Shown piece after piece: positions 1 through 64,000 of a DNA stretch of 64,000 nt. Position 1 is the first letter of the stretch. The number at the start of each line of letters is the position of its first letter. The stretch is from Gemella sp. zg-570 (GTDB lineage: Bacteria > Bacillota > Bacilli > Staphylococcales > Gemellaceae): the NCBI RefSeq assembly GCF_018866345.1, contig NZ_CP076443.1, positions 829,501 through 893,500 on the forward strand, written 5' to 3'. Position numbers and translations under genes: made by a program. The notes beneath the pieces were generated by a model. The model did no database searches. It had not been told where the DNA came from and saw only the letters and a list, made by a program, of their open reading frames with translations.

Positions 1-1503
1 AGTTCCTGCTACTTTAAAATCCATATCTCCTAAGTGGTCTTCCATACCTTGTATATCAGTTAAAATAGTATAATTTTCATCTTTTTTAATAAGTCCCATA
101 GCAATACCTGCCACTTGCGATTTTATAGGTACTCCTGCAGCCATAAGAGCCATTGAACCTGAACAAATAGTTGCTTGAGAACTTGAGCCATTAGATTCTA
201 AAATTTCTGATACTACACGTATAGTATAAGGAAATTCTTCTTTAGAAGGGATTACTTGTTCTAATGCTCTTTCTCCTAATGCCCCATGACCTATTTCTCG
301 TCTACCAGGTGCTCTACTAAACCCTATTTCTCCAACAGAAAACGATGGGAAGTTATAGTGTAACATAAATCTTTTATTTTCTTCTTGTGTTAAATCATCA
401 ATTATTTGTTCGTCTGAAATATTACCTAAAGTTACAACTCCTAATGATTGTGTTTGACCTCTAGTAAATATTGCTGATCCATGCGTTCTCGGTAAAATAT
501 CTATTCTTGATGACAGTGGACGAATTTCTGTTAGTTCACGACCATCAGGACGAACTTTATCTTCAGTTATTTCTCGTCTAACTTCATTTTTTATAATTTT
601 ATCTAAAGAGTCTTTGACTTCTTTTATAGTTTTTTCTAAATCTTCTAGTTCTAATGTTTCATAATATTCAATCACTTCATTTTTAACTAGAGAAATAGCC
701 TCATCTCTACTTTGTTTATCTTTTATAGAAATTGCAAATTTCATTTTTTCAATTACTTTATTATAAACTTCATTGTATATTTCTTCATCAAGAACTTTTA
801 GAGTTACCTCCATTTTTTTTTGTCCAATTTCTGATACAATTTCTTCTTGAAATGATATTAGTCTTTTTATTTCTTCATGACCAAATATTATGGCATTTAA
901 CATAACTTCTTCTGATACTTCTTTAGAACCAGCTTCAACCATATTTATAGCATATTTAGTACCTGCTACTTTTAAATCTATTAATGATTTTTCTAATTCG
1001 TCAACAGTTGGATTTATAATATACTGACCATCAATATATCCAACTGTAACTCCAGCTATCGAAGATTTAAATGGTATATTTGATATAGATAAAGATAAAG
1101 AACTTCCCAACATAGCTGCCATAACTGGATCACAATCATATTCTACTGAAAGAACTGTTGAAACTACCTGTACCTCATTTCTAAATCCATCTTCAAAAAG
1201 TGGTCTAATTGGTCTATCTATTAAACGTGCCGCTAAAGTTGCTTCCGTTCCTGCACGTCCTTCTCTTCGTAAAAAACCTCCTGGGATTTTCCCAACAGAA
1301 TACATTTTTTCTTCATAATTAACAGTTAACGGGAAAAAATCTACATCTTTTGCTTCTTTTGATGCTACTGCTGTTGTCAATACAACCGTATCTCCATATC
1401 TTATTAAAACAGAAGCATTTGCCTGTCTTGCCAATTCTCCAATTTCTACTATTAATTCTTTACCAGCTAATGTAGTTTTATATATTTTTTTATTTTCAAA
1501 CAT
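1..1503 (-). CDS. pnp: Polynucleotide phosphorylase (3' part cut off by window edge)
   Basis: Phosphorolytic 3'-5' exoribonuclease of mRNA turnover, a trimeric cytosolic enzyme. The reading frame is open from the ATG at 1503 to base 1, giving the first 501 of about 700 residues. It contains the first RNase PH domain (N-terminal '[16 protein letters not shown]', then an '[20 protein letters not shown]' stretch), the alpha-helical linker and most of the second RNase PH domain ('[16 protein letters not shown]', '[19 protein letters not shown]'). The KH and S1 RNA-binding domains lie beyond the window. GAAAGG about ten bases upstream is a good ribosome binding site. It has its own promoter and is separated from hemW by a terminator. 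Confidence 0.97.
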
Positions 1504-1593
1504 TATATTTACCTTTCAATTTCAATTAATTTTATTTAACTTATCAAATAATTTTTATTTTAATGCTAGATTAGTCTATAAATTCACTAACAT

Positions 1594-1622
1594 ATTATAC
1601 TATGTATTGTTTGAAAATACAA
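1594..1622 (-). promoter_or_regulatory. Sigma-A promoter of pnp
   Basis: On the minus strand, TTGTAT (1617-1622) and TATAAT (1594-1599) are separated by exactly 17 bases. The predicted start lies about 85 bases before the pnp ATG, leaving an AT-rich leader in which I see no clear structure. Confidence 0.7.
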
Positions 1623-1642
1623 TAATAATAAAGATTATCATA

Positions 1643-1670
1643 TAAAAAATGAGTAACTTTCGTTACTCAT
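1643..1670 (-). terminator. Intrinsic terminator overlapping the hemW stop codon
   Basis: The arms ATGAGTAAC (1662-1670) and GTTACTCAT (1649-1657) form a 9-bp stem with a 4-base loop, followed by a T-rich tract on the minus strand. The hemW stop codon (1663-1665) lies inside the first arm. Confidence 0.85.
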
Positions 1671-2820
1671 TTTCTGAAATAATTATAAAATCTGAAAAAA
1701 CATCATTTCCATAAAATAAACCCTTATAAGTTAGCTTAATTATATTATTTTCTAGCGATAAAAAATTTTTACTTATGTTACTCTCAATACTATTCATATA
1801 TATTTCTCTGGAATTAATATTATATTTTTTATCAATTTCTAATAAATTAATTCCACTAAGCAATCTTAGTCCTAAAAAAAATTCTTCTTCTATTTTTTCT
1901 TTTTTTGAAACTTGCGTTATCTCTTTACGAGCATGACCATTTTTTTTCATACTATCAATATAAAACTTAACAGGACCATGATTAGAATATCTAACTCCAT
2001 CTATATAGCCATGAGCCCCAGCACCGAATCCGTAATATTCAAAATTTTTCCAATAATTTGTATTATGAATACTCTCGTAACCTTTTTTCGAAAAATTACT
2101 AACTTCATATTGAGTGAAGCCATTGTTTGTTAAGTAGTCGATAACAGCTGAATACATTTTTTCTTCTACTTCGTTAGTTGGTAATATAACGTGTTTATTT
2201 TTCACTTGATTATACAACTTAGTTCTTTGTTCAAGAATTAATGAATAACAAGAAATATGAGGTATATCATAAGAAATTATTTTTTTCATAGTTAAATACA
2301 AGTCTTCCATTGTTTGATTGGGTAAAGAAAACATCAAATCAACATTTATATTTTTTATGCCAACTAATTTTAAATTTAAGATTGCATTTTCTACATCACT
2401 TTCTTTATGACCTCTGCCAATTACTTTTAGTAATTCATCATTTAAGGTTTGAACTCCCATACTCACTCTGTTAATTCCAAATTTTTTTAAGATATTCACT
2501 TTATCTAGTGTTAAATCTTCTGGGTTAGCTTCAAAAGAAAATTCTCTTAATTGATTTATATCTACTACTTGACTAACCGCATTTAATAACAAAACTAACT
2601 GACCATCATTAAGAGCACTTGGTGTGCCTCCTCCAATGTATACTGTTTCTATTTCATTCTTATCTTTTATATTTTGAATTTCTTTTATTAAATATTTTAT
2701 ATATTCATCAACTGGTTGATGTTGAATATAAAATTTATTAAAATCACAATAAGAGCATATATATTTACAAAAGGGAATATGTATATATATTCCCTTTTTA
2801 TTTTTTATTATTTTATTCAT
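1663..2820 (-). CDS. hemW: Radical SAM protein HemW (heme chaperone family)
   Basis: 385-residue radical SAM protein of the HemW family (formerly 'oxygen-independent coproporphyrinogen oxidase-like'), thought to bind heme and pass it to acceptor proteins rather than act as HemN. The CX3CX2C cluster motif is at C18, C22, C25 ('CKYICSYC'), followed by 'YIGGGTPS' and a HemN_C-like C-terminal region. The start overlaps the end of lepA by 8 bases with only a weak ribosome binding site, suggesting translational coupling. lepA-hemW is a common Bacillota order; the usual following hrcA-grpE-dnaK genes are absent here because a terminator closes the operon. Confidence 0.92.
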
Positions 2821-4630
2821 CGTCCATTTTTAAAACTGACATAAATGCATCTTGAGGAACTTCTACACTTCCTACTGCTTTCATGCGTTCTTTTCCTTTT
2901 TTCTGTTTCTCTAATAATTTTCTTTTCCTGCTAATATCTCCACCATAACATTTTGCCAGTACATTTTTTCTCATAGCTTTTATAGTTTCACGAGATATAA
3001 TTTTATTACCTATTGCTGCTTGAATTGGTATTTCAAATTGTTGTTTCGGAATTAATTTTTTAAGTTTTTCAACTATAACTTTTCCTCTATTATATGCAAA
3101 TTCTCTATGCACTATAAAACTTAGTGCGTCAACTTGTTCCCCATTCAATAGTATATCCATTTTTACCAAATTACTTGTTTTATAACCGGTCATTTCATAA
3201 TCGAAAGATGCGTACCCCTTAGTATTAGATTTTAACTGGTCAAAGAAATCAAATACAATTTCTGATAAAGGCATATCGTAGATAATATTTACCCTTGTTG
3301 CGTCAATGTAATCCATATTTATAAAAGTCCCTCTTTTTTTCTGGCACAGTTCCATTACTGAGCCAACATAATCATTAGGTGCCATAATACTAGATTTTAC
3401 ATAAGGCTCTTTTATTTGATTTATTTTTTGTGGGTCGGGCATTTCTGAAGGATTGGAAACATCAATTTCACTTCCGTCAGTTAATTCAACCTTATAAACA
3501 ACAGAAGGAGCAGTAGCAATAATATCTATATTAAACTCTCTTTCTATACGCTCTTGGATTATTTCCATATGCAACATTCCCAAAAATCCACATCTAAAAC
3601 CAAACCCTAGGGCTTGAGAAGTTTCAGCATCATACTGCAAGGCAGAATCATTTAATTCTAATTTTTCTAAAGCTTCTCTTAAATCATTATACTTAGCTGA
3701 ATCAATCGGATATAAACCACAATAAACCATAGAATTTAATTTTCTATAACCAGGTAAGGCTTGGTTAGCTGGATTTTTTAATAACGTTATAGTATCTCCT
3801 ACTCGAGTTTCACTAACATTTTTTATAGATGCACAGATAAAACCAACATCTCCTACTGTAAGTTCATCAATAATTTTTTCTTTAGGTGTGTGTATCCCTA
3901 CTTCTGTAACATCAAAAACTCCACCTGTTGCCATCATTTTAATTTTATCACCTGCTTTAACAGTACCATTTTTTATTCTTACTGATACTATAACTCCTCT
4001 ATACGGATCGTAAACAGAATCAAATATTAAGGCTTGTAGAGGAGCGTTAGAATCTCCCGTAGGCTCCGGTATATATTCTACAATTTGCTCCAAAATTTCT
4101 TCGATACCAATACCTGCTTTAGCAGAAGCTAGAACTATATCGTCTGTTGGTAAACCTATTACATCTTCTATTTCTTTTTTTACTTTTTCTGGATTAGCGG
4201 CAGGTAAATCAATTTTATTAATAATTGGAATAATTTCTAAATTATTATCAAGTGCTAAATAAACATTAGCCAAAGTTTGTGCTTCTATGCCTTGTGCCGC
4301 GTCAACAACTAAGATAGCTCCTTCACAAGCAGCCAAAGAACGAGATACTTCATAGGTAAAATCTACATGTCCTGGTGTATCTATTAAATGTAGTATGTAT
4401 TCCTCATTGTTTTTTGAAGTATATTTTAATTGAACTGCATTCAATTTTATTGTTATACCTCTTTCTCTTTCTATATCCATAGAATCTAAAAGTTGAGCTT
4501 TCATTTCTCTAGACTCTATAGCTTTAGTTTTTTCTAAAATTCTATCTGCCAGCGTTGACTTGCCATGGTCGATATGGGCTATAATAGAAAAATTTCTTAT
4601 TCTTTTTTGTCTTTCTTTTCTTTTATCCAT
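2813..4630 (-). CDS. lepA: Elongation factor 4 (LepA)
   Basis: Translational GTPase that back-translocates or remodels stalled ribosomes. About 605 residues, the normal family length. The G domain carries '[15 protein letters not shown]' (G1), the RGITIK switch I motif, 'DTPGHVDF' (G3) and 'NKIDLP' (G4); it is followed by EF-G-like domains II, III and V and the LepA-specific C-terminal domain ('[16 protein letters not shown]'). I place the start at the ATG at 4630, eight bases after AAAGGA; a TTG one codon upstream is also in frame. Upstream is recX, 12 bases away, and downstream hemW overlaps. Confidence 0.96.
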
Positions 4631-4642
4631 CAATTTAATCCT

Positions 4643-5434
4643 TTAAATTCCAATTTTTGAAAAATAGTCTTTAATATCATTATAAGAAAAACCATCTCTT
4701 AACAACTTCTCAAGTATTTTTTGTTTTAAAATATACTTGTCTTCATAATTTTTACTAAATTTTGTATATGCTTTATCATAATATTTTTTTATTATAATTT
4801 CATCATTATTTTCTTCAATATTATCTTCAAAAAAAATTTTAAAGACAGAATTTATTATATCAAAATTATAGCCATTTGAATAAAGTTTATTTGTTATTTT
4901 TTGAATTTTTTTATTTTTTGATTCTGAATTTTTAAGATATTCTTTTTTTATAATTGAATAAATATTATCGCATTGGATTTCATAAGTACAAATTTTTAAA
5001 ATAGAACTATCTATATAAGATTCTTTTATTCCTTTTTCTAGCAATTTTCTTTTTATATAGCTAGGCCCTTTTTTCTTTATAGTAACACTATCTTTAGTAT
5101 ATAAGTCTGTAAATTTTATATCATTAATATAATCTAATTTCTTTAATTTTTCAATAGCGTATTGTATTTGATTTCCTAAAAAATTATTTTTAATAAGATA
5201 ATTTTCAATTTCCTGCTCTGTACGTAAACCATAACTTAAATAATTTAGACCTTTAGAAAAGGCTTGTTCGTTTTTTTCGTCTGATAAAATATTTAATAAT
5301 TTTTCTTCTGATATTTCACCTTTCTTTATTAAATTATTATTCAATAAAGTATTTTCAGAGATAAATATGGGTTCTCTACTATCAAAGTCAAGTTTATATT
5401 TTTTTTTAAATTTTATTATATTAATTATTTTCAT
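4643..5434 (-). CDS. recX: Regulatory protein RecX
   Basis: 263-residue RecX family protein, a modulator of RecA filament assembly. The length is typical for Bacillota RecX, which is longer than the proteobacterial protein. Recognisable three-helix RecX repeats include 'LNYLSYGLRTEQEIENYL', 'KKKGPSYIKRKLLEKGI' and a C-terminal 'ILEKLLRDGFSYNDIKDYF'. The start overlaps the end of miaA by 14 bases, so it is probably co-transcribed with the mutS-mutL-miaA genes upstream, a DNA repair and tRNA modification cluster. Confidence 0.88.
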   Translation of the reverse strand: MKIINIIKFKKKYKLDFDSREPIFISENTLLNNNLIKKGEISEEKLLNILSDEKNEQAFSKGLNYLSYGLRTEQEIENYLIKNNFLGNQIQYAIEKLKKLDYINDIKFTDLYTKDSVTIKKKGPSYIKRKLLEKGIKESYIDSSILKICTYEIQCDNIYSIIKKEYLKNSESKNKKIQKITNKLYSNGYNFDIINSVFKIFFEDNIEENNDEIIIKKYYDKAYTKFSKNYEDKYILKQKILEKLLRDGFSYNDIKDYFSKIGI

Positions 5435-6341
5435 TATTTTTTACCATTAAAAAATTTTCTACATCAGGATAAATACTTTCTATTTCTTCGATATTATCTA
5501 TATTATACCAATGTGTATCTGGCATTTTATTTCTAAACCAAGTTATTTGACGTTTGGCAAATCTTCTTGAGTTTTTTGCTATATCTTCTTCAAGAAATTC
5601 AAGATTTTGATTATTATTTAAGTAATTAACTACTTCTTTGTAGCCAATAGAATTAAGTGCTTGAAGTTTATTGCCATATTTATTTATAATAGATTTTACT
5701 TCTTCTACAAGTCCTTCTTTTAACATAATATTTACTCTAACATTTATTCTATTGTAGATAATTTCTCTTTCTCTATTTAAAACTATGATATGAGGATTGT
5801 ACCTATAATAAATTTCTGTTCCCTTATTATTTTCTATCAATGATTTACTTTCGTAAATAGCATATTTATAAGCATTAACTATTCGACGCATATTTTTTTT
5901 ATCAATTTTTTCGTAGGTTTCTAAAAAATTTTCTTTTAGATATTGTAACATCTCTTCTAGGGATATATTATCAATATTAAAATCTTTATTATAATTTGAA
6001 AATTCATAATTATATAAAATAGCATTCATATAATATCCGGTACCACCAACTAAAAGAGGTATTTTCCCCCTTGAGTAAACTTCTTCAATTTTTCTTCTAG
6101 CTAGATTTTGAAATTCATATACAGATAAATTTTCTATTGGGTCTAATTCATCTATCAAATGATGTTTTATTCCTTGCATTTCTTCTTCTTTTATTTTTGC
6201 CGAACCTATATTGAAATCTCTATATATTTGAACGCTATCCACAGAAATTATTTCACAATTAAATTTTTTTGCTAGTTCTATACTAAGATTTGTTTTTCCA
6301 ACTGATGTTGCTCCAACAATAGCTATAACTGGTATATTCAT
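5421..6341 (-). CDS. miaA: tRNA dimethylallyltransferase
   Basis: Transfers dimethylallyl from DMAPP to A37 of tRNAs reading UNN codons, the precursor step of ms2i6A. 306 residues. The P-loop is GATSVGKT at residues 10-17, followed by 'ISVDSVQIYRDFNIGSAK', 'HHLIDELDP' and 'LVGGTGYYMNAIL'; a C-terminal 'RQITWFRNKMPDTHWY' also fits the family. AGGAAG lies upstream of the ATG. It sits between mutL and recX, as in many Bacillota (mutS-mutL-miaA). Confidence 0.96.
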   Translation of the reverse strand: MNIPVIAIVGATSVGKTNLSIELAKKFNCEIISVDSVQIYRDFNIGSAKIKEEEMQGIKHHLIDELDPIENLSVYEFQNLARRKIEEVYSRGKIPLLVGGTGYYMNAILYNYEFSNYNKDFNIDNISLEEMLQYLKENFLETYEKIDKKNMRRIVNAYKYAIYESKSLIENNKGTEIYYRYNPHIIVLNREREIIYNRINVRVNIMLKEGLVEEVKSIINKYGNKLQALNSIGYKEVVNYLNNNQNLEFLEEDIAKNSRRFAKRQITWFRNKMPDTHWYNIDNIEEIESIYPDVENFLMVKNNENN

Positions 6342-6362
6342 CTTTTCTTCCTACTTATATTA

Positions 6363-8255
6363 TTAAACTATTCTTTTAAACATTTTTTCTAAATCTTTTT
6401 TTGTAAGTTTACTTATTATCGGTCTGCCATGAGGACAAGTAAATGGATTTTTACAAGAATATAAATCTGAAATTACTTTTTCCATTTCTAAATGTGTTAA
6501 ATATTGATTAGCTTTTATAGAAGCTTTACAACTAGCCATTGCTATGGCATCATGTCTAAGTTTTAATATATCAATATTTTTATCAGAAGAGACTTTGTCA
6601 ATAATACTTCTTATGATATGCTCTGCGTCATTTTCTATCCAAGTCGGATATTCTCTAACTATATAAGAATTATTACCAAATTCTTCAATAACAAGACCTA
6701 AGCTATTTAATTTTTCAGATATATTTTTTATATTTGCCACTTCTTCGACTGAAAAATTAAAAGTTATAGGTATTAATAATTGTTTGGAAATATTTTTTGA
6801 TTCTGAAAATATTTTTTGAAATTTCTCAAAATTGTAACGTTCCTGTGCTGCGTGCTGGTCTATTAAATACAAATTCTCTCCAGCTTGTGCCAATATATAA
6901 GTTTTAAATATTTGTACTAAAACTGATAATTGAGGTAAATTTATTTTAGTATATTTAGAATTTTTTTCCTCAATATTGCTTAAATATCTGTCCTCAATTT
7001 TTTCTTCTACCTTTAGAGTATTTTCTTCAAAATTAATATTATAATTTTTATAAGATTGGTCTGTAAAATTATCAAATTTATCTTCTGTATTTATTTCTAC
7101 ATTTTTATCACTTATCCTTTGATTGTAAGAAATATTATTAATTATTGAATCTAAATAAGGACTATCTTTGGCAACAAATTCTTTATCCAAATCATTTGAA
7201 AAATCTAGTTGCTTAGAATAATCTTTACTTTTATTACGCAAAACATTATTAATTCCATCTGGTATATAGGTGTTTTCTGATAATCTTTCTGATATAGCAT
7301 CTTTTATTAGTGAAATTAATTCATATTCTTTTGAAAGTCTAATCTCTTGTTTTGTTGGGTGAACATTAACATCTAAGAGAATAGGATTCATATTTATATT
7401 TATAACTGCAATAGGAAACCTGTTTTTCATCAAAAATGTTCCGTAGGCATCTGTTATAGCATTTTGAATAGCATAATTTTTAATATATCTACCATTAATA
7501 AAAATATTTATATAATTTTTATTCGCCCTAGTTTCCTCTGGTTTTGACACATAGCCATCTATTTTATAGTCATCACTTGTTGCCTTAAATTTAAGCATAT
7601 TTTTTGCAACAGTAAGACTATATATTTTAGAAATAATTTTATGAATATTATTATCTCCGTATGTTTTTAACAATATTTTATCATCAACTATTACTTCAAA
7701 AGCTATATTAGGATAAGATAGAGCTAGCTTATTAACTACATTCATTATATTTGCTTGTTCTGTATAAGAATTACGTAAATATTTTAATCTAGCTGGAGTA
7801 TTATAAAATAAATTTTTCACGCTAATATCTGTTCCTTGTATAAGGGCATAATATTCTGTTTTTACAATTTTACCACCTTCTAGTATAAGACGCTTACCTT
7901 GTTCATCAGAAGCACAACTTTTTATATCAATATTACTAACAGAGGCAATACTTGCTAATGCTTCTCCCCTAAAACCCAAAGTTTCTATGTGGAATAAATC
8001 ATAATCTGTACGTATTTTACTTGTTGCATGCCGCATAAATGCTTTTTCCATGTCATTATTACTAATGCCACTACCGTTATCAATAATTCTTATTTCTTCT
8101 ATTCCAAATTCTTTTATTATAATTTTTATGTTTGTACTCCCAGCATCAATAGAATTTTCTAGTAATTCTTTGACAACTGAGGCAGGTCTTTCAACAACTT
8201 CTCCTGCTGATATTTTATTGGAAAGTTCAGCTGATAAAATATTTATTTTGCTCAT
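6363..8255 (-). CDS. mutL: DNA mismatch repair protein MutL
   Basis: Mismatch-repair ATPase and nicking endonuclease acting after MutS. 630 residues. The N-terminal GHKL ATPase has 'ELLENSIDAG' (catalytic Glu), 'DNGSGI' and 'GFRGEALASI'. The C-terminal dimerisation domain keeps the metal-dependent endonuclease motif DQHAAQERYNFE, the 'ASCKAS' motif and CPHGRP near the end, so it is the nicking type found in organisms without MutH. The linker (about 330-430) is rich in Asn, Asp and Lys. A strong ribosome binding site (GGGAGG) precedes the ATG, and mutS ends 24 bases upstream. Confidence 0.97.
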   Translation of the reverse strand: MSKINILSAELSNKISAGEVVERPASVVKELLENSIDAGSTNIKIIIKEFGIEEIRIIDNGSGISNNDMEKAFMRHATSKIRTDYDLFHIETLGFRGEALASIASVSNIDIKSCASDEQGKRLILEGGKIVKTEYYALIQGTDISVKNLFYNTPARLKYLRNSYTEQANIMNVVNKLALSYPNIAFEVIVDDKILLKTYGDNNIHKIISKIYSLTVAKNMLKFKATSDDYKIDGYVSKPEETRANKNYINIFINGRYIKNYAIQNAITDAYGTFLMKNRFPIAVININMNPILLDVNVHPTKQEIRLSKEYELISLIKDAISERLSENTYIPDGINNVLRNKSKDYSKQLDFSNDLDKEFVAKDSPYLDSIINNISYNQRISDKNVEINTEDKFDNFTDQSYKNYNINFEENTLKVEEKIEDRYLSNIEEKNSKYTKINLPQLSVLVQIFKTYILAQAGENLYLIDQHAAQERYNFEKFQKIFSESKNISKQLLIPITFNFSVEEVANIKNISEKLNSLGLVIEEFGNNSYIVREYPTWIENDAEHIIRSIIDKVSSDKNIDILKLRHDAIAMASCKASIKANQYLTHLEMEKVISDLYSCKNPFTCPHGRPIISKLTKKDLEKMFKRIV

Positions 8256-8279
8256 TATTTACCTCCCTTCTATTCCTAT

Positions 8280-10811
8280 TTATTCAATTAATTTATTTTT
8301 CAAATCATTTAACACTTGTAATGCGGCTAATGGCGTTGTGTTAAACAAATCTAATTCTTTTAATATTTTTTCGATATACTGATATTTTTCATTATTATCA
8401 TCTAAATCAAATGATAACATCTTGTATTCATTAGAAATATTTTCATTTATCTTAGAAGTATTAATATCTTCGTTATCTTTTTCTAAGTTTGTTAATATTA
8501 CATTTGCTTTATCTATAATTTCTTCTGGCAAATCAGCTAATTTAGCAACATGAATCCCGTAACTTTTTTCTATTGCTCCTGGTATCACCTTGTATAAAAA
8601 TATGAGTTCTCCCTTATCTTCTTTAGCTGAAACGTGAATATTTTTAATTCCTGCTACCTCTTTTCCTAATTTCGTCAATTCATGATAATGAGTTGAAAAT
8701 AAAGTTTTACACTTTATATTATTATTAATATATTCTAAGATAGATTGTGCTAGTGCAATACCGTCGTATGTTGATGTTCCTCTACCTATTTCATCAAATA
8801 TTAATAAGGATTTGTCAGTTGATTCAAGCAAGGCATTTTTAGCTTCCATCATTTCAACCATAAAAGTTGATTTTCCACCAGCTAAGTCATCAGATGCCCC
8901 AATTCTTGTAAATATTTTATCAAATATTGGTATATTTGCACTACTACATGGAACATAAGAACCTATTTGTGCAAGAATTACTATTAATGCTAATTGCCTC
9001 ATATATGTTGACTTACCAGACATATTCGGACCTGTAATTAATAAAACATTATCTTTAGTATCAAAAACACAATCATTGCTAATATAAGATAAATCTCCTA
9101 CCATTCTTTCTACTATAGGATGTCTACCATTAACTATATTTATACTTCTATCACTATTAAAAATAGGCTTCACATAAGAAAATTCTTCTGAAACATTGGC
9201 AAGAGAAATATATACATCTAAATCGCTAAGTCTATCTGCAAGTTTTTGTAAATCTTGGATATAATCTCTTGTCCTTGTTTTTATATCTTGAAATAATGCT
9301 AATTCTAAATCTTCAATTTTAGAATTTGAATTTAATATGTAATCTTCAACCTTTTTAAGTTCTTCTGATATATATCTTTCACAATTAGAAAGTGTTTGTT
9401 TTCTAATATAACCCAAACTTTCTATATCAATATTTTTTAAATTTGCATTAGATATTTCTATAAAATAACCGAAAATTTTATTGTATTTAATTTTTAAATT
9501 TTTTATTTCTGTACGCTCTTTCTCTCTAGTTTCTATTTCTATAAGCATATTATTACAATTTTCTTGAGCGTTTCTATAATTATCTAATTCTACATTAAAA
9601 CCTTCTTTTATTACATTACCACTCTTTACTGTTTGACCAGCATTATCACTTATTGCTTTTTGTAAGTATTCTTTTAAGTTATCTAGTTCAAAAATTTTAT
9701 TATTTAATCTTGTTATATTATCAGATTTAATACTAGAAAGAATATTTTTTATCTCTGGTATTTTTTCTAAGGTAGTTTTCAAATTAACTAGGTCTTTAGG
9801 CGAAACAATATTATAAGAAATTTTTGTCGCTATTCTTTCTAAATCATAAACTTTTTTTAAAAAGTTTTGAATTTCCATTCTTTCAAAATAATTTTCAATA
9901 AAATCTGTAATAATATTTTGGCGATTTATAATTTCTTCTAAATTAATTAAGGGATTTTCTAGCCATTTTTTTATTTTTCTAGCTCCCGTAGCTGTTTTTG
10001 TTCTATCAATAACGCTTAAAAGAGAACCTTTTTTAGAACCGTTTGCCATATTTCTTGTAACTTCTAAATTTTTTATAGAATAATTAGTCATATAAACGTA
10101 GTTATTTTTAAAGTATACTTCAAAATCTTTTATGTTGTCTACATTCATATTTTGGGTTTCTTCTATATATTTTAGCAAGTTATTAGCAGAAATTTTTAAA
10201 TAATTATCAGAAATAAGTTCTGTTTTACTAAAATGTAAATCTTTATCTAAATTTATTCTAGTTATATATAAATTTCTTAAAGTCAAATTTTCTATATTAA
10301 TATTTAAAATTTCTTTTATATTATTTTTTAATATTTCATCAAGTAAATCATCAATATTATTTAATACTGTGCCCCTACTATCCCCAGTCATAATATCTAT
10401 AAAGACTAAATAATATTTATTATCAAAAAAATAAACACAACCTATATAATTATTTTCATCTAAATTTTTATAGTTCATGTATGTCCCAGGTGTTATAACT
10501 TGAACAACTTTTCTTTCAACAATTTTGCCTTGTCCTGCTTGTGAAACTTGTTCACATATAGCTACCTTATGACCATTATTAACTAAAACATCAATATAGT
10601 TAGAAGCAGAGTGAAATGGGACACCACACATAGGTATTTTAGATTCTACTCCTGCATCTCTTCCAGTCAAAGTTATCTCTAAAATTTTTGATGCTTCTAT
10701 TGCATCATCAAAAAACATTTCATAGAAATCACCTAGTCTATAAAATAAAAAAGTATCCTTATAATTTTCTTTAATTTTTAGATATTGTTCAATCATGGGA
10801 GTATATTTCAA
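8280..10811 (-). CDS. mutS: DNA mismatch repair protein MutS
   Basis: Mismatch recognition clamp of the MutS1 family, about 843 residues. The mismatch-binding domain has the Phe-X-Glu motif ('RLGDFYEMFFDDA'); connector, lever and clamp domains follow, then the ATPase with 'GPNMSGKSTYMRQLA' (Walker A), 'DEIGRGTSTYDGI' (Walker B) and 'FSTHYHELT'. I choose the TTG at 10811 as start: AGAGGTG lies just upstream at a normal distance, and the protein then begins 'MKYTPMIEQYLKIK' like other MutS. An upstream in-frame GTG overlaps that ribosome binding site and is unlikely to be used. Confidence 0.96.
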   Translation of the reverse strand: MKYTPMIEQYLKIKENYKDTFLFYRLGDFYEMFFDDAIEASKILEITLTGRDAGVESKIPMCGVPFHSASNYIDVLVNNGHKVAICEQVSQAGQGKIVERKVVQVITPGTYMNYKNLDENNYIGCVYFFDNKYYLVFIDIMTGDSRGTVLNNIDDLLDEILKNNIKEILNINIENLTLRNLYITRINLDKDLHFSKTELISDNYLKISANNLLKYIEETQNMNVDNIKDFEVYFKNNYVYMTNYSIKNLEVTRNMANGSKKGSLLSVIDRTKTATGARKIKKWLENPLINLEEIINRQNIITDFIENYFERMEIQNFLKKVYDLERIATKISYNIVSPKDLVNLKTTLEKIPEIKNILSSIKSDNITRLNNKIFELDNLKEYLQKAISDNAGQTVKSGNVIKEGFNVELDNYRNAQENCNNMLIEIETREKERTEIKNLKIKYNKIFGYFIEISNANLKNIDIESLGYIRKQTLSNCERYISEELKKVEDYILNSNSKIEDLELALFQDIKTRTRDYIQDLQKLADRLSDLDVYISLANVSEEFSYVKPIFNSDRSINIVNGRHPIVERMVGDLSYISNDCVFDTKDNVLLITGPNMSGKSTYMRQLALIVILAQIGSYVPCSSANIPIFDKIFTRIGASDDLAGGKSTFMVEMMEAKNALLESTDKSLLIFDEIGRGTSTYDGIALAQSILEYINNNIKCKTLFSTHYHELTKLGKEVAGIKNIHVSAKEDKGELIFLYKVIPGAIEKSYGIHVAKLADLPEEIIDKANVILTNLEKDNEDINTSKINENISNEYKMLSFDLDDNNEKYQYIEKILKELDLFNTTPLAALQVLNDLKNKLIE

Positions 10812-10851
10812 AAAAATCACCTCTTTATTATCTGTATTCCATTATCTTTTA

Positions 10852-10880
10852 TTGAATTAAAATTTACTCTATTGTATAAT
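10852..10880 (+). promoter_or_regulatory. Sigma-A promoter of rodA
   Basis: TTGAAT (10852-10857) and TATAAT (10875-10880) are 17 bases apart. The predicted transcript starts about 18 bases before the TTG start codon of rodA, with AAGGAG at 10891-10896. Confidence 0.75.
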
Positions 10881-10904
10881 TATTGCAAAAAAGGAGTTGA
10901 AAAT

Positions 10905-12071
10905 TTGAAAAAGTTTATTTTAGAAAAAAGTAATATCTCTTTATTAATACTTTATTTTTTACTATCCTTTATAAGCATAAGTTCAATATTTTTTGCTGAA
11001 TATATTAATGAAAAAACTCCAACCTTATTTTTAAAACAACTTGTATTTTATATTGTAAGTTTCTTCTTAATATATCTTATACAAAAAATTTCTATATCAA
11101 CATACGAGAAAATGAGTATTTTATTTTATCTATTTACAACAGTTATTCTTGTTTTATTAATATTTGCACCTGAATCAATAGCTCCTACAATAAATGGAGC
11201 AAAGGCTTGGTTTAACTTCGAAATATTAACCATTCAACCGTCTGAATTTGCAAAAATATCAACACTTGCTATTTTAAGTTACTTAATAATACAAGAACAT
11301 TTTAAAAAAATTTCTGATATTGCCAAACTACTTGAACTAGGTATTATAATATCTATTCCATTAATTCTTATCATTAAAGAAAATGATTTAGGTAATGGAT
11401 TATACTTTATATTTTTATTTTTAGCACTAGTCTTTTTAGTTTGCAGTAGAAGTAAAACACTATTTATTATATATAGCAGCATTTTAGGATTTATAGCTTC
11501 AATAATATTGCTTGCAATTTATTTTCCTACTTTTTTAAGTAATATAGGAATAAAACCATATCAATTAAAAAGATTATTGTCATGGTTAAGACCAGAAGAT
11601 TTTACCTATAATTTTTCATATCAAATAACTCAAGTTCTTAATGAAATGTCTACTGCTGGTCTTTATGGTAGTTTTTCAAAAAATATCAACTATATAGACG
11701 AGCAATTTAATGATTTCATTTTTTCTGTAATTGCTAAAATTTATGGTTTTGCAGGTGCTACAATTTTTATTTTTATATATTTTATATTTTTATACAAAAT
11801 AATAAGAATTTCTAAAAAATGTCAACACGGCAATTTTAGTTACTATTTTATTTTACTAACTGTCTTTAGTTTCAGTTTTCAATTCATAATAAACACATAT
11901 TCATCAACAGGATTAATACCTGTTATCGGTGTTAGCTTACCCTTTATAAGCTACGGAGGAAGTTCACTTATAGCTAATTCTATATTATTTGGTATTATTT
12001 TAAAGATAAATAATACTATCTACAAAGAATTAGCTGAAGATGAAGAAAACGAAGAATATATTGATTATTAA
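10905..12071 (+). CDS. rodA: SEDS-family peptidoglycan polymerase, RodA-like
   Basis: Polytopic membrane glycosyltransferase of the SEDS family that polymerises lipid II with a partner class B PBP. About 388 residues with some ten hydrophobic segments. Family landmarks are 'GAKAWFNFEILTIQPSEFAKIS', the 'FNDFIFSVIAKIYGF' loop containing the conserved Asp, and the C-terminal 'GLIPVIGVSLPFISYGGSSL'. I use the TTG at 10905 because AAGGAG lies eight bases upstream; an in-frame TTG at 10785 lies inside mutS and ahead of the promoter. A second SEDS gene at 32.9 kb looks more like FtsW, so this one is called RodA. Transcribed divergently from mutS. Confidence 0.88.
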   Translation: MKKFILEKSNISLLILYFLLSFISISSIFFAEYINEKTPTLFLKQLVFYIVSFFLIYLIQKISISTYEKMSILFYLFTTVILVLLIFAPESIAPTINGAKAWFNFEILTIQPSEFAKISTLAILSYLIIQEHFKKISDIAKLLELGIIISIPLILIIKENDLGNGLYFIFLFLALVFLVCSRSKTLFIIYSSILGFIASIILLAIYFPTFLSNIGIKPYQLKRLLSWLRPEDFTYNFSYQITQVLNEMSTAGLYGSFSKNINYIDEQFNDFIFSVIAKIYGFAGATIFIFIYFIFLYKIIRISKKCQHGNFSYYFILLTVFSFSFQFIINTYSSTGLIPVIGVSLPFISYGGSSLIANSILFGIILKINNTIYKELAEDEENEEYIDY

Positions 12072-12082
12072 AAATAATTTTA

Positions 12083-12115
12083 ACAGGATAATTTTTAAAA
12101 TTATCCTGTTTTTAT
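12083..12115 (+). terminator. Terminator between rodA and the M42 peptidase gene
   Basis: A 10-bp stem (ACAGGATAAT 12083-12092 with ATTATCCTGT 12100-12109), a short AT loop and a T-tract on the plus strand. It sits between convergent genes and may also work on the minus strand, where the T-tract is weaker. Confidence 0.88.
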
Positions 12116-12120
12116 ATTAC

Positions 12121-13182
12121 TTACAAGCAAATTTCAGAAATGAATTTTTCATCAACAGACGTTAAAACTTTTTTTATTATTTCTTTAGCTGATAAGTAAT
12201 CTCTAATATCAATTATTGAATTGTGTGTATGAATATATCTACCACATATTCCTATCACAGCTGTTGGAATACCTAAAAGTGATTTATGTATTGCTCCACC
12301 ATCTGTTCCACCAGGAGATGTAAAATACTGATATTTTATATTATTGTCTTTAGCTAAACTAACTATTTTTTCTCTAAGGTTAGCTCTTAATACCATAGTT
12401 CTATCCATAAGTCTTACTAAAAATCCTTCTCCTAGTCTCCCGTTTGAATTTTTGTTGCCGTCCATATCATTTGCAGGACTACAGTCAACAACTAAACATA
12501 AATCTGGTTGAACTTTATTAGCAGCAATTTTTGCTCCACGCAAACCTACTTCTTCTTGAACAGTAGCACAGACTACTAAATTAAAGTCTAATTCAATATT
12601 ATTTAATTCTTTTAATAAGTCTACTATCATGACACAACCGTATCTATTATCAAATGCTTTTGCCATTAAACGATATTGTGATAAGCGTTCAAATTCTGTT
12701 CTAGGTGTAGCGAATGCTCCCTCATTAATACCCCATTCCCTAACTTCATTTTCAGAACTTGCACCTATGTCTAATGTCATTTCACTAATTTTTACTGATT
12801 GCTGACTTCCTCCTACAAAATGTTTAGGTATAGACGGAATAACTCCTACAAATTTTTCTCCGTGATAATTAGTTATAGTGAATTTTTGTGAAAGTAATAC
12901 ATCTTCTCTAAAACCACCTAAAGGTTCAAATTTTAAAAACCCATTAGATAATATTTTTGTTATCATAAATCCTACTTCATCCATATGGGCAGCAATTAAA
13001 ACTGTTTTTGACTTAGGATTTTTTGAATCTTTATATGCGTATACTCCGCCTAAATTATCTCTTTCTATCCTGTCAACATAAGGACTTAAATTTTCAATTA
13101 AATAATTTGCTACTTCACTTTCAAATCCTGATGTTGCATCTAAATCTGTTAATTCTTTAAAAATTTTTATTGAATTCTCCAT
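12121..13182 (-). CDS. M42 family metallopeptidase (glutamyl/leucyl aminopeptidase type)
   Basis: Cytosolic dinuclear-metal aminopeptidase of the M42 (PepA/FrvX/YsdC) family, 353 residues. Metal and catalytic positions are recognisable: 'IAAHMDEVGF' (His, Asp), 'AFDNRYGC' (bridging Asp), 'VQEEVGLRGA' (catalytic and metal Glu), 'VVDCSPANDMDG' and 'GRYIHTHNS' (final His). This family is often misnamed endoglucanase; a peptide-trimming role is the safer call. A strong AAGGGG ribosome binding site precedes the ATG. Upstream on the same strand is a small membrane protein gene. Confidence 0.92.
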   Translation of the reverse strand: MENSIKIFKELTDLDATSGFESEVANYLIENLSPYVDRIERDNLGGVYAYKDSKNPKSKTVLIAAHMDEVGFMITKILSNGFLKFEPLGGFREDVLLSQKFTITNYHGEKFVGVIPSIPKHFVGGSQQSVKISEMTLDIGASSENEVREWGINEGAFATPRTEFERLSQYRLMAKAFDNRYGCVMIVDLLKELNNIELDFNLVVCATVQEEVGLRGAKIAANKVQPDLCLVVDCSPANDMDGNKNSNGRLGEGFLVRLMDRTMVLRANLREKIVSLAKDNNIKYQYFTSPGGTDGGAIHKSLLGIPTAVIGICGRYIHTHNSIIDIRDYLSAKEIIKKVLTSVDEKFISEICL

Positions 13183-13198
13183 GTTTCCCCTTAATTTT

Positions 13199-13474
13199 TT
13201 ATACTTTTTTTATTGAAATTATTTTATTTTCTAATTTATTGAAAACTACTGTATAATTTTTATTTTTGTAATCCGTAAACGAAAATTCTAAGTAGTTGTT
13301 TTCAGGTAAATTAAAACACCAACTATCTCTTATTTCATAGCCCATTTCTAATATAGTTTTTTTACATTCTATTATATAATCATCTTCTTTTTTCAAATTA
13401 TTTATTTTTTTATATACTGGATAAGTACATAAACCTAAAGCACATAATAAAGCTATTTTTTTTAACTTACTCAT
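13199..13474 (-). CDS. Small unknown protein with N-terminal membrane segment
   Basis: Not recognised. About 91 residues starting 'MSKLKKIALLCALGLC', a short positively charged N-terminus plus a hydrophobic segment that could be a signal anchor, followed by a soluble Lys/Glu-rich domain ('YIIECKKTILEMGYEI', 'YTVVFNKLENKIISIKKV') resembling a small alpha/beta extracytoplasmic domain of the PepSY kind, without a diagnostic motif. I use the second ATG (13474) because AAGGAG is nine bases upstream; the ATG at 13483 is fused to that site. It lies between korB and the M42 peptidase gene. Confidence 0.7.
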   Translation of the reverse strand: MSKLKKIALLCALGLCTYPVYKKINNLKKEDDYIIECKKTILEMGYEIRDSWCFNLPENNYLEFSFTDYKNKNYTVVFNKLENKIISIKKV

Positions 13475-13488
13475 AACAAACATCTCCT

Positions 13489-14358
13489 TTATCTAAATTC
13501 ATCACACAAGATAGTAAAAATTTTCTCGTCAAAAGATATATCTTGTTTTGATATGGATTTAAATCCTTCATTTTCACTTAAATTTTGTTCGAAAGCTTTT
13601 TTATTATCGTTTTTATATATTATACCTGTAACTAAATCATTATACTCATCTAAAATTCTGTATGCTTCATACTTATTAGTATAATCATAATTTTCAAGAC
13701 TATCTAATTCTGTTAAATTTTCTTTAAACCACTTAGGAGTATTCTTATAATTATAAGTATGGCAAGGACTAAATACATTAACAAGAGAAAAGCCCTCATG
13801 AGCGATAGCTTGCTCTAAAATATTTACTAGTTGTTTCATATTACCAGTAAATGCTTGGGCTACGAAAGTCACATCAGCTGAAAGAGCAATTTTCATAGGA
13901 GATATAGGGGTATCTAATGAACCGTCTAAGGTAGTTGTTGTTACAAAACCTAAATCAGACCTTGGAGAAGCCTGAGATTTTGTCAAAGCATAAAGTTGAT
14001 TATCCATAACTACATAAGTAATGTTGATATTCCTACGCATTGCATGAATAGCGTGATTTAAGCCGATAGCATAACCATCTCCATCACCTCCCATAGCAAC
14101 AACTGTCAAATCTTTATTTGCTAACTTTATTCCTTGTGCCACAGGCAGAGACCTTCCATGTAATCCTTGTACTCCATAAGCTCTAGTGTAACCACTAATT
14201 TTCCCTGAGCAACCTATACCAGCAGAAATTACCAAATTATGTGGTTCTATTCCTAAACCTACTACTGCCTTATTTATACCAGCAAGGACAGAAAAATCTC
14301 CACAGCCTGGACACCAATCAGGTTTAACATCATTTCTATAATTTTTTAATGTAACCAT
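13489..14358 (-). CDS. korB: 2-oxoacid:ferredoxin oxidoreductase, beta subunit
   Basis: Thiamine-diphosphate subunit of a 2-oxoacid:ferredoxin oxidoreductase, which decarboxylates a 2-oxoacid to acyl-CoA with ferredoxin as acceptor. 289 residues. The [4Fe-4S] cysteines are seen in 'WCPGCGDF', 'GIGCSGK' and 'SPCHTYNYKNTP'; the TPP site is 'MGGDGDGYAIGLNHAIHAMR' with 'NQLYALTKSQ'. No extra ferredoxin domain is fused. It overlaps korA by 13 bases. Whether the substrate is 2-oxoglutarate or pyruvate cannot be read from sequence alone; the two-subunit architecture matches the KorAB enzymes of staphylococci and bacilli. Confidence 0.93.
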   Translation of the reverse strand: MVTLKNYRNDVKPDWCPGCGDFSVLAGINKAVVGLGIEPHNLVISAGIGCSGKISGYTRAYGVQGLHGRSLPVAQGIKLANKDLTVVAMGGDGDGYAIGLNHAIHAMRRNINITYVVMDNQLYALTKSQASPRSDLGFVTTTTLDGSLDTPISPMKIALSADVTFVAQAFTGNMKQLVNILEQAIAHEGFSLVNVFSPCHTYNYKNTPKWFKENLTELDSLENYDYTNKYEAYRILDEYNDLVTGIIYKNDNKKAFEQNLSENEGFKSISKQDISFDEKIFTILCDEFR

Positions 14359-16106
14359 CTATTTTCCTCCCTAGTAATTTCTTCTATAATTTCATGACAA
14401 TAAAAAATATCTCCATTATATTTTCTTATGCTATTTAATTTTTTTGCTAAATCTAAATTAGCTTCTAAAATTGTTTTTAATTGAGCATTATAATTATGCT
14501 CTACTACATATACATTTTTATATTTATTTATTATATCTTCTATTTTGCTAGAAACAGGAAAAATTTGTCTTATGTGTAATGTGTCAACAGAAATATTTTT
14601 TTCTTTAAGGAGGCTTGATACTTCATCTATTGTGCCACAAACAGAATTAATACCAATTAACAAAATATTATTTTCATTATCATAATTTTTATATACAAAA
14701 GGTTCTTTAGCAAATGCCAAAGCTACTTTTTTCATTCTTTTTTCTGTTTGTTTTTGACGTATTATTGGATTTTCAGAAGGTAACCCATATTCTGAATGTT
14801 CCGAACTATTTGCATTGTGAATACCTCCTATTTGTCCTGGAATTGCCCTATTAGAAACTAAGTCTTCTAAATCATAACGTTTGAAATAAACTGTATTTTC
14901 TAGTTCAGCTATTTCTTCTTCTGTCAGCAATTTACCCCTATTAATTTCTACATTAGAAAAATTAAAATATTTAACCGTTTCTTTATTCATAGAAAGTTGT
15001 AAATCAGATAAAACAACTACTGGGCTTTGATAAACTTCTGCTAAGTTAAAAGCTTCTATCATTATATTAAAACTATCTTCAACACTTGTTGGAGCCAAAA
15101 CTATTCTTGAAGCATCACCTGCTCCACCATAAACAGAATGGAAAATATCTGATTGTTCTATTTTTGTTGGTAATCCAGTTGCAGGTCCGCCCCTTTGAGC
15201 GTCATATATAACGACAGGCTGTTCACTTATTGTGGCTAAACCTAAAAATTCTGTCATCAATGCCATACCTGGACCAGATGTTGCTGTCATAGCTCTAGCT
15301 CCTGCATAACCTGCTCCCAAGACTACACCAAGTGCCGCAAGCTCATCTTCTGTTTGAATATAGGCTCCGCCAAATTTACTTAAATTTTCAAACATATATT
15401 CCATAACTTCTGTTGCAGGAGTAATTGGATAACCTGCGTAAACTCTGCAGCCAGCAGCCAAAGCACCTATAGCTGCAGCATGATTACCTATTAACCACAT
15501 ATTATTTTTTTCTTTTTTATGTAAAACTTTCAAATAATATTCATCAGTAATATTATTTTTTTCCACGTATTCAGTCATTATTTCACGACCTACTTCAAAG
15601 GCTTTAATATTACTTTCTACTACATCTTGTCCCTTGCTAGAAAATTTATTTTCAATCATTTCTAAAAAAAGATTTGTTTCTATATTTAATAGCTTTGAAC
15701 ATATTCCTAAAGTAATTAAATTTTTAATTATGGGACTTGATATTTCTTTAGCTAATTTTGTGATTGGAAATACAGCAACTCTACAAAAAATATTTTCAGG
15801 AATTATTGGTTTTATATTATCATCAACTATAATAATACTATTATCATGTAATTCATCTATATAATTTTCTAGTGTAGCTTGGTCAAAAGCTAATAAAATA
15901 TCAGTTTTATATTCAATAGATTGTTTTTTAATTTCATTAATACAAATTTTACTGGTGCTATGCCCACCCTTAATTCTACTCGAAAAATTTCTTGTAGAAT
16001 ACATATTATATCCCAAACTATTTATTACAGTAGAAAAAATTTCAGCCGTACTCTCAAGACCTTCGCCTTGTTCGCCACCTATTTTCCAAGATAATTTATT
16101 TATCAT
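14346..16106 (-). CDS. korA: 2-oxoacid:ferredoxin oxidoreductase, fused gamma-alpha subunit
   Basis: 586 residues, with an N-terminal gamma domain (about 1-185, beginning 'WKIGGEQGEGLESTAEIF') joined to the alpha domain (about 195-586). The alpha part shows 'GCRVYAGYPITPATEVMEYM', 'TATSGPGMALMTEFLG', 'QRGGPATGLPTKIEQSD' and a C-terminal transketolase-like domain. This fused form pairs with a small beta subunit, here korB immediately downstream. The start is the ATG at 16106; a divergent promoter region shared with rarA lies upstream. Confidence 0.93.
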   Translation of the reverse strand: MINKLSWKIGGEQGEGLESTAEIFSTVINSLGYNMYSTRNFSSRIKGGHSTSKICINEIKKQSIEYKTDILLAFDQATLENYIDELHDNSIIIVDDNIKPIIPENIFCRVAVFPITKLAKEISSPIIKNLITLGICSKLLNIETNLFLEMIENKFSSKGQDVVESNIKAFEVGREIMTEYVEKNNITDEYYLKVLHKKEKNNMWLIGNHAAAIGALAAGCRVYAGYPITPATEVMEYMFENLSKFGGAYIQTEDELAALGVVLGAGYAGARAMTATSGPGMALMTEFLGLATISEQPVVIYDAQRGGPATGLPTKIEQSDIFHSVYGGAGDASRIVLAPTSVEDSFNIMIEAFNLAEVYQSPVVVLSDLQLSMNKETVKYFNFSNVEINRGKLLTEEEIAELENTVYFKRYDLEDLVSNRAIPGQIGGIHNANSSEHSEYGLPSENPIIRQKQTEKRMKKVALAFAKEPFVYKNYDNENNILLIGINSVCGTIDEVSSLLKEKNISVDTLHIRQIFPVSSKIEDIINKYKNVYVVEHNYNAQLKTILEANLDLAKKLNSIRKYNGDIFYCHEIIEEITREENRWLH

Positions 16107-16168
16107 TCCAAATCTCCTTCAATAGAAATTTTAAAATTTAAAAATAATAACTATTTTATTAATTATTA

Positions 16169-16206
16169 TTTACATTATTCAGTACTTATAATATCATTAC
16201 ATTATA
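16169..16206. promoter_or_regulatory. Divergent promoters of rarA (+) and korAB (-)
   Basis: Plus strand: TTTACA (16169-16174), 17 bases, TATCAT (16192-16197), pointing to rarA. Minus strand: an extended -10 element, TG-C-TATAAT with its hexamer at 16201-16206, pointing to korA. The two overlap almost completely, so transcription in one direction may interfere with the other. Confidence 0.5.
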
Positions 16207-16249
16207 GCATATTTTATTTATTTTTTCACTTTATTTAGAAAGGATAACT

Positions 16250-17497
16250 ATGAGAAATTTAATAAATAAACTACGTCCAAAAACTATAAGTGAAGTTGTC
16301 GGACAAAAACATCTAATCGGTGATGGTAAAATATTAACTAAAATTATCCAAACAAATAATATGTTTTCTTTTATATTATACGGGCAACCAGGAATAGGAA
16401 AAACAACAATAGCTTCAGCCTTAGCTAACGAATTAAATTTTAAATTTAAAATTTTAAATGCTGTAAATTGTTCTAAAAAAGATTTAACAGATGTTATAGA
16501 AGAATCCAAAAGATTTAAAAAAATTATTTTATTATTAGATGAATTTCACCGTTTAACAAAGCCTCTTCAAGATATACTATTACCAGAAATAGAATATGAA
16601 AATATATTTGTTATAGGCTGTACAACACAAAATCCATATCACAGTGTAGCACCTGCTATTAGGTCAAGATTAAAAATATTTGAATTAAAACAAATTGAGA
16701 AAAAAGAAATATATACTTATTTAAGAACAATAAGTAATAACATTGAAATTTTTAATAAAAATATTAATATAGATGATGAAGTCTATAAAATAATATCACA
16801 AAATTCTTATGGAGATTTAAGATTTGCTATTAATACCTTAGAAATAATATATAATATTTCTGAAGAAAATGAAGTTATAAGTAAGGAAAAATTTTTAAAC
16901 TTATCCTTGGGAAATTTTAAATCTTATGACAAAGATGGAGACTATTTTTATAATGCTATAAGCGCCTTACAAAAATCAATTAGAGGTAGTGATGTTGATG
17001 CTGCCCTTTATTATCTAGCACTACTAATTGATAGTGGAGATTTGGAAACTTTATGCAGAAGATTATATGTTATAGCTTATGAAGATATTGGTTTAGCTAA
17101 TCCTAATATTGGTTCATTCGTTCATGCGGCAATAGAATCTTCAAAATCATTAGGCTTACCAGAAGCAAGAATACCACTTGCTAATATAGTAATTCAACTT
17201 GCTTTATCACAAAAATCGAATAGTGCTATGGTGGCAATAGACAAAGCACTAACAGAAATTAAAAACAATCCTAAATTTGAAATACCAAATCATTTAAAAG
17301 ATAATCATTATAGCGGAGCAGAAAAACTAGGTGCAGGTCTTGGTTATAAATATCCTCATAACTATCCTAATAATTATATAAAACAACAATATCTTCCTAA
17401 TAATTTAATTAATAAAAGATTTTATGAACCTAATATATCAAATAAAAATGAAAAAATTTTAAAATTATATCAAGATTTTCTTAAAAGTTTAAAATAA
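16250..17497 (+). CDS. rarA: Replication-associated recombination protein A (RarA/MgsA)
   Basis: AAA+ ATPase of the RarA/WRNIP1 family acting at stalled replication forks, related to clamp-loader subunits. 415 residues. Walker A is GQPGIGKT at 45-52 and Walker B is 'LLLDEFHR' near 95-101 (the family usually has DEIHR). Sensor 1 'GCTTQNPYHSVAPAIRSR' and the C-terminal tetramerisation region ('RGSDVDAALYYLALLIDSGD', 'EDIGLANPN', 'YPHNYPNNYIKQQYLP') are intact. An AGAAAGGA ribosome binding site lies before the ATG. It is a monocistronic plus-strand gene, terminated against prmC. Confidence 0.95.
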   Translation: MRNLINKLRPKTISEVVGQKHLIGDGKILTKIIQTNNMFSFILYGQPGIGKTTIASALANELNFKFKILNAVNCSKKDLTDVIEESKRFKKIILLLDEFHRLTKPLQDILLPEIEYENIFVIGCTTQNPYHSVAPAIRSRLKIFELKQIEKKEIYTYLRTISNNIEIFNKNINIDDEVYKIISQNSYGDLRFAINTLEIIYNISEENEVISKEKFLNLSLGNFKSYDKDGDYFYNAISALQKSIRGSDVDAALYYLALLIDSGDLETLCRRLYVIAYEDIGLANPNIGSFVHAAIESSKSLGLPEARIPLANIVIQLALSQKSNSAMVAIDKALTEIKNNPKFEIPNHLKDNHYSGAEKLGAGLGYKYPHNYPNNYIKQQYLPNNLINKRFYEPNISNKNEKILKLYQDFLKSLK

Positions 17498-17530
17498 AAG
17501 TATTGCAATAAATTGCAATACTTTTATTTT
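17494..17530. terminator. Bidirectional terminator between rarA and prmC
   Basis: A long near-perfect hairpin: AAAAGTATTGCAAT (17496-17509) pairs with ATTGCAATACTTTT (17512-17525), flanked by A- and T-rich tracts on both sides. It serves both convergent genes, and both stop codons lie at the base of the stem. Confidence 0.9.
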
Positions 17531-18366
17531 TTTATTCTTATAACTATGGCTATTCTAGCCCTACCATTTAAATCTTTTAAAATTTCAGCATCAAAATTAT
17601 TTTTTTTCGCTAAATCTATAATTTTATTTTTTTGATTAAATCCAATTTCAAAAAATATTAAACCCTCTTTAGTTAAATAATTTTCTGCCTGCTCTAATAT
17701 TTTTCTATAAAAATATAAACCATCTTCATCAGCAAACAAGGCTATATGAGGGTCGTAGTTTATAACATTATTTTCTATACTATCTTTTTCCGAATAAGAA
17801 ATATAAGGCGGATTAGAAACAATAATATCAAATTTATCTTCTATATTTTCAAAAATATCAGACTGTATAAAATCTATATGAGCTTTTAGATTTTTTGCAT
17901 TTTCTTTTGCAACTGACAAAGCATCACAACTTATATCAGATGCTGTTACTAATAAACTCGGTATTTCTTTAGCTAAACTTATTCCTATTATTCCAGAACC
18001 TGTACATAAATCTAATATTTTAATGTTATTATTTTCATTCTTTCTTATATAATTTATTACGGTATAAACTAACTCTTCTGTTTCCATTCTTGGAGAAAGA
18101 ACAAATTTATTTACTATAAATTTTCTATCAAAAAAATAATCAAAACCTACTAAATGACTTAAGGGTTTATTTGTTAATATATGCTCATTTATTAAATTAA
18201 AATATTTTTCTTCTAATTTTTTTTCTAATTCTAAATTTATATTATTATTAAATTTTCTAACATCTTCATCAAGTAAATACATCAATAAAAATCTAGCTAG
18301 ACTTTCTTCTTTTGCCTGTTCTCTTAAAAGAAAACAAGCTTTTTCTAAAGCTTGTTTTCTTTTCAT
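17524..18366 (-). CDS. prmC: Peptide chain release factor N5-glutamine methyltransferase
   Basis: SAM-dependent methyltransferase that modifies the Gln of the GGQ motif in release factors, improving peptide release. 280 residues: an N-terminal helical substrate-binding domain (about 1-75) and a Rossmann methyltransferase domain with 'LDLCTGSGIIGISLAKE' and the diagnostic NPPY tetrad in 'IVSNPPYISYSE'. It starts within the end of prfA (TAATG overlap), so the modifying enzyme is translationally coupled to its substrate. Confidence 0.95.
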   Translation of the reverse strand: MKRKQALEKACFLLREQAKEESLARFLLMYLLDEDVRKFNNNINLELEKKLEEKYFNLINEHILTNKPLSHLVGFDYFFDRKFIVNKFVLSPRMETEELVYTVINYIRKNENNNIKILDLCTGSGIIGISLAKEIPSLLVTASDISCDALSVAKENAKNLKAHIDFIQSDIFENIEDKFDIIVSNPPYISYSEKDSIENNVINYDPHIALFADEDGLYFYRKILEQAENYLTKEGLIFFEIGFNQKNKIIDLAKKNNFDAEILKDLNGRARIAIVIRIKK

Positions 18367-19454
18367 TATAATTCATCGCCTTTATTTAATTCTGCCATTT
18401 TTTCAGTTTGTTCAGCTATTCTTAAAGATTCCATTATTTCATCAAGTTTTCCTTCCATAATTTGATCTAACTTTTGAATAGTAAGACCTATTCTGTGGTC
18501 AGTAACCCTGTTTTGAGGATAATTATAAGTTCTTATTCTTTCTGAACGGTCTCCAGTACCTACTTTTGATTTTCTTTCAGCATCAAATTTTTCTTGTTCT
18601 TCTTGTTGGAATTTATCATAAACTCTAGCTCGTAAAATTTTCATTGCCTTTTCTTTATTTTTTATTTGTGAACGTTCATCTTGCATAGAAACTACAACTC
18701 CAGTAGGTATGTGTGTTAATCTGACTGCTGACATTGTTGTATTTACTGATTGTCCTCCTGCACCAGAAGATGCAAATGTATCTACACGGATATCATTTTC
18801 ATTAATATCTACTTCTATTTCTTCAACTTCAGGTAATACTACTACTGTTGCGGTAGATGTATGAATACGTCCACTAGATTCTGTTGTCGGTACACGTTGT
18901 ACCCTGTGTGCCCCACTTTCAAATTTCATTTTAGAATAAACTTCTTCTCCCGACACAAGGAAAGTAGCTTCTTTAACTCCACCTATTCCAATTTCAGTTC
19001 TTTCTAAAATTTCAACTTTCCAACCTTGAGATTCTGCATATCTAGTATACATTCTTAACAAATCTCCTGCGAATAATGCAGCCTCATCTCCACCAGCGGC
19101 ACCACGAACTTCAACAACAACATTTTTGCTGTCATTTGGGTCTTTTGGTAACAATAATATTTTTAATTCTTCTTCCATAGGTGAAAGTTTTGGTTCTAAT
19201 TCTTTTAGTTCTTCTTGCATCATTTCTTTCATTTCTTTATCATCTTCTATCTCTAAAAGTTCTTTTGTTTCTGCAATTTGTTGAACTATTTTTTTATATT
19301 CTCTAAAAACTATTACTGTTTTTTCAATAGAGCGTTGTTCTTTAGAAAATTCCATTAATTTTTTAGTATCGCTCACTACATCTGGATCACTTAACAATTC
19401 ATTTAATTTTTCATAGCGTTCTTCCACTATTTCAAGTTGACCTAGTATTTCCAT
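18366..19454 (-). CDS. prfA: Peptide chain release factor 1
   Basis: Class I release factor for UAA and UAG, 362 residues. The GGQ peptidyl-hydrolysis loop appears in '[17 protein letters not shown]', and the anticodon-like region in '[12 protein letters not shown]...[10 protein letters not shown]' fits RF1 rather than RF2. There is no programmed frameshift, as expected for RF1. AGGAGA precedes the ATG. Genes tdk-prfA-prmC in this order are usual for Bacillota. Confidence 0.97.
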
Positions 19455-19466
19455 GTCTATCTCCTA

Positions 19467-20048
19467 TTAATCTCTTTTTATTTCATGACAATGTCTACAT
19501 CTAGCTTCATAAGATTCACTAGCTCCAATTACAACAACAGGGTCATTATATTTTGCTGGTGTTCCATCTATTAATCTTTGACTAAGACTTGCTTCACTCC
19601 CACACTTGCTACATACTGCATGTAATTTCGTAACTATTTCACTAACAGCCATTATATCTGGCATAGGATAAAATGGTTCAGCCTTAAAATCCATATCCAG
19701 ACCAGCGACTATAACTCTTACCCCGTTATTTGCTAAATCATTTATAACTTTTAATATATCTTTATCAAAGAATTGCACTTCATCAACTCCTATAATATCA
19801 TAATTTTTATTTTTTACATAATCATAAATTTCCGATGACGACTTTATAGAAATTGATTCGTAACTATTTCCATTGTGTGTCGATATTTTATCTTTACTAT
19901 ATCTATTATCAATTTCAGGTTTAAATAGTAAAACTTTTTGCTTGGCAATTACTCCTCTTTTTATTCTGCGTATTAATTCTTCTGATTTACCAGAAAACAT
20001 ACTTCCACAAATACATTCTATCCAACCCGTTTTTCTATATTCAAACAT
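19467..20048 (-). CDS. tdk: Thymidine kinase
   Basis: Salvage enzyme phosphorylating thymidine to dTMP; type II (TK1-like) family, 193 residues. The P-loop is GSMFSGKS at residues 15-22, followed by '[11 protein letters not shown]' (catalytic Glu) and a structural zinc site formed by a Cys pair in 'AVCSKCGS' and a C-terminal Cys in 'EARCRHCHE'. GGAGA lies upstream of the ATG. It follows the rpmE2 terminator. Confidence 0.96.
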
Positions 20049-20075
20049 ACATTCTCCATTTTTTTAATAATATAG

Positions 20076-20113
20076 AATAAAAACAGACAATCTTTGCAGT
20101 TGTCTGTTTTTAT
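20076..20113 (-). terminator. Terminator of rpmE2
   Basis: A 12-bp stem: AAAAACAGACAA (20079-20090) with TTGTCTGTTTTT (20100-20111), followed by a T-rich tract on the minus strand. It separates rpmE2 from tdk. Confidence 0.88.
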
Positions 20114-20118
20114 AATTT

Positions 20119-20364
20119 TTACTTGATTCCGTATTTTTTGTTGAAACGTTCGATACGTCCATCTGCTTGAGCAAATCTTTGACGTCCTGTGTAAAATGGA
20201 TGAGTGTCTGAACTAATTTCCACTTTTAGTAATGGATATTCATTACCATCTTCCCACACAATTGTTTCTTTAGCTGGTTTAGTTGATCCGCTTAAAAATT
20301 TGAAACCACTTGTTGTATCCATAAATACAACTTTACGATAATCTGGGTGTATTCCTTGTTTCAT
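20119..20364 (-). CDS. rpmE2: 50S ribosomal protein L31, type B
   Basis: 81 residues, the type-B (zinc-free) L31: '[20 protein letters not shown]' at the start, '[24 protein letters not shown]' at the end, and no CxxC pairs. In Bacillus subtilis and relatives the zinc-independent paralogue is induced by zinc starvation through Zur; whether this genome also has a type-A L31 cannot be seen here. A 288-base AT-rich region upstream carries a clear promoter and dyad elements. Confidence 0.96.
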
Positions 20365-20416
20365 TTTATATCTCCTTTTGCCCTGAACACTTAAAATATG
20401 AACAGAGTTATTTTGA

Positions 20417-20470
20417 GTGAATATAATTCACATACCAAATTATTATAAATAATTATTCCAAAAAAATCAA
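20417..20470 (-). promoter_or_regulatory. rpmE2 promoter with two dyad elements
   Basis: Minus strand: TTGATT (20465-20470), 17 bases, TATAAT (20442-20447). The -10 is covered by a 17-base palindrome with 7-bp arms (20438-20454). A second, GTGAAT-3-ATTCAC (20417-20431), sits just after the predicted start. Their positions suit repressor binding. No standard Zur box (TCGTAAT-like) is visible. Confidence 0.6.
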
Positions 20471-20652
20471 GATAAAAATATCTATTTTCGTAAATTTTTT
20501 TAATTTATACATTTTAATTAAAAGAATTAAATTTTTTTAGTATATTAAATTAATTTTATTTAATAACTATATTTTAAATTATTAATAGTAAACTTAAAAA
20601 TTTAAAAAATTATTTTTATTATTAATTATATCATTTTTAAAATTTTAATTAC
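20471..20652. other. AT-rich intergenic stretch between rpmE2 promoter and priA
   Basis: About 180 bases, almost only A and T. It holds no convincing gene, hairpin terminator or RNA motif that I can identify. The end of priA lies at 20653. Confidence 0.5.
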
Positions 20653-23010
20653 TTAAATATAATCTTGAACTGAATTATCTATCACTATTGATATTTTATC
20701 TTTTATATAAACTTGTTGGAAATAGTTATTTATATATTTTAATAATTTATGTAATTTATTGTAGTCTTTTTCTTCAAAACGCACAGCTATATTAAATCTA
20801 TATTCATTATTTATTTTATAAAAATTACTTTTATTAGGTCCTAATATTTTTTCTTTATAATAATTCTTATGTAAAAAATTATAAATTGTTATAGCTGCTA
20901 GCTTTGTTTTTTCTTCATCACTACCCTTTATCATAATAAAAGATATTTTACAAAAAGGTGGATATTCTATAATTTTCCTTCTGTTTATTTCGTATTCATA
21001 AAATTTTTCATAGTCTGCATTTACGGCATAAGTTACAATATTACTATCAACATTAGATTGTAATATTACTCTACCTTGCTTATCCTTACGTCCAGCTCTA
21101 CCAGAAGTTTGAACCAAGAGTTGAAATAATTTTTCATTTGACTTAAAGCTAGGAATTGCTAACATACTATCGACAGATAATATACCTACAAGAGTAATAT
21201 CTGGAAAATCAAGCCCCTTAGAAATCATTTGCGTTCCTAACAATATATCAGCTTTCTTATTTTTAAAATCTGTTAATAATTTTTCATACATACCTTTTCG
21301 TGAAGTTGTATCAGAATCCATTCTTATTATTTTCGCTTCTGGTAATTTACTTTTAATATATTCTTCAACCTTTTGAATGCCAAATACACCTGATACTAAT
21401 TCTGGATTTTCGCAACATTTTTTTATAGAAAATATTTTTTTTCTATAACCACAAAAATGGCACTGTAAACTTTTATCATTTTTATGATAATTTAAACTTA
21501 TATCACACTTTTCACATTTATAGATATGACCACAAGTAAAACAACGTATGAAATTAGTGTATCCCCTCTTATTAATAAGTAAAAGAACTTGCTCATTTTT
21601 AGAGATAGTTTCTTCAATCATACCAAGTAATTTTTCATCAATAACATTTTCCTTATTTTCTAAAGAAATAATATCTATTATAGGAAATTGATTATTAAAT
21701 CTTTTAGATAATTTCAACAATCTATTTTTTTTGAAATTTTTAAATTCATAGTATAAATCAACTGACGGAGTTGCACTCGCATAAAGTAGTGTTGCTTTGT
21801 TAAAAACAGCTCTTTTTTTAGCTATATCTTTTGCATCATACCTAGGAGATTCTTGTTGTTTATAAGAATTTTCATGTTCTTCATCTATTATTATCAATCC
21901 TATATTTTCAAAAGGAGCAAATATTGCTGACCTTGTTCCTAAACATATATTAACTTTCTGTTCTTTTATTTTTTTCCATTCCTCATATTTTTCTTTTTTA
22001 TTTAATCTGGAATGCAAAACAGAAATATTATCGCCAAAAACTTTTTTAAATTTTTCTTCAATTTGAGGTGTTAGTATAATTTCAGGAACTAAAATAATAG
22101 CTTGTTTATCTAAATTTATACAATCTTTAACTAAATTTATATAGACTTCTGTTTTTCCCGAGCCAGTAACTCCATGTAGCAAATAATCTGCAAATTTTTG
22201 ATTAATAAGACTTTGTCTTACAGTATCATAAACTCTAGTTTGTTCTTCATTTAAAATATTCTTATTATTATAAGTGTATTCATTAGCTTCAAATATATTT
22301 TCTTTATAAATATATTTGATTATATCTTTTTCTAATAAATTTTTTATAACACTTTCTCCTATTTGGAGCTTATCTTTTATCAATGATTTTTTTATATCAA
22401 TATTTTTTTCTAAATAGTCTATTAATATTTTTTGTTTAGCAGTAAGTTTTATATTATTACCAAAATTATTTAAAGTAATATATTTTTCGTTATTAGATTT
22501 TAATTGTTCTTCTACGATACTAATTAATTTTATTATTTTATTAGAAATCAAATATGATAACTCTTCTGAATCTAATAATCTTTCTAATTTATTTTTTTCT
22601 AAAATTCCTTCATTAGAAAAATATTTTTTATATTGAAAAAGTGTTAAATCATCAGCTGCTAATTTATAATATTCTTTATACTTATTTTTTAATATTGTTG
22701 GTAACATAGCTTCTATAACTTGTATCTGAGTACAATATAGTTCATCAGCCAAAACAGAAGATAAGAGTATTAATTCATTATTTAATACTGGATAATCATC
22801 TTTTATTTTTTTAATTTCTTTTATTTTAGCTACATCAAAATTAGGGTTTTCTTTTTGTTCAACAATATATCCCTGAATAATTCTACTACCAAAAGGTACT
22901 TCTACCCTATATCCAAGTAAATTTTTGTTGATATATTTTTGAGGAATTTTATAATAAAATTTTTTATCAATTCTACTGTTTTTCACATCAACTATTACTT
23001 GAACAAACAT
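20653..23010 (-). CDS. priA: Primosomal protein N' (PriA helicase)
   Basis: Replication-restart DNA helicase, 785 residues. N-terminal 3'-DNA-binding domain, then a superfamily 2 helicase with 'LLHGVTGSGKTEVYINL' (motif I), 'IIIDEEHENSYK' (motif II), 'YASATPSVDLY' (III) and 'QTSGRAGRKDKQGRVILQ' (VI). Between the RecA-like lobes is the zinc module ('CFTCGHIYKCEKCDISL', 'LQCHFCGYRKKIFSIKKCC'). AAAGGT precedes the ATG. It is followed upstream by coaBC 18 bases away, a usual gene pair. Confidence 0.95.
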   Translation of the reverse strand: MFVQVIVDVKNSRIDKKFYYKIPQKYINKNLLGYRVEVPFGSRIIQGYIVEQKENPNFDVAKIKEIKKIKDDYPVLNNELILLSSVLADELYCTQIQVIEAMLPTILKNKYKEYYKLAADDLTLFQYKKYFSNEGILEKNKLERLLDSEELSYLISNKIIKLISIVEEQLKSNNEKYITLNNFGNNIKLTAKQKILIDYLEKNIDIKKSLIKDKLQIGESVIKNLLEKDIIKYIYKENIFEANEYTYNNKNILNEEQTRVYDTVRQSLINQKFADYLLHGVTGSGKTEVYINLVKDCINLDKQAIILVPEIILTPQIEEKFKKVFGDNISVLHSRLNKKEKYEEWKKIKEQKVNICLGTRSAIFAPFENIGLIIIDEEHENSYKQQESPRYDAKDIAKKRAVFNKATLLYASATPSVDLYYEFKNFKKNRLLKLSKRFNNQFPIIDIISLENKENVIDEKLLGMIEETISKNEQVLLLINKRGYTNFIRCFTCGHIYKCEKCDISLNYHKNDKSLQCHFCGYRKKIFSIKKCCENPELVSGVFGIQKVEEYIKSKLPEAKIIRMDSDTTSRKGMYEKLLTDFKNKKADILLGTQMISKGLDFPDITLVGILSVDSMLAIPSFKSNEKLFQLLVQTSGRAGRKDKQGRVILQSNVDSNIVTYAVNADYEKFYEYEINRRKIIEYPPFCKISFIMIKGSDEEKTKLAAITIYNFLHKNYYKEKILGPNKSNFYKINNEYRFNIAVRFEEKDYNKLHKLLKYINNYFQQVYIKDKISIVIDNSVQDYI

Positions 23011-23028
23011 AAAAGTACCTTTCTCTAA

Positions 23029-24198
23029 TTAATCTATTAATTTTGATATTAATGATTTCGCAATATTTGTTTTACTTGTTTTATTTATCTTGTAGATATT
23101 ATCATATTTATCTATTATAGCAACTTCATTATTGTCTGATGCAAAACCTATATCTTTTTTAGAAACATCATTAGCAACAATAAAATCTAAGTTTTTCTTT
23201 TTAATTTTTTCTTTAGCATAATCAATTACATTATCCGTTTCCGCCGCAAAGCCTACTAATATTTGATTATCTTTTTTATTTTGACCTAGATAATATAATA
23301 TATCATCTGTTCTTTCTAATTCTATTTCGATATTACCAAGTTGTTTTTTTACTTTTCTATCATACTTTATTACTGGAGTATAATCAGATACAGCAGCTGC
23401 TTTTACTACAATATCACACTCTTCATAATATTTTTTTATTTCTTCAAACATATCATAAGCAGTAACTATACTTATGACTTCAATATTTGAGTTTATAGGG
23501 CTATAATCAGTTGCAGTTATCAAATAGACTTTTGCTCCTTGATTAGCAAATTCCTCTGCTATTGCAATACCCATTTTACCACTAGAGGGGTTGGAAATAA
23601 ATCTTACAGGGTCTATATATTCTTTGGTTGCTCCAGCAGTAACTAATATAGTTTTATTACTAAATTTCTTTTCCACTAAAACAGAATTAATTATTGTATC
23701 CGTATCTGATAACTTGCCTTTGCCCTCATCGCCACATGCTAAAATCCCCGAAGCAGGTTCTATAAAATTAAATCCTAATTGCTGTAATTTAAAAATATTT
23801 CCTTGAGTTATTGGGTTATTATACATATTTGTATTCATAGCTGGTGCTATATATATTTTAGAAAAATCATTTACTGCTAAAATTAAAGTGCTAGCTAAAT
23901 CATCAGCTATTCCGCTAGCTATTTTGGCAATAATATTAGCAGTAGCAGGAGCAATTATTATTTTATCTGCCCATTTATTTAAGTCTATATGCTGTATTTC
24001 TTTTTCGTTTTTTTCTATGAATGTATCAGTATAAACAAAATTTTTTGATATTGTTTGAAATGACAATTCTGTTACAAACTTAGCAGCATTTTCTGTCATT
24101 ACAATTTTTACATTATGACCACTCTTAGTTAATTTACTAACTAAATCTAGTGATTTATAAGCTGCAATTCCTCCAGAAACTATATGTAATATATTCAT
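23029..24198 (-). CDS. coaBC: Bifunctional phosphopantothenoylcysteine decarboxylase/synthetase
   Basis: Coenzyme A biosynthesis: CoaB joins cysteine to 4'-phosphopantothenate and CoaC (FMN) decarboxylates the product. 389 residues. CoaC domain (about 1-175) with 'VSGGIAAYKSLDLVSKL', 'PAMNTNMYNNP' and 'ASGILACGDEGKGKLSD' (active-site Cys). CoaB domain (about 180-389) with 'TAGATKEYIDPVRFISNPSSGKMG' and 'KAAAVSDYTP'. It sits between gpsB and priA; many Bacillota have rpoZ here instead. Confidence 0.95.
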   Translation of the reverse strand: MNILHIVSGGIAAYKSLDLVSKLTKSGHNVKIVMTENAAKFVTELSFQTISKNFVYTDTFIEKNEKEIQHIDLNKWADKIIIAPATANIIAKIASGIADDLASTLILAVNDFSKIYIAPAMNTNMYNNPITQGNIFKLQQLGFNFIEPASGILACGDEGKGKLSDTDTIINSVLVEKKFSNKTILVTAGATKEYIDPVRFISNPSSGKMGIAIAEEFANQGAKVYLITATDYSPINSNIEVISIVTAYDMFEEIKKYYEECDIVVKAAAVSDYTPVIKYDRKVKKQLGNIEIELERTDDILYYLGQNKKDNQILVGFAAETDNVIDYAKEKIKKKNLDFIVANDVSKKDIGFASDNNEVAIIDKYDNIYKINKTSKTNIAKSLISKLID

Positions 24199-24212
24199 AA
24201 AATTCCACCTAT

Positions 24213-24518
24213 TTATTCATTATTTTTTCCAAATACTGCTTGTTCTAACCTAGATATTCTTTTTAATATATCTATATTACTAGATGGTGTTGATACAGAT
24301 TTATCAACTTCCTTACTTGTTGTTTTTAATGCACTTATTTTTATTTTAAGATTTTGATTTTCTATTTCTAACTCTTTTAATTTTATAAGAGTTTTTTCCA
24401 TAAACATATAATCTTCTATAATAAGGTCTAAATAGTTATTTATATCTTCAATATCATATCCCTTATCTTTACTTTTTTTAAATTCTTTTTCGTATATTTC
24501 TATAGCCGTTAAATTCAT
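24213..24518 (-). CDS. gpsB: Cell cycle protein GpsB
   Basis: Small DivIVA-like adaptor coordinating peptidoglycan synthases between septum and sidewall. 101 residues: the N-terminal DivIVA lipid/PBP-binding motif ('KEFKKSKDKGYDIEDINNYL'), a coiled coil (about 35-70), a variable linker rich in Ser/Thr and the conserved C-terminal trimerisation helix 'ILKRISRLEQAVFG'. AAGGAG precedes the ATG. It lies between rsmE and coaBC. Confidence 0.9.
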   Translation of the reverse strand: MNLTAIEIYEKEFKKSKDKGYDIEDINNYLDLIIEDYMFMEKTLIKLKELEIENQNLKIKISALKTTSKEVDKSVSTPSSNIDILKRISRLEQAVFGKNNE

Positions 24519-24534
24519 AATAACAATCTCCTTA

Positions 24535-25281
24535 TTAATTTATTTCTGAAAAATAAGCAACACAACTTAAAAAATAAAGTGGTGCTGTTTCAGCCCTTAG
24601 TATTCTTCTACCCAAACCAATACTACTATAACCACAATTGTTAAATTCTAAAACTTCTTTTTCTGAAAAACCACCCTCACTTCCAAAAACAGCTATTACA
24701 CTTTTTTCAAATAAATCAGAATTTAATAGTTTTGATAAATTATTATTATTTTCATTCTGCGATTCATTTTCATAAGCTATAACCTTATAATCAATATCTT
24801 CATTTTCGTTTATTAAATTTCTTATTGAATCTACATATTTAATACTTGGTATAAGGCTTCTTTTAGATTGTTCCGAGGCTTCTTTAGCAATTTTTTCCCA
24901 ACGTTTAAGTTTTAAATTTAATTTATCTGATTTTATTTTAGCAATATTTCTTTCAGAATTAAAAATAATTATTTCTCTAACTCCTAATTCAGTAGATTTT
25001 TGTATCAGATATTCTATTTTATCACTCTTAAGTGGTGGTATTGCTATTTTTGTTTTAGTAGGTAATTCTGTTTTATCTGCTACTGCTGATATTGGTAATA
25101 TATTAACACATTTATTGTTAATATCAACTATACTACATACATACTTTTTTTTATCAGAAAATACTATATAAATTGAAGCACCAACTTTTTTTCTCATAAC
25201 TCTTAATATGTGAAAGCTATCATCTTCATTTAAAGTAAATTCTTTTTCTTCAAATTTTTCATCTAAAAAATATTGTTGCAT
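24535..25281 (-). CDS. rsmE: 16S rRNA (uracil-1498-N3)-methyltransferase RsmE
   Basis: SPOUT-class (knotted) methyltransferase making m3U1498 in 16S rRNA. About 248 residues. N-terminal PUA-like domain ('HILRVMRKKVGASIYIVF'), then the knot with 'KSDKIEYLIQKSTELGVREI', 'EASEQSKRSLIPSI', 'VIAVFGSEGGFSEKEV' and 'GLGRRILRAETAPLYFLS'. I use the ATG at 25281: GAGGTG sits just before it, and an upstream in-frame TTG is part of that site. An extended -10 promoter lies directly upstream. Confidence 0.94.
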   Translation of the reverse strand: MQQYFLDEKFEEKEFTLNEDDSFHILRVMRKKVGASIYIVFSDKKKYVCSIVDINNKCVNILPISAVADKTELPTKTKIAIPPLKSDKIEYLIQKSTELGVREIIIFNSERNIAKIKSDKLNLKLKRWEKIAKEASEQSKRSLIPSIKYVDSIRNLINENEDIDYKVIAYENESQNENNNNLSKLLNSDLFEKSVIAVFGSEGGFSEKEVLEFNNCGYSSIGLGRRILRAETAPLYFLSCVAYFSEIN

Positions 25282-25307
25282 AAAACACCTCAAATAAGTA
25301 TATCTAT

Positions 25308-25316
25308 ATTATACCA
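25308..25316 (-). promoter_or_regulatory. Extended -10 promoter of rsmE
   Basis: Minus strand TG-G-TATAAT, hexamer at 25308-25313, about 27 bases before the rsmE ATG and just after the fbp stop codon. No good -35 is visible, which is usual for extended -10 promoters. Confidence 0.5.
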
Positions 25317-25320
25317 TATA

Positions 25321-27276
25321 TTACATTATATTATTCTTTTCTCTGATTTCTCCAGATTTGTAATTTTCTAATAAAATTTTTAGAACTTTTATCTGATTTT
25401 GTAACTCTAAACCAGTATCCGTATCCTTTATCATTTTTCTATTTAAATTTTTATCAACAACTCGTCTAGTAGAAACAATATCAGTTTCTAATTTTATTGC
25501 TTCGTCCCTACTTGTAAAAATATCGTGTTTCATTATTTGAAGTCCATAAGAATTATATGTCAATGTATATCCACCATGACCTGTTGTTTTATTATATGCC
25601 TTAGACATACCTCCATCAATTACAATAGTTCTTCCATTAGCTTTTATCGGGTCTTCTCCCTTAGTTGCCTTTACTGGTGTATGACCATTGATAATATGAC
25701 CATCCTCATTAAGTCCAAATTCTTTCAATAATTTTTTAGAAAATTCTTCCCTATCTCGTAATTTATAATACGGATTTTTAAGTTCTATATGAGATTCTTT
25801 ATCATCAATAAAATATCTTTCAAATGTAGTCATATCTTTTTTACCGAATAATGGAGAATTTTCTCCCTGCCATAGATACAAAAATATACCATGCCCTTTT
25901 TGCTCTTTGCTATAATATACTTTTCTAACCTTACTATCAAAAAAATCTAACATCTCTTTACCCTTGTAAAGTTTATTTTTATAGTTCACTCCTTTGAAAT
26001 CCCCATTTTCATCAACCGGCATACAGCCATGCAATAATAAATTTCCATTATGGCACTTGTACATAGCCCCGCTATTAATCATAAAATCAATATGTTTTCT
26101 TAATTTTTCACTAGATACAAAAGATTCTCTTAATTTTTCTATTAAAATTTCTTCATCTTTATTAAGTTTATAAGGATTTTCTATATCAACCGTTGGAAAA
26201 TTACAACTACTTAATTTGAAATTATTTTCTCCAATTTGAATATTACCAGTTTTGTAATCTATTTTATCTAGTAATAACCTACTGCTTAAATTAAATTCTG
26301 GATATTTATCAATGAAATATTTTTCCAACTTAAATTGGATTATAGCAATAGCCTTGTGCATTTTAGCTATTTGTAGAACTTCTCTTTTGCTGTATTTGTC
26401 ATATTTTGTTAGTTTTGGTAAAAATTCTATACACTCATCATCAGAATAATATAACTCAGCAACGTTTAGCAAATTTCTTAAAGAAATACCATATCTATCT
26501 TCTATTATATCTAAATTATCATATCTAGCACATATTCGTAAAACATTTGCTATGCAAACTAAATCACCACAACTTGCTCCTATCCATAGCATATCGTGAT
26601 TTCCCCACTGAATATCAACAGAATGATAATCAATCAGTCTATCCATTATTTTGTCAGGATAAGGTCCCCTATCATAAATATCTCCCACTATATGCAAGTG
26701 ATTAACTATTAATCTCTGTATAGAGTAAGATAATTTTATAATAAATGTTTCCGAAATATCTAATTCAAAAATTGTTTCTATTATTTTATCGTAATACTTT
26801 TGTTTATCAGAATTAAATTCCATTTTATAAATTAATTCTTCTATTATGTAACTAAATCCTTCAGGTAAAATTTTTCTTACCTTAGAACGAGTATATTTTC
26901 TTGCGGCAACTTTCACAACTTCTAAAAGATTAAGTATTAAATCTTTTTTTAAGTTTTTATAATCTTTATTACCATATTCTTTTTTTAACAATAATAATTT
27001 ATCTTCTGGATAATAAATTATTGTAGCTAATAAATTAATATCATTAGCAGTCAAATTATTTTCAAAAATTTCTTTTAATTTTTCCTTTATCACTCCAGAA
27101 CCATTTCTTAAAATATGGTCAAAAGCTGCATACTCCCCATGTATGTCGCTTATAAAATGTTCTGTCCCTTTTGGAAGAGATAAAATAGCTTCTAAATTAA
27201 TAATCTCCCTAGTTACTTCATCAATACTTTTAAAATTTTTTGATAATAATTCTAAATGTTCTTTTGAAATATTCAT
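25321..27276 (-). CDS. fbp: Fructose-1,6-bisphosphatase, class III
   Basis: Gluconeogenic enzyme hydrolysing fructose 1,6-bisphosphate, class III (Bacillota type, YydE/Fbp), 651 residues. It uses a calcineurin-like metallophosphatase fold: 'FISDIHGEYAAFDHIL', 'VGDIYDRGPYPDKIMD', 'WGNHDMLW' and 'NGHTPVKATKGEDP' supply metal ligands. Unrelated to class I or II enzymes. AAGGGAG precedes the ATG and it has its own promoter; no neighbouring glycolytic gene is seen. Confidence 0.96.
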   Translation of the reverse strand: MNISKEHLELLSKNFKSIDEVTREIINLEAILSLPKGTEHFISDIHGEYAAFDHILRNGSGVIKEKLKEIFENNLTANDINLLATIIYYPEDKLLLLKKEYGNKDYKNLKKDLILNLLEVVKVAARKYTRSKVRKILPEGFSYIIEELIYKMEFNSDKQKYYDKIIETIFELDISETFIIKLSYSIQRLIVNHLHIVGDIYDRGPYPDKIMDRLIDYHSVDIQWGNHDMLWIGASCGDLVCIANVLRICARYDNLDIIEDRYGISLRNLLNVAELYYSDDECIEFLPKLTKYDKYSKREVLQIAKMHKAIAIIQFKLEKYFIDKYPEFNLSSRLLLDKIDYKTGNIQIGENNFKLSSCNFPTVDIENPYKLNKDEEILIEKLRESFVSSEKLRKHIDFMINSGAMYKCHNGNLLLHGCMPVDENGDFKGVNYKNKLYKGKEMLDFFDSKVRKVYYSKEQKGHGIFLYLWQGENSPLFGKKDMTTFERYFIDDKESHIELKNPYYKLRDREEFSKKLLKEFGLNEDGHIINGHTPVKATKGEDPIKANGRTIVIDGGMSKAYNKTTGHGGYTLTYNSYGLQIMKHDIFTSRDEAIKLETDIVSTRRVVDKNLNRKMIKDTDTGLELQNQIKVLKILLENYKSGEIREKNNIM

Positions 27277-27307
27277 ATTATTCTCCCTTTAACAAAATAT
27301 TTATTAT

Positions 27308-27336
27308 ATTTTAACATCTAGCAATTTCATTTTCAA
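27308..27336 (-). promoter_or_regulatory. Promoter of fbp
   Basis: Minus strand TTGAAA (27331-27336), 17 bases, TAAAAT (27308-27313), with a TG one base before the -10. It follows directly on the rseP terminator. Confidence 0.6.
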
Positions 27337-27368
27337 ATAAAATAGAGATGATATAAAATCATCTCTAT
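27336..27368 (-). terminator. Terminator of the uppS-cdsA-rseP operon
   Basis: Perfect 11-bp stem: ATAGAGATGAT (27342-27352) with ATCATCTCTAT (27358-27368), loop of five bases, then a T-rich tract on the minus strand. It lies ten bases beyond the rseP stop. Confidence 0.88.
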
Positions 27369-27378
27369 ACTATATTTT

Positions 27379-28677
27379 TTAATTAAATAATCTTGATATA
27401 TCATTCCATGTAACTGCAAGCATTAATATTATTAATAACACACTAAAAATAGCAGTAGCATAATATTGAGCTTTTTTACTTATTGGTTTGCCGAAAGCAG
27501 CTTCATAAAGTACAAAAATTATTCTGCCTCCATCTAAGACAGGTATTGGAATAAGATTCATCAAACCTAGATTTACACTAAGTAATCCTACCCATCTTAA
27601 AGTTGTGATAAATCCATTTTTAGCTGCTTCAGTTGTCATTTCATATATGGCCACCGGTCCACCTAATTGGTCTAAATTAAAACCACCACTAAAAACAGAA
27701 ACAAAAAGTCTTACTATACCAGTAAATATAAGAGTACCGTAATATAAGGTTTTACTAAGTCCATCTTTGATAGAATTAAGTATATTATGGTCGTATTTTA
27801 CTTCTATACCAATAGAATATTTTTTAGTTTCATTACCATTTTTATCTTTGACAATTTCTGTCTTTGGCGTAACTTTGATTATTTTTTCTGTTCCTTTTCT
27901 ATCTACCAAAGTAGTGATTTCTTTACCCTCATATTTAACAATATTTTCCCCAATTTCAAGCCAAGTATTTATAGGAACACCATTAATTTCTTTTATTACA
28001 TCATCAGCTTGGAAGCCTGCTGAATAAGCTGGAGTATTTTCAACTACCTTACCTATAATTGCTTTATTTATAGGAACACCATTACTAATAGATATACCAA
28101 CAAAAATAATTGCCGCCAATATAAAGTTCATCAAGGGACCAGCAAATAGAGTTAGAAATTTTTTTTGCCAAGAATGTGAAGAAAACATTCTTTCTATGGG
28201 AGCTATTTGTTCTTCCATACCACTAAATACAACACAAGCATCTTTTCTGACTGAAAATTTTTCTAAATCTTGTCCACTGTTTACAAAACCTTCTATAAAT
28301 AAATTATCTGTTAAATCATATTCATTTACTTCGATAGGGAATAAACCAACATCATTACTTTTATCTAAAATTATTTTTTCAACTTTATCTTCAGAATCTA
28401 ATTTTAAAAAAACTTGCATTCCCTTTTTTATATCATAAGGAGAAACTTCATTATTAAAATCAAAAACATTGTCAGGCATTTTTACATAGCCACCTATCGG
28501 CAATAATCTAACTGTAAAATTTGTTTCTCCGATTTTTTTATGAAATATTTTAGGACCAAAACCTATTGCAAACTCTTGGCACAATATACCTGATTTTTTA
28601 GCAACAATAAAGTGTCCTAACTCATGAACTGTTACTACAACAAAAAATACTAATAAAAAAACAATTATTCCTTGCAT
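27379..28677 (-). CDS. rseP: Site-2 protease RseP (RasP/Eep family)
   Basis: Membrane zinc metalloprotease cleaving membrane-spanning peptides such as anti-sigma factors and signal-peptide remnants. 432 residues. HELGH zinc motif at residues 18-22 in the first membrane segment, 'GFGPKIF', a PDZ domain (about 200-275, 'NTPAYSAGFQADDVIKEING') and the 'NLIPIPVLDGGRIIF' motif with the third zinc ligand Asp. It ends the uppS-cdsA-rseP operon, the usual envelope lipid cluster. Confidence 0.95.
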   Translation of the reverse strand: MQGIIVFLLVFFVVVTVHELGHFIVAKKSGILCQEFAIGFGPKIFHKKIGETNFTVRLLPIGGYVKMPDNVFDFNNEVSPYDIKKGMQVFLKLDSEDKVEKIILDKSNDVGLFPIEVNEYDLTDNLFIEGFVNSGQDLEKFSVRKDACVVFSGMEEQIAPIERMFSSHSWQKKFLTLFAGPLMNFILAAIIFVGISISNGVPINKAIIGKVVENTPAYSAGFQADDVIKEINGVPINTWLEIGENIVKYEGKEITTLVDRKGTEKIIKVTPKTEIVKDKNGNETKKYSIGIEVKYDHNILNSIKDGLSKTLYYGTLIFTGIVRLFVSVFSGGFNLDQLGGPVAIYEMTTEAAKNGFITTLRWVGLLSVNLGLMNLIPIPVLDGGRIIFVLYEAAFGKPISKKAQYYATAIFSVLLIILMLAVTWNDISRLFN

Positions 28678-28697
28678 TTAATTCCTCTTTTCTAAAT

Positions 28698-29474
28698 TTA
28701 TTTTATTAATTCCAAAAGAATTAATAAGAATGGAGCTGATAATATTAAAGAATCAAATCTATCAAATATCCCTCCATGACCAGGCAATATATTGCTACTA
28801 TCTTTAACATTATATTCACGCTTATAGGCTGATTCTACCAAATCTCCAATTTGTCCTATTAGGCTAATAATAATAGTAACAGATATTGCTATTAAAATAT
28901 TACTGAATATATCAGTTGTTAAATAAAATATAATAGCCACAATAATAGATAACAAACTTCCTATTATTGAACCTTCTATTGATTTATTAGGACTGATATT
29001 TGAAGATAACTTTCTTTTCCCAAATCTCATACCTCCAAAATAAGCCCCGCTATCAGTTACCCAAATAGTTAGCAATAAATAAAATAATAGTGATAAACTT
29101 ATCTCTCTAATTGCATTTAAAGAATAAAATCCTAATGTTATGTAAAACGATAAGAAAAATACATTAGCAATATCAACTAATTTAATTTTATGATTACTTA
29201 TAATTATATTTAAAAATAATAAAAAAATAATTATTAATAAACTTAAAGTTAAAATTTCATTACTAAAATATTTTTTGAAAAAAAATCCTAATACGAATAA
29301 TGACGATAAAATAAAAACACCAATATTTATTTTACCAAAAGTAATTTTTACTATTTCATAAACTGATAAAAAACTAAGAACTAAAGAAGCAAATAAAAAA
29401 TAATTTCCTCCTAATACTAAAAATGGCACAAAAAGTATTAATGCTACAACAGCTGTCTGTATTCTAGTCTTCAT
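28698..29474 (-). CDS. cdsA: Phosphatidate cytidylyltransferase
   Basis: Makes CDP-diacylglycerol from phosphatidate and CTP, the branch point of phospholipid synthesis. 258 residues, seven to eight membrane segments, and the C-terminal CDP-DAG synthase signature ('GDLVESAYKREYNVKDSSNI' then 'PGHGGIFDRFDSLILSAPF'). It overlaps the end of uppS by 11 bases and is followed by rseP. Confidence 0.95.
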   Translation of the reverse strand: MKTRIQTAVVALILFVPFLVLGGNYFLFASLVLSFLSVYEIVKITFGKINIGVFILSSLFVLGFFFKKYFSNEILTLSLLIIIFLLFLNIIISNHKIKLVDIANVFFLSFYITLGFYSLNAIREISLSLLFYLLLTIWVTDSGAYFGGMRFGKRKLSSNISPNKSIEGSIIGSLLSIIVAIIFYLTTDIFSNILIAISVTIIISLIGQIGDLVESAYKREYNVKDSSNILPGHGGIFDRFDSLILSAPFLLILLELIK

Positions 29475-30228
29475 TTAAACCTCCAAATCTTCTATCTCTA
29501 GCTTGATATTCTTGTAAAGATTTATAAAATTCTTCTTCTGTAAAATCTGGCCAAGCAACTTTAGTAAAGATAAATTCACTGTAAGCTATCTGCCATAATA
29601 AAAAATTAGAAATTCTTTGTTCACCTGATGTTCTTATCAATAAATCTGGATTAGGAAAATCTTTTGTGCTCAAATAATTAGAAAAAATTTCTTCACTTAT
29701 TTTGTCTAAGCCTATAACATCATTTTTATAATCATTAACTATGTCTTTTACTGCATTTAATATTTCTAATTTAGAGCCATAATTAAGTGCAAAAATTAAT
29801 TTTAAACCAGTATTGCTTTTTGTTTCTTCTATCGCCTTATTAATTGCATTTTTAGTACTGTTAGGCAAGTCTGCTACATTACCTATAACTCTAACTTGCA
29901 CATTATTTTCCATGAGTTCAGGCATGAAACTAGAAAACATTTTTTCTGGCAAACCCATTAAATAATTAACCTCATGTTTGGGTCTAGACCAATTTTCTGT
30001 TGAAAAAGCATAAAGAGTTAAATATTCTATTCCCAAATTTGATGCGTATTTTGTAATTTTTTTTACAGTCTGCATTCCTTCATAATGACCTTTTATTCTC
30101 GGCAAATTTCTTTTTTTAGCCCATCTTCCGTTACCGTCCATAATTATTGCGACGTGTTTAGGAATTTTTTTTATAATTTTGTCTTCTAGTTTTTCTTTTT
30201 TATTTTTTTTAATAAAAAACTTAAACAT
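29464..30228 (-). CDS. uppS: Undecaprenyl diphosphate synthase
   Basis: cis-prenyltransferase making the C55 lipid carrier for peptidoglycan. 254 residues. Motif 'IIMDGNGRWAKKRNLPR' holds the catalytic Asp; 'ALNYGSKLEI' and 'PDLLIRTSGEQRISNFLLWQ' are also conserved. The N-terminus carries a Lys-rich extension of about 20 residues. AGGAG precedes the ATG, and an extended -10 promoter lies upstream. Confidence 0.96.
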   Translation of the reverse strand: MFKFFIKKNKKEKLEDKIIKKIPKHVAIIMDGNGRWAKKRNLPRIKGHYEGMQTVKKITKYASNLGIEYLTLYAFSTENWSRPKHEVNYLMGLPEKMFSSFMPELMENNVQVRVIGNVADLPNSTKNAINKAIEETKSNTGLKLIFALNYGSKLEILNAVKDIVNDYKNDVIGLDKISEEIFSNYLSTKDFPNPDLLIRTSGEQRISNFLLWQIAYSEFIFTKVAWPDFTEEEFYKSLQEYQARDRRFGGLNED

Positions 30229-30263
30229 AAATACTCCTAGCTTTTTATAAAGTAATTCAAATA

Positions 30264-30292
30264 ATTATAACATAAATATTTATAGTCAACAA
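30264..30292 (-). promoter_or_regulatory. Promoter of uppS-cdsA-rseP
   Basis: Minus strand TATAAT (30264-30269) preceded by TG-T (extended -10). With 17-base spacing the -35 is TTGTTG (30287-30292); a better TTGACT lies 14 bases away. Confidence 0.55.
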
Positions 30293-30306
30293 TTATTATA
30301 CAAATA

Positions 30307-30340
30307 AAAAATAAAAACAGCAAATTTTTGCTGTTTTTAT
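30307..30340 (-). terminator. Terminator after yajC
   Basis: Stem AAAAACAGCAAA (30313-30324) with TTTGCTGTTTTT (30327-30338), and a T-rich tract on the minus strand. It closes queA-tgt-yajC. Confidence 0.87.
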
Positions 30341-30341
30341 T

Positions 30342-30599
30342 TTAAGCTGCTAATCCTTTAATTGCTGCTCTTTCTAATTTAATTTCTGTTTTTGGTGCAA
30401 TACGCAAAACCACAGTAGCAGTTCCTATTTCTACTATTTCTCCATAAATTCCTGCAAATGTAACAACATTGTCTCCAGGTTTTAATGAATCCTGTAATAA
30501 TTTTAATTCTCTATTACGTTTGTTTTGTGGGCGTATTATTAAAAAATACATAAAAGCAAAAATCACCACAAACATTAAAATACTATATAAATTCTGCAT
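30342..30599 (-). CDS. yajC: Preprotein translocase accessory subunit YajC
   Basis: 85 residues with one N-terminal membrane segment ('ILMFVVIFAFMYFLIIRPQNKR') and a small cytosolic domain ('GDNVVTFAGIYGEIVEIG'). Associates with SecDF and YidC at the Sec translocon. TAGGAGA precedes the ATG. It follows tgt, as in many bacteria (queA-tgt-yajC). Confidence 0.94.
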   Translation of the reverse strand: MQNLYSILMFVVIFAFMYFLIIRPQNKRNRELKLLQDSLKPGDNVVTFAGIYGEIVEIGTATVVLRIAPKTEIKLERAAIKGLAA

Positions 30600-30664
30600 A
30601 ATTTTCTCCTATAAATTTTATAATATCTATTTTACTATACACTAATAAAAAAATAAACTATTTT

Positions 30665-31819
<1,155 letters not shown>

Positions 31820-31833
31820 TTATTCCTCCAAAA

Positions 31834-32859
31834 TTAATATATATACATGACATCTCCAAAACTAAAGAACCTGTATTTATTTTTCACTGCAATATCATAT
31901 AATTTTAACATACTTTCTCTATTATAAAAAGCACTTACTAACATCAGTAATGATGATTTTGGTAAATGAAAATTTGTTATAAGTCCGTCAATACATTGAA
32001 ATTTGAAACCAGGATATATGAATATATCAGTCCAACCTGATGTTTCAATTATTTTTCCTTTATTATCTCTAGCTATAGTTTCTAATGTTCTTGTAGTTGT
32101 TGTACCAACAGAAATTACTCTTTTCCCCTTACTTTTAGTTTTATTTATAATATCTGCTGTTTCTTGATTAATTTCATAATATTCTGTATGCATTTTATGA
32201 GTTTTTATATCTTCAACTGCTACTGGTCTAAATGTTCCCAAACCCACATGTAGTGTCAAATAACAAATATTTACACCTTTTTTCTTAATATCTTCTAACA
32301 ATTCTTTTGTAAAATGTAAACCAGCTGTTGGAGCTGCAGAAGAACCTATTTCTTTAGAATATACAGTTTGATATCTTTCTTTATCTTCTAATCTTTCTTT
32401 TATATATGGGGGCAGAGGCATAAGACCTAACTCATCAAGTCTTTCTTGAAATATCCCCTTAAAAATAAACTTTAATTCTCTAAAACCGTCATCTTTTACA
32501 GCTATACACTCAGCCTGCATTATACCACCAAAATCTAAAATAGTATCAACTTTTACTCTTTTTGCTGGTTTTACCAAACATTCCCATTTTGTATCTACTT
32601 TATTTTTTAATAATAAAACTTCTATACTAGCCTTAGTATCTATCTTTTCACCAAATAATCTTGCAGGCATAACCCTAGTATTATTTAAGACTAGAGTATC
32701 TCCACTATCGAAATAATTAACAATATCAAAAAAATTTTTATGACTATAAGAATTATCTTGTTTATTAATAACCAATAATTTACTATCATCGCGTTTTTTA
32801 AGTGGGACTTGTGCAATTAGATTTTCTGGTAAATAAAAATTAAAATCTTCTAATTTCAT
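31834..32859 (-). CDS. queA: S-adenosylmethionine:tRNA ribosyltransferase-isomerase
   Basis: Adds the epoxycyclopentane ring from SAM to preQ1 in tRNA (epoxyqueuosine formation). 341 residues, the normal size. Signatures are '[20 protein letters not shown]', '[15 protein letters not shown]', '[13 protein letters not shown]' and '[20 protein letters not shown]'. AGGAG precedes the ATG. With tgt next to it, the organism is expected to make or finish queuosine. Confidence 0.97.
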
Positions 32860-32887
32860 TGTATTCTCCTAATATAATCATTTTCAT

Positions 32888-32913
32888 TATAAAAAGGCAG
32901 CTTAATTGCTACC
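32888..32913 (-). terminator. Terminator overlapping the ftsW stop codon
   Basis: Minus strand arms GGTAGC (32908-32913) and GCTGCC (32896-32901) with a six-base loop that holds the ftsW stop codon TAA, followed by TTTTTAT. The stem is short, with one wobble pair. Confidence 0.7.
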
Positions 32914-34104
32914 TCTTACATATTTTATATGCGAAAGCAAATTCATTATTATTCCTAAGGTAATACTAAGAATAAACATAGAGCTACCTCCAAAGCTAAA
33001 ATAAGGAATAGGAACTCCGGTTAATGGAAGAGAAGCGGAAACTCCTCCCATATTTATTATAGTTTGAATAAATAATAATGCCGCAAAACCAAGAGCAAAA
33101 AGAGATTCAAAAGTTCTTCCCGCTTTTAATCCAGTATATATAATTTTTAATATTATTATAGACAAGAGTAAAACTAAAAATAATACTCCAAAGTAGCCCA
33201 ACTCTTCAGCAGTTATTGCTAATATAAAATCTGTGTGTGCTTCTGGTAAATATCCTAATTTCTGTATAGAATTTCCTAAGCCTCTTCCAAATAGTCCCCC
33301 ATTACCAAATGAGATTAAAGAATTAACAACTTGACTATCTGAACTACTTTTCCCAGAAAAAGGGTCTAAAAATGTTTTTATCCTATTTACTCTGTATGAA
33401 CTACCACTATAAAAAATAACTGTTATTAGTAAGATAAATAATCCTCCAGAAGCACCTAAAATTGAAATTTTTATAAGAGTATAAATATTTCTAAAACTTA
33501 TATTAGCACATAAAACCATGACAACTAAAACAAAAACGGTTATTAACATTGTTCCAGTATCATTTTGTAAAAAAATAAAAACTAATACAGCTAAAGGAAC
33601 TCCAAACATGCTGATTAATTCTTTAAGTGGAGTGGGTCTTAAAAGAGTTCTCTTCCTCGATTCTAATATCAAAGCCATATAAGCAATTATAAAAATTTGA
33701 GCTATTGTAGATGGCTGAAATGTAAAGCCAGCTAAATTTATCCAAGAGTGAGCCCCGTTTACTGATGCTTGAAATAGTGGAATTATTAAAAGTATTACAA
33801 TAAATAAAAATCCAGACGTATAAATATTTTTATTTTTAAAAATTTCATATGGAATTATAGTTGCAAAGACAAGATAAGCACATAAAGAGATAGTTGCCCA
33901 AATTAGCTGTTTTATTAGAAAATAATTTGCAGCAACTGGAACATTACCAGTGAACATTCCGTACTTATTGCCTATCATACTAGCACTATAAACCATTATA
34001 CAGCTAAAAACAAATAAAATTATTAGAGATAAAGTTACAAATATATCCAATTTCTTATAGCGTTTTTCTTTTGCTACACGTTTTAATATTTTTTTTATAT
34101 TCAT
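32902..34104 (-). CDS. ftsW: SEDS-family peptidoglycan polymerase, FtsW-like
   Basis: Septal lipid II polymerase acting with a class B PBP, 400 residues, about ten membrane segments. 'GAHSWINLAGFTFQPS', 'FLQNDTGTMLI', 'FGRGLGNSIQKLGYLPEAHTD' (typical of FtsW, with the conserved Asp) and 'PIPYFSFGGSSM'. Its neighbour ylaN is also next to ftsW in Bacillus, which supports FtsW rather than RodA. No strong ribosome binding site is visible before the ATG; it is close behind ylaN and may be coupled. Confidence 0.9.
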   Translation of the reverse strand: MNIKKILKRVAKEKRYKKLDIFVTLSLIILFVFSCIMVYSASMIGNKYGMFTGNVPVAANYFLIKQLIWATISLCAYLVFATIIPYEIFKNKNIYTSGFLFIVILLIIPLFQASVNGAHSWINLAGFTFQPSTIAQIFIIAYMALILESRKRTLLRPTPLKELISMFGVPLAVLVFIFLQNDTGTMLITVFVLVVMVLCANISFRNIYTLIKISILGASGGLFILLITVIFYSGSSYRVNRIKTFLDPFSGKSSSDSQVVNSLISFGNGGLFGRGLGNSIQKLGYLPEAHTDFILAITAEELGYFGVLFLVLLLSIIILKIIYTGLKAGRTFESLFALGFAALLFIQTIINMGGVSASLPLTGVPIPYFSFGGSSMFILSITLGIIMNLLSHIKYVRGSN

Positions 34105-34110
34105 ATACGT

Positions 34111-34389
34111 TTAATTAATTTTTCTTTTCTCAATATTAAGATATAGATTATTAAGTTTATTCTCTAAATCTTCTAAAACTTCTTTGCTATAACTTTTTGT
34201 AACAAATCCTATCTCAACTGCAAGTTCTAACTCTTTTGAAATTCCATAAATTTGAGTGTCTATTACATCTTGATAAAGAGGACACTCTCTATATTTTTTT
34301 ACAGATAGCTGAGCTTCAATAAGTTCTTCTACCTTTTTTATATCTTGTCTGATTTTATTAATTACTTTTATTTTCAAAATATTGTCCAT
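34111..34389 (-). CDS. ylaN: YlaN family protein (DUF1507)
   Basis: About 92 residues of the YlaN family: 'CPLYQDVIDTQIYGISKELE' is the diagnostic block. YlaN is a small helical protein reported in Bacillus subtilis and Staphylococcus aureus to bind iron and to antagonise Fur or otherwise support iron homeostasis. I use the second ATG (34389), six bases after AGGAGA; the ATG at 34395 abuts the ribosome binding site. Genes yqgQ and ftsW flank it on the same strand. Confidence 0.87.
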   Translation of the reverse strand: MDNILKIKVINKIRQDIKKVEELIEAQLSVKKYRECPLYQDVIDTQIYGISKELELAVEIGFVTKSYSKEVLEDLENKLNNLYLNIEKRKIN

Positions 34390-34407
34390 ATTCATTCTCC
34401 TAACAAT

Positions 34408-34599
34408 TTATTGTAAAAGTCTTTGCTCTTTTTTTATAATAGTTACTGCTCTTAGATAAGTATCTTGAGTAATTAAACCTAGTCTATATAACTCCATTAT
34501 CTCAAATTTTGTTAATTGAAGCAAGTGCAGTCTATTTTTCATATAAATAATTATATCAAAAGATTTTAGTAATTGCTGTATATCGAAAAAATCCTTCAT
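34408..34599 (-). CDS. yqgQ: YqgQ family protein (DUF910)
   Basis: 63-residue helical protein: 'FFDIQQLLKSFDIIIYMKNR' and 'EIMELYRLGLITQDTYLRA' match YqgQ, a small conserved Bacillota protein of unknown function whose gene is next to yqgP/gluP and a glucokinase gene in Bacillus. GGGG lies before the ATG. The rhomboid-like gene is directly upstream, keeping the yqgP-yqgQ pairing. Confidence 0.87.
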   Translation of the reverse strand: MKDFFDIQQLLKSFDIIIYMKNRLHLLQLTKFEIMELYRLGLITQDTYLRAVTIIKKEQRLLQ

Positions 34600-34604
34600 G
34601 AAAT

Positions 34605-36044
34605 CTACCCCTTACTATTTATTTCTTCTCTAAAGTTTAAATATTTAATATTCTTATCTAATTTAATAGCTTTCTCTATATATTCTAAACTTTTACTATA
34701 ATTGCTTTCCTTGTATTCTATTAAGGCTAATTGATAATAGATTGGTGCGAATTTATCATCAAAATTAATTCCATCTAAAAACACTTTCTTAGCTTCTTGT
34801 ACTGTTGATGTTGTTATTTTCATCATACCTAATTCATAGTATGATAGTATTGATTTATTATTAGAATTTATTTCTAATTCTAATTTTTCTGTTGAAGTAT
34901 ATCTATTTACCTTAAGTAATCTTTCATTTACTGAATTTAATCTGTAATTATTAATTGAACTTTTCATATCTATACCAAAAATATTAATAAATATTCCTAA
35001 AACCACAACTAATGAAATTAAAAATATAGCAAATTTACTGTTTGTTCCTTTTAATAGTGCTATCTGAACAAATATTCCTAAAATAAAGGCAAACATATAC
35101 ATACCTATTGATATTTTAAAATCTGAAATTAAATTGAGTAAAATTAAATATATAATAGGCATTACAGCTGTATAAATAAATTTAAGATTATCATTTCTTT
35201 TATTAAGTTCAAAAATAAACATAGCACCTAACAAACCAAAAAATGATAAATTTATTGTGTTGGTATATTGTATTTGGTTAAGAATTAAAAATAAATTACA
35301 AAATAAAGAAACAGCCAACAAAATTATTATTGAATTTTTTAAACTTAATTCTTCATTTAATAAAACTGAACACAGTACGATAAATCCAACTATAAAAATT
35401 AAATGAAGTGAATTTTGAAAAATAAATATGTCCGTATATAACCTATAAAATTGACCACTTATAATATTTTGATAATTATACTCAAAATATTTATATATAC
35501 CTCCCTTGCTATAATAAAGCAAAATATAATTTAATAAAAATAATAAAACAAAAAATATTGCTATTAAATTAAAGTAAATATTTGTAGATTTTAGTTTTTT
35601 ATCTTTATACTTGTATCTGTCAACTACCCTATTCTGGTATCTATCGCTATCCACAGATATATCAACAAATTTTATATCACCTTTTTTTATAAAATTATGT
35701 ATGTTTTTCTCCGATACAACTACTCTTTCTACAAGTAATTCTTCTGAAACCTTATATTTTTTATATTCTTGAATATCATTCTCTTCTTTAGAAAAATGTA
35801 ATATCTTTATTTTTAAGCTACTTAATTTAAAATGTTTTTTTAATCTTTTTTCGTTTTTTATAATATTATAAACATTAGCATCTACTGTCGGATTGTCTAG
35901 CTTGTCATTATAAATTAATCTGGTAATCTCATTTTCATGATTTATCAACCAAATATCTTGTTTTTCTTCTCGATAATACAAAACTTCATTATTATATTTT
36001 GTTGTATATAGATAAACTATTTTCCAAAATTTTTTATCATCCAT
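34605..36044 (-). CDS. GluP/ActH-type rhomboid-TPR membrane protein lacking the catalytic dyad
   Basis: 479 residues: cytosolic N-terminal domain (1-150), a rhomboid-type membrane domain of about seven segments (155-355) and a C-terminal extracytoplasmic TPR region (about 395-470, 'KSILSYYELGMMKI', 'APIYYQLALIEYKESN', 'YSKSLEYIEKAIKLD'). The yqgQ neighbour and architecture match Bacillus GluP (YqgP) and Staphylococcus ActH. The protease motif GxSG before 'FGLLGAM' is replaced by 'TINLSFF' (263-269; Asn at the Ser position), and there is no His at all after residue 214, so the Ser-His dyad is absent. It is therefore expected to be a non-proteolytic rhomboid, in effect a membrane scaffold. GAGGA precedes the ATG. 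Confidence 0.8.
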   Translation of the reverse strand: MDDKKFWKIVYLYTTKYNNEVLYYREEKQDIWLINHENEITRLIYNDKLDNPTVDANVYNIIKNEKRLKKHFKLSSLKIKILHFSKEENDIQEYKKYKVSEELLVERVVVSEKNIHNFIKKGDIKFVDISVDSDRYQNRVVDRYKYKDKKLKSTNIYFNLIAIFFVLLFLLNYILLYYSKGGIYKYFEYNYQNIISGQFYRLYTDIFIFQNSLHLIFIVGFIVLCSVLLNEELSLKNSIIILLAVSLFCNLFLILNQIQYTNTINLSFFGLLGAMFIFELNKRNDNLKFIYTAVMPIIYLILLNLISDFKISIGMYMFAFILGIFVQIALLKGTNSKFAIFLISLVVVLGIFINIFGIDMKSSINNYRLNSVNERLLKVNRYTSTEKLELEINSNNKSILSYYELGMMKITTSTVQEAKKVFLDGINFDDKFAPIYYQLALIEYKESNYSKSLEYIEKAIKLDKNIKYLNFREEINSKG

Positions 36045-36066
36045 AATTAAGTTATCCTCAATTAAT

Positions 36067-36096
36067 AAACTTAAACAGCTCTTGCTATTTAAGTTT
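36067..36096 (-). terminator. Hairpin overlapping the stop of the EIIA gene
   Basis: A 13-bp stem with one wobble: AAACTTAAACAGC (36067-36079) with GCTATTTAAGTTT (36084-36096), loop TCTT. The T-tract is poor, so it may be a weak terminator, a read-through attenuator for the rhomboid-like gene, or an mRNA-stabilising hairpin. Confidence 0.5.
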
Positions 36097-36585
36097 AACT
36101 AATAATATTTTCTCATTATATTCTAACTTTCCATCTTTTTTTAGAAATATTAAGTCTGAAACTAACTCCATGTTAGTTATTATACACGGTATAAGTGTAG
36201 ATTTTGCTTTTTCTTTTATTAAATTCAAATCAAAGGTAACTAAATCTTGTCCACTTTCTATATCATCGCCAACATCTACATGAAATTTAAATCCCTGAGC
36301 TTGCAAATAAATTGTATCCAAGCCTATATAAATAAGTAATTCTATACCTGAATTTGTTCTTATCATCATAGAGTGTTTTGTTGGAAATATATTTATAATT
36401 TTTCCTGCAACAGGCGAACATAGTTTATTTTTTGATGGAAGAATAGCAAAGCCTTGACCTAGCATTTTTTGAAAAAACTGGGTCTGGAATATCTGCTAGT
36501 TTTACAAATTCACCTTTGACAAATGAATTTATCATTAATTCTGAAAATATATTTTTTTCTTAAATAACTTCAAAAATAAATTCAT
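36085..36585 (-). pseudogene. crr: Glucose-type PTS EIIA, interrupted by two poly-A frameshifts
   Basis: The intact C-terminal part (126 residues from the ATG at 36465) is a phosphotransferase EIIA of the glucose class: 'GFAILPSKNKLCSPVAGKI', 'NIFPTKHSMMIRTNSG', 'IELLIYIGLDT' (the usual phospho-acceptor His is not at the expected IHIG position but reads IYIG) and 'IPCIITNM'. Upstream sequence still encodes the missing N-terminus in other frames: 'MNLFLKLFKKK' from an ATG at 36585 with AAGGG before it, then 'NIFSELMINSFVKGEF' and 'LADIPDPVFSK'. Frame changes fall in an A7 tract (36552-36558) and an A6 tract (36465-36470). One extra A in the first and two in the second would restore a single frame. 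Could be decay, sequencing error or slippage; the His loss favours decay. Confidence 0.75.
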
Positions 36586-36681
36586 ACTAAAATGACCCTT
36601 AAACTTAACCTACTCTACAATTTTAACATATCTAAGTATAAAACTCAACAAAATTAAGTAGCTAATACCGCTATATTAAAT

Positions 36682-36710
36682 TTGATTTTTTTTAAATAAA
36701 TAATTATAAT
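36682..36710 (+). promoter_or_regulatory. Sigma-A promoter of the aminotransferase gene
   Basis: TTGATT (36682-36687), 17 bases, TATAAT (36705-36710). The transcript would begin near 36717, with AAGGAG at 36733-36738 before the ATG. Confidence 0.75.
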
Positions 36711-36744
36711 TATTGCATATAGATAAAATTTTAAGGAGAATATT

Positions 36745-37986
36745 ATGTCATTTTTTTCAAAAACAGGTAAGGATATTATTTTACCTAAAGATGTTCTTAT
36801 TCAATCAAGAGAAACTGAAAATGTCAAGGGAGCTATAAACTCTACAATAGGCATGGCAACATTAAATAAAAAAGTAATGTACCTGCCTATATTGAGGGAG
36901 ATAATAAAAAATTTATCCTATGAAGAATATTTACCCTACTCCCCTACTTCAGGTCATCCTACAGTTAGAAAATTATGGAAAGAAAAAATAATTAGAGAAA
37001 ATAATAAAATTATTCCTGAATTTCTTTCTGAACCCATAACGACAGCTGGGATTACTCAAGGTATAGACCTTGTTGCAAATTTATTTTCTGATAAAGACGA
37101 TGCTTTAGTATTACCAGACTTATACTGGCAAAATTATTCTCAAATATTTTCAGTAAAACTAAAAAATAAAATTTATAAATATCAACAATTTGAAAACGGA
37201 CTTTATAGCATAGCAGGAATAAAAAACATATTGGAGAATTTACAAGAAAATAAAATATCAATGATATTAAATTTTCCAAATAATCCAACCGGCTACACAC
37301 CTTCAAAAAAAGAATTTTCAGAACTAAAAGAAGTTTTAAAAAATTTTTTAAGTGCTAACCCTAATAAAAAATTAATTTTAATATGTGATGATGCCTACTT
37401 TGGATTATTTTTCGAAGAAGATAACAAAAATTCTACACTAAATGAATTTGCTGAATTAGTTAAATATGATAACTGCATAATCGCTAAATTAGACGGTATT
37501 ACTAAAGAATTTTATGCTTGGGGCTTTAGATTAGGATTTTTAACCTATTATGTTAGTGATGATAAGTTGCGTAACGAAATCCTTGAAAAATCACAAGGTT
37601 TTTTAAGAAGTACAACATCTTCAGCTTCTAGTATTGCTCAAAAAACTTTAGAAATCTTGTTAAAAGATGATAAATACATAAATGAAAAATTAAAAAATGA
37701 CAAAATAATTGAAAATAGATATAAAAAATTAAAAGAAGTAATAGAATTAGAAAATTTAGAAGAATACACAGAAATTTTGCCATTTAATTCAGGTTATTTT
37801 TTCACTATAAAGTTACCAGAAAATATAAACGCTCATGAATTTAGAATTAAACTTTTAAATGACTACAAATTTGGTGTGTATTCAATTGATAATTCTCACA
37901 TAAGAATTGCATTCTCTTGCTTAGATGAAGAATATATTCCTATGATTATTAAAAGCATAAAAGAATGTATAATATCTTGGAAATAA
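36745..37986 (+). CDS. PLP-dependent aminotransferase, class I/II
   Basis: 413-residue fold-type I aminotransferase. 'YLPYSPTSGHPTVRKLW' (substrate/PLP side), 'NFPNNPTGYTPSK' (PLP-contacting Asn), 'ICDDAYFGLFF' (Asp and Tyr for the PLP ring), 'DGITKEFYAWGFRLGF' with the Schiff-base Lys, and 'SHIRIAFSCL' with the carboxylate-binding Arg. The substrate cannot be assigned from these motifs; aromatic or aspartate-like amino acids are possible. A single plus-strand transcription unit with its own promoter and terminator between minus-strand operons. Confidence 0.88.
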   Translation: MSFFSKTGKDIILPKDVLIQSRETENVKGAINSTIGMATLNKKVMYLPILREIIKNLSYEEYLPYSPTSGHPTVRKLWKEKIIRENNKIIPEFLSEPITTAGITQGIDLVANLFSDKDDALVLPDLYWQNYSQIFSVKLKNKIYKYQQFENGLYSIAGIKNILENLQENKISMILNFPNNPTGYTPSKKEFSELKEVLKNFLSANPNKKLILICDDAYFGLFFEEDNKNSTLNEFAELVKYDNCIIAKLDGITKEFYAWGFRLGFLTYYVSDDKLRNEILEKSQGFLRSTTSSASSIAQKTLEILLKDDKYINEKLKNDKIIENRYKKLKEVIELENLEEYTEILPFNSGYFFTIKLPENINAHEFRIKLLNDYKFGVYSIDNSHIRIAFSCLDEEYIPMIIKSIKECIISWK

Positions 37987-38030
37987 ATTTTTAAATTCTA
38001 TTTACAAAACTTATAATAAATATTAAAAAT

Positions 38031-38070
38031 AAAACTATAAAAGATAATTTTTCCTTTTATAGTTTTTTAT
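38031..38070 (+). terminator. Terminator of the aminotransferase gene
   Basis: Stem AAAACTATAAAAG (38031-38043) with CTTTTATAGTTTT (38054-38066), followed by more T residues on the plus strand. Confidence 0.85.
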
Positions 38071-38073
38071 TAT

Positions 38074-38108
38074 CAAAAAAAGACTATTGATTTTATTTCA
38101 ATAGTCTT
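38074..38108 (-). terminator. Terminator of the yqhY-nusB-xse-ispA operon
   Basis: Stem AAGACTATTGA (38080-38090) with TCAATAGTCTT (38098-38108), then seven T residues on the minus strand. It faces the aminotransferase terminator back to back. Confidence 0.87.
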
Positions 38109-38121
38109 AAAATATAAAATT

Positions 38122-38325
38122 TTAATTTTTGCCTTTTTTATTAATTCTTTTCATTATTTCTATAAAAATAAAATTAAATACTAAAATTAAAACTGATATA
38201 GCAAAAATATCTATATGTGTTATTGTATAATTTATCTCTAATACTTTACAAATATTTATATACAAGTAAGCTGAAATTACATAAATTATACTAGGAATTA
38301 TTATAATATACTTTTTGTAAAACAA
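38122..38325 (-). CDS. Small two-helix membrane protein of unknown function
   Basis: 67 residues with two hydrophobic segments (about 7-27 and 40-58) joined by a short polar loop, and a basic C-terminus 'MKRINKKGKN'. Not recognised. It begins with TTG, supported by GGGGAGGA seven bases upstream. It is the last gene of the ispA operon, at the position held by dxs in Bacillus. The good ribosome binding site argues for a real gene. Confidence 0.65.
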   Translation of the reverse strand: MFYKKYIIIIPSIIYVISAYLYINICKVLEINYTITHIDIFAISVLILVFNFIFIEIMKRINKKGKN

Positions 38326-38346
38326 ATAAATTTCCTCCCCTAAAAA

Positions 38347-39213
38347 TTATTTTTTTCTATTTAAAAGTAAATCAGCTAATTCTATTAGTAAATTATTATT
38401 TAATGTATAAGCTGTATTCTTGGCTTTTTCTGTATGCTGTTCAAGTAAATTTTTACATTTTTCTATACCGTAAAAATTTAAATATGTTATCATATCTTCA
38501 TCACTTGACATTTTCCCTATATTTTCAAATTCTCCGTAATAATCTAGGATATCATCTTTTATTTGATATGCTATACCTAATTCATTGCCAAATTCTTTTA
38601 ATAAATTCAAATCTTTTTTGTTATTAGAAACTAAAGCTGAAAATAGGAGTGGTAAAATAATTAATTTACCAGTTTTTAACCTGTGCATATTTTTCAAATA
38701 TTCAGCGTTAACTTTATATTTTTCTTGCCTAACGTCATATACTTGACCAGCTATCATGCCTTTAATCCCAGAAAAATTAGAAAGCAGTCTTATTAATTCT
38801 ATTTTTACATCATTATCTAAAAATTTATTATCTGCGATTAACTCATAAGCCCAAGTTTGCATGGCGTCTCCTGTGAGTACAGCCATATCTTCTCCAAAAA
38901 CTTTATGATTTGTTAATTTACCCCATCTATAATCATCATTATCCATAGATGGTAAATCATCATGTAGTAAAGAATATGTATGAATAAGTTCAATAGCCAG
39001 TGCCACATCCAAATATTTTTTGTAATCAATACCGTAATAATCTAGTAACAATAAAAATATAAGGGGACGTATTTTTTTACCCTCATTAACCAAAGAATAT
39101 TCTATTGATTGTTTCAAATATTCTGATGTATTTAATTCAGAAATATTTTTTTTAGCAAAATCATTTATTAATTTTTTATTATCTAAGAAAAAAATATCAA
39201 CTTTACTCTTCAT
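38347..39213 (-). CDS. ispA: Farnesyl diphosphate synthase (geranyltranstransferase)
   Basis: trans-prenyl transferase building C15 farnesyl diphosphate. 288 residues. First Asp-rich motif in 'LLHDDLPSMDNDDYRWG', second in 'YQIKDDILDYYG', plus 'GKKIRPLIFLLLLDY' and 'GDAMQTWAYEL'. It overlaps xseB by 11 bases, the same order as in Bacillus (xseA-xseB-ispA). Confidence 0.95.
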   Translation of the reverse strand: MKSKVDIFFLDNKKLINDFAKKNISELNTSEYLKQSIEYSLVNEGKKIRPLIFLLLLDYYGIDYKKYLDVALAIELIHTYSLLHDDLPSMDNDDYRWGKLTNHKVFGEDMAVLTGDAMQTWAYELIADNKFLDNDVKIELIRLLSNFSGIKGMIAGQVYDVRQEKYKVNAEYLKNMHRLKTGKLIILPLLFSALVSNNKKDLNLLKEFGNELGIAYQIKDDILDYYGEFENIGKMSSDEDMITYLNFYGIEKCKNLLEQHTEKAKNTAYTLNNNLLIELADLLLNRKK

Positions 39214-39403
39214 TATCCAATTCCTTTTTTAAACTTAAAACTTTTTTTTCAGCTTTTTTAATTATATTGTTACAAGATTTTATAATATCTATTCCGGCTT
39301 TGTATTGCTCTAAGGCATCATCTAATGTTAATTCATTACTTTCTAATTTTCTTACTATATTTTCCAAATCTAATAATTGTTCTTCAAAGTTCTTTTTTTC
39401 CAT
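39203..39403 (-). CDS. xseB: Exodeoxyribonuclease VII small subunit
   Basis: 66 residues, the usual short helical XseB: 'NFEEQLLDLENIVRKLESNE' and 'TLDDALEQYKAGIDIIKSCN'. Several small subunits bind each XseA to degrade single-stranded DNA. It sits between xseA and ispA. Confidence 0.95.
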   Translation of the reverse strand: MEKKNFEEQLLDLENIVRKLESNELTLDDALEQYKAGIDIIKSCNNIIKKAEKKVLSLKKELDNEE

Positions 39404-39417
39404 ACATAACTTCTCTC

Positions 39418-40668
39418 TTATAATAATTTATCTACTCTTGCTAATATATCCCCGTCCTTAACAGAAATTTTTATTTCATCATTTACTGACAAATCTGCAA
39501 CAGAAGATATTTTTCTACCCTCTTTATCCTTAACTATGGCGTATCCTTTTTTTAATATATTTATAGGAGAATTATTTTCTAAACTATCAACTAAAGAATA
39601 GTAATTACTCTTATACTTTTCTATAATATCTAACCTTTTTAAAAGTTCTTTATTTTTAATAAGATTATCTTTTTTAATATTTATTGTATTTTTAATCAAG
39701 ATATTTAACTTATCACTATAATTTTCTAATTCAGAATAAAAATAATGATAATTTTTTTCAAAATTTCTTATTTGATAAGTATTAGCCAAAGAAGATAACA
39801 TATTTTTTTTGAAATTTATTTTTTCAACAATAAGTTTTGATATTAAATTTTCAGTATCTAGCAAATGATTTTTTAAATCTTCGATTGTAACTGATGTTAC
39901 TATTTCGGCTGCCGCTGTCGGTGTAGAGGCTCTAACATCAGCTACAAAATCTGCTAAAGTAGTATCTGTTTCATGACCTATTCCAGTTATAATAGGAGTT
40001 TTACAATTAAATATTTCTCTTACTAAAAGTTCACTATTAAAACTCCACAAATCTTCGATACTTCCTCCCCCACGAGCTAAGATAATAACATCATTATCTT
40101 GCTCATCTGCCAATTTTAAATTTTTTATAATATCGTCAGTAGCATTTTCTCCTTGAACCAAAGATGAATAAATATTTATTTCAGCTAATGGATATCTTCT
40201 AGTGATAGTTCTTTTAATATCCTGTATAGCTGCCCCACTACTTGCTGTAATTACGGCTATATTTTTATTAAATTTTTTTATCAACTTTTTGTGTTCTTGT
40301 GAAAATATTCCTTCACCTTGTAACTTATCTTTTAATTCAATATATTTTTGAAATAAATCACCAATACTTTCTTTTTTAATTTCATAAACTATTAATCTAT
40401 GATTGCCATAGGGAAAATAAAAATTAAGTTCTGCCTTTATTAATACATTATCTCCATCTTTTATATCTACATTCGTAGAATTAAACTTTAAGGCGTTTAT
40501 TCTAGTATTAGAATCCTTTATAGAAAAATAAAGTGTCCCATTTGTATGTAATTTACAATTAGACACTTCTCCTTTTAAATATATTTCCTTTAAGTAGGGG
40601 TCATGAACAAATTTTCTTTCCAAGTATTTATTAAGGGCAGTTACTGTTAAATATACTCTTTCTGACAT
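39418..40668 (-). CDS. xseA: Exodeoxyribonuclease VII large subunit
   Basis: 416 residues. N-terminal OB-fold ('YLKGEVSNCKLHTNGTLYFS'), catalytic domain with 'VITASSGAAIQDI', 'DVIILARGGGSIEDLWSFN' and 'TGIGHETDTTLADFVADVR', a long coiled-coil arm (about 265-360) and a C-terminal 'LKKGYAIVKDKEGR' region. It lies two bases from nusB and 14 from xseB. Confidence 0.96.
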   Translation of the reverse strand: MSERVYLTVTALNKYLERKFVHDPYLKEIYLKGEVSNCKLHTNGTLYFSIKDSNTRINALKFNSTNVDIKDGDNVLIKAELNFYFPYGNHRLIVYEIKKESIGDLFQKYIELKDKLQGEGIFSQEHKKLIKKFNKNIAVITASSGAAIQDIKRTITRRYPLAEINIYSSLVQGENATDDIIKNLKLADEQDNDVIILARGGGSIEDLWSFNSELLVREIFNCKTPIITGIGHETDTTLADFVADVRASTPTAAAEIVTSVTIEDLKNHLLDTENLISKLIVEKINFKKNMLSSLANTYQIRNFEKNYHYFYSELENYSDKLNILIKNTINIKKDNLIKNKELLKRLDIIEKYKSNYYSLVDSLENNSPINILKKGYAIVKDKEGRKISSVADLSVNDEIKISVKDGDILARVDKLL

Positions 40669-40669
40669 T

Positions 40670-41065
40670 TTATTGTTCTTCTTTCTCTACAAAGCCTTTT
40701 AAAACACCATTAACAAATTTATAACTATCATCACTTTCACTATATTTTTTTGAAAGTTCAACTGCTTCATTAATTGATACCTTGTAAGGTATATCACTAT
40801 AAAGTATTTCGTAAATAGCTATTCTCAATATTTGTCTATCCATCTTGGACAATCTTTTAATAGTCCAACCTTTTAAATTTTCAGAAATAATTTTATCAAT
40901 ACTTTCTTTTTTATTTATTATTTCTGCTAATGTAGTTATTATATAAGAATTATTTTTTATATCTTCAGTTTCAAAATATAAAATTTCATCAATATTTAAA
41001 TATGTATTATCTAACTGAAATAATATTTTAAATACAATCTCACGTAATTTATGCCTAGTTTTCAT
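40670..41065 (-). CDS. nusB: Transcription antitermination factor NusB
   Basis: 131-residue all-helical NusB, binding boxA RNA with NusE (S10) for rRNA antitermination. 'RHKLREIVFKILFQLD', 'KGWTIKRLSKMDRQILRIAIYE' and 'SINEAVELSKKYSESDDSYKFVNG' are the expected blocks. In Bacillus folD lies between nusB and xseA; here it is missing. Confidence 0.95.
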   Translation of the reverse strand: MKTRHKLREIVFKILFQLDNTYLNIDEILYFETEDIKNNSYIITTLAEIINKKESIDKIISENLKGWTIKRLSKMDRQILRIAIYEILYSDIPYKVSINEAVELSKKYSESDDSYKFVNGVLKGFVEKEEQ

Positions 41066-41074
41066 ATTATTCTC

Positions 41075-41413
41075 CTAGTAGTCTATACCAACAATATTTA
41101 CATTAACATTTTTAGCCTTAATTTCTGTCATATTAAATAAAGTATTTCTAACATTATATTGTATTTTTCCTGCTACCTGAGAAACAGGATAACCAGATTT
41201 TAATTTGCAAGAAATTTCTACATTAAGTTCCTTATCATCAAAAGAAAGTTTTACACCTTTTGAATATTCTTTTTTGCCCATTTTTTCTAAAGTATTATTT
41301 TTAAAATTACCCACAAGTTTAGAAACTCCTTCAACTTCAGATGTCGATATGCTTACTATTACAGCTAAAGCCTGTGGTTTTATTTCTATATTTCCCAATT
41401 TATTCTGCATCAT
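41075..41413 (-). CDS. yqhY: Asp23/Gls24 family protein (YqhY type)
   Basis: About 112 residues of the Asp23 (DUF322) family: 'GNIEIKPQALAVIVSISTSE', 'GVSKLVG' and 'VSQVAGKIQYNVRNTL'. YqhY is linked in Bacillus to control of fatty-acid (acetyl-CoA carboxylase) flux; the exact role here is unknown. I start at the ATG at 41413, with AGGAGA seven bases upstream; a longer frame to 41476 would run through the promoter. First gene of the nusB-xseA-xseB-ispA operon. Confidence 0.86.
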   Translation of the reverse strand: MMQNKLGNIEIKPQALAVIVSISTSEVEGVSKLVGNFKNNTLEKMGKKEYSKGVKLSFDDKELNVEISCKLKSGYPVSQVAGKIQYNVRNTLFNMTEIKAKNVNVNIVGIDY

Positions 41414-41447
41414 CAATATATCTCCTATATTAAATATAATATGTTCA

Positions 41448-41476
41448 ATTATACTATAAAAATATTTACTTAGCAA
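41448..41476 (-). promoter_or_regulatory. Promoter of the yqhY-nusB-xseA-xseB-ispA operon
   Basis: Minus strand TTGCTA (41471-41476), 17 bases, TATAAT (41448-41453), about 35 bases before the yqhY ATG. Confidence 0.7.
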
Positions 41477-41485
41477 ATTTATAGA

Positions 41486-41519
41486 ATAAAAAAAGTTGAT
41501 ACAAGAAATGTATCAACCT
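41486..41519 (-). terminator. Terminator of the tRNA operon
   Basis: Stem GTTGATACA (41495-41503) with TGTATCAAC (41509-41517), loop AGAAA, then a run of T on the minus strand. Confidence 0.88.
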
Positions 41520-41524
41520 TAATA

Positions 41525-41598
41525 CTCCACAGGCAGGACTCGAACCTGCGACCCTCTGATTAACAGTCAGATGCTACTACCAACTGAGCTACTGTGGA
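41525..41598 (-). tRNA. tRNA-Asn (GTT)
   Basis: Complete cloverleaf on the minus strand: acceptor TCCACAG pairs with CTGTGGA, anticodon loop CTGTTAA (GTT), T-loop TTCGAGT, D-loop with GG, discriminator G. The 3' CCA is not encoded. Third and last tRNA of the operon. Confidence 0.96.
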
Positions 41599-41605
41599 TA
41601 AATGT

Positions 41606-41695
41606 AGGAGTAAGGGAAATTTGCTCCCTGCGATCTTTTATACTCCTATTGGTTTTCAAGATGAATACCTCCAGGCAGACTTAAATATTCCTCCT
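41606..41695 (-). pseudogene. Degenerate tRNA-Ser (TGA)-like gene
   Basis: A 90-base stretch between two normal tRNAs aligns with tRNA-Ser: acceptor-like GGAGGAA and TTACTCC (one mismatch), D-loop AGTCTGCCTGGA, an intact anticodon loop CTTGAAA (TGA) and a long variable arm ('TAGGAGTATAAAAGATC'). It is damaged in the anticodon stem (TTCAT against ACCAA, two mismatches), the D-stem, G19 (now C) and the T-loop, which reads GCAAATT instead of TTCGAAT, so the G18-Psi55 and G19-C56 elbow contacts are lost. The CCA end is also absent. Most simply a decayed tRNA gene; a tRNA recruited for a non-ribosomal role is possible but less likely. Confidence 0.8.
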
Positions 41696-41706
41696 AAATA
41701 AAAAAA

Positions 41707-41780
41707 TGGAGCGGGTGATGAGAATCGAACTCACAACATCAGTTTGGAAGACTGAGGTTTTACCACTAAACTACACCCGC
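41707..41780 (-). tRNA. tRNA-Gly (TCC)
   Basis: Complete cloverleaf: acceptor GCGGGTG with CACCCGC, anticodon loop CTTCCAA (TCC), T-loop TTCGATT, discriminator T followed by an encoded CCA. First gene of the three-tRNA operon. Confidence 0.96.
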
Positions 41781-41806
41781 ATATCATTTATTCATTTTAT
41801 TTTTTT

Positions 41807-41835
41807 ATTATAATAAAATTTAATTTTATTGTCAA
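41807..41835 (-). promoter_or_regulatory. Consensus sigma-A promoter of the tRNA operon
   Basis: Minus strand TTGACA (41830-41835), 17 bases, TATAAT (41807-41812): a perfect consensus promoter, as expected for stable RNA genes. It drives tRNA-Gly, the tRNA-Ser relic and tRNA-Asn. Confidence 0.88.
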
Positions 41836-41849
41836 TACTATTTTTAAAA

Positions 41850-41888
41850 ATTTATAAAAATCGACAAGATACTTCTCGTCGATTTTTT
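41850..41888 (-). terminator. Terminator of the sortase gene
   Basis: Stem AAAAATCGAC (41856-41865) with GTCGATTTTT (41878-41887), one more partly paired inner segment, and a T-tract on the minus strand. It lies just beyond the stop at 41895. Confidence 0.85.
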
Positions 41889-41894
41889 AATTAT

Positions 41895-42695
41895 TTATCT
41901 AGTTTTAACATAAGATAATTTCTCTGCATTTTTTTCTAAAAAATTTGGCAATTCATCATCTGGAATTTGACGCAGGTATAAATTAGATCTTATTGTTTCA
42001 TCTTCTTCACGACAAGTAGATAATACTAAATACCTATCTTTAGAATCAATTTTTATATTAGGATTTTTTGTAGTGGCATCTTTGCTAACTGCTGTTAATT
42101 GATTTGCAAAATCTGCATCACTTTCAAAAGTAGTTCTATAAAAAGCCGTAGTTTCTGGTACTATTATTAAGAATGCTACTTCATAATAATATTTTCTTTG
42201 AGGAGTTTCTATTACTAAATAAGGATGTTCATCAAAAAAATCTTGTTTGTCGTAATAATTAACATCATTAAACATTCTTTTATCTGGTGCTTGACTTCCT
42301 CTGGCGTGAGCAAATAACCATGTTAATTTATCTGAAAAATTTTTATTATTATCCATATCCATAAAAACAGCACCTAAAAGTGGGACATCATTTCCTTCAA
42401 AAGTTTTAACTAAATATGTATAATTATCATTAGTTTGAACTATGGGTTCATCTAAATTAGTATTTGGAGCATATATATATCCTATCGTTTCTTTATTGAT
42501 ACTTAATAAGTTATCAAATCTTTCTTTTAGATAAGTTTTTTCTTCTTCACTTACTTTATATGAACTTTCTGCGGCTTCAACTTTATTAGAAATATTTTCT
42601 TTAATATTTTCTTTTTTACTACATCCCGTTATGACTAAGCCTAATATTAATAAACATAGTAAAAATATTTTTTTAAAATTAATATTTAATTTCAA
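41895..42695 (-). CDS. Class B-type sortase with a lipoprotein signal peptide
   Basis: 266 residues. N-terminus is a lipoprotein signal: 'KKIFLLCLLILGLVITGC' with lipobox I-T-G-C and lipidated Cys 25. After a polar linker (26-60) comes a sortase beta-barrel: 'TIGYIYAPNTNLDEPIVQTN', catalytic His 130 ('WLFAHARGS'), catalytic Cys 228 ('LVLSTCREEDE') and Arg 236, with a class B-like helical insertion between strands ('ADFANQLTAVS'). Class B sortases normally use a signal anchor, so the lipid anchor is unusual. Start is a TTG with GGAGGTGA upstream. No LPXTG-type or NPQTN-type substrate gene is adjacent; the next gene is lplA. Substrate unknown. Confidence 0.82.
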   Translation of the reverse strand: MKLNINFKKIFLLCLLILGLVITGCSKKENIKENISNKVEAAESSYKVSEEEKTYLKERFDNLLSINKETIGYIYAPNTNLDEPIVQTNDNYTYLVKTFEGNDVPLLGAVFMDMDNNKNFSDKLTWLFAHARGSQAPDKRMFNDVNYYDKQDFFDEHPYLVIETPQRKYYYEVAFLIIVPETTAFYRTTFESDADFANQLTAVSKDATTKNPNIKIDSKDRYLVLSTCREEDETIRSNLYLRQIPDDELPNFLEKNAEKLSYVKTR

Positions 42696-42741
42696 TTACA
42701 TCACCTCCAATTTCATAATTTATACCTTATTGAGATATTTG

Positions 42742-43731
42742 TTAATCTACTATTATATCTACAACTTCTTCTAATTTTGCACCTAGGAAATATGAGTTTA
42801 TGTCTTCTTTTTCCAACACTTCTGAAATATCTTTTTTACTATATCTCACACCTTCTAATTTTTTAGATATATCCTCTACATCCATAACTCCAAAGAAATC
42901 TCCAAAGAATTTAACATTAGTTATATGACCATTATCCACTTGAATATTTGCTTCTATTTTTCCAGTTGATAATCTTCTATTTCTCTTAATATTAAATTCT
43001 GGATTTTTTCCGTATACCCAATCCCAAGAATCATTTTTTTCTGTTTGAATTTTTTTAATTTCTGTTAATTCTTCTTCTGATAAAACATAGCTTGTCATGC
43101 CAAATTTTTCTTCCATGTGAAGTCTAAGTGATTCTTTAAAATCTTGAACAGTCATTTCTTCATTAGGAACATATTCTTTAATGTTAGTAACCCTTGAACT
43201 AACAGATTTAATTCCTTTTGATTCTATTTTATCTTTTGAAACTTTTAAAGCTTCTGATAAAACACTTGTATCTACATCAAACATCAAACAACCGTGATGC
43301 ATTATTCTTCCATTTCTAACATATTGGGCATTACCACAGAATTTTCTTCCATCTATTTCCAAATCATTTCTACCCGTAAAACTTGCAGAAACACCTAGAG
43401 TTGCCAAGGCATCAATTACAGGTTGAGAAAAACTTTTGAAATCAAATGCTTCTCCACTTCTACCATTTGAAATTATAGTATAATTCAAGTTATTCAAATC
43501 GTGGTAGACTGCTCCACCACCGCTAACTCGTCTTACTATTTCAATTCCTTTTTCATCACAATATTTTTGATTAATTTCTTCCGTAGTGTTTTGATTTTTA
43601 CCTACAACTATACAAGGTTTATTAATCCAAAGAATGAAAACATCATCTTTTTTAGCCAACTCATTAAAAGCGTAAAATTCTACTGCTGTGTTAAACTTAG
43701 GGTCATTACTTTTTGTATCTATATATATCAT
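42742..43731 (-). CDS. lplA: Lipoate-protein ligase A
   Basis: Attaches lipoate (via lipoyl-AMP) to E2 or GcvH domains. About 329 residues: 'RRVSGGGAVYHDLNNLNYTI' (lipoate/ATP loop), 'GRNDLEIDGRKFCGNAQ' with the conserved Lys, and a C-terminal accessory domain (about 245-329), so the LplA long form. I use the ATG at 43731, nine bases after GAGG; the ATG at 43746 overlaps that ribosome binding site. It implies lipoylated targets elsewhere in the genome and scavenging of lipoate. Confidence 0.93.
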   Translation of the reverse strand: MIYIDTKSNDPKFNTAVEFYAFNELAKKDDVFILWINKPCIVVGKNQNTTEEINQKYCDEKGIEIVRRVSGGGAVYHDLNNLNYTIISNGRSGEAFDFKSFSQPVIDALATLGVSASFTGRNDLEIDGRKFCGNAQYVRNGRIMHHGCLMFDVDTSVLSEALKVSKDKIESKGIKSVSSRVTNIKEYVPNEEMTVQDFKESLRLHMEEKFGMTSYVLSEEELTEIKKIQTEKNDSWDWVYGKNPEFNIKRNRRLSTGKIEANIQVDNGHITNVKFFGDFFGVMDVEDISKKLEGVRYSKKDISEVLEKEDINSYFLGAKLEEVVDIIVD

Positions 43732-43763
43732 ATTAAGTTTCCTCATTTATTAATAATACTAAT

Positions 43764-43792
43764 ATTATATAATTAATTTTCTAATTATGCAA
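43764..43792 (-). promoter_or_regulatory. Promoter of lplA
   Basis: Minus strand TTGCAT (43787-43792), 17 bases, TATAAT (43764-43769), about 33 bases before the lplA ATG. Confidence 0.7.
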
Positions 43793-43906
43793 TTAAATAT
43801 TATTTTTATAATTTATTTTAAAAAATTTTTTAAATAATATAAAGAAAAAATTTACAATAAATATTTAGCCTAAACATTTATTGTATAGAATAAATATTTT
43901 AAATTT

Positions 43907-44794
43907 TTATTTTTTTCTTTTTTTGTTTGAAACTAAAGTTACTTTGTTAGAATCAAAATTTTCTTTTGTTTTTGGAGCCTTATAAGGTGGGTAAAGTTTA
44001 TAACCTATAAAAGTTTGAACTATCATAAATAATCCCCCAACTATATAATAAACTCCGACAGCTCCTGCAACCGTAAATGAAATAACTGAAATCATTACTG
44101 GTGTTAACCACTGAATCATTTTCATTTGCTCAGCCATAGCTTCTTGTCCTGGTTGAACATTAGTTTGCGGCATTAACTTCATAGTCAAATGTGTTTGATA
44201 AGCATAAACTATGAAGGCTATAACTGGTAATACATAAGACCTAGTCCCTAAACTGAAAACACCTAAAAAAGTAGAATCAACAATTCCAGCAGAATGTGCT
44301 GGATTTAATAAAGTAAAGTATATACCTGTCAAAAAAGGTGCTTGGATTAAAATAGGCAAACAGCCCCCCACACTTATTGGATTGGCATTGTATTTTTTCA
44401 TTATTGCCATTTGCTCACGTTGCAAATCCATTTGAGCTGTTCTTATTCTTATTTTATCTTCTTTACTAATAGCCCTAACCGCTTCTTTTTTTAATTCCTC
44501 TAATTTTTCTTGAACTACAGATAATTCAGGTTTAGCTTTTTCCATCCCTATTTTAGATTCTCTTTGCTTTTTATAATTATTAAGCATAAAAGGCATTATT
44601 ACTAATCTTAAAATAAGTGTTATTATTACTATCGCAAGTCCCCAGCTACCCACTATGTCATAAATAAATTTTAAAAATTTATCCATAGGTTCTACAAATC
44701 CATCGTAAAACCAACCGCTTCTATCCTGAGCAGAACATCCAGTAATAGTAACCATTGAAACAAGACCTGCTACTATTGCTATTATCTTTTTCAA
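43907..44794 (-). CDS. yidC: Membrane protein insertase YidC (OxaA/SpoIIIJ type)
   Basis: Inserts membrane proteins, alone or with Sec. 295 residues. Lipoprotein signal with lipobox ending at Cys 20 ('VTITGC'), then the 60KD_IMP core of five membrane segments: 'GLAIVIITLILRLVIMPFML', 'GGCLPILIQAPFLTGIYFTL', 'WLTPVMISVISF' and a basic C-terminal tail 'NKKRKK'. The start is TTG, with AAGGAG seven bases upstream. Transcribed from its own strong promoter. Confidence 0.95.
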   Translation of the reverse strand: MKKIIAIVAGLVSMVTITGCSAQDRSGWFYDGFVEPMDKFLKFIYDIVGSWGLAIVIITLILRLVIMPFMLNNYKKQRESKIGMEKAKPELSVVQEKLEELKKEAVRAISKEDKIRIRTAQMDLQREQMAIMKKYNANPISVGGCLPILIQAPFLTGIYFTLLNPAHSAGIVDSTFLGVFSLGTRSYVLPVIAFIVYAYQTHLTMKLMPQTNVQPGQEAMAEQMKMIQWLTPVMISVISFTVAGAVGVYYIVGGLFMIVQTFIGYKLYPPYKAPKTKENFDSNKVTLVSNKKRKK

Positions 44795-44825
44795 TATATT
44801 TCTCCTTTAAATTTTTTACTTTTCA

Positions 44826-44854
44826 ATTATAACAAATATATATTCTAGCGTCAA
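44826..44854 (-). promoter_or_regulatory. Strong promoter of yidC
   Basis: Minus strand TTGACG (44849-44854), 17 bases, TATAAT (44826-44831), with TG-T before the -10 (also an extended -10). One of the best promoters in the window. Confidence 0.8.
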
Positions 44855-44877
44855 TTATATATTTATTCTTTATCAAG

Positions 44878-47800
44878 TTATAATTTTTTTAAAATTAATT
44901 TTCTTAAATCTTTTTTACTTATATTTTCATAATTTTTTTCTAATGGTTTACTATCTTCATTTGCAAAATTGTATAAATTTCTTAATTCATCATCTATTTG
45001 AAAATCAAAATTATATATTTTTTCTACAATACTTAATAAATTATCAATATTTATAGCTATTAATTTTTCCATTTCATTACTATTATATGCCTTATGAGCA
45101 TCAGCGGCATTAATATCTCCACTTTTTGTTACTCTTGTAAATATTAAATTACTATAATCTTCTTGAAGAAACAAGTCTTTATTTACTAAACCTCTTAGTC
45201 TATACTCCTTTTTCTCTTTTCCGTTATAAATTTCTCTATAAAATGCCCCAAAAATATTTTCTGTTTTTTTATTTAATATTAATTGTAAGGCTAAAATATA
45301 ACAAAGTATTTGAGATATTTCCCCATTATAGAATTTATTTAAGTCAAAATCATTTTTACTACTCTTATAATCAATTATTAAATAATTATCACCTTTAAAA
45401 TCAATTCTATCTATTGTTCCTTTAAATACAATATTGGGAATATTATATTGTCTAGGTAAAGTTTTTTCTATAACTTCTTTACCTTGTTTATAAATTACAC
45501 TATCCTTAGAAAATTCCAATTTAAATTTTTTTTCTGTATCATAAAATTTGAATTTAGAAATTGCCATATAGTTTATCTCAATTTCAATAGCAAGAGTCAA
45601 CCTAGTAATAATTTTTTCCATAATATAATTATTAGTTTTTAAAGATGATATCAGTATAAGATAATCCCTTATACTTTTATTATTACTATTGTTTATTTCG
45701 TTAATTAGCATTTCTCTTATATTTAATTTAGAAATTTCTATGCTATACTCATCTTCTTCATACAAGCTAGAAATTAATTCTGACTTTTCTAAAATATAAT
45801 TTTTTACAACTTTATTATCCATAATTGCATGAAAAAAACTACCAGTATTTAAGAAATTAATATCATAATTTTCAACATCACTAACACCTAATATTCTTCT
45901 AAAGAAAAATTTATAGGGGTTATTTACATATTCTGATATTTTAGAAGAGCTATACTCATTAAAATTATCTTTACTTTTGATAAAAGTTTCTCTTAGTTCA
46001 TCAGAAATAAAAAATTTATTTATATCTAATAATTCATTATTATAAAAAATATTATTGTTAATATCCTTATAAAATAACTCATCTGTTAATTCTATATTTA
46101 AGCCTACATTATCTACTTTATTACTTAATAAATTATTATTTAAAATTTTATTATATGTATTTATTAAGAACATCAATTTTTTAATTATTTGGCTATTTTC
46201 TTTGGAATTAGTACTAATTAAACTTTTATAAGATTGAATAAATTTCATAAATAAATAATTTGCTTCTTTATAAGAATAAATTTTATCCAAATTATTCGTA
46301 TAATAATCTAAATTTTTAATTTTATATCTTAAAATATCGTCTACTTTATTAATTTTTAAACTTGGAAAAATATTTTTTATTGTATTTAAGTATATTGAAG
46401 ATGATGTTTCCTTAAAATCATTACTTAACTTCGTATAACTTATAAAAATTTTATCACTTACTCTACTAAGTGAAATATAACTAACAAATTCTTCATCAAT
46501 AATCATACTTTTATTTGTAGGAGAAATTATTAGCCTTGAATTAAATAGTTTATCCTTATCACTATCATCTAATATACTTTCACTAGCCTTGGTTTTTGGT
46601 AAAATATCCTTATTAAAACCTATAATAAAGGCAATTTTTTTATTTTCTACCTTTGCCAAATCCATTTTTGCCATAATTACCGAATTTAAAATTTCAGGAA
46701 TATTTCTATATTTTATTTTGTTAATTGCTAAAAATAATAATTCTTTAAAATCATTATAATCTATAGTTTTGCTTCCTACATTTTTATTAATACTTTCTAA
46801 TATATTTAAAAATTTAGTGTAAACTTGTCTATCAATGCTTTCTTGTTGTAAGTCATCTACACTATCATAATGTTCTAAATATCTATTCAATAACATTTTT
46901 ATATCAAAATAATTCAGTAATTCATCCAGGTTAGATATATAATTTTTTACTTTTTTCGATAATATAACTTTTTTTATTTTAACTACTATTGTTTCTAAAA
47001 TTTCTTTTACAATTTCTAACTCAAAAGTTTTATATTTACTATTTTTAGACTCTAATAAATAATATTCCGAATGTAAGTCGTCATATTTTTTTACAAGTTT
47101 CATCTTTAAAATATTTTCTACATCTAAAATATTAATTATTCTACAATTTTCTAAACTAGGAATATCATTATTTTTAATATATTCTTTTAAGTCTTTATCT
47201 GGCACTTTAATATCATTAAAAATAATATATTTCAATAATAACTCTTTATATATATTTTCAAAATTTGTAAGTTGAGTTTTTAAAATATTTAAAATTGAAG
47301 TTGTAAAATCTTCATCTCTATAATTAAAAATATTAAATATTAATTTTATTAATCTATGGTTAGCAACATCTAAGTCTTTATCTAAATGAATTTTTATGCC
47401 ATAATCATTAAAAATATTAATAAAATCTTCATAACTATCATCACGATAAAGAATTACAAAATCTCTATCATTCATATTATTTTCTTTTTTTAAGTTACAT
47501 ATATTTCTCGCTACTTGCTTAACTTCTAATTCTATATTTTCTGCCTCGTAAATTTTTAAAAACTCATCAGTTTCAAACTTATAAGATTTAGATACTTTAG
47601 GATACTCTGCCACTAAATAATTTAAGCTGTTATTTTTATACCTATTAGCATGAACATTTATAATATTAAAATCTAGTATCTTATTATTTTCCACATTGAA
47701 TTTTATAGTATAATTATTTTCTTTATATTGATGAATAGCTAGCAAATTAAAAGATAATATTTTATTTCTTTTAATAATATCATTAATATAGGCTACTACT

Positions 47801-48618
47801 TCATGAGATTTTCTAAAAATATCCAAACTATACTTAAAATTATTATTTACATCCTCTAATGTTAGTAAATTGTATTCTAAATTTTCAATATTATACTCTT
47901 CAATCAAGTGTTCAACTTTAAAATTAGTATATCTGTCAATATCCGATATTAATGAAATAGTAACTTTTTTAGATTTTTGTAATAATTTTTCAATAAAAGC
48001 ATAGTGCATAGAAGAAAAATTATAGTAAGCATCAATATAAAATATGTAATCAGATAAATCCAAATAATCCATATAAAAAGTTATAATTTTGAAAAAATCA
48101 AACTTATCATATTTTTTATCCCTATCTAAAAATAACAAGTATTCTCTATATATTTCTAGTATAGCAAAAATTTTTTCTTTGTGATTAGCGTCAAGAGAAT
48201 TATTATAATGATTTTCCAACATTTCTAAACTAATATTATATTCTTTAAATTCAGAAATAATATTATCAACAACAGAAATAAAATTAACATCTTGTAGTAT
48301 TCTAGAGATTAAAAAATTATTACTATTTTTTAATCTCTCTGCTATATCAAGATAATAAAATAATCTTGCTTCCTCTTCCAATATTTTATTATCTATATTC
48401 AATTTTTTTGCAAAATTTTTTGCCATAGAATTAAAATTCATTACATCTATATTGAAAGTACCCTTAAATCTATCACAAAGCAATTTTTCAAAATTGTAAC
48501 CATTTTGTTCCGGAGTTAAAACAATTATTTTATTGTTTTTTTTATTTTTTTCTATATCATCTAATATATAAGATGTTTTTCCAAGTCCACTAGGTGAAAC
48601 TAAAAATTCTAAATTCAA
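44878..48618 (-). CDS. addB: ATP-dependent helicase/nuclease subunit B (AddB/RexB)
   Basis: Helicase-like and nuclease subunit of the AddAB recombination complex that resects double-strand ends and recognises Chi. 1246 residues. N-terminal P-loop 'SPSGLGKTSYILDDI'; C-terminal RecB-type nuclease with 'FKGTIDRIDFKGDNYLIIDY' (Asp and Asp-X-Lys) and 'SQILCYILALQLI'. The four Cys of the Bacillus AddB iron-sulfur staple are not present (only four scattered Cys in all), so it may be more RexB-like. AddA/RexA is not next to it, although the pair is usually adjacent. The start is TTG with AGGAGA upstream. Confidence 0.88.
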   Translation of the reverse strand: MNLEFLVSPSGLGKTSYILDDIEKNKKNNKIIVLTPEQNGYNFEKLLCDRFKGTFNIDVMNFNSMAKNFAKKLNIDNKILEEEARLFYYLDIAERLKNSNNFLISRILQDVNFISVVDNIISEFKEYNISLEMLENHYNNSLDANHKEKIFAILEIYREYLLFLDRDKKYDKFDFFKIITFYMDYLDLSDYIFYIDAYYNFSSMHYAFIEKLLQKSKKVTISLISDIDRYTNFKVEHLIEEYNIENLEYNLLTLEDVNNNFKYSLDIFRKSHEVVAYINDIIKRNKILSFNLLAIHQYKENNYTIKFNVENNKILDFNIINVHANRYKNNSLNYLVAEYPKVSKSYKFETDEFLKIYEAENIELEVKQVARNICNLKKENNMNDRDFVILYRDDSYEDFINIFNDYGIKIHLDKDLDVANHRLIKLIFNIFNYRDEDFTTSILNILKTQLTNFENIYKELLLKYIIFNDIKVPDKDLKEYIKNNDIPSLENCRIINILDVENILKMKLVKKYDDLHSEYYLLESKNSKYKTFELEIVKEILETIVVKIKKVILSKKVKNYISNLDELLNYFDIKMLLNRYLEHYDSVDDLQQESIDRQVYTKFLNILESINKNVGSKTIDYNDFKELLFLAINKIKYRNIPEILNSVIMAKMDLAKVENKKIAFIIGFNKDILPKTKASESILDDSDKDKLFNSRLIISPTNKSMIIDEEFVSYISLSRVSDKIFISYTKLSNDFKETSSSIYLNTIKNIFPSLKINKVDDILRYKIKNLDYYTNNLDKIYSYKEANYLFMKFIQSYKSLISTNSKENSQIIKKLMFLINTYNKILNNNLLSNKVDNVGLNIELTDELFYKDINNNIFYNNELLDINKFFISDELRETFIKSKDNFNEYSSSKISEYVNNPYKFFFRRILGVSDVENYDINFLNTGSFFHAIMDNKVVKNYILEKSELISSLYEEDEYSIEISKLNIREMLINEINNSNNKSIRDYLILISSLKTNNYIMEKIITRLTLAIEIEINYMAISKFKFYDTEKKFKLEFSKDSVIYKQGKEVIEKTLPRQYNIPNIVFKGTIDRIDFKGDNYLIIDYKSSKNDFDLNKFYNGEISQILCYILALQLILNKKTENIFGAFYREIYNGKEKKEYRLRGLVNKDLFLQEDYSNLIFTRVTKSGDINAADAHKAYNSNEMEKLIAINIDNLLSIVEKIYNFDFQIDDELRNLYNFANEDSKPLEKNYENISKKDLRKLILKKL

Positions 48619-48700
48619 TTTTAAATCTCCTAAAATAAAAATACTAAATAATTTCTCTTAACAATTATATTATTTTTAAGAAAAACTATCTAGTATTTAA

Positions 48701-49675
48701 TCATTTATTATTTTTATATTCTTTTACAACTTTTTCTAAATCATCTAACAAGTCATCAAATTCGTCCCAATTTTTTACCGTAGCCCCACTAGCTAGAGGA
48801 TGACCTCCACCGTTATATTTTTCTGCTAAATTATTTATTACAGGCCCTTTGGAACGTAATCTAATTCTTATTTTATTACCTTCATCTATGGCAAAACACC
48901 AAGCCAACAAACCATCAAGTGTTCTTAATAAATTAACTCCACTAGAAACTTCACCAGCCTCTATCTTGTATTTTTCCATATCTTTTTTAGTAATTTTTAA
49001 ATAAGCAACTCCATCATTATAAACTGAATAATTTTTAAATATGAAGGCTCTGAACCTCATCATTTTTTCTGATGTTGTATCAAGAAAATCAATAACTTTT
49101 GACATATCAAAATTATGCTTAATTAATTCAGACGCAATAAGCAAGGTATTTGAAGTTGTGTTAGGAAACAAAAATCTTCCAGTATCACCTACTATACCTA
49201 CGTATAATAATTCAGCTGCCTTATCAGTAATGATAAAATTATATTTTTCATTTAGATAGCAATAAAAATCATAAATTAACTCACTACAAGATGATACAGT
49301 CGTGTCAACTAAATTAATGTTCGCATAATTATCTTTAGGAGGATGATGGTCGATTTTTATAAGGAAATTTTCTCTAGTAAATAATTTACCGTCTATCCTA
49401 GGAAAATTTGCAGTATCAGTAATAATTACCAAAGCTTCTTTGTAATCATCTTCTACCAATTCTTCTGTTGGAAATAGAAAAGATAGCGAGGGAGATTCTT
49501 TTCCTACTAAAAAAACTTTTTTTTCGGGGAAATTAGCTTTTATAATTTCTGCTAATCCTCCTTGTGAGCCGTATGCGTCTGGGTCTGGTCTTTCGTGTCT
49601 ATGAATAATAATTTTATCATTTAATTTTATTTTTTGATAAATTTCTTCATATAATTCTACATTTTCTTTTATCAT
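48701..49675 (-). CDS. nrnA: Bifunctional oligoribonuclease and PAP phosphatase NrnA
   Basis: DHH/DHHA1 phosphoesterase degrading nano-RNA and 3'-phosphoadenosine 5'-phosphate, replacing Orn in Bacillota. 324 residues. 'IIHRHERPDPDAYGSQGG', 'IITDTANFPRIDG', 'KIDHHPPKDNYA' (DHH) and C-terminal 'KYNGGGHPLASGATV' (DHHA1). It is 17 bases from ytoI, as ytoI-nrnA (ytqI) in Bacillus. The family also includes c-di-AMP/pApA hydrolases, but the lack of membrane and GGDEF parts excludes GdpP. Confidence 0.93.
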   Translation of the reverse strand: MIKENVELYEEIYQKIKLNDKIIIHRHERPDPDAYGSQGGLAEIIKANFPEKKVFLVGKESPSLSFLFPTEELVEDDYKEALVIITDTANFPRIDGKLFTRENFLIKIDHHPPKDNYANINLVDTTVSSCSELIYDFYCYLNEKYNFIITDKAAELLYVGIVGDTGRFLFPNTTSNTLLIASELIKHNFDMSKVIDFLDTTSEKMMRFRAFIFKNYSVYNDGVAYLKITKKDMEKYKIEAGEVSSGVNLLRTLDGLLAWCFAIDEGNKIRIRLRSKGPVINNLAEKYNGGGHPLASGATVKNWDEFDDLLDDLEKVVKEYKNNK

Positions 49676-49691
49676 TGTTTTCTTTCTCTAT

Positions 49692-50999
49692 TTAGTTTCT
49701 TCGGAACACTTGACAAGTTACCAAGGCTTTTGTAACCAAATCATTTTTATCATAAACTTCAACATCAAACCTAGCTGATTTTCTTCCAATATCCATAATC
49801 ATAACCTTAGTAGTTATTATCCTATCTAAAGGAACTGTTTTTAAAAAATAAACATTTACATTCTGCATAAGAACTTCACTCTTATTGTAATTATGGCTAA
49901 CTATATGTATTGATTCATCAATTATGCTTAGTAAAGCTGAACGTGAAAATGTACCAAACTGATCTAACATTTGAGGAATTACCTTTATTTGCAAACCTTC
50001 TGCTCTAGGAACTATTCCTTTTCTTATAATTTCATCAAATGTATCGCTATTTTGCGATTCTTGATACCTATTATTAGCTAACATTGAATTTATAACTATT
50101 TTTCTAGTAACTATTCCTAATAAAGTATTCTTGTCATCAGTTACGGGCATTAATTCAAATCCTTCAGACAGCATAGTATTGCCTACAGAGGATACAGGAG
50201 CGTCAAGTTTTGTTGTCATAACATCCCTTTCCATAACATCACGCATACTTGCTTCTTTTTTTTGTAAAAAAACATCACGAGCCGTTACTATACCAACAAG
50301 TTTCCCATATTCATTTACTACTGGAAATCTCGTATGACCAACTCTTAATTGTAATTCATACCAATCTTTTACTGTTGCTGATATATCAATTGTATATATA
50401 TTTTCTCTTGGTATATAGATACTTTCAACAGTAACAATATCTCTCTTAATAATTTGGTCATTAGTTACACGATTTATCAAATGTGCTACTGAAAATGAGT
50501 CATGAGGTGTAACTATCAAAGGAAGATTTTTTATGTCTGCTACTTTTTTAATTTCTTCGCTAGGCATATAACCACCTGCAACCAAAATAGCACAATCTTT
50601 TGATAATGCCATAGAAATTATATTTGGTCGATTACCCACTATTAATAAAGTACCTTTTCTTATATGTTGGCCTATTTGTTCAGCATCCATTGCTCCTATT
50701 GCAAAATCTTGAACTATTTCATGTACTCCGCCACGTCCTGCTATAAGTTGACCCCCTACAATATTAACAATTTCAGAATAAGAAAGTTTTTCTATATTAT
50801 CTCTTTCTTTCTTCTGGATTCTAACTGTCCCTACTCTTTCAATAGATGACACAAAGCCTCTATTTTCTGATTCTTTTATAGCCCTATAAGCTGTTCCTTC
50901 ACTTACTCTTAAATCTTTAGCTACTTTACGGACAGATATTTTTGAACCAATAGGCAAAGATTTTATATACTCTAAAATTTTCTGATGTTTTGATTTCAT
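49692..50999 (-). CDS. ytoI: HTH-DRTGG-CBS-hotdog regulator YtoI
   Basis: About 435 residues with a distinctive architecture: N-terminal winged HTH ('KISVRKVAKDLRVSEGTAYR'), DRTGG domain (about 70-185, 'LIVGNRPNIISMALSKDCAI'), two CBS domains (about 190-310, 'GHTRFPVVNEYGKLVGIVTA' and 'ELMPVTDDKNTLLGIVTR') and a C-terminal hotdog thioesterase-like domain. It likely senses a nucleotide through CBS and controls transcription; the ligand is not established to my knowledge. Start at the ATG at 50999, eight bases after AGGAG; a GTG three codons upstream is part of that site. A repeated motif flanks its promoter. Confidence 0.86.
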   Translation of the reverse strand: MKSKHQKILEYIKSLPIGSKISVRKVAKDLRVSEGTAYRAIKESENRGFVSSIERVGTVRIQKKERDNIEKLSYSEIVNIVGGQLIAGRGGVHEIVQDFAIGAMDAEQIGQHIRKGTLLIVGNRPNIISMALSKDCAILVAGGYMPSEEIKKVADIKNLPLIVTPHDSFSVAHLINRVTNDQIIKRDIVTVESIYIPRENIYTIDISATVKDWYELQLRVGHTRFPVVNEYGKLVGIVTARDVFLQKKEASMRDVMERDVMTTKLDAPVSSVGNTMLSEGFELMPVTDDKNTLLGIVTRKIVINSMLANNRYQESQNSDTFDEIIRKGIVPRAEGLQIKVIPQMLDQFGTFSRSALLSIIDESIHIVSHNYNKSEVLMQNVNVYFLKTVPLDRIITTKVMIMDIGRKSARFDVEVYDKNDLVTKALVTCQVFRRN

Positions 51000-51014
51000 A
51001 TTAATCACTCCTAA

Positions 51015-51092
51015 AACTGTTTCATTATAAATCTGTATTACTATATATTATAAAACTTTTCAATAATAATTACAACTGTTTTATAATCTGTT
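51015..51092 (-). promoter_or_regulatory. ytoI promoter flanked by two direct repeats
   Basis: Minus strand TTGTAA (51070-51075), 17 bases, TATAAT (51047-51052). An imperfect repeat, AACTGTTT-(CAT)-TATAA-(A)-TCTGT in plus-strand reading, occurs at 51015-51037 (after the start site) and 51074-51092 (upstream of and overlapping the -35). This looks like a two-site operator, possibly for YtoI itself. Confidence 0.55.
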
Positions 51093-51110
51093 ATATAATT
51101 GTTTTAAAGC

Positions 51111-52496
51111 TTATTTTTCAACTGTTCGCCTTGATGGCAATTTTTTAGCATAACCTTCTTTATTTTCTTGTTTTACTCTTGCAATAGCTAGTGTATCATC
51201 TTTTATATCTTTAGTTACCGTAGTACCCGCGGCAACGACCACACCATTTCCTATGGAAAGAGGTGCTATAAGATTGGAATTACAACCTATAAAAGTATCA
51301 TTGCCAATAGATGTTTTGTATTTATTTTGTCCATCATAATTCACAGTTATAGTTCCACAGCCTATGTTAGTATTATTTCCTATTGTAGCATCTCCTATAT
51401 AACTCAAGTGAGCTGTTTTAGAATTTTTACCATAAGTAGAATTCTTAATTTCTACAAAATTCCCTATACGACTATTCTCTCCTACTTCAGAATTATTTCT
51501 TAAATGTGCATAAGGACCTATACTAGAATTTTTTCCAACTTTTGAATTTATTATAGTTGATTGCAATATATCTACTCCATCTTCTATAATTGCATTTTCT
51601 AAATAAGAATTTGGTTTTATCTTACAATCTTCACCAATTATAGTATTAGATTTTATAGTAACATTTGGATATATAGTTGTGTCTTTCCCTATTAAAACAT
51701 TAGGTGCAATATATGTTGATGACGGATCTACTAATGTAACTCCTTTTAGCATATGTTCATTATTTATTCTACCTCTCATAATATTTTCTGCATAAGCTAA
51801 TGCTACCCTGTCATTAACTCCAAAAGTTTCATCAAAATCATCACACACATAAGTTTCTATTTTTTCATTTTTTTCTCTAAGTAGTGATAAAACATCAGGA
51901 AGATAATATTCTCCTTGATTGTTATTATTTTTTACTAAATCAAGCATTTCAAATAATAATTTATTGTCAAAACAGTATATTCCTGAATTTATTTCTTTAA
52001 TTTTTTTCTCTTCAGCTGTCGCATCTTTTTCTTCTACAATTTTTACTAAATTTGCATTTACATCTCTTATAATTCTTCCGTAAGAGTAAGGATTTTCTGC
52101 GTATGCTGTAAGAACTGTTGCTTTAGCTTGAGTTAATTCATGATGATTTAACATTGCATCTACTGTTGATGATTTTATTAGTGGTGTATCACCATACATA
52201 ACAATAGTTGTTCCTTCTTTATCTGCAAGTTCTGACCTTGCCATTTTTACTGCATGAGCTGTGCCTAGTTGTTCGGATTGTAAAACAAACTTACTTCTAT
52301 CTCCCACTACACTTTTCACTTGCTCTGCCCCATGTCCAACTACGGTAATAATTTCTTTCATACCTAAATTTTTAACACTATCTAAAACCAACTCCACCAT
52401 AGTCCTATCACAAACCTTGTGCAATACCTTATATAATTTTGACTGCATTCTTGTTCCTTTTCCAGCAGCTAATATAACAACATAACGACTAGTCAT
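51111..52496 (-). CDS. glmU: UDP-N-acetylglucosamine pyrophosphorylase / glucosamine-1-phosphate N-acetyltransferase
   Basis: Last two steps to UDP-GlcNAc. 461 residues. Uridylyltransferase domain (1-230) with 'VILAAGKGTRMQSKLYKVLH', 'LGTAHAVKMARSELAD' and 'MYGDTPLI'; left-handed beta-helix acetyltransferase domain (about 250-450) with many hexapeptide repeats and 'AHLSYIGDATIGNNTNIGCG' (catalytic His). It overlaps purR by 8 bases. purR-glmU adjacency is conserved in Bacillota. Confidence 0.97.
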   Translation of the reverse strand: MTSRYVVILAAGKGTRMQSKLYKVLHKVCDRTMVELVLDSVKNLGMKEIITVVGHGAEQVKSVVGDRSKFVLQSEQLGTAHAVKMARSELADKEGTTIVMYGDTPLIKSSTVDAMLNHHELTQAKATVLTAYAENPYSYGRIIRDVNANLVKIVEEKDATAEEKKIKEINSGIYCFDNKLLFEMLDLVKNNNNQGEYYLPDVLSLLREKNEKIETYVCDDFDETFGVNDRVALAYAENIMRGRINNEHMLKGVTLVDPSSTYIAPNVLIGKDTTIYPNVTIKSNTIIGEDCKIKPNSYLENAIIEDGVDILQSTIINSKVGKNSSIGPYAHLRNNSEVGENSRIGNFVEIKNSTYGKNSKTAHLSYIGDATIGNNTNIGCGTITVNYDGQNKYKTSIGNDTFIGCNSNLIAPLSIGNGVVVAAGTTVTKDIKDDTLAIARVKQENKEGYAKKLPSRRTVEK

Positions 52497-53352
52497 TTTT
52501 TTCCTCCTTATCTTCCTTAAATTTATTTTTTAATAATTGTTTTAAAGCATTTCCTTCTTTTATATCAAATTCTCCCGTAACTTCATTTATATTAGTTAAC
52601 TTGGCTAAATAAGTATAATTTTTATCAAAATCATTATCAGAGTCAAAGCATTCAGCTAGAACTGCCTTACCTACTACTTCAGCATCAAATTCTCTCATAA
52701 GAGTTTGCATACCGTTCATAACGCCTCCTCCTCTTAAAAAATCATCTACTAAAAGAACTTTAGAACCTGATGCTAAACTCTTCTTAGAAAGCACCATTGT
52801 TTCTATTTTTCTTCTTGAACCTGAAACAAAATTAATTGCAACAGTAGTTCCTTCTGTAACCTTATTATCTTCTCTAATAATTACAACTGGTTTATTTAAT
52901 ACCGAGGCTATGGCGTAAGCAACGGGTATTCCTTTTGATGCTACTGTTACTACTGCGTCAATTTTCCTATCTTGATAAATATTCGATATTAAAATACCTA
53001 GCCTATTCATTAAGCTAGTATCCCCTATTATGTCAGACATAAAAATATAGCCCCCAGCTAATAATCTATCACTAGACTTAAGTCTTTCTAAGAAATCTGA
53101 AACAACCTCTTTAGCTGCTTCTTCACTAAGTATTGGCTGAAAGATAACTCCACCATTAACACCAGGTAAGGTATTAATTATACCAATATTTTCTTCTTTA
53201 AAACTCGTTTTTATAATAAATATATCTTCGCTTATTGAAGATTTTGCTTGATTGAACTTAGAAACAAAATAAGTAAGTGGTATTAATTTATTAGGATTTT
53301 TTAATAAATATTCAGTCATTACCACAATACGTTCACTTCTTTTTAATTTCAT
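52489..53352 (-). CDS. purR: Purine operon repressor PurR
   Basis: Bacillota PurR, unrelated to the LacI-family PurR. 287 residues: N-terminal winged helix (1-75, 'IVVMTEYLLKNPNKLIPLTY') and a PRT-type effector domain with the PRPP loop 'KVLLVDDFLRGGGVMNG'. PRPP, and in relatives (p)ppGpp, relieve or modulate DNA binding. AGGAGG precedes the ATG. Its own promoter carries a CGAACG-type dyad between -35 and -10, consistent with autoregulation. Confidence 0.94.
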   Translation of the reverse strand: MKLKRSERIVVMTEYLLKNPNKLIPLTYFVSKFNQAKSSISEDIFIIKTSFKEENIGIINTLPGVNGGVIFQPILSEEAAKEVVSDFLERLKSSDRLLAGGYIFMSDIIGDTSLMNRLGILISNIYQDRKIDAVVTVASKGIPVAYAIASVLNKPVVIIREDNKVTEGTTVAINFVSGSRRKIETMVLSKKSLASGSKVLLVDDFLRGGGVMNGMQTLMREFDAEVVGKAVLAECFDSDNDFDKNYTYLAKLTNINEVTGEFDIKEGNALKQLLKNKFKEDKEEKND

Positions 53353-53385
53353 ATATTCCTCCTAAAGTTCGAATAATATACGAAT

Positions 53386-53414
53386 AATATAACACGAACG
53401 TTCGTATTAGTAAA
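53386..53414 (-). promoter_or_regulatory. purR promoter with palindromic operator (PurBox-like)
   Basis: Minus strand TTTACT (53409-53414), 17 bases, TATATT (53386-53391). A perfect 12-base palindrome ACGAACGTTCGT (53394-53405) fills the spacer. Further CGAA-type half sites lie at 53369-53373 and 53381-53384. The Bacillus PurBox core is CCGAAC, so this looks like paired PurBoxes. Confidence 0.68.
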
Positions 53415-53478
53415 GAAATTTAATTAAATAATAATTTTAGTAACAAAAAACTCAAAATTTTAGCAGAAAATTATTAAA

Positions 53479-53507
53479 TTGAATTTTTATTAAAAGTATA
53501 GTACAAT
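53479..53507 (+). promoter_or_regulatory. Promoter of the CNNM/CorC-type gene
   Basis: TTGAAT (53479-53484), 17 bases, TACAAT (53502-53507), followed by GAAAGG (53530-53535) and the ATG at 53546. Confidence 0.72.
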
Positions 53508-53545
53508 TACTAATAATTATTTATATATTGAAAGGTAAATTATAC

Positions 53546-54844
53546 ATGGATCTCAGTATCTCATTAAAAATTTTATTAATAGTAATATTGTTATTAGGTT
53601 CTGCTCTTTTTGTTATGGCAGAATTTTCACTTGTTAAAATAAGACCTACTAGAATAGAAGAATTATCCAACAAAGGTAATAAAAAAGCAAAAATATTGAG
53701 TGAAATGGTTGCAAATCTTGATAATTATTTATCTGCCACTCAATTAGGCATTACCATAGTATCATTAGGATTAGGTTGGGTCGGGGAAGCTACTTTTTTT
53801 TCTCTCTTTAATCCCTTATTCATAAAGTTAAGTATAAGCGATACCATAACTCATTCTTTATCCTATGTCGTTTCATTTTCATTTATGACTTTACTCCATG
53901 TTGTTTTAGGAGAATTAGTCCCAAAAACTATGGCCATTCAAGCCGCTGAAAAAACTGCTTTTAGAATAGCCAGACCAATATTTATATTCAATAAAATAAT
54001 GAAGCCTGTCGTCTGGTCTCTTAACTCATTAGCAAATATTATTTCAAAATCACTTGGTTACGACAATTTAAGTGAACACGGCGATATACATAGTGAACAA
54101 GAATTAAGAACCATAATGCGTTCATCAAGAGCCCACGGTAAAATTAATGACACCGAATATAGATATGTAGAAAGAGTTTTTGAATTTGATAATAAAATAG
54201 CCAAAGAAATAATGACACCAAGAAAAGAAGTTGAAGCCATAGATTTAGATGATTCGCTTGCTGTAATAATGAGACAAATTAAACAAGAAGAATATACTAG
54301 GTATCCTGTTATTAAAAATGGAGATAAAGATGATATTATAGGTATTTTGAATGTTAAAAAATTATTATTTACAGATAGTAAGTTAGAGATTACAGAAGAT
54401 TTAGAAGAATACATTAGTCCAGCAATAAAAGTTTTTGAACATACTCCAATATCACAAGTTTTACAAAAAATAAAACAAAATCGTGAACACATGATTGTTG
54501 TTACTGATGAGTACGGCGGAACAAGTGGTGTTGTTACCCTAGAAGATATTGTTGAAGAACTTACTGGCGAAATAAGAGATGAATTTGACGAAGACGAACA
54601 AAGTCTTATAAAAAAATTAAAAAATGGTCATTATTTAGTGGACGGTTGGGTTGCCATTCAAGACGTAAATTCTTTATTTAACATTGCAATTCCTCATGAA
54701 GAAGTTGATACAATAGGTGCTTATATTTATATGATAAAATACGAAGCCAAAATCGGTGCAAGCTATGAAATACAAAATGTAACATTCAAAGTTCTCTCTA
54801 CAACTGACCATCAAATAAGACAAATAGAAATTTGGAAAAACTAA
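53546..54844 (+). CDS. CNNM/CorC-type transporter or hemolysin-family protein (DUF21-CBS-CorC)
   Basis: About 432 residues. N-terminal DUF21/CNNM membrane domain (about 1-190, three to four segments, 'FVMAEFSLVKIRPTRIEEL', 'LGLGWVGEATF', 'LGELVPKTMAIQ'), a pair of CBS domains (about 205-335, 'IMTPRKEVEAIDLDDSL', 'VVTDEYGGTSGVVTLEDIVE') and a C-terminal CorC_HlyC domain. Relatives (YhdP, MpfA, CorC) act in Mg2+ efflux or tolerance; 'hemolysin' is a historical label. I use the ATG at 53546, ten bases after GAAAGG; an upstream TTG is part of that site. Confidence 0.9.
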   Translation: MDLSISLKILLIVILLLGSALFVMAEFSLVKIRPTRIEELSNKGNKKAKILSEMVANLDNYLSATQLGITIVSLGLGWVGEATFFSLFNPLFIKLSISDTITHSLSYVVSFSFMTLLHVVLGELVPKTMAIQAAEKTAFRIARPIFIFNKIMKPVVWSLNSLANIISKSLGYDNLSEHGDIHSEQELRTIMRSSRAHGKINDTEYRYVERVFEFDNKIAKEIMTPRKEVEAIDLDDSLAVIMRQIKQEEYTRYPVIKNGDKDDIIGILNVKKLLFTDSKLEITEDLEEYISPAIKVFEHTPISQVLQKIKQNREHMIVVTDEYGGTSGVVTLEDIVEELTGEIRDEFDEDEQSLIKKLKNGHYLVDGWVAIQDVNSLFNIAIPHEEVDTIGAYIYMIKYEAKIGASYEIQNVTFKVLSTTDHQIRQIEIWKN

Positions 54845-54867
54845 AGGAATAAAGCCTTTAGTTTTTT
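54838..54867 (+). terminator. Terminator containing the CNNM stop codon
   Basis: Stem ACTAAAGG (54840-54847) with CCTTTAGT (54855-54862), loop of seven, then TTTTT. The stop codon (54842-54844) is in the first arm. Confidence 0.8.
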
Positions 54868-54870
54868 ACA

Positions 54871-54975
54871 TATCATAAATATAATTTTATGATATAATAT
54901 TATTATATTTAGAAAGGATTTTACATATATCTATCTGATAATATAAAATTAAAAAACAAAAATAGATATGTAAAA
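54871..54975 (+). promoter_or_regulatory. Promoter, operator-like dyad and leader hairpin upstream of 54990
   Basis: A perfect 9-bp-arm dyad TATCATAAA...TTTATGATA (54871-54894) abuts an extended -10 (TG-A-TATAAT, hexamer 54893-54898). The leader RNA that follows can fold into a long hairpin: 54919-54934 with 54962-54975, 14 bp with a two-base bulge and a loop of about 27. It ends four bases before the weak GAAAG ribosome binding site. Confidence 0.5.
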
Positions 54976-54989
54976 TTGAAAGTGAATTT

Positions 54990-55976
54990 ATGAACATCTT
55001 AAAAGAAATGCAAAAGGAAATAAAAAAAGACAGCTATTCTATATTTTACTTAAAATACCGAGATGAAAAGAAAAACATATTTAAAGTTGCCTTAGATAAA
55101 ATATATTTTTATATAGTAAAATACATACTAAAAAAAGAAAATAAAAAATTAGAATATACAAAAAATTTTAAAAATAATTTTAAAGTGGATACAGTTATTT
55201 CAATTCTTTTATCAGCAATATTAATGTCTTCAATCTTTCTTATTATGAAAATTACAAGTATAAATAAAGAAAATTATGGAGATTATGATCTTATACAAAA
55301 TAATACAAAAAATATTGAAATTGGTGAAAATAACACAAGTGAAAATATGAATAATACTTCATCTATTGATAGGATAGATGAAAGGGCATTAGAAGAAGAA
55401 ATTGAAGCACAAGCCTCATATAAAAACACTTCATATTCATTTAATGTTGCAAGAAACATAAAAACTATTGCTAAAATACACTTATTTAATTCTGCTAATT
55501 GGTCAGATTATAAACAAATAATTCCTGAAAATACAGAATTTGAAGTTAATTATATTGTTTCTCCTGGTGGTTATATGATGTATAAGATAGCTAGTGGAGA
55601 TTATGCAGGATATTTTATAACGGCTAATGAAAAATTAATAATGGTAGATAGGGTAAATGATAATTTAGACTTGAAATTTATAGCTAAACCAATTGCTATA
55701 AAATTACAAGCTAATCAAAATACTTATAAAGAGGCTACTTTGAAAAATGTTAAAGCTATTGCATATAAAAATGTAGTTTTAAATATTAAGGGTTATGGAG
55801 CTGAAAACAACAGACTAATATATTATATAGAAGATGGTAGTTTTTTACCTATCGACTTAACAAAAACTGTCGAAACCCAAAGAAAGAGCGATGAAAATGC
55901 TTCTAATAATAAAAATAAAAGTAAAAATAATTCAGCAACTAAAAAAACTACAACTACTAAGAAAAAAACATCTTAA
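54990..55976 (+). CDS. Membrane-anchored extracytoplasmic protein of unknown function
   Basis: 328 residues: a basic cytosolic N-terminus (1-67), one membrane segment (about 68-88, 'ISILLSAILMSSIFLIM'), an Asn/Glu-rich linker (90-145), then two related SH3-like or DUF5776-like beta modules (about 150-215 'KTIAKIHLFNSANWSDYKQI', 'GDYAGYFITANEKLIM'; and about 220-290) and a Lys/Asn/Thr-rich low-complexity tail. DUF5776-like modules occur in wall-associated proteins; assignment is tentative. Single gene with its own leader and terminator. The N-terminal cytosolic segment suggests interaction inside the cell as well. Confidence 0.72.
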   Translation: MNILKEMQKEIKKDSYSIFYLKYRDEKKNIFKVALDKIYFYIVKYILKKENKKLEYTKNFKNNFKVDTVISILLSAILMSSIFLIMKITSINKENYGDYDLIQNNTKNIEIGENNTSENMNNTSSIDRIDERALEEEIEAQASYKNTSYSFNVARNIKTIAKIHLFNSANWSDYKQIIPENTEFEVNYIVSPGGYMMYKIASGDYAGYFITANEKLIMVDRVNDNLDLKFIAKPIAIKLQANQNTYKEATLKNVKAIAYKNVVLNIKGYGAENNRLIYYIEDGSFLPIDLTKTVETQRKSDENASNNKNKSKNNSATKKTTTTKKKTS

Positions 55977-56000
55977 AGTTTATATTAGTTTATCAAAAAT

Positions 56001-56033
56001 AAAAAACATAAGTTTTTAACTTATGTTTTTTAT
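56001..56033. terminator. Bidirectional terminator between the unknown gene and rpmA
   Basis: Stem AAAAACATAAGTT (56002-56014) with AACTTATGTTTTT (56018-56030), flanked by A- and T-runs, serving both convergent genes. Confidence 0.85.
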
Positions 56034-56034
56034 T

Positions 56035-56319
56035 TTATACTTGTGGATATACAGAAACTTTTTTACGGCTACGTCCATATCTTTCAAAACGAACTACACC
56101 GTCAACTAATGAAAATAGGGTGTCATCTCCACCTTTGCCTACATTAGTTCCTGGATATATCTTAGTACCACGTTGTCTATAAAGAATAGAACCAGCAGTA
56201 ACAAATTGTCCATCAGCACGCTTAGCACCTAATCTTTTAGATTCAGAGTCACGACCGTTTTTAGTAGATCCTACCCCTTTTTTAGATGCGAAGAATTGTA
56301 AATTTAATTTTAACATCAT
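56035..56319 (-). CDS. rpmA: 50S ribosomal protein L27
   Basis: About 94 residues. Bacillota-type L27 with the N-terminal extension '[13 protein letters not shown]' that is removed by Prp after the Phe-Phe; '[19 protein letters not shown]' then follows as mature L27, which reaches the peptidyl-transferase centre. Start codons GTG, ATG, ATG are stacked at 56322-56314; I list the ATG at 56319, which overlaps the prp stop codon. Third gene of rplU-prp-rpmA. Confidence 0.95.
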
Positions 56320-56651
56320 CACTGTTTCACCTCTCTTGTTTCAATACTTATATATTTTGAATAATTTTCTTCAATACTTTGTAATGATATGACCATTGAT
56401 TTTAAAAGAAGTTGTTCTTCATAGGTTGGTTTAATAGACCGATATGTGATATAACCAGTAGTGTCTTCATTTGCTGAAACATCAAAAACTACTTTATCAT
56501 CTAATTCATCTATTGCATTTATTCCACCAATTACAACTGCTGATACTCCCGCACAAACAATATCCCAACCTTGCTTGGCATAATTAGCATGTCCATCTAC
56601 ACTAATTTCAAGTATCCTATCTTCTTTTTTTACAATTAATACATTTATCAT
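56319..56651 (-). CDS. prp: Ribosomal-processing cysteine protease Prp
   Basis: 110-residue cysteine protease that cleaves the L27 N-terminal extension. '[20 protein letters not shown]' holds the catalytic His and Cys; the rest matches YsxB/Prp. Located between rplU and rpmA, as in all Bacillota with extended L27. Its end overlaps the rpmA start (TGATG). Confidence 0.94.
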
Positions 56652-56653
56652 TA

Positions 56654-56962
56654 TTATGCCTTAATTTTTTCTACAACCAATTTAGTGAAAGGTTGACGAT
56701 GACCTAATTTACGGTGACTGTTTTTCTTAGCTTTGTATTTGAAAACTGTAATCTTTTTACCCTTGCCGTGAGCAAGAACTTTTGCTGTTACTCTTGCACC
56801 ATCAACGTAAGGTGTTCCGATTTTAGTTGATTCTCCTCCAACTAATAAAACCTTATCAAAAGTGAATGTAGAATCTTCTTCTGCCAATAATTTTTCTACA
56901 AAGATAGTTTGTCCTTCTTCAACTTTTAATTGTTTACCACCTGTTTCTATAACTGCGTACAT
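56654..56962 (-). CDS. rplU: 50S ribosomal protein L21
   Basis: 102 residues with '[20 protein letters not shown]', '[20 protein letters not shown]' and '[20 protein letters not shown]'. AAGGAGGTG precedes the ATG. First gene of rplU-prp-rpmA, preceded by the L21 leader RNA. Confidence 0.97.
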
Positions 56963-57066
56963 ATCTGCACCTCCTTAATTTTTTACTAAGACTCGCCAAA
57001 TAAGGTGGACTAAGCTCTTTTATACCTTATTTTGTGCGGTTGTAGTAGCAAGGTGCTACTGCAACA
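56963..57066 (-). ncRNA. Ribosomal protein L21 leader
   Basis: The 5' untranslated RNA of rplU contains a short hairpin GTAGCA...TGCTAC (around 57043-57057) and a larger stem, AATAAGGT with ACCTTATT (around 56998-57030), just upstream of the ribosome binding site. Position and shape match the L21 leader of Bacillota, thought to bind L21 for autoregulation. Confidence 0.72.
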
Positions 57067-57071
57067 TTACA

Positions 57072-57100
57072 ATTCTAACACATTAAGTTTTTCTAGTCAA
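57072..57100 (-). promoter_or_regulatory. Promoter of rplU-prp-rpmA
   Basis: Minus strand TTGACT (57095-57100), 17 bases, TAGAAT (57072-57077). It lies just beyond the stop codon of the upstream LytH-like gene. Confidence 0.8.
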
Positions 57101-57105
57101 TTATT

Positions 57106-58533
57106 TTATTTATAAATTATCCAAATTTGTGTTGTTGCTTTTTCTATTTCTTCTTTAGCAAACCCTCTATAAGTATTTAATTTAATATCATCATCTGCTG
57201 GATCGTTTAAGTAATATTTACCATCTTCTAAGCCTCTGATAACTTTAAAACTTGGTCTATCCAATTTAAAGCTACCTTTTTTTGTTTGAATTAAGACAGG
57301 TTTATTATCTTTAAGGGCCTCATCTATTTTATTAAATTGATTTTTTCTAACATCATTTACTTTTAAATTATACTTATCAGCGAAATTTTTTACAATTTTC
57401 TCTGAAGTTCCTTGGCCGCTAAGATAATATTTATCGCCAGCCCAATCAACAATTTCTTTTATACTCAAACTGCTATAAGGATTTAGGTAATGCTCTATCA
57501 TGGCTAAAGCTATTATAGCATCTCCATTTTCTGATATTTTTTTATTATTATCTGTTCCATAACTTATATCTTTAACATCATCATTTTTAGAGTAATAAAA
57601 AGGTATATTCATACCACGATGAGGTGCATTTATAAGTTCTTCCCTTACTTTTTCATTATAATTGTCTACACTTATTAAATAGTATAAATATTCTTCTAGC
57701 CCTCTCGTTATAGCCATGACATAATCATTTTTATAAATTTCATTATTTAAAATATCTAAATCAATTTTGTTTTTTAAATTCCCAGCTGAAATAAGAACTT
57801 CAGGAACTTCATCTTTTAACTGATTTACTAAGATGTCATTTTTTTCTGACGTATTAACATTTAAAACATAATTACTATTCAAATTTTTTTCAATATATTT
57901 ACTTAAAAGTCTTGATATTTGTTTTCCGTAATTTAGAGAAACACCACTATTTGCTTGATCATTATTATAAATATTTATATTCAAAACCAAGCTAATATTA
58001 TTGTCATTAATTAGTTTAAGCTTGTTTTCTTCTTTTGCCTCATTATTATCCATTCTCGAAATATGGACTTTTATTCCCAATTTTTCCAACTCTTCCTTTA
58101 ATTTATTAGCTGTTTCTAAATTATAGTCTTTTTCTGTATCTACTACTAAAGGATTTAATAGTACGGAATAATTACTTAATTTTTCTTTCATCTTTTCTTC
58201 TGGACTTTTTATTTGTGAACCAGACACATTCCAACCAGCAACCCAACCTATTAGATTATCTGCTGTTCTTACTTCTATCCATTCATTACTTTCAGAATAT
58301 TTTTCTAAAATTGTTCCTGCTAATAATAATTTTATTTCTGGATAAATATCATCTGGTCCTGTTCTAAGTTCAGTTTCTTTAGATAAGGCTATTTGATTTT
58401 TGGTGATTTTTCTTTTATCTATAATATTTTTATTGTATTTATAATATAAAATTGCAGAACCTAATAGTAATACTCCCATAGAAAAAATTAAAATGGTAAG
58501 TAGACTAATTTTCTTTTTTCTTTTTATTCTCAT
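57106..58533 (-). CDS. LytH-like SH3b/amidase protein with degenerate amidase and C39-like domains
   Basis: 475 residues. Basic N-terminus and membrane anchor (11-30), SH3b domain (50-102, 'ELRTGPDDIYPEI', 'WIEVRTADNLIGWVAGW'), a domain aligning with Amidase_3 of LytH (121-288) and a C39-type peptidase-like domain (about 305-475). The amidase part lost the DPGHGG His (reads 'LLNPLVV', 124-131), the SIH His (now Ile 188) and the catalytic Glu (Ser 249); one zinc Glu survives (E134). In the C39 part Cys is replaced by Asp 338 ('SENGDAIIALAM') and the catalytic His by Ser 428, while the NDP Asp 444 remains. The gene follows dtd and rel, the LytH position of staphylococci. Probably a non-catalytic wall-binding protein. 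It ends three bases from dtd. Confidence 0.82.
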   Translation of the reverse strand: MRIKRKKKISLLTILIFSMGVLLLGSAILYYKYNKNIIDKRKITKNQIALSKETELRTGPDDIYPEIKLLLAGTILEKYSESNEWIEVRTADNLIGWVAGWNVSGSQIKSPEEKMKEKLSNYSVLLNPLVVDTEKDYNLETANKLKEELEKLGIKVHISRMDNNEAKEENKLKLINDNNISLVLNINIYNNDQANSGVSLNYGKQISRLLSKYIEKNLNSNYVLNVNTSEKNDILVNQLKDEVPEVLISAGNLKNKIDLDILNNEIYKNDYVMAITRGLEEYLYYLISVDNYNEKVREELINAPHRGMNIPFYYSKNDDVKDISYGTDNNKKISENGDAIIALAMIEHYLNPYSSLSIKEIVDWAGDKYYLSGQGTSEKIVKNFADKYNLKVNDVRKNQFNKIDEALKDNKPVLIQTKKGSFKLDRPSFKVIRGLEDGKYYLNDPADDDIKLNTYRGFAKEEIEKATTQIWIIYK

Positions 58534-58535
58534 AC

Positions 58536-58991
58536 TTATACCTTATTATTTGATAATTTTTCAAATATTATTGTTACTGGACCGTCATTTACTATCTTGA
58601 CTTCCATGTGTGTCTGAAAAATACCAGTTTGTACTTCCAATTCTTCCTTGCGTAGATATTCATTAAATTTTAAATATAATTCATTTGCTTTTTCAGACCA
58701 TGCCGCATCAGTAAAACTTGGTCTTTTGCCCTTTTTAGTGTCTGCATATAGGGTAAACTGAGAAATAGATAGTATTTCTCCCTTCACTTCTTTTATTCCT
58801 AAATTTATTTTTCCATTTTCATCTTCAAAAAGTCTGGCCTCTGCTATTTTTTTTGCTAAATACTTTGCATCTTCTTCGGTAGAATTTTTATGTACTCCTA
58901 CTAATAAACAGTAACCCTTATTTATAAAGCCTACAATTTTTTCATCAACTATTACTGAAGATTTTTTTACTTTTTGTAATACTACTTTCAT
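58536..58991 (-). CDS. dtd: D-aminoacyl-tRNA deacylase
   Basis: Hydrolyses D-amino acids wrongly attached to tRNAs. 151 residues. Active-site motifs 'ILSISQFTLYADTKKGKRPSF' (SQ-x-TL) and 'VNDGPVTIIFE' (GPVT) are intact. Nine bases from rel upstream; rel-dtd is a conserved Bacillota pair. Confidence 0.96.
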   Translation of the reverse strand: MKVVLQKVKKSSVIVDEKIVGFINKGYCLLVGVHKNSTEEDAKYLAKKIAEARLFEDENGKINLGIKEVKGEILSISQFTLYADTKKGKRPSFTDAAWSEKANELYLKFNEYLRKEELEVQTGIFQTHMEVKIVNDGPVTIIFEKLSNNKV

Positions 58992-58999
58992 AACTACCC

Positions 59000-61183
59000 C
59001 TATTTAACAATTCTCTCTACGCTATATATATCAGATATTTGACGTAATTTTTTCATTATAAAATTACATTCTTCTATATTTTTTATCAGAATACTAAGGT
59101 CAATTACGCAAGTCTTATCTAGCTTAGATTCTGAATTAAGTTTTGTTATTGCAATTTTACTTTCATTAAGTTTTAATAAAACATTACTAAGTAATAAATC
59201 TCTATCAAAACCATGTAGATGTAAGCTAACGGCATAATCTCTTTTATGTGTGCTTTGCACCCATTCTACATCGAGTATTCTATTTTTATCTTCATTGGCT
59301 ATATTAGGACATTCTTCTCTATGAACAGTTACACCACGACCTTTTGTTATAAATCCAACAATATTATCCCCTGGTATAGGTTTACAGCATTTAGACAATC
59401 TAACTAGTATATTGTCAACTCCTTTTACATAAACACCAGTATCCGTTATTATTTTTTTATTAGTATCCTCGCTTGCATTTATGAGTTTATCCAATTTTTC
59501 TTGGGCTAATTTTTCTTTTCTTAATCTTTCAGTTAGCCTCATGAAAACTTGATTAGCTGTTAATGCTCCGTAACCTATTGTGCGATAAAGGTCTTCTAGG
59601 CTAGCAAATCTATATTTATTTAAGACTAACTCAATAGCTTCTTGAGTCATTATTTCATCAATATCAAAGCCTTGTGCTTTAATTTCATCTTTTAGTAAAA
59701 TTTCACCCTTTGCAAGATTTTCTTCTCTGGCGGCCTTTTTAAAAAAGGATTTTATTTTTGATTTTGTTTGTGAAGAAGTGGCTAGATTTAACCAATCTCT
59801 ACTGGGACCAGATGAATTTTTGCTAGTTCTAACATCACAGATTTCTCCAGTTGATAAAACATAATCAAAAGGTACAATTTTATCATTTATTGTAGCCCCC
59901 ACCATCTTATTACCTACTTCGGTATGAATTGCATAAGCAAAGTCTACTACACAAGAACCCTTTGGTAATTCTATGATATCACTATTTGGTGTGAATACAT
60001 ATATCTTATCACTCAATAAATCCACTTTTAATGAATCCATAAAACTTTCTGCAGTAGCTTCTGTTTCATCCCCTTCTGCAATTTTTTGGAACCAATTTAA
60101 TTTTTGATAAAAATCATCTTGTTTATTGGTTTTTCTACCCTCTTTATAGGCCCAGTGGGCGGCAATGCCCTTTTCTGCTATCTCGTGCATTTCATAAGTT
60201 CTAATTTGAACTTCGAGAGGTTGTCCAGCAGGAGAAATTAAGGTCGTATGCAGTGATTGATACATATTAGGTTTTGGCATTGCAATATAATCTTTCATCC
60301 TGCCAGGAATTGGGAGCCACATATTATTTACAAGTCCCAAAGTTGCATAGCAATCTGCAACACTATTTACTAAAACCCTCACTGCTAACAAGTCATATAT
60401 TTCTTCAAAACTTTTATTATTTTTTTGCATCTTTTTATAAATACTATAAATATGCTTGGGCCTGCCATTTACTTCAGCAACAATATTATTTTCTACTAAA
60501 ATTCTCATTATATCTTCAGAGGCTTGCTTTATACTCTCAACACGAAAACTGCGTTTTTGTTTCATCATTCCCACTATTGAAAAGTATTGTTCAGGATGTA
60601 AATATCTTAATGAGGTATCTTCTAACTCCCATTTTATAGAACTAATACCCAGCCTGTGTGCCAAAGGGGCATAGATTTCCAAAGTTTCACTAGAAATTTC
60701 TTTTTGTTTTTCTTCACGCATATGCTTTAAAGTTCTCATGTTGTGAAGCCTGTCGGCAAGTTTCACGAATATAACCCTTATGTCGCTAGCTATTGCCATA
60801 AATAATTTTCTATGATTTTCTGCTTGGGATTGTTTTTTGGAGGTGAATTTCACCTTGTCTAATTTAGTAACTCCGTCAACTATTATAGAAATATCTTCAG
60901 TAAATAATTCTTTAATATCTTCTAAAGTATACTCTGTATCTTCTACAACGTCGTGTAAAAATCCAGCACAAACAGTGGCATAATCAAGTTTTAATTCTGC
61001 CAATATTCCTGCAACTTGAATGGGATGCATTATATAATCTTCGCCAGATTTCCTCTTTTGCCCTTCGTGAGCTTTTTTAGCCAGCAAAAAAGACTTGTCA
61101 ATCATTTCTAAATATTTTTCTGGAATATATTCTCTACAAATTTTAAAAACATCTTCATAAGTATAGGGATATTCTAAATTCAT
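59000..61183 (-). CDS. rel: Bifunctional (p)ppGpp synthetase/hydrolase Rel
   Basis: 727 residues, long RelA/SpoT homologue. HD hydrolase (about 20-190; 'EDYIMHPIQVAGILAEL', 'AGFLHDVVEDTEYT'), synthetase (about 200-350; 'NGRPKHIYSIYKKM', 'IYDLLAVRVLV', 'MPKPNMYQSLHTT'), TGS (about 390-450), helical, zinc-finger-like ('LVRLSKCCKPIPGD') and ACT domains. Both active sites look complete, so it can make and destroy (p)ppGpp. AAGGAG precedes the ATG. First gene of rel-dtd-lytH-like. Confidence 0.96.
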   Translation of the reverse strand: MNLEYPYTYEDVFKICREYIPEKYLEMIDKSFLLAKKAHEGQKRKSGEDYIMHPIQVAGILAELKLDYATVCAGFLHDVVEDTEYTLEDIKELFTEDISIIVDGVTKLDKVKFTSKKQSQAENHRKLFMAIASDIRVIFVKLADRLHNMRTLKHMREEKQKEISSETLEIYAPLAHRLGISSIKWELEDTSLRYLHPEQYFSIVGMMKQKRSFRVESIKQASEDIMRILVENNIVAEVNGRPKHIYSIYKKMQKNNKSFEEIYDLLAVRVLVNSVADCYATLGLVNNMWLPIPGRMKDYIAMPKPNMYQSLHTTLISPAGQPLEVQIRTYEMHEIAEKGIAAHWAYKEGRKTNKQDDFYQKLNWFQKIAEGDETEATAESFMDSLKVDLLSDKIYVFTPNSDIIELPKGSCVVDFAYAIHTEVGNKMVGATINDKIVPFDYVLSTGEICDVRTSKNSSGPSRDWLNLATSSQTKSKIKSFFKKAAREENLAKGEILLKDEIKAQGFDIDEIMTQEAIELVLNKYRFASLEDLYRTIGYGALTANQVFMRLTERLRKEKLAQEKLDKLINASEDTNKKIITDTGVYVKGVDNILVRLSKCCKPIPGDNIVGFITKGRGVTVHREECPNIANEDKNRILDVEWVQSTHKRDYAVSLHLHGFDRDLLLSNVLLKLNESKIAITKLNSESKLDKTCVIDLSILIKNIEECNFIMKKLRQISDIYSVERIVK

Positions 61184-61510
61184 CTAGGCTAGCTCCTTCC
61201 ATAAATATTTATATACTATAATAACATATTAATACAATAAATTCTAGATATACTAAGTTAATAAATTAAAATAATTATATTTTTTATTAAATTCATATAT
61301 AACTTTTATAATAGTATTAATGATTTTTTGATTTTTAATTATATAAAACTCGAAATTTTAAATCTTTTATTTTTTAATTTTTATTTTAATTTAATAAAAT
61401 TTTTGCCTAAATAGCAAATAAGAAGCCAATATATTGGCTTCTTATTTTTATTTGTGGTCATAATTATTTTATTATTTTATGACCCTATTAAATCCTAGCT
61501 ATCCTAGACT
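61184..61510. other. Intergenic region between rel and the surface-protein gene
   Basis: Bases 61184-61400 are AT-rich; a possible weak rel promoter lies near 61210-61240 (TTGTAT and TATATA about 16 apart, low confidence). Near the far end are two hairpins following the surface-protein stop: GGTCATAA (61456-61463) with TTATGACC (61477-61484), no T-tract, and a stronger one at 61416-61447. I see no gene. Confidence 0.5.
61416..61447 (-). terminator. Terminator of the surface-protein gene
   Basis: Stem AAATAAGAAGCCAAT (61416-61430) with ATTGGCTTCTTATTT (61433-61447). The minus-strand T-tract is short. It lies about 65 bases beyond the stop codon. Confidence 0.7.
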
Positions 61511-64000
61511 TTATTTTGACTCTTTGTCAATTCTTCTTCTTAATGATGCGATCATTAAGGCTAATCCTAGAGCTGTAGTTGAATAAACTACTGTATTTTT
61601 TTCTGCCTCTCCTGTTTTTGTTAGTTTCTTACTTGCATGTTTTCCTTTATGCTCTGCTTTAGTAAGTTTTTTAGCTTCTTTTTCTTCTGTAGAAGCATAA
61701 CCTAGATTGTCAATATTTGTTTCAAGCTTGCCTTCTTTTATTTCTTGGGCATTTGCTTGGTTTGCATTGTTATTTTCTGGTTTAAGTTCTAAGTTATTTG
61801 CTTCTTCTTCAGGTTGGGCTGCTGCTCCTATGTTAAATTCAGGTTCTCCTAGTCCTGGATTGCCAAGTAGACCTGCCTTGTTTATTGCTTTGGCTACGTT
61901 TTCTCCTGCCGCCTTGGCTTCTTCTTCTTTTTTGGCTAGTTCAACTTTTTCTTTACCTGTATTTAGTTCGGCCCTAACTTCTTCTATACTCGCTGCTCCG
62001 TTGATGCTATCTTCTGCTTCTTTGGCTGCTTGTGTTATCTTGTCTTTTGCTACGTCTTTTTGATCAGGAGTTAGGCTAGTGTTCTTGTCTATGTCTTGGT
62101 GAGCTTGGGCTTTTTCTGCTTCTACTTCACTTATTGCATCTGCTTTGGCTTTTTCTAGTTTGACTTTTTCTAAACCATTTTCTTTTGGTTGTGTTATTCC
62201 GTCTTTGTCTGGCGCAGCGTTGATGTTGTCTTCTGCTTCTTTAGCAGCTTTTGTTATCTTGTCTTTTGCTGCGTCTTTTTGATCTCTGTCTAGGTTGTTG
62301 TCAGCTTCTATTGCGTCGTTTGATGCTTGTTTTTCTACTTCTATTTTACCTATTGCGTCTGCTTTTTCTTTTTCTAGCTCAACTTTTGTTTTACCATTTT
62401 CTTTTGGTTGTGTTATTGCATTTGTGTCTGGCGCAGCGTTGATGTTGTTTTCTGCTTCTGTTGCGGCTGCGTCTACTTTTGCTTTGGCGTCTGCTTTTTG
62501 TTTGTCGCTTAAGCCTGGTGTGTTGTCTATGTCTTGGTGAGCTTGGGCTTTTTCTGCTTCTACTTCACTTATTGCATCTGCTTTGGCTTTTTCTAGTTTG
62601 ACTTTTTCTAAACCATTTTCTTTTGGTTGTGTTATTCCGTCTTTGTCTGGCGCAGCGTTGATGTTGTCTTCTGCTTCTTTAGCAGCTTTTGTTATCTTGT
62701 CTTTTGCTGCGTCTTTTTGATCTCTGTCTAGGTTGTTGTCAGCTTCTATTGCGTCGTTTGATGCTTGTTTTTCTACTTCTATTTTACCTATTGCGTCTGC
62801 TTTTTCTTTTTCTAGCTCAACTTTTGTTTTACCATTTTCTTTTGGTTGTGTTATTGCATTTGTGTCTGGCGCAGCGTTGATGTTGGCTTCTGCTTCTTTA
62901 GCGGCTGCGTCTACTTTTGCTTTGGCGTCTGCTTTTTGTTTGTCGCTTAAGCCTGGTGTGTTGTCTATGTCTTGGTGAGCTTGGGCTTTTTCTGCTTCTA
63001 CTTCACTTATTGCATCTGCTTTGGCTTTTTCTAGTTTGACTTTTTCTAAACCATTTTCTTTTGGTTGTGTTATTCCGTCTTTGTCTGGCGCAGCGTTGAT
63101 GTTGTCTTCTGCTTCTTTAGCAGCTTTTGTTATCTTGTCTTTTGCTGCGTCTTTTTGATCTCTGTCTAGGTTGTTGTCAGCTTCTATTGCGTCGTTTGAT
63201 GCTTGTTTTTCTACTTCTATTTTACCTATTGCGTCTGCTTTTTCTTTTTCTAGCTCAACTTTTGTTTTACCATTTTCTTTTGGTTGTGTTATTGCATTTG
63301 TGTCTGGCGCAGCGTTGATGTTGGCTTCTGCTTCTTTAGCGGCTGCGTCTACTTTTGCTTTGGCGTCTGCTTTTTGTTTGTCGCTTAAGCCTGGTGTGTT
63401 GTCTATGTCTTGGTGAGCTTGGGCTTTTTCTGCTTCTACTTCACTTATTGCATCTGCTTTGGCTTTTTCTAGTTTGACTTTTTCTAAACCATTTTCTTTT
63501 GGTTGTGTTATTCCGTCTTTGTCTGGCGCAGCGTTGATGTTGTCTTCTGCTTCTTTAGCAGCTTTTGTTATCTTGTCTTTTGCTGCGTCTTTTTGATCTC
63601 TGTCTAGGTTGTTGTCAGCTTCTATTGCGTCGTTTGATGCTTGTTTTTCTACTTCTATTTTACCTATTGCGTCTGCTTTTTCTTTTTCTAGCTCAACTTT
63701 TGTTTTACCATTTTCTTTTGGTTGTGTTATTGCATTTGTGTCTGGCGCAGCGTTGATGTTGGCTTCTGCTTCTTTAGCGGCTGCGTCTACTTTTGCTTTG
63801 GCGTCTGCTTTTTGTTTGTCGCTTAAGCCTGGTGTGTTGTCTATGTCTTGGTGAGCTTGGGCTTTTTCTGCTTCTACTTCACTTATTGCATCTGCTTTTG
63901 TTTGGGCTAGTTCTATTCCTGTTAAGCCGCTTGCTTTGGCTGTGTCTATTCCGTTGTTGTCTGTTGCTGCGTTGATGTCTCTTATTGCATCAGTTGCTGC
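61511..64000 (-). CDS. Large repetitive cell-wall-anchored protein (C-terminal part)
   Basis: C-terminal 829 residues of a sortase-anchored adhesin; the frame is open to the window edge and the N-terminus lies beyond. Order in the protein: short unique segment, then tandem 73-residue helical modules resembling DUF1542 (Ebh/SasC type), arranged as pairs in a 146-residue (438-bp) unit repeated about four times; a diverged last module (61950-62090); a Glu/Asn-rich spacer; and a sorting signal. The signal is 'KKLTKTGE' (LTKTG in place of LPXTG, L codon at 61624-61622), a hydrophobic segment 'VVYSTTALGLALMIASL' and 'RRRIDKESK'. Base composition is less AT-rich than the neighbouring genes. Function: probably adhesion or cell-to-cell contact. 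Confidence 0.88.
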   Translation of the reverse strand, partial: AATDAIRDINAATDNNGIDTAKASGLTGIELAQTKADAISEVEAEKAQAHQDIDNTPGLSDKQKADAKAKVDAAAKEAEANINAAPDTNAITQPKENGKTKVELEKEKADAIGKIEVEKQASNDAIEADNNLDRDQKDAAKDKITKAAKEAEDNINAAPDKDGITQPKENGLEKVKLEKAKADAISEVEAEKAQAHQDIDNTPGLSDKQKADAKAKVDAAAKEAEANINAAPDTNAITQPKENGKTKVELEKEKADAIGKIEVEKQASNDAIEADNNLDRDQKDAAKDKITKAAKEAEDNINAAPDKDGITQPKENGLEKVKLEKAKADAISEVEAEKAQAHQDIDNTPGLSDKQKADAKAKVDAAAKEAEANINAAPDTNAITQPKENGKTKVELEKEKADAIGKIEVEKQASNDAIEADNNLDRDQKDAAKDKITKAAKEAEDNINAAPDKDGITQPKENGLEKVKLEKAKADAISEVEAEKAQAHQDIDNTPGLSDKQKADAKAKVDAAATEAENNINAAPDTNAITQPKENGKTKVELEKEKADAIGKIEVEKQASNDAIEADNNLDRDQKDAAKDKITKAAKEAEDNINAAPDKDGITQPKENGLEKVKLEKAKADAISEVEAEKAQAHQDIDKNTSLTPDQKDVAKDKITQAAKEAEDSINGAASIEEVRAELNTGKEKVELAKKEEEAKAAGENVAKAINKAGLLGNPGLGEPEFNIGAAAQPEEEANNLELKPENNNANQANAQEIKEGKLETNIDNLGYASTEEKEAKKLTKAEHKGKHASKKLTKTGEAEKNTVVYSTTALGLALMIASLRRRIDKESK
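62095..63893 (-). repeat. 438-bp tandem repeats inside the surface-protein gene
   Basis: The same sequence recurs at 438-bp spacing: for example TTGGTGAGCTTGGGCTTT at about 62095, 62533, 62971, 63409 and 63847. About 4.1 copies. Copies 2-4 look identical by eye; the copy nearest the stop differs around 62445-62465. Each unit encodes two 73-residue modules ending in 'NINAAPDTNAITQPKENG' and 'NINAAPDKDGITQPKENG'. Confidence 0.93.

Follow-up and report, generated by a model that had tools for sequence, protein, structure and literature searches.

Comparison of aligned residues gives good support to the view that, in Gemella, the LytH-like protein and its partner ActH have each lost their known active sites. 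Staphylococcal LytH depends on ActH for its amidase activity, and the two proteins are linked to division. The window, the 64,000-nucleotide stretch of the Gemella sp. zg-570 genome analysed here, encodes both, with the actH-like gene about 21 kb from the lytH-like gene (Table 1). The first-pass annotation of the lytH-like gene recognised neither the ActH partner nor the C39-like domain at the end of the LytH-like protein.

Table 1. Position of the two genes, their domains and their neighbours in the window
Feature	Position	Strand	Evidence
lytH-like gene, 475 aa: TM anchor, SH3b, pseudo-amidase, long helix, pseudo-C39	57106..58533	(-)	ORF and 13 orthologues
N-terminal membrane anchor, residues 11-39	58417..58503	(-)	AF2 helix 11-39; hydrophobic, preceded by Lys/Arg-rich stretch
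SH3b domain, residues 55-104	58222..58371	(-)	Pfam SH3_3 E 6.2e-9; 13/13 members
Amidase_3 fold, residues 118-283, zinc site lost (V130, N187/I188, S249)	57685..58182	(-)	Pfam E 3e-15; PDB 7tj4 TM 0.78; residue table
Long helix linking amidase to C39-like domain, residues 265-302	57628..57741	(-)	AF2; low confidence from about residue 296
Peptidase_C39-like domain, residues 306-475, triad lost	57109..57618	(-)	Pfam C39_2 E 1.1e-7, 13/13 members; PDB 3erv match
Asp338 for C39 catalytic Cys (NGDAI vs NGCAI/GGCGP)	57520..57522	(-)	13/13
Ser428 for C39 catalytic His (Thr/Ser in all orthologues)	57250..57252	(-)	residue alignment
Asp444, third C39 triad residue, kept (NDP)	57202..57204	(-)	residue alignment
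dtd and rel, upstream neighbours marking the lytH position	58536..61183	(-)	same order in L094-L101
actH/rbd/yqgP-like gene, 479 aa: cytosolic N-domain, degenerate rhomboid, TPR	34605..36044	(-)	Pfam Rhomboid (weak) and TPR
Pseudo-rhomboid domain, residues 155-345: GASG gone, catalytic His replaced by Tyr316	35010..35582	(-)	residue table, 14/14 Gemella
TPR domain, residues 375-475	34620..34922	(-)	aligns with 7tj4 ActH chain, E 2.7e-4; TPR_8 in 14/14
ylaN (DUF1507) and ftsW/rodA, directly downstream of actH	32902..34395	(-)	Pfam; flank tblastn

A LytH orthologue without its zinc site

Orthology of the window gene to lytH is supported by its position, its SH3b-amidase order and its structure. 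The reading frame lies directly after dtd (58536-58991) and rel (59000-61183), which upholds the rel-dtd-lytH position read earlier from the sequence; in the outgroup locus L121, lytH is flanked upstream by the end of rel and downstream by hisS. The kinship with LytH claimed for the SH3b and Amidase_3 parts is likewise sound, as both SH3_3 and Amidase_3 are above the Pfam cut-offs, the domain order agrees and the predicted fold matches LytH of 7tj4. The Amidase_3 match covers residues 133-280 and begins only at profile position 21, past the segment of the first zinc His. Full-length orthologues, 43-52% identical, are found in 13 of the 15 genomes of the window's genome family, all of them Gemella (including G. 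cuniculi, G. sanguinis, G. haemolysans and G. bergeri) and covering both GTDB genera of the family. One of the two remaining genomes is 66% complete; the other (G003) also lacks dtd, and an assembly gap is more probable there than a true loss of lytH. The literature library searched contained nothing on Gemella LytH. A membrane protein of 328 aa is also encoded in the window, at 54990-55976(+); part of it is probably extracellular, its tail is Lys-rich and no Pfam or NCBIfam family matches it significantly. In locus L094 a different ORF, of 651 aa, occupies the comparable place.

The AlphaFold2 model of the LytH-like protein, built from nine sequences, has a mean pLDDT of 78.9 and a pTM of 0.53, with low confidence at residues 447-454. 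Foldseek against the PDB ranked a YrvJ-YacD model highest by E-value, although it superposes poorly (rmsd 10.3), followed by LytH of 7tj4 (TM 0.78 to target) and, further down, by the C39-like structure 3erv (E 1.6e-3, TM 0.58). The 7tj4 entry is a complex of the extracellular domains of LytH and ActH, and the amidase and TPR profiles of the Gemella proteins each match its chains.

In an alignment with 17 staphylococcal LytH proteins, the first zinc His, H128 (DPGHGG), corresponds to V130, and the Gly-rich loop is missing; H193 (SIHND) corresponds to N187, or to I188 by another gap placement, and never to His; and the catalytic E255 (LLELGY) corresponds to S249. The first-pass annotation was therefore right that three of the four expected amidase residues are gone, and right that the SIH His is among them, but its assignment of that position to Ile 188 depends on where the gap is put. 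Its statement that only E134 survives is true of this species, in which E134 aligns by phmmer with the zinc Glu of LytH 7tj4_B (EKDY/EKDY), but the column holds Pro, Ser or Ala, or has no acid aligned, in sister species, so E134 is not a conserved ligand. Comparison of orthologues strengthens the claim of loss, for the same changes occur in 13/13 Gemella proteins, none of which keeps His1, His3 or Glu4, whereas all four residues are kept in 22/22 outgroup LytH proteins (the 17 Staphylococcaceae of the alignment and five from three families read by eye). Losses this uniform, set against intact residues in every outgroup, are not due to chance.

Across the Gemella LytH-like proteins or ActH proteins, no column of conserved His or Cys is found, which argues against both a displaced zinc site and a shifted Cys protease. 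No alternative zinc arrangement is apparent, and such a site in the LytH-like protein was ruled out on this ground. The title of Page et al. 2022, cited in PMC10817146, refers to stabilisation of a metal cofactor by a partner protein; for a Gemella LytH lacking the metal site, such a role of ActH would be empty.

Loss of the C39 and rhomboid active sites

The Peptidase_C39_2 (PF13529) match in the C-terminal part of the LytH-like protein spans residues 340-446. Asp444 is the sole triad residue kept in the Gemella orthologues, and the oxyanion Gln is replaced by Ser, Thr or Met at position 315. Positions Asp338, Asp444 and Asp447 do not vary, and Asp448/449 hardly do. Outside Gemella, the closest relatives found (L119/L127 and L126) come from another Bacilli family and are free-standing; they carry NGCAI, in place of GGCGP and in frame with the Gemella NGDAI, and GHIMVL, with the Cys and His intact. 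Among the matches listed, which were the best candidates per genome from 399 Bacilli genomes, no SH3b-amidase-C39 fusion was seen outside Gemella. The genome has, besides, an intact C39-family protein at L005 1489-2322(-) (G000:C1, about 1038330), a separate secreted chain of 277 aa that keeps GGCGP, GHI and NDP and has orthologues in several Gemella genomes (L006, L016-L020). It is less likely that the fused domain was copied from this intact protein of the same genome, which matches it at E 1.8e-8 as compared with 1.4e-21 and 2.3e-16 for the free-standing relatives.

An ActH homologue, aligning over its full length to Staphylococcus ActH, is present in 14 of the 15 family genomes. The GASG Ser motif, the TM6 His and the TM2 Asn are lost in 14/14 Gemella proteins, the TM6 position being Tyr in 13 and Ser in one, and the TM2 His is lost in 13 of the 14, with His (H214) present there in the window species. 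All four of these rhomboid features are kept in 16/16 outgroup ActH proteins. Ser occupies the aligned catalytic column in three Gemella proteins, without the motif or the His. A GYSG string in some members was considered as a shifted motif and rejected, as it lies nine residues upstream, is absent in the window's genus and is accompanied by Tyr or Ser at the His position. Only one of the 14 proteins matches Pfam Rhomboid at E 0.01, so the partner is easily overlooked. A further small rhomboid (about 195 aa), strongly matched by Pfam, is encoded in two family genomes, at G001:C19 95011-98311 and G003:C33 129958; in G001 an Amidase_3 protein of 385 aa lies about 2.4 kb away.

The Gemella actH gene lies directly before ylaN-ftsW, with ftsW beside it in 14/14 genomes and ylaN undetected beside two of the 14. 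Neither ylaN nor ftsW was seen when the flanks of staphylococcal actH were searched by tblastn. The linkage of actH to ftsW may be a chance rearrangement.

Selection on both genes and timing of the losses

Nei-Gojobori dN/dS between pairs of Gemella orthologues, taken over the whole gene, is 0.05-0.12 for lytH-like genes in five closer pairs and 0.07-0.10 for actH in four pairs. The most diverged pair (L002/L003), in which synonymous divergence is high, gives 0.31 overall and 0.79 in the amidase part, and in five of six pairs the C39 part has a lower dN/dS than the amidase part. Mean pairwise identity in the LytH-like proteins is 0.61 for SH3b, 0.48 for the amidase and 0.66 for C39, the last with 51 invariant columns; in ActH it is 0.69 for the N-domain, 0.47 for the rhomboid and 0.62 for the TPR. 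The binding-type modules are thus better conserved than the amidase and rhomboid: constraint has eased on the former catalytic cores and is maintained elsewhere. Reading frames are full-length in 13 (lytH-like) and 14 (actH) Gemella genomes, and these intact frames, together with the low dN/dS, rule out a pseudogene. At the level of sequence, purifying selection is shown for both genes and is strongest on the SH3b, C39-like, TPR and cytosolic ActH modules. The simplest placement of all three losses would be at the stem of the Gemella family, since they occur in every Gemella genome found and are absent from the other families of the order that were examined (three for LytH, two for ActH), with timing set by parsimony on the residue tables.

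A proposed non-cutting complex and its alternatives

In S. aureus, LytH strips stem peptides from uncrosslinked peptidoglycan and requires ActH (PMC13104630, PMC8496864). The Gemella pair resembles this LytH-ActH (Rbd) system in the position after rel and dtd, the TM-SH3b-Amidase_3 order, the amidase fold (TM 0.78) and a partner with cytosolic domain, rhomboid and TPR; the Staphylococcus pair differs in having both catalytic sites intact, no C39 domain and an actH that is not beside ylaN-ftsW. Mycobacterial CwlM, as described in the available text of PMC4946905, is also an Amidase_3 homologue with degenerate zinc ligands and an essential role that is regulatory, but it is cytoplasmic, phosphorylated by PknB, an activator of MurA and retains acidic ligands, and that text describes no ActH, SH3b or C39 part. 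The Gemella protein, in contrast to such a cytoplasmic location, has a predicted N-terminal membrane anchor followed by SH3b. EnvC, as cited in the same text, is similarly a hydrolase relative without catalytic residues that regulates septation, though it belongs to another fold family and activates other amidases. For the C39 part, the CLD of HlyB-type ABC exporters (PMC8277102) offers a C39 fold with its catalytic Cys replaced and a non-peptidase role; it is the N-terminal domain of a transporter with Cys changed to Tyr, whereas the Gemella domain is extracellular, fused to an amidase and has Cys changed to Asp. B. subtilis YqgP (PMC7231995) shares the ActH architecture and is a precedent for a non-proteolytic adaptor role, but keeps the catalytic residues that Gemella ActH has lost.

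The explanation favoured here, to which about an even chance is given, is that Gemella LytH has turned into a pseudoenzyme and forms, with the pseudo-rhomboid ActH, a non-cutting membrane complex that tunes septal wall synthesis. The ActH TPR would still hold on to the amidase fold in the manner of S. aureus 7tj4, with that fold now acting as a docking body, and SH3b and the C39-like domain, both facing outward, may bind a wall protein or the peptides of nascent, uncrosslinked peptidoglycan. Such a complex would then signal to or position the septal synthesis machinery, a connection drawn from ActH being coded beside FtsW, and would do so with no trimming of stem peptides. Complex formation, ligand and output are what we infer from the three active-site losses, the low dN/dS, the 7tj4 fold match and the actH-ylaN-ftsW linkage; counting against them is the lower conservation of the amidase domain relative to the other parts (dN/dS 0.79 in L002/L003, at high synonymous divergence). 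A tentative extension is that three dead folds (amidase, C39 peptidase and rhomboid) could have been reused as binders, giving a non-cutting sensor of nascent wall on the FtsW divisome. The earlier suggestion of a wall-binding or regulatory pseudoenzyme remains the best reading of a protein with its zinc site lost, but was incomplete, as the dead C39-like fusion, the genus-wide loss and the dead ActH were outside it.

It is rather unlikely that the C39-like domain is instead the working part and LytH/ActH a mere membrane carrier, with Asp338, Ser/Thr428, Asp444 and the acidic NDPxDDD loop making up a new site for calcium or cationic peptide binding or for new hydrolytic chemistry. No other large domain of the protein is as constrained as C39, its pocket replacement is uniform rather than drifting, and Asp338/444/447 are invariant and Asp448/449 almost invariant; residue 428, however, is Ser in some orthologues and Thr in others, S/T/M315 stands where the oxyanion Gln would be and the model is of low confidence at 447-454. 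To our knowledge, no enzyme is known to work with these residues, which also counts against such a site. A dissolved complex, in which pseudo-ActH is an FtsH-type substrate adaptor and the LytH-like protein a separate wall-binding protein, seems improbable: no part of Gemella ActH is better conserved than the cytosolic N-domain, and B. subtilis YqgP has, besides its protease role, a catalysis-independent pseudoprotease adaptor role for FtsH (PMC7231995), but the TPR, the ActH domain in the 7tj4 complex, is also well conserved, and both proteins were kept though their sites were lost in the same lineage.

That the protein is still an amidase, with a different metal site or with catalysis independent of the standard ligands, is very improbable despite the retained Amidase_3 fold and one report of amidase activity for CwlM, with its degenerate zinc ligands, in the available text of PMC4946905, given the lack of conserved His/Cys, the missing first zinc loop and the unconserved E134. 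Decay of the gene after loss of the LytH pathway would fit the amidase and rhomboid cores being the least conserved folded parts, but is scarcely credible beside full-length frames in 13 and 14 genomes, dN/dS of 0.05-0.12 in closer pairs and the 51 invariant C39 columns.

A Pfam-derived label of N-acetylmuramoyl-L-alanine amidase would be wrong for the Gemella protein. That the pair was kept after every known active site was lost suggests a role independent of amidase or protease activity, and Gemella would thus represent a natural separation of LytH-ActH cutting from a non-cutting role.
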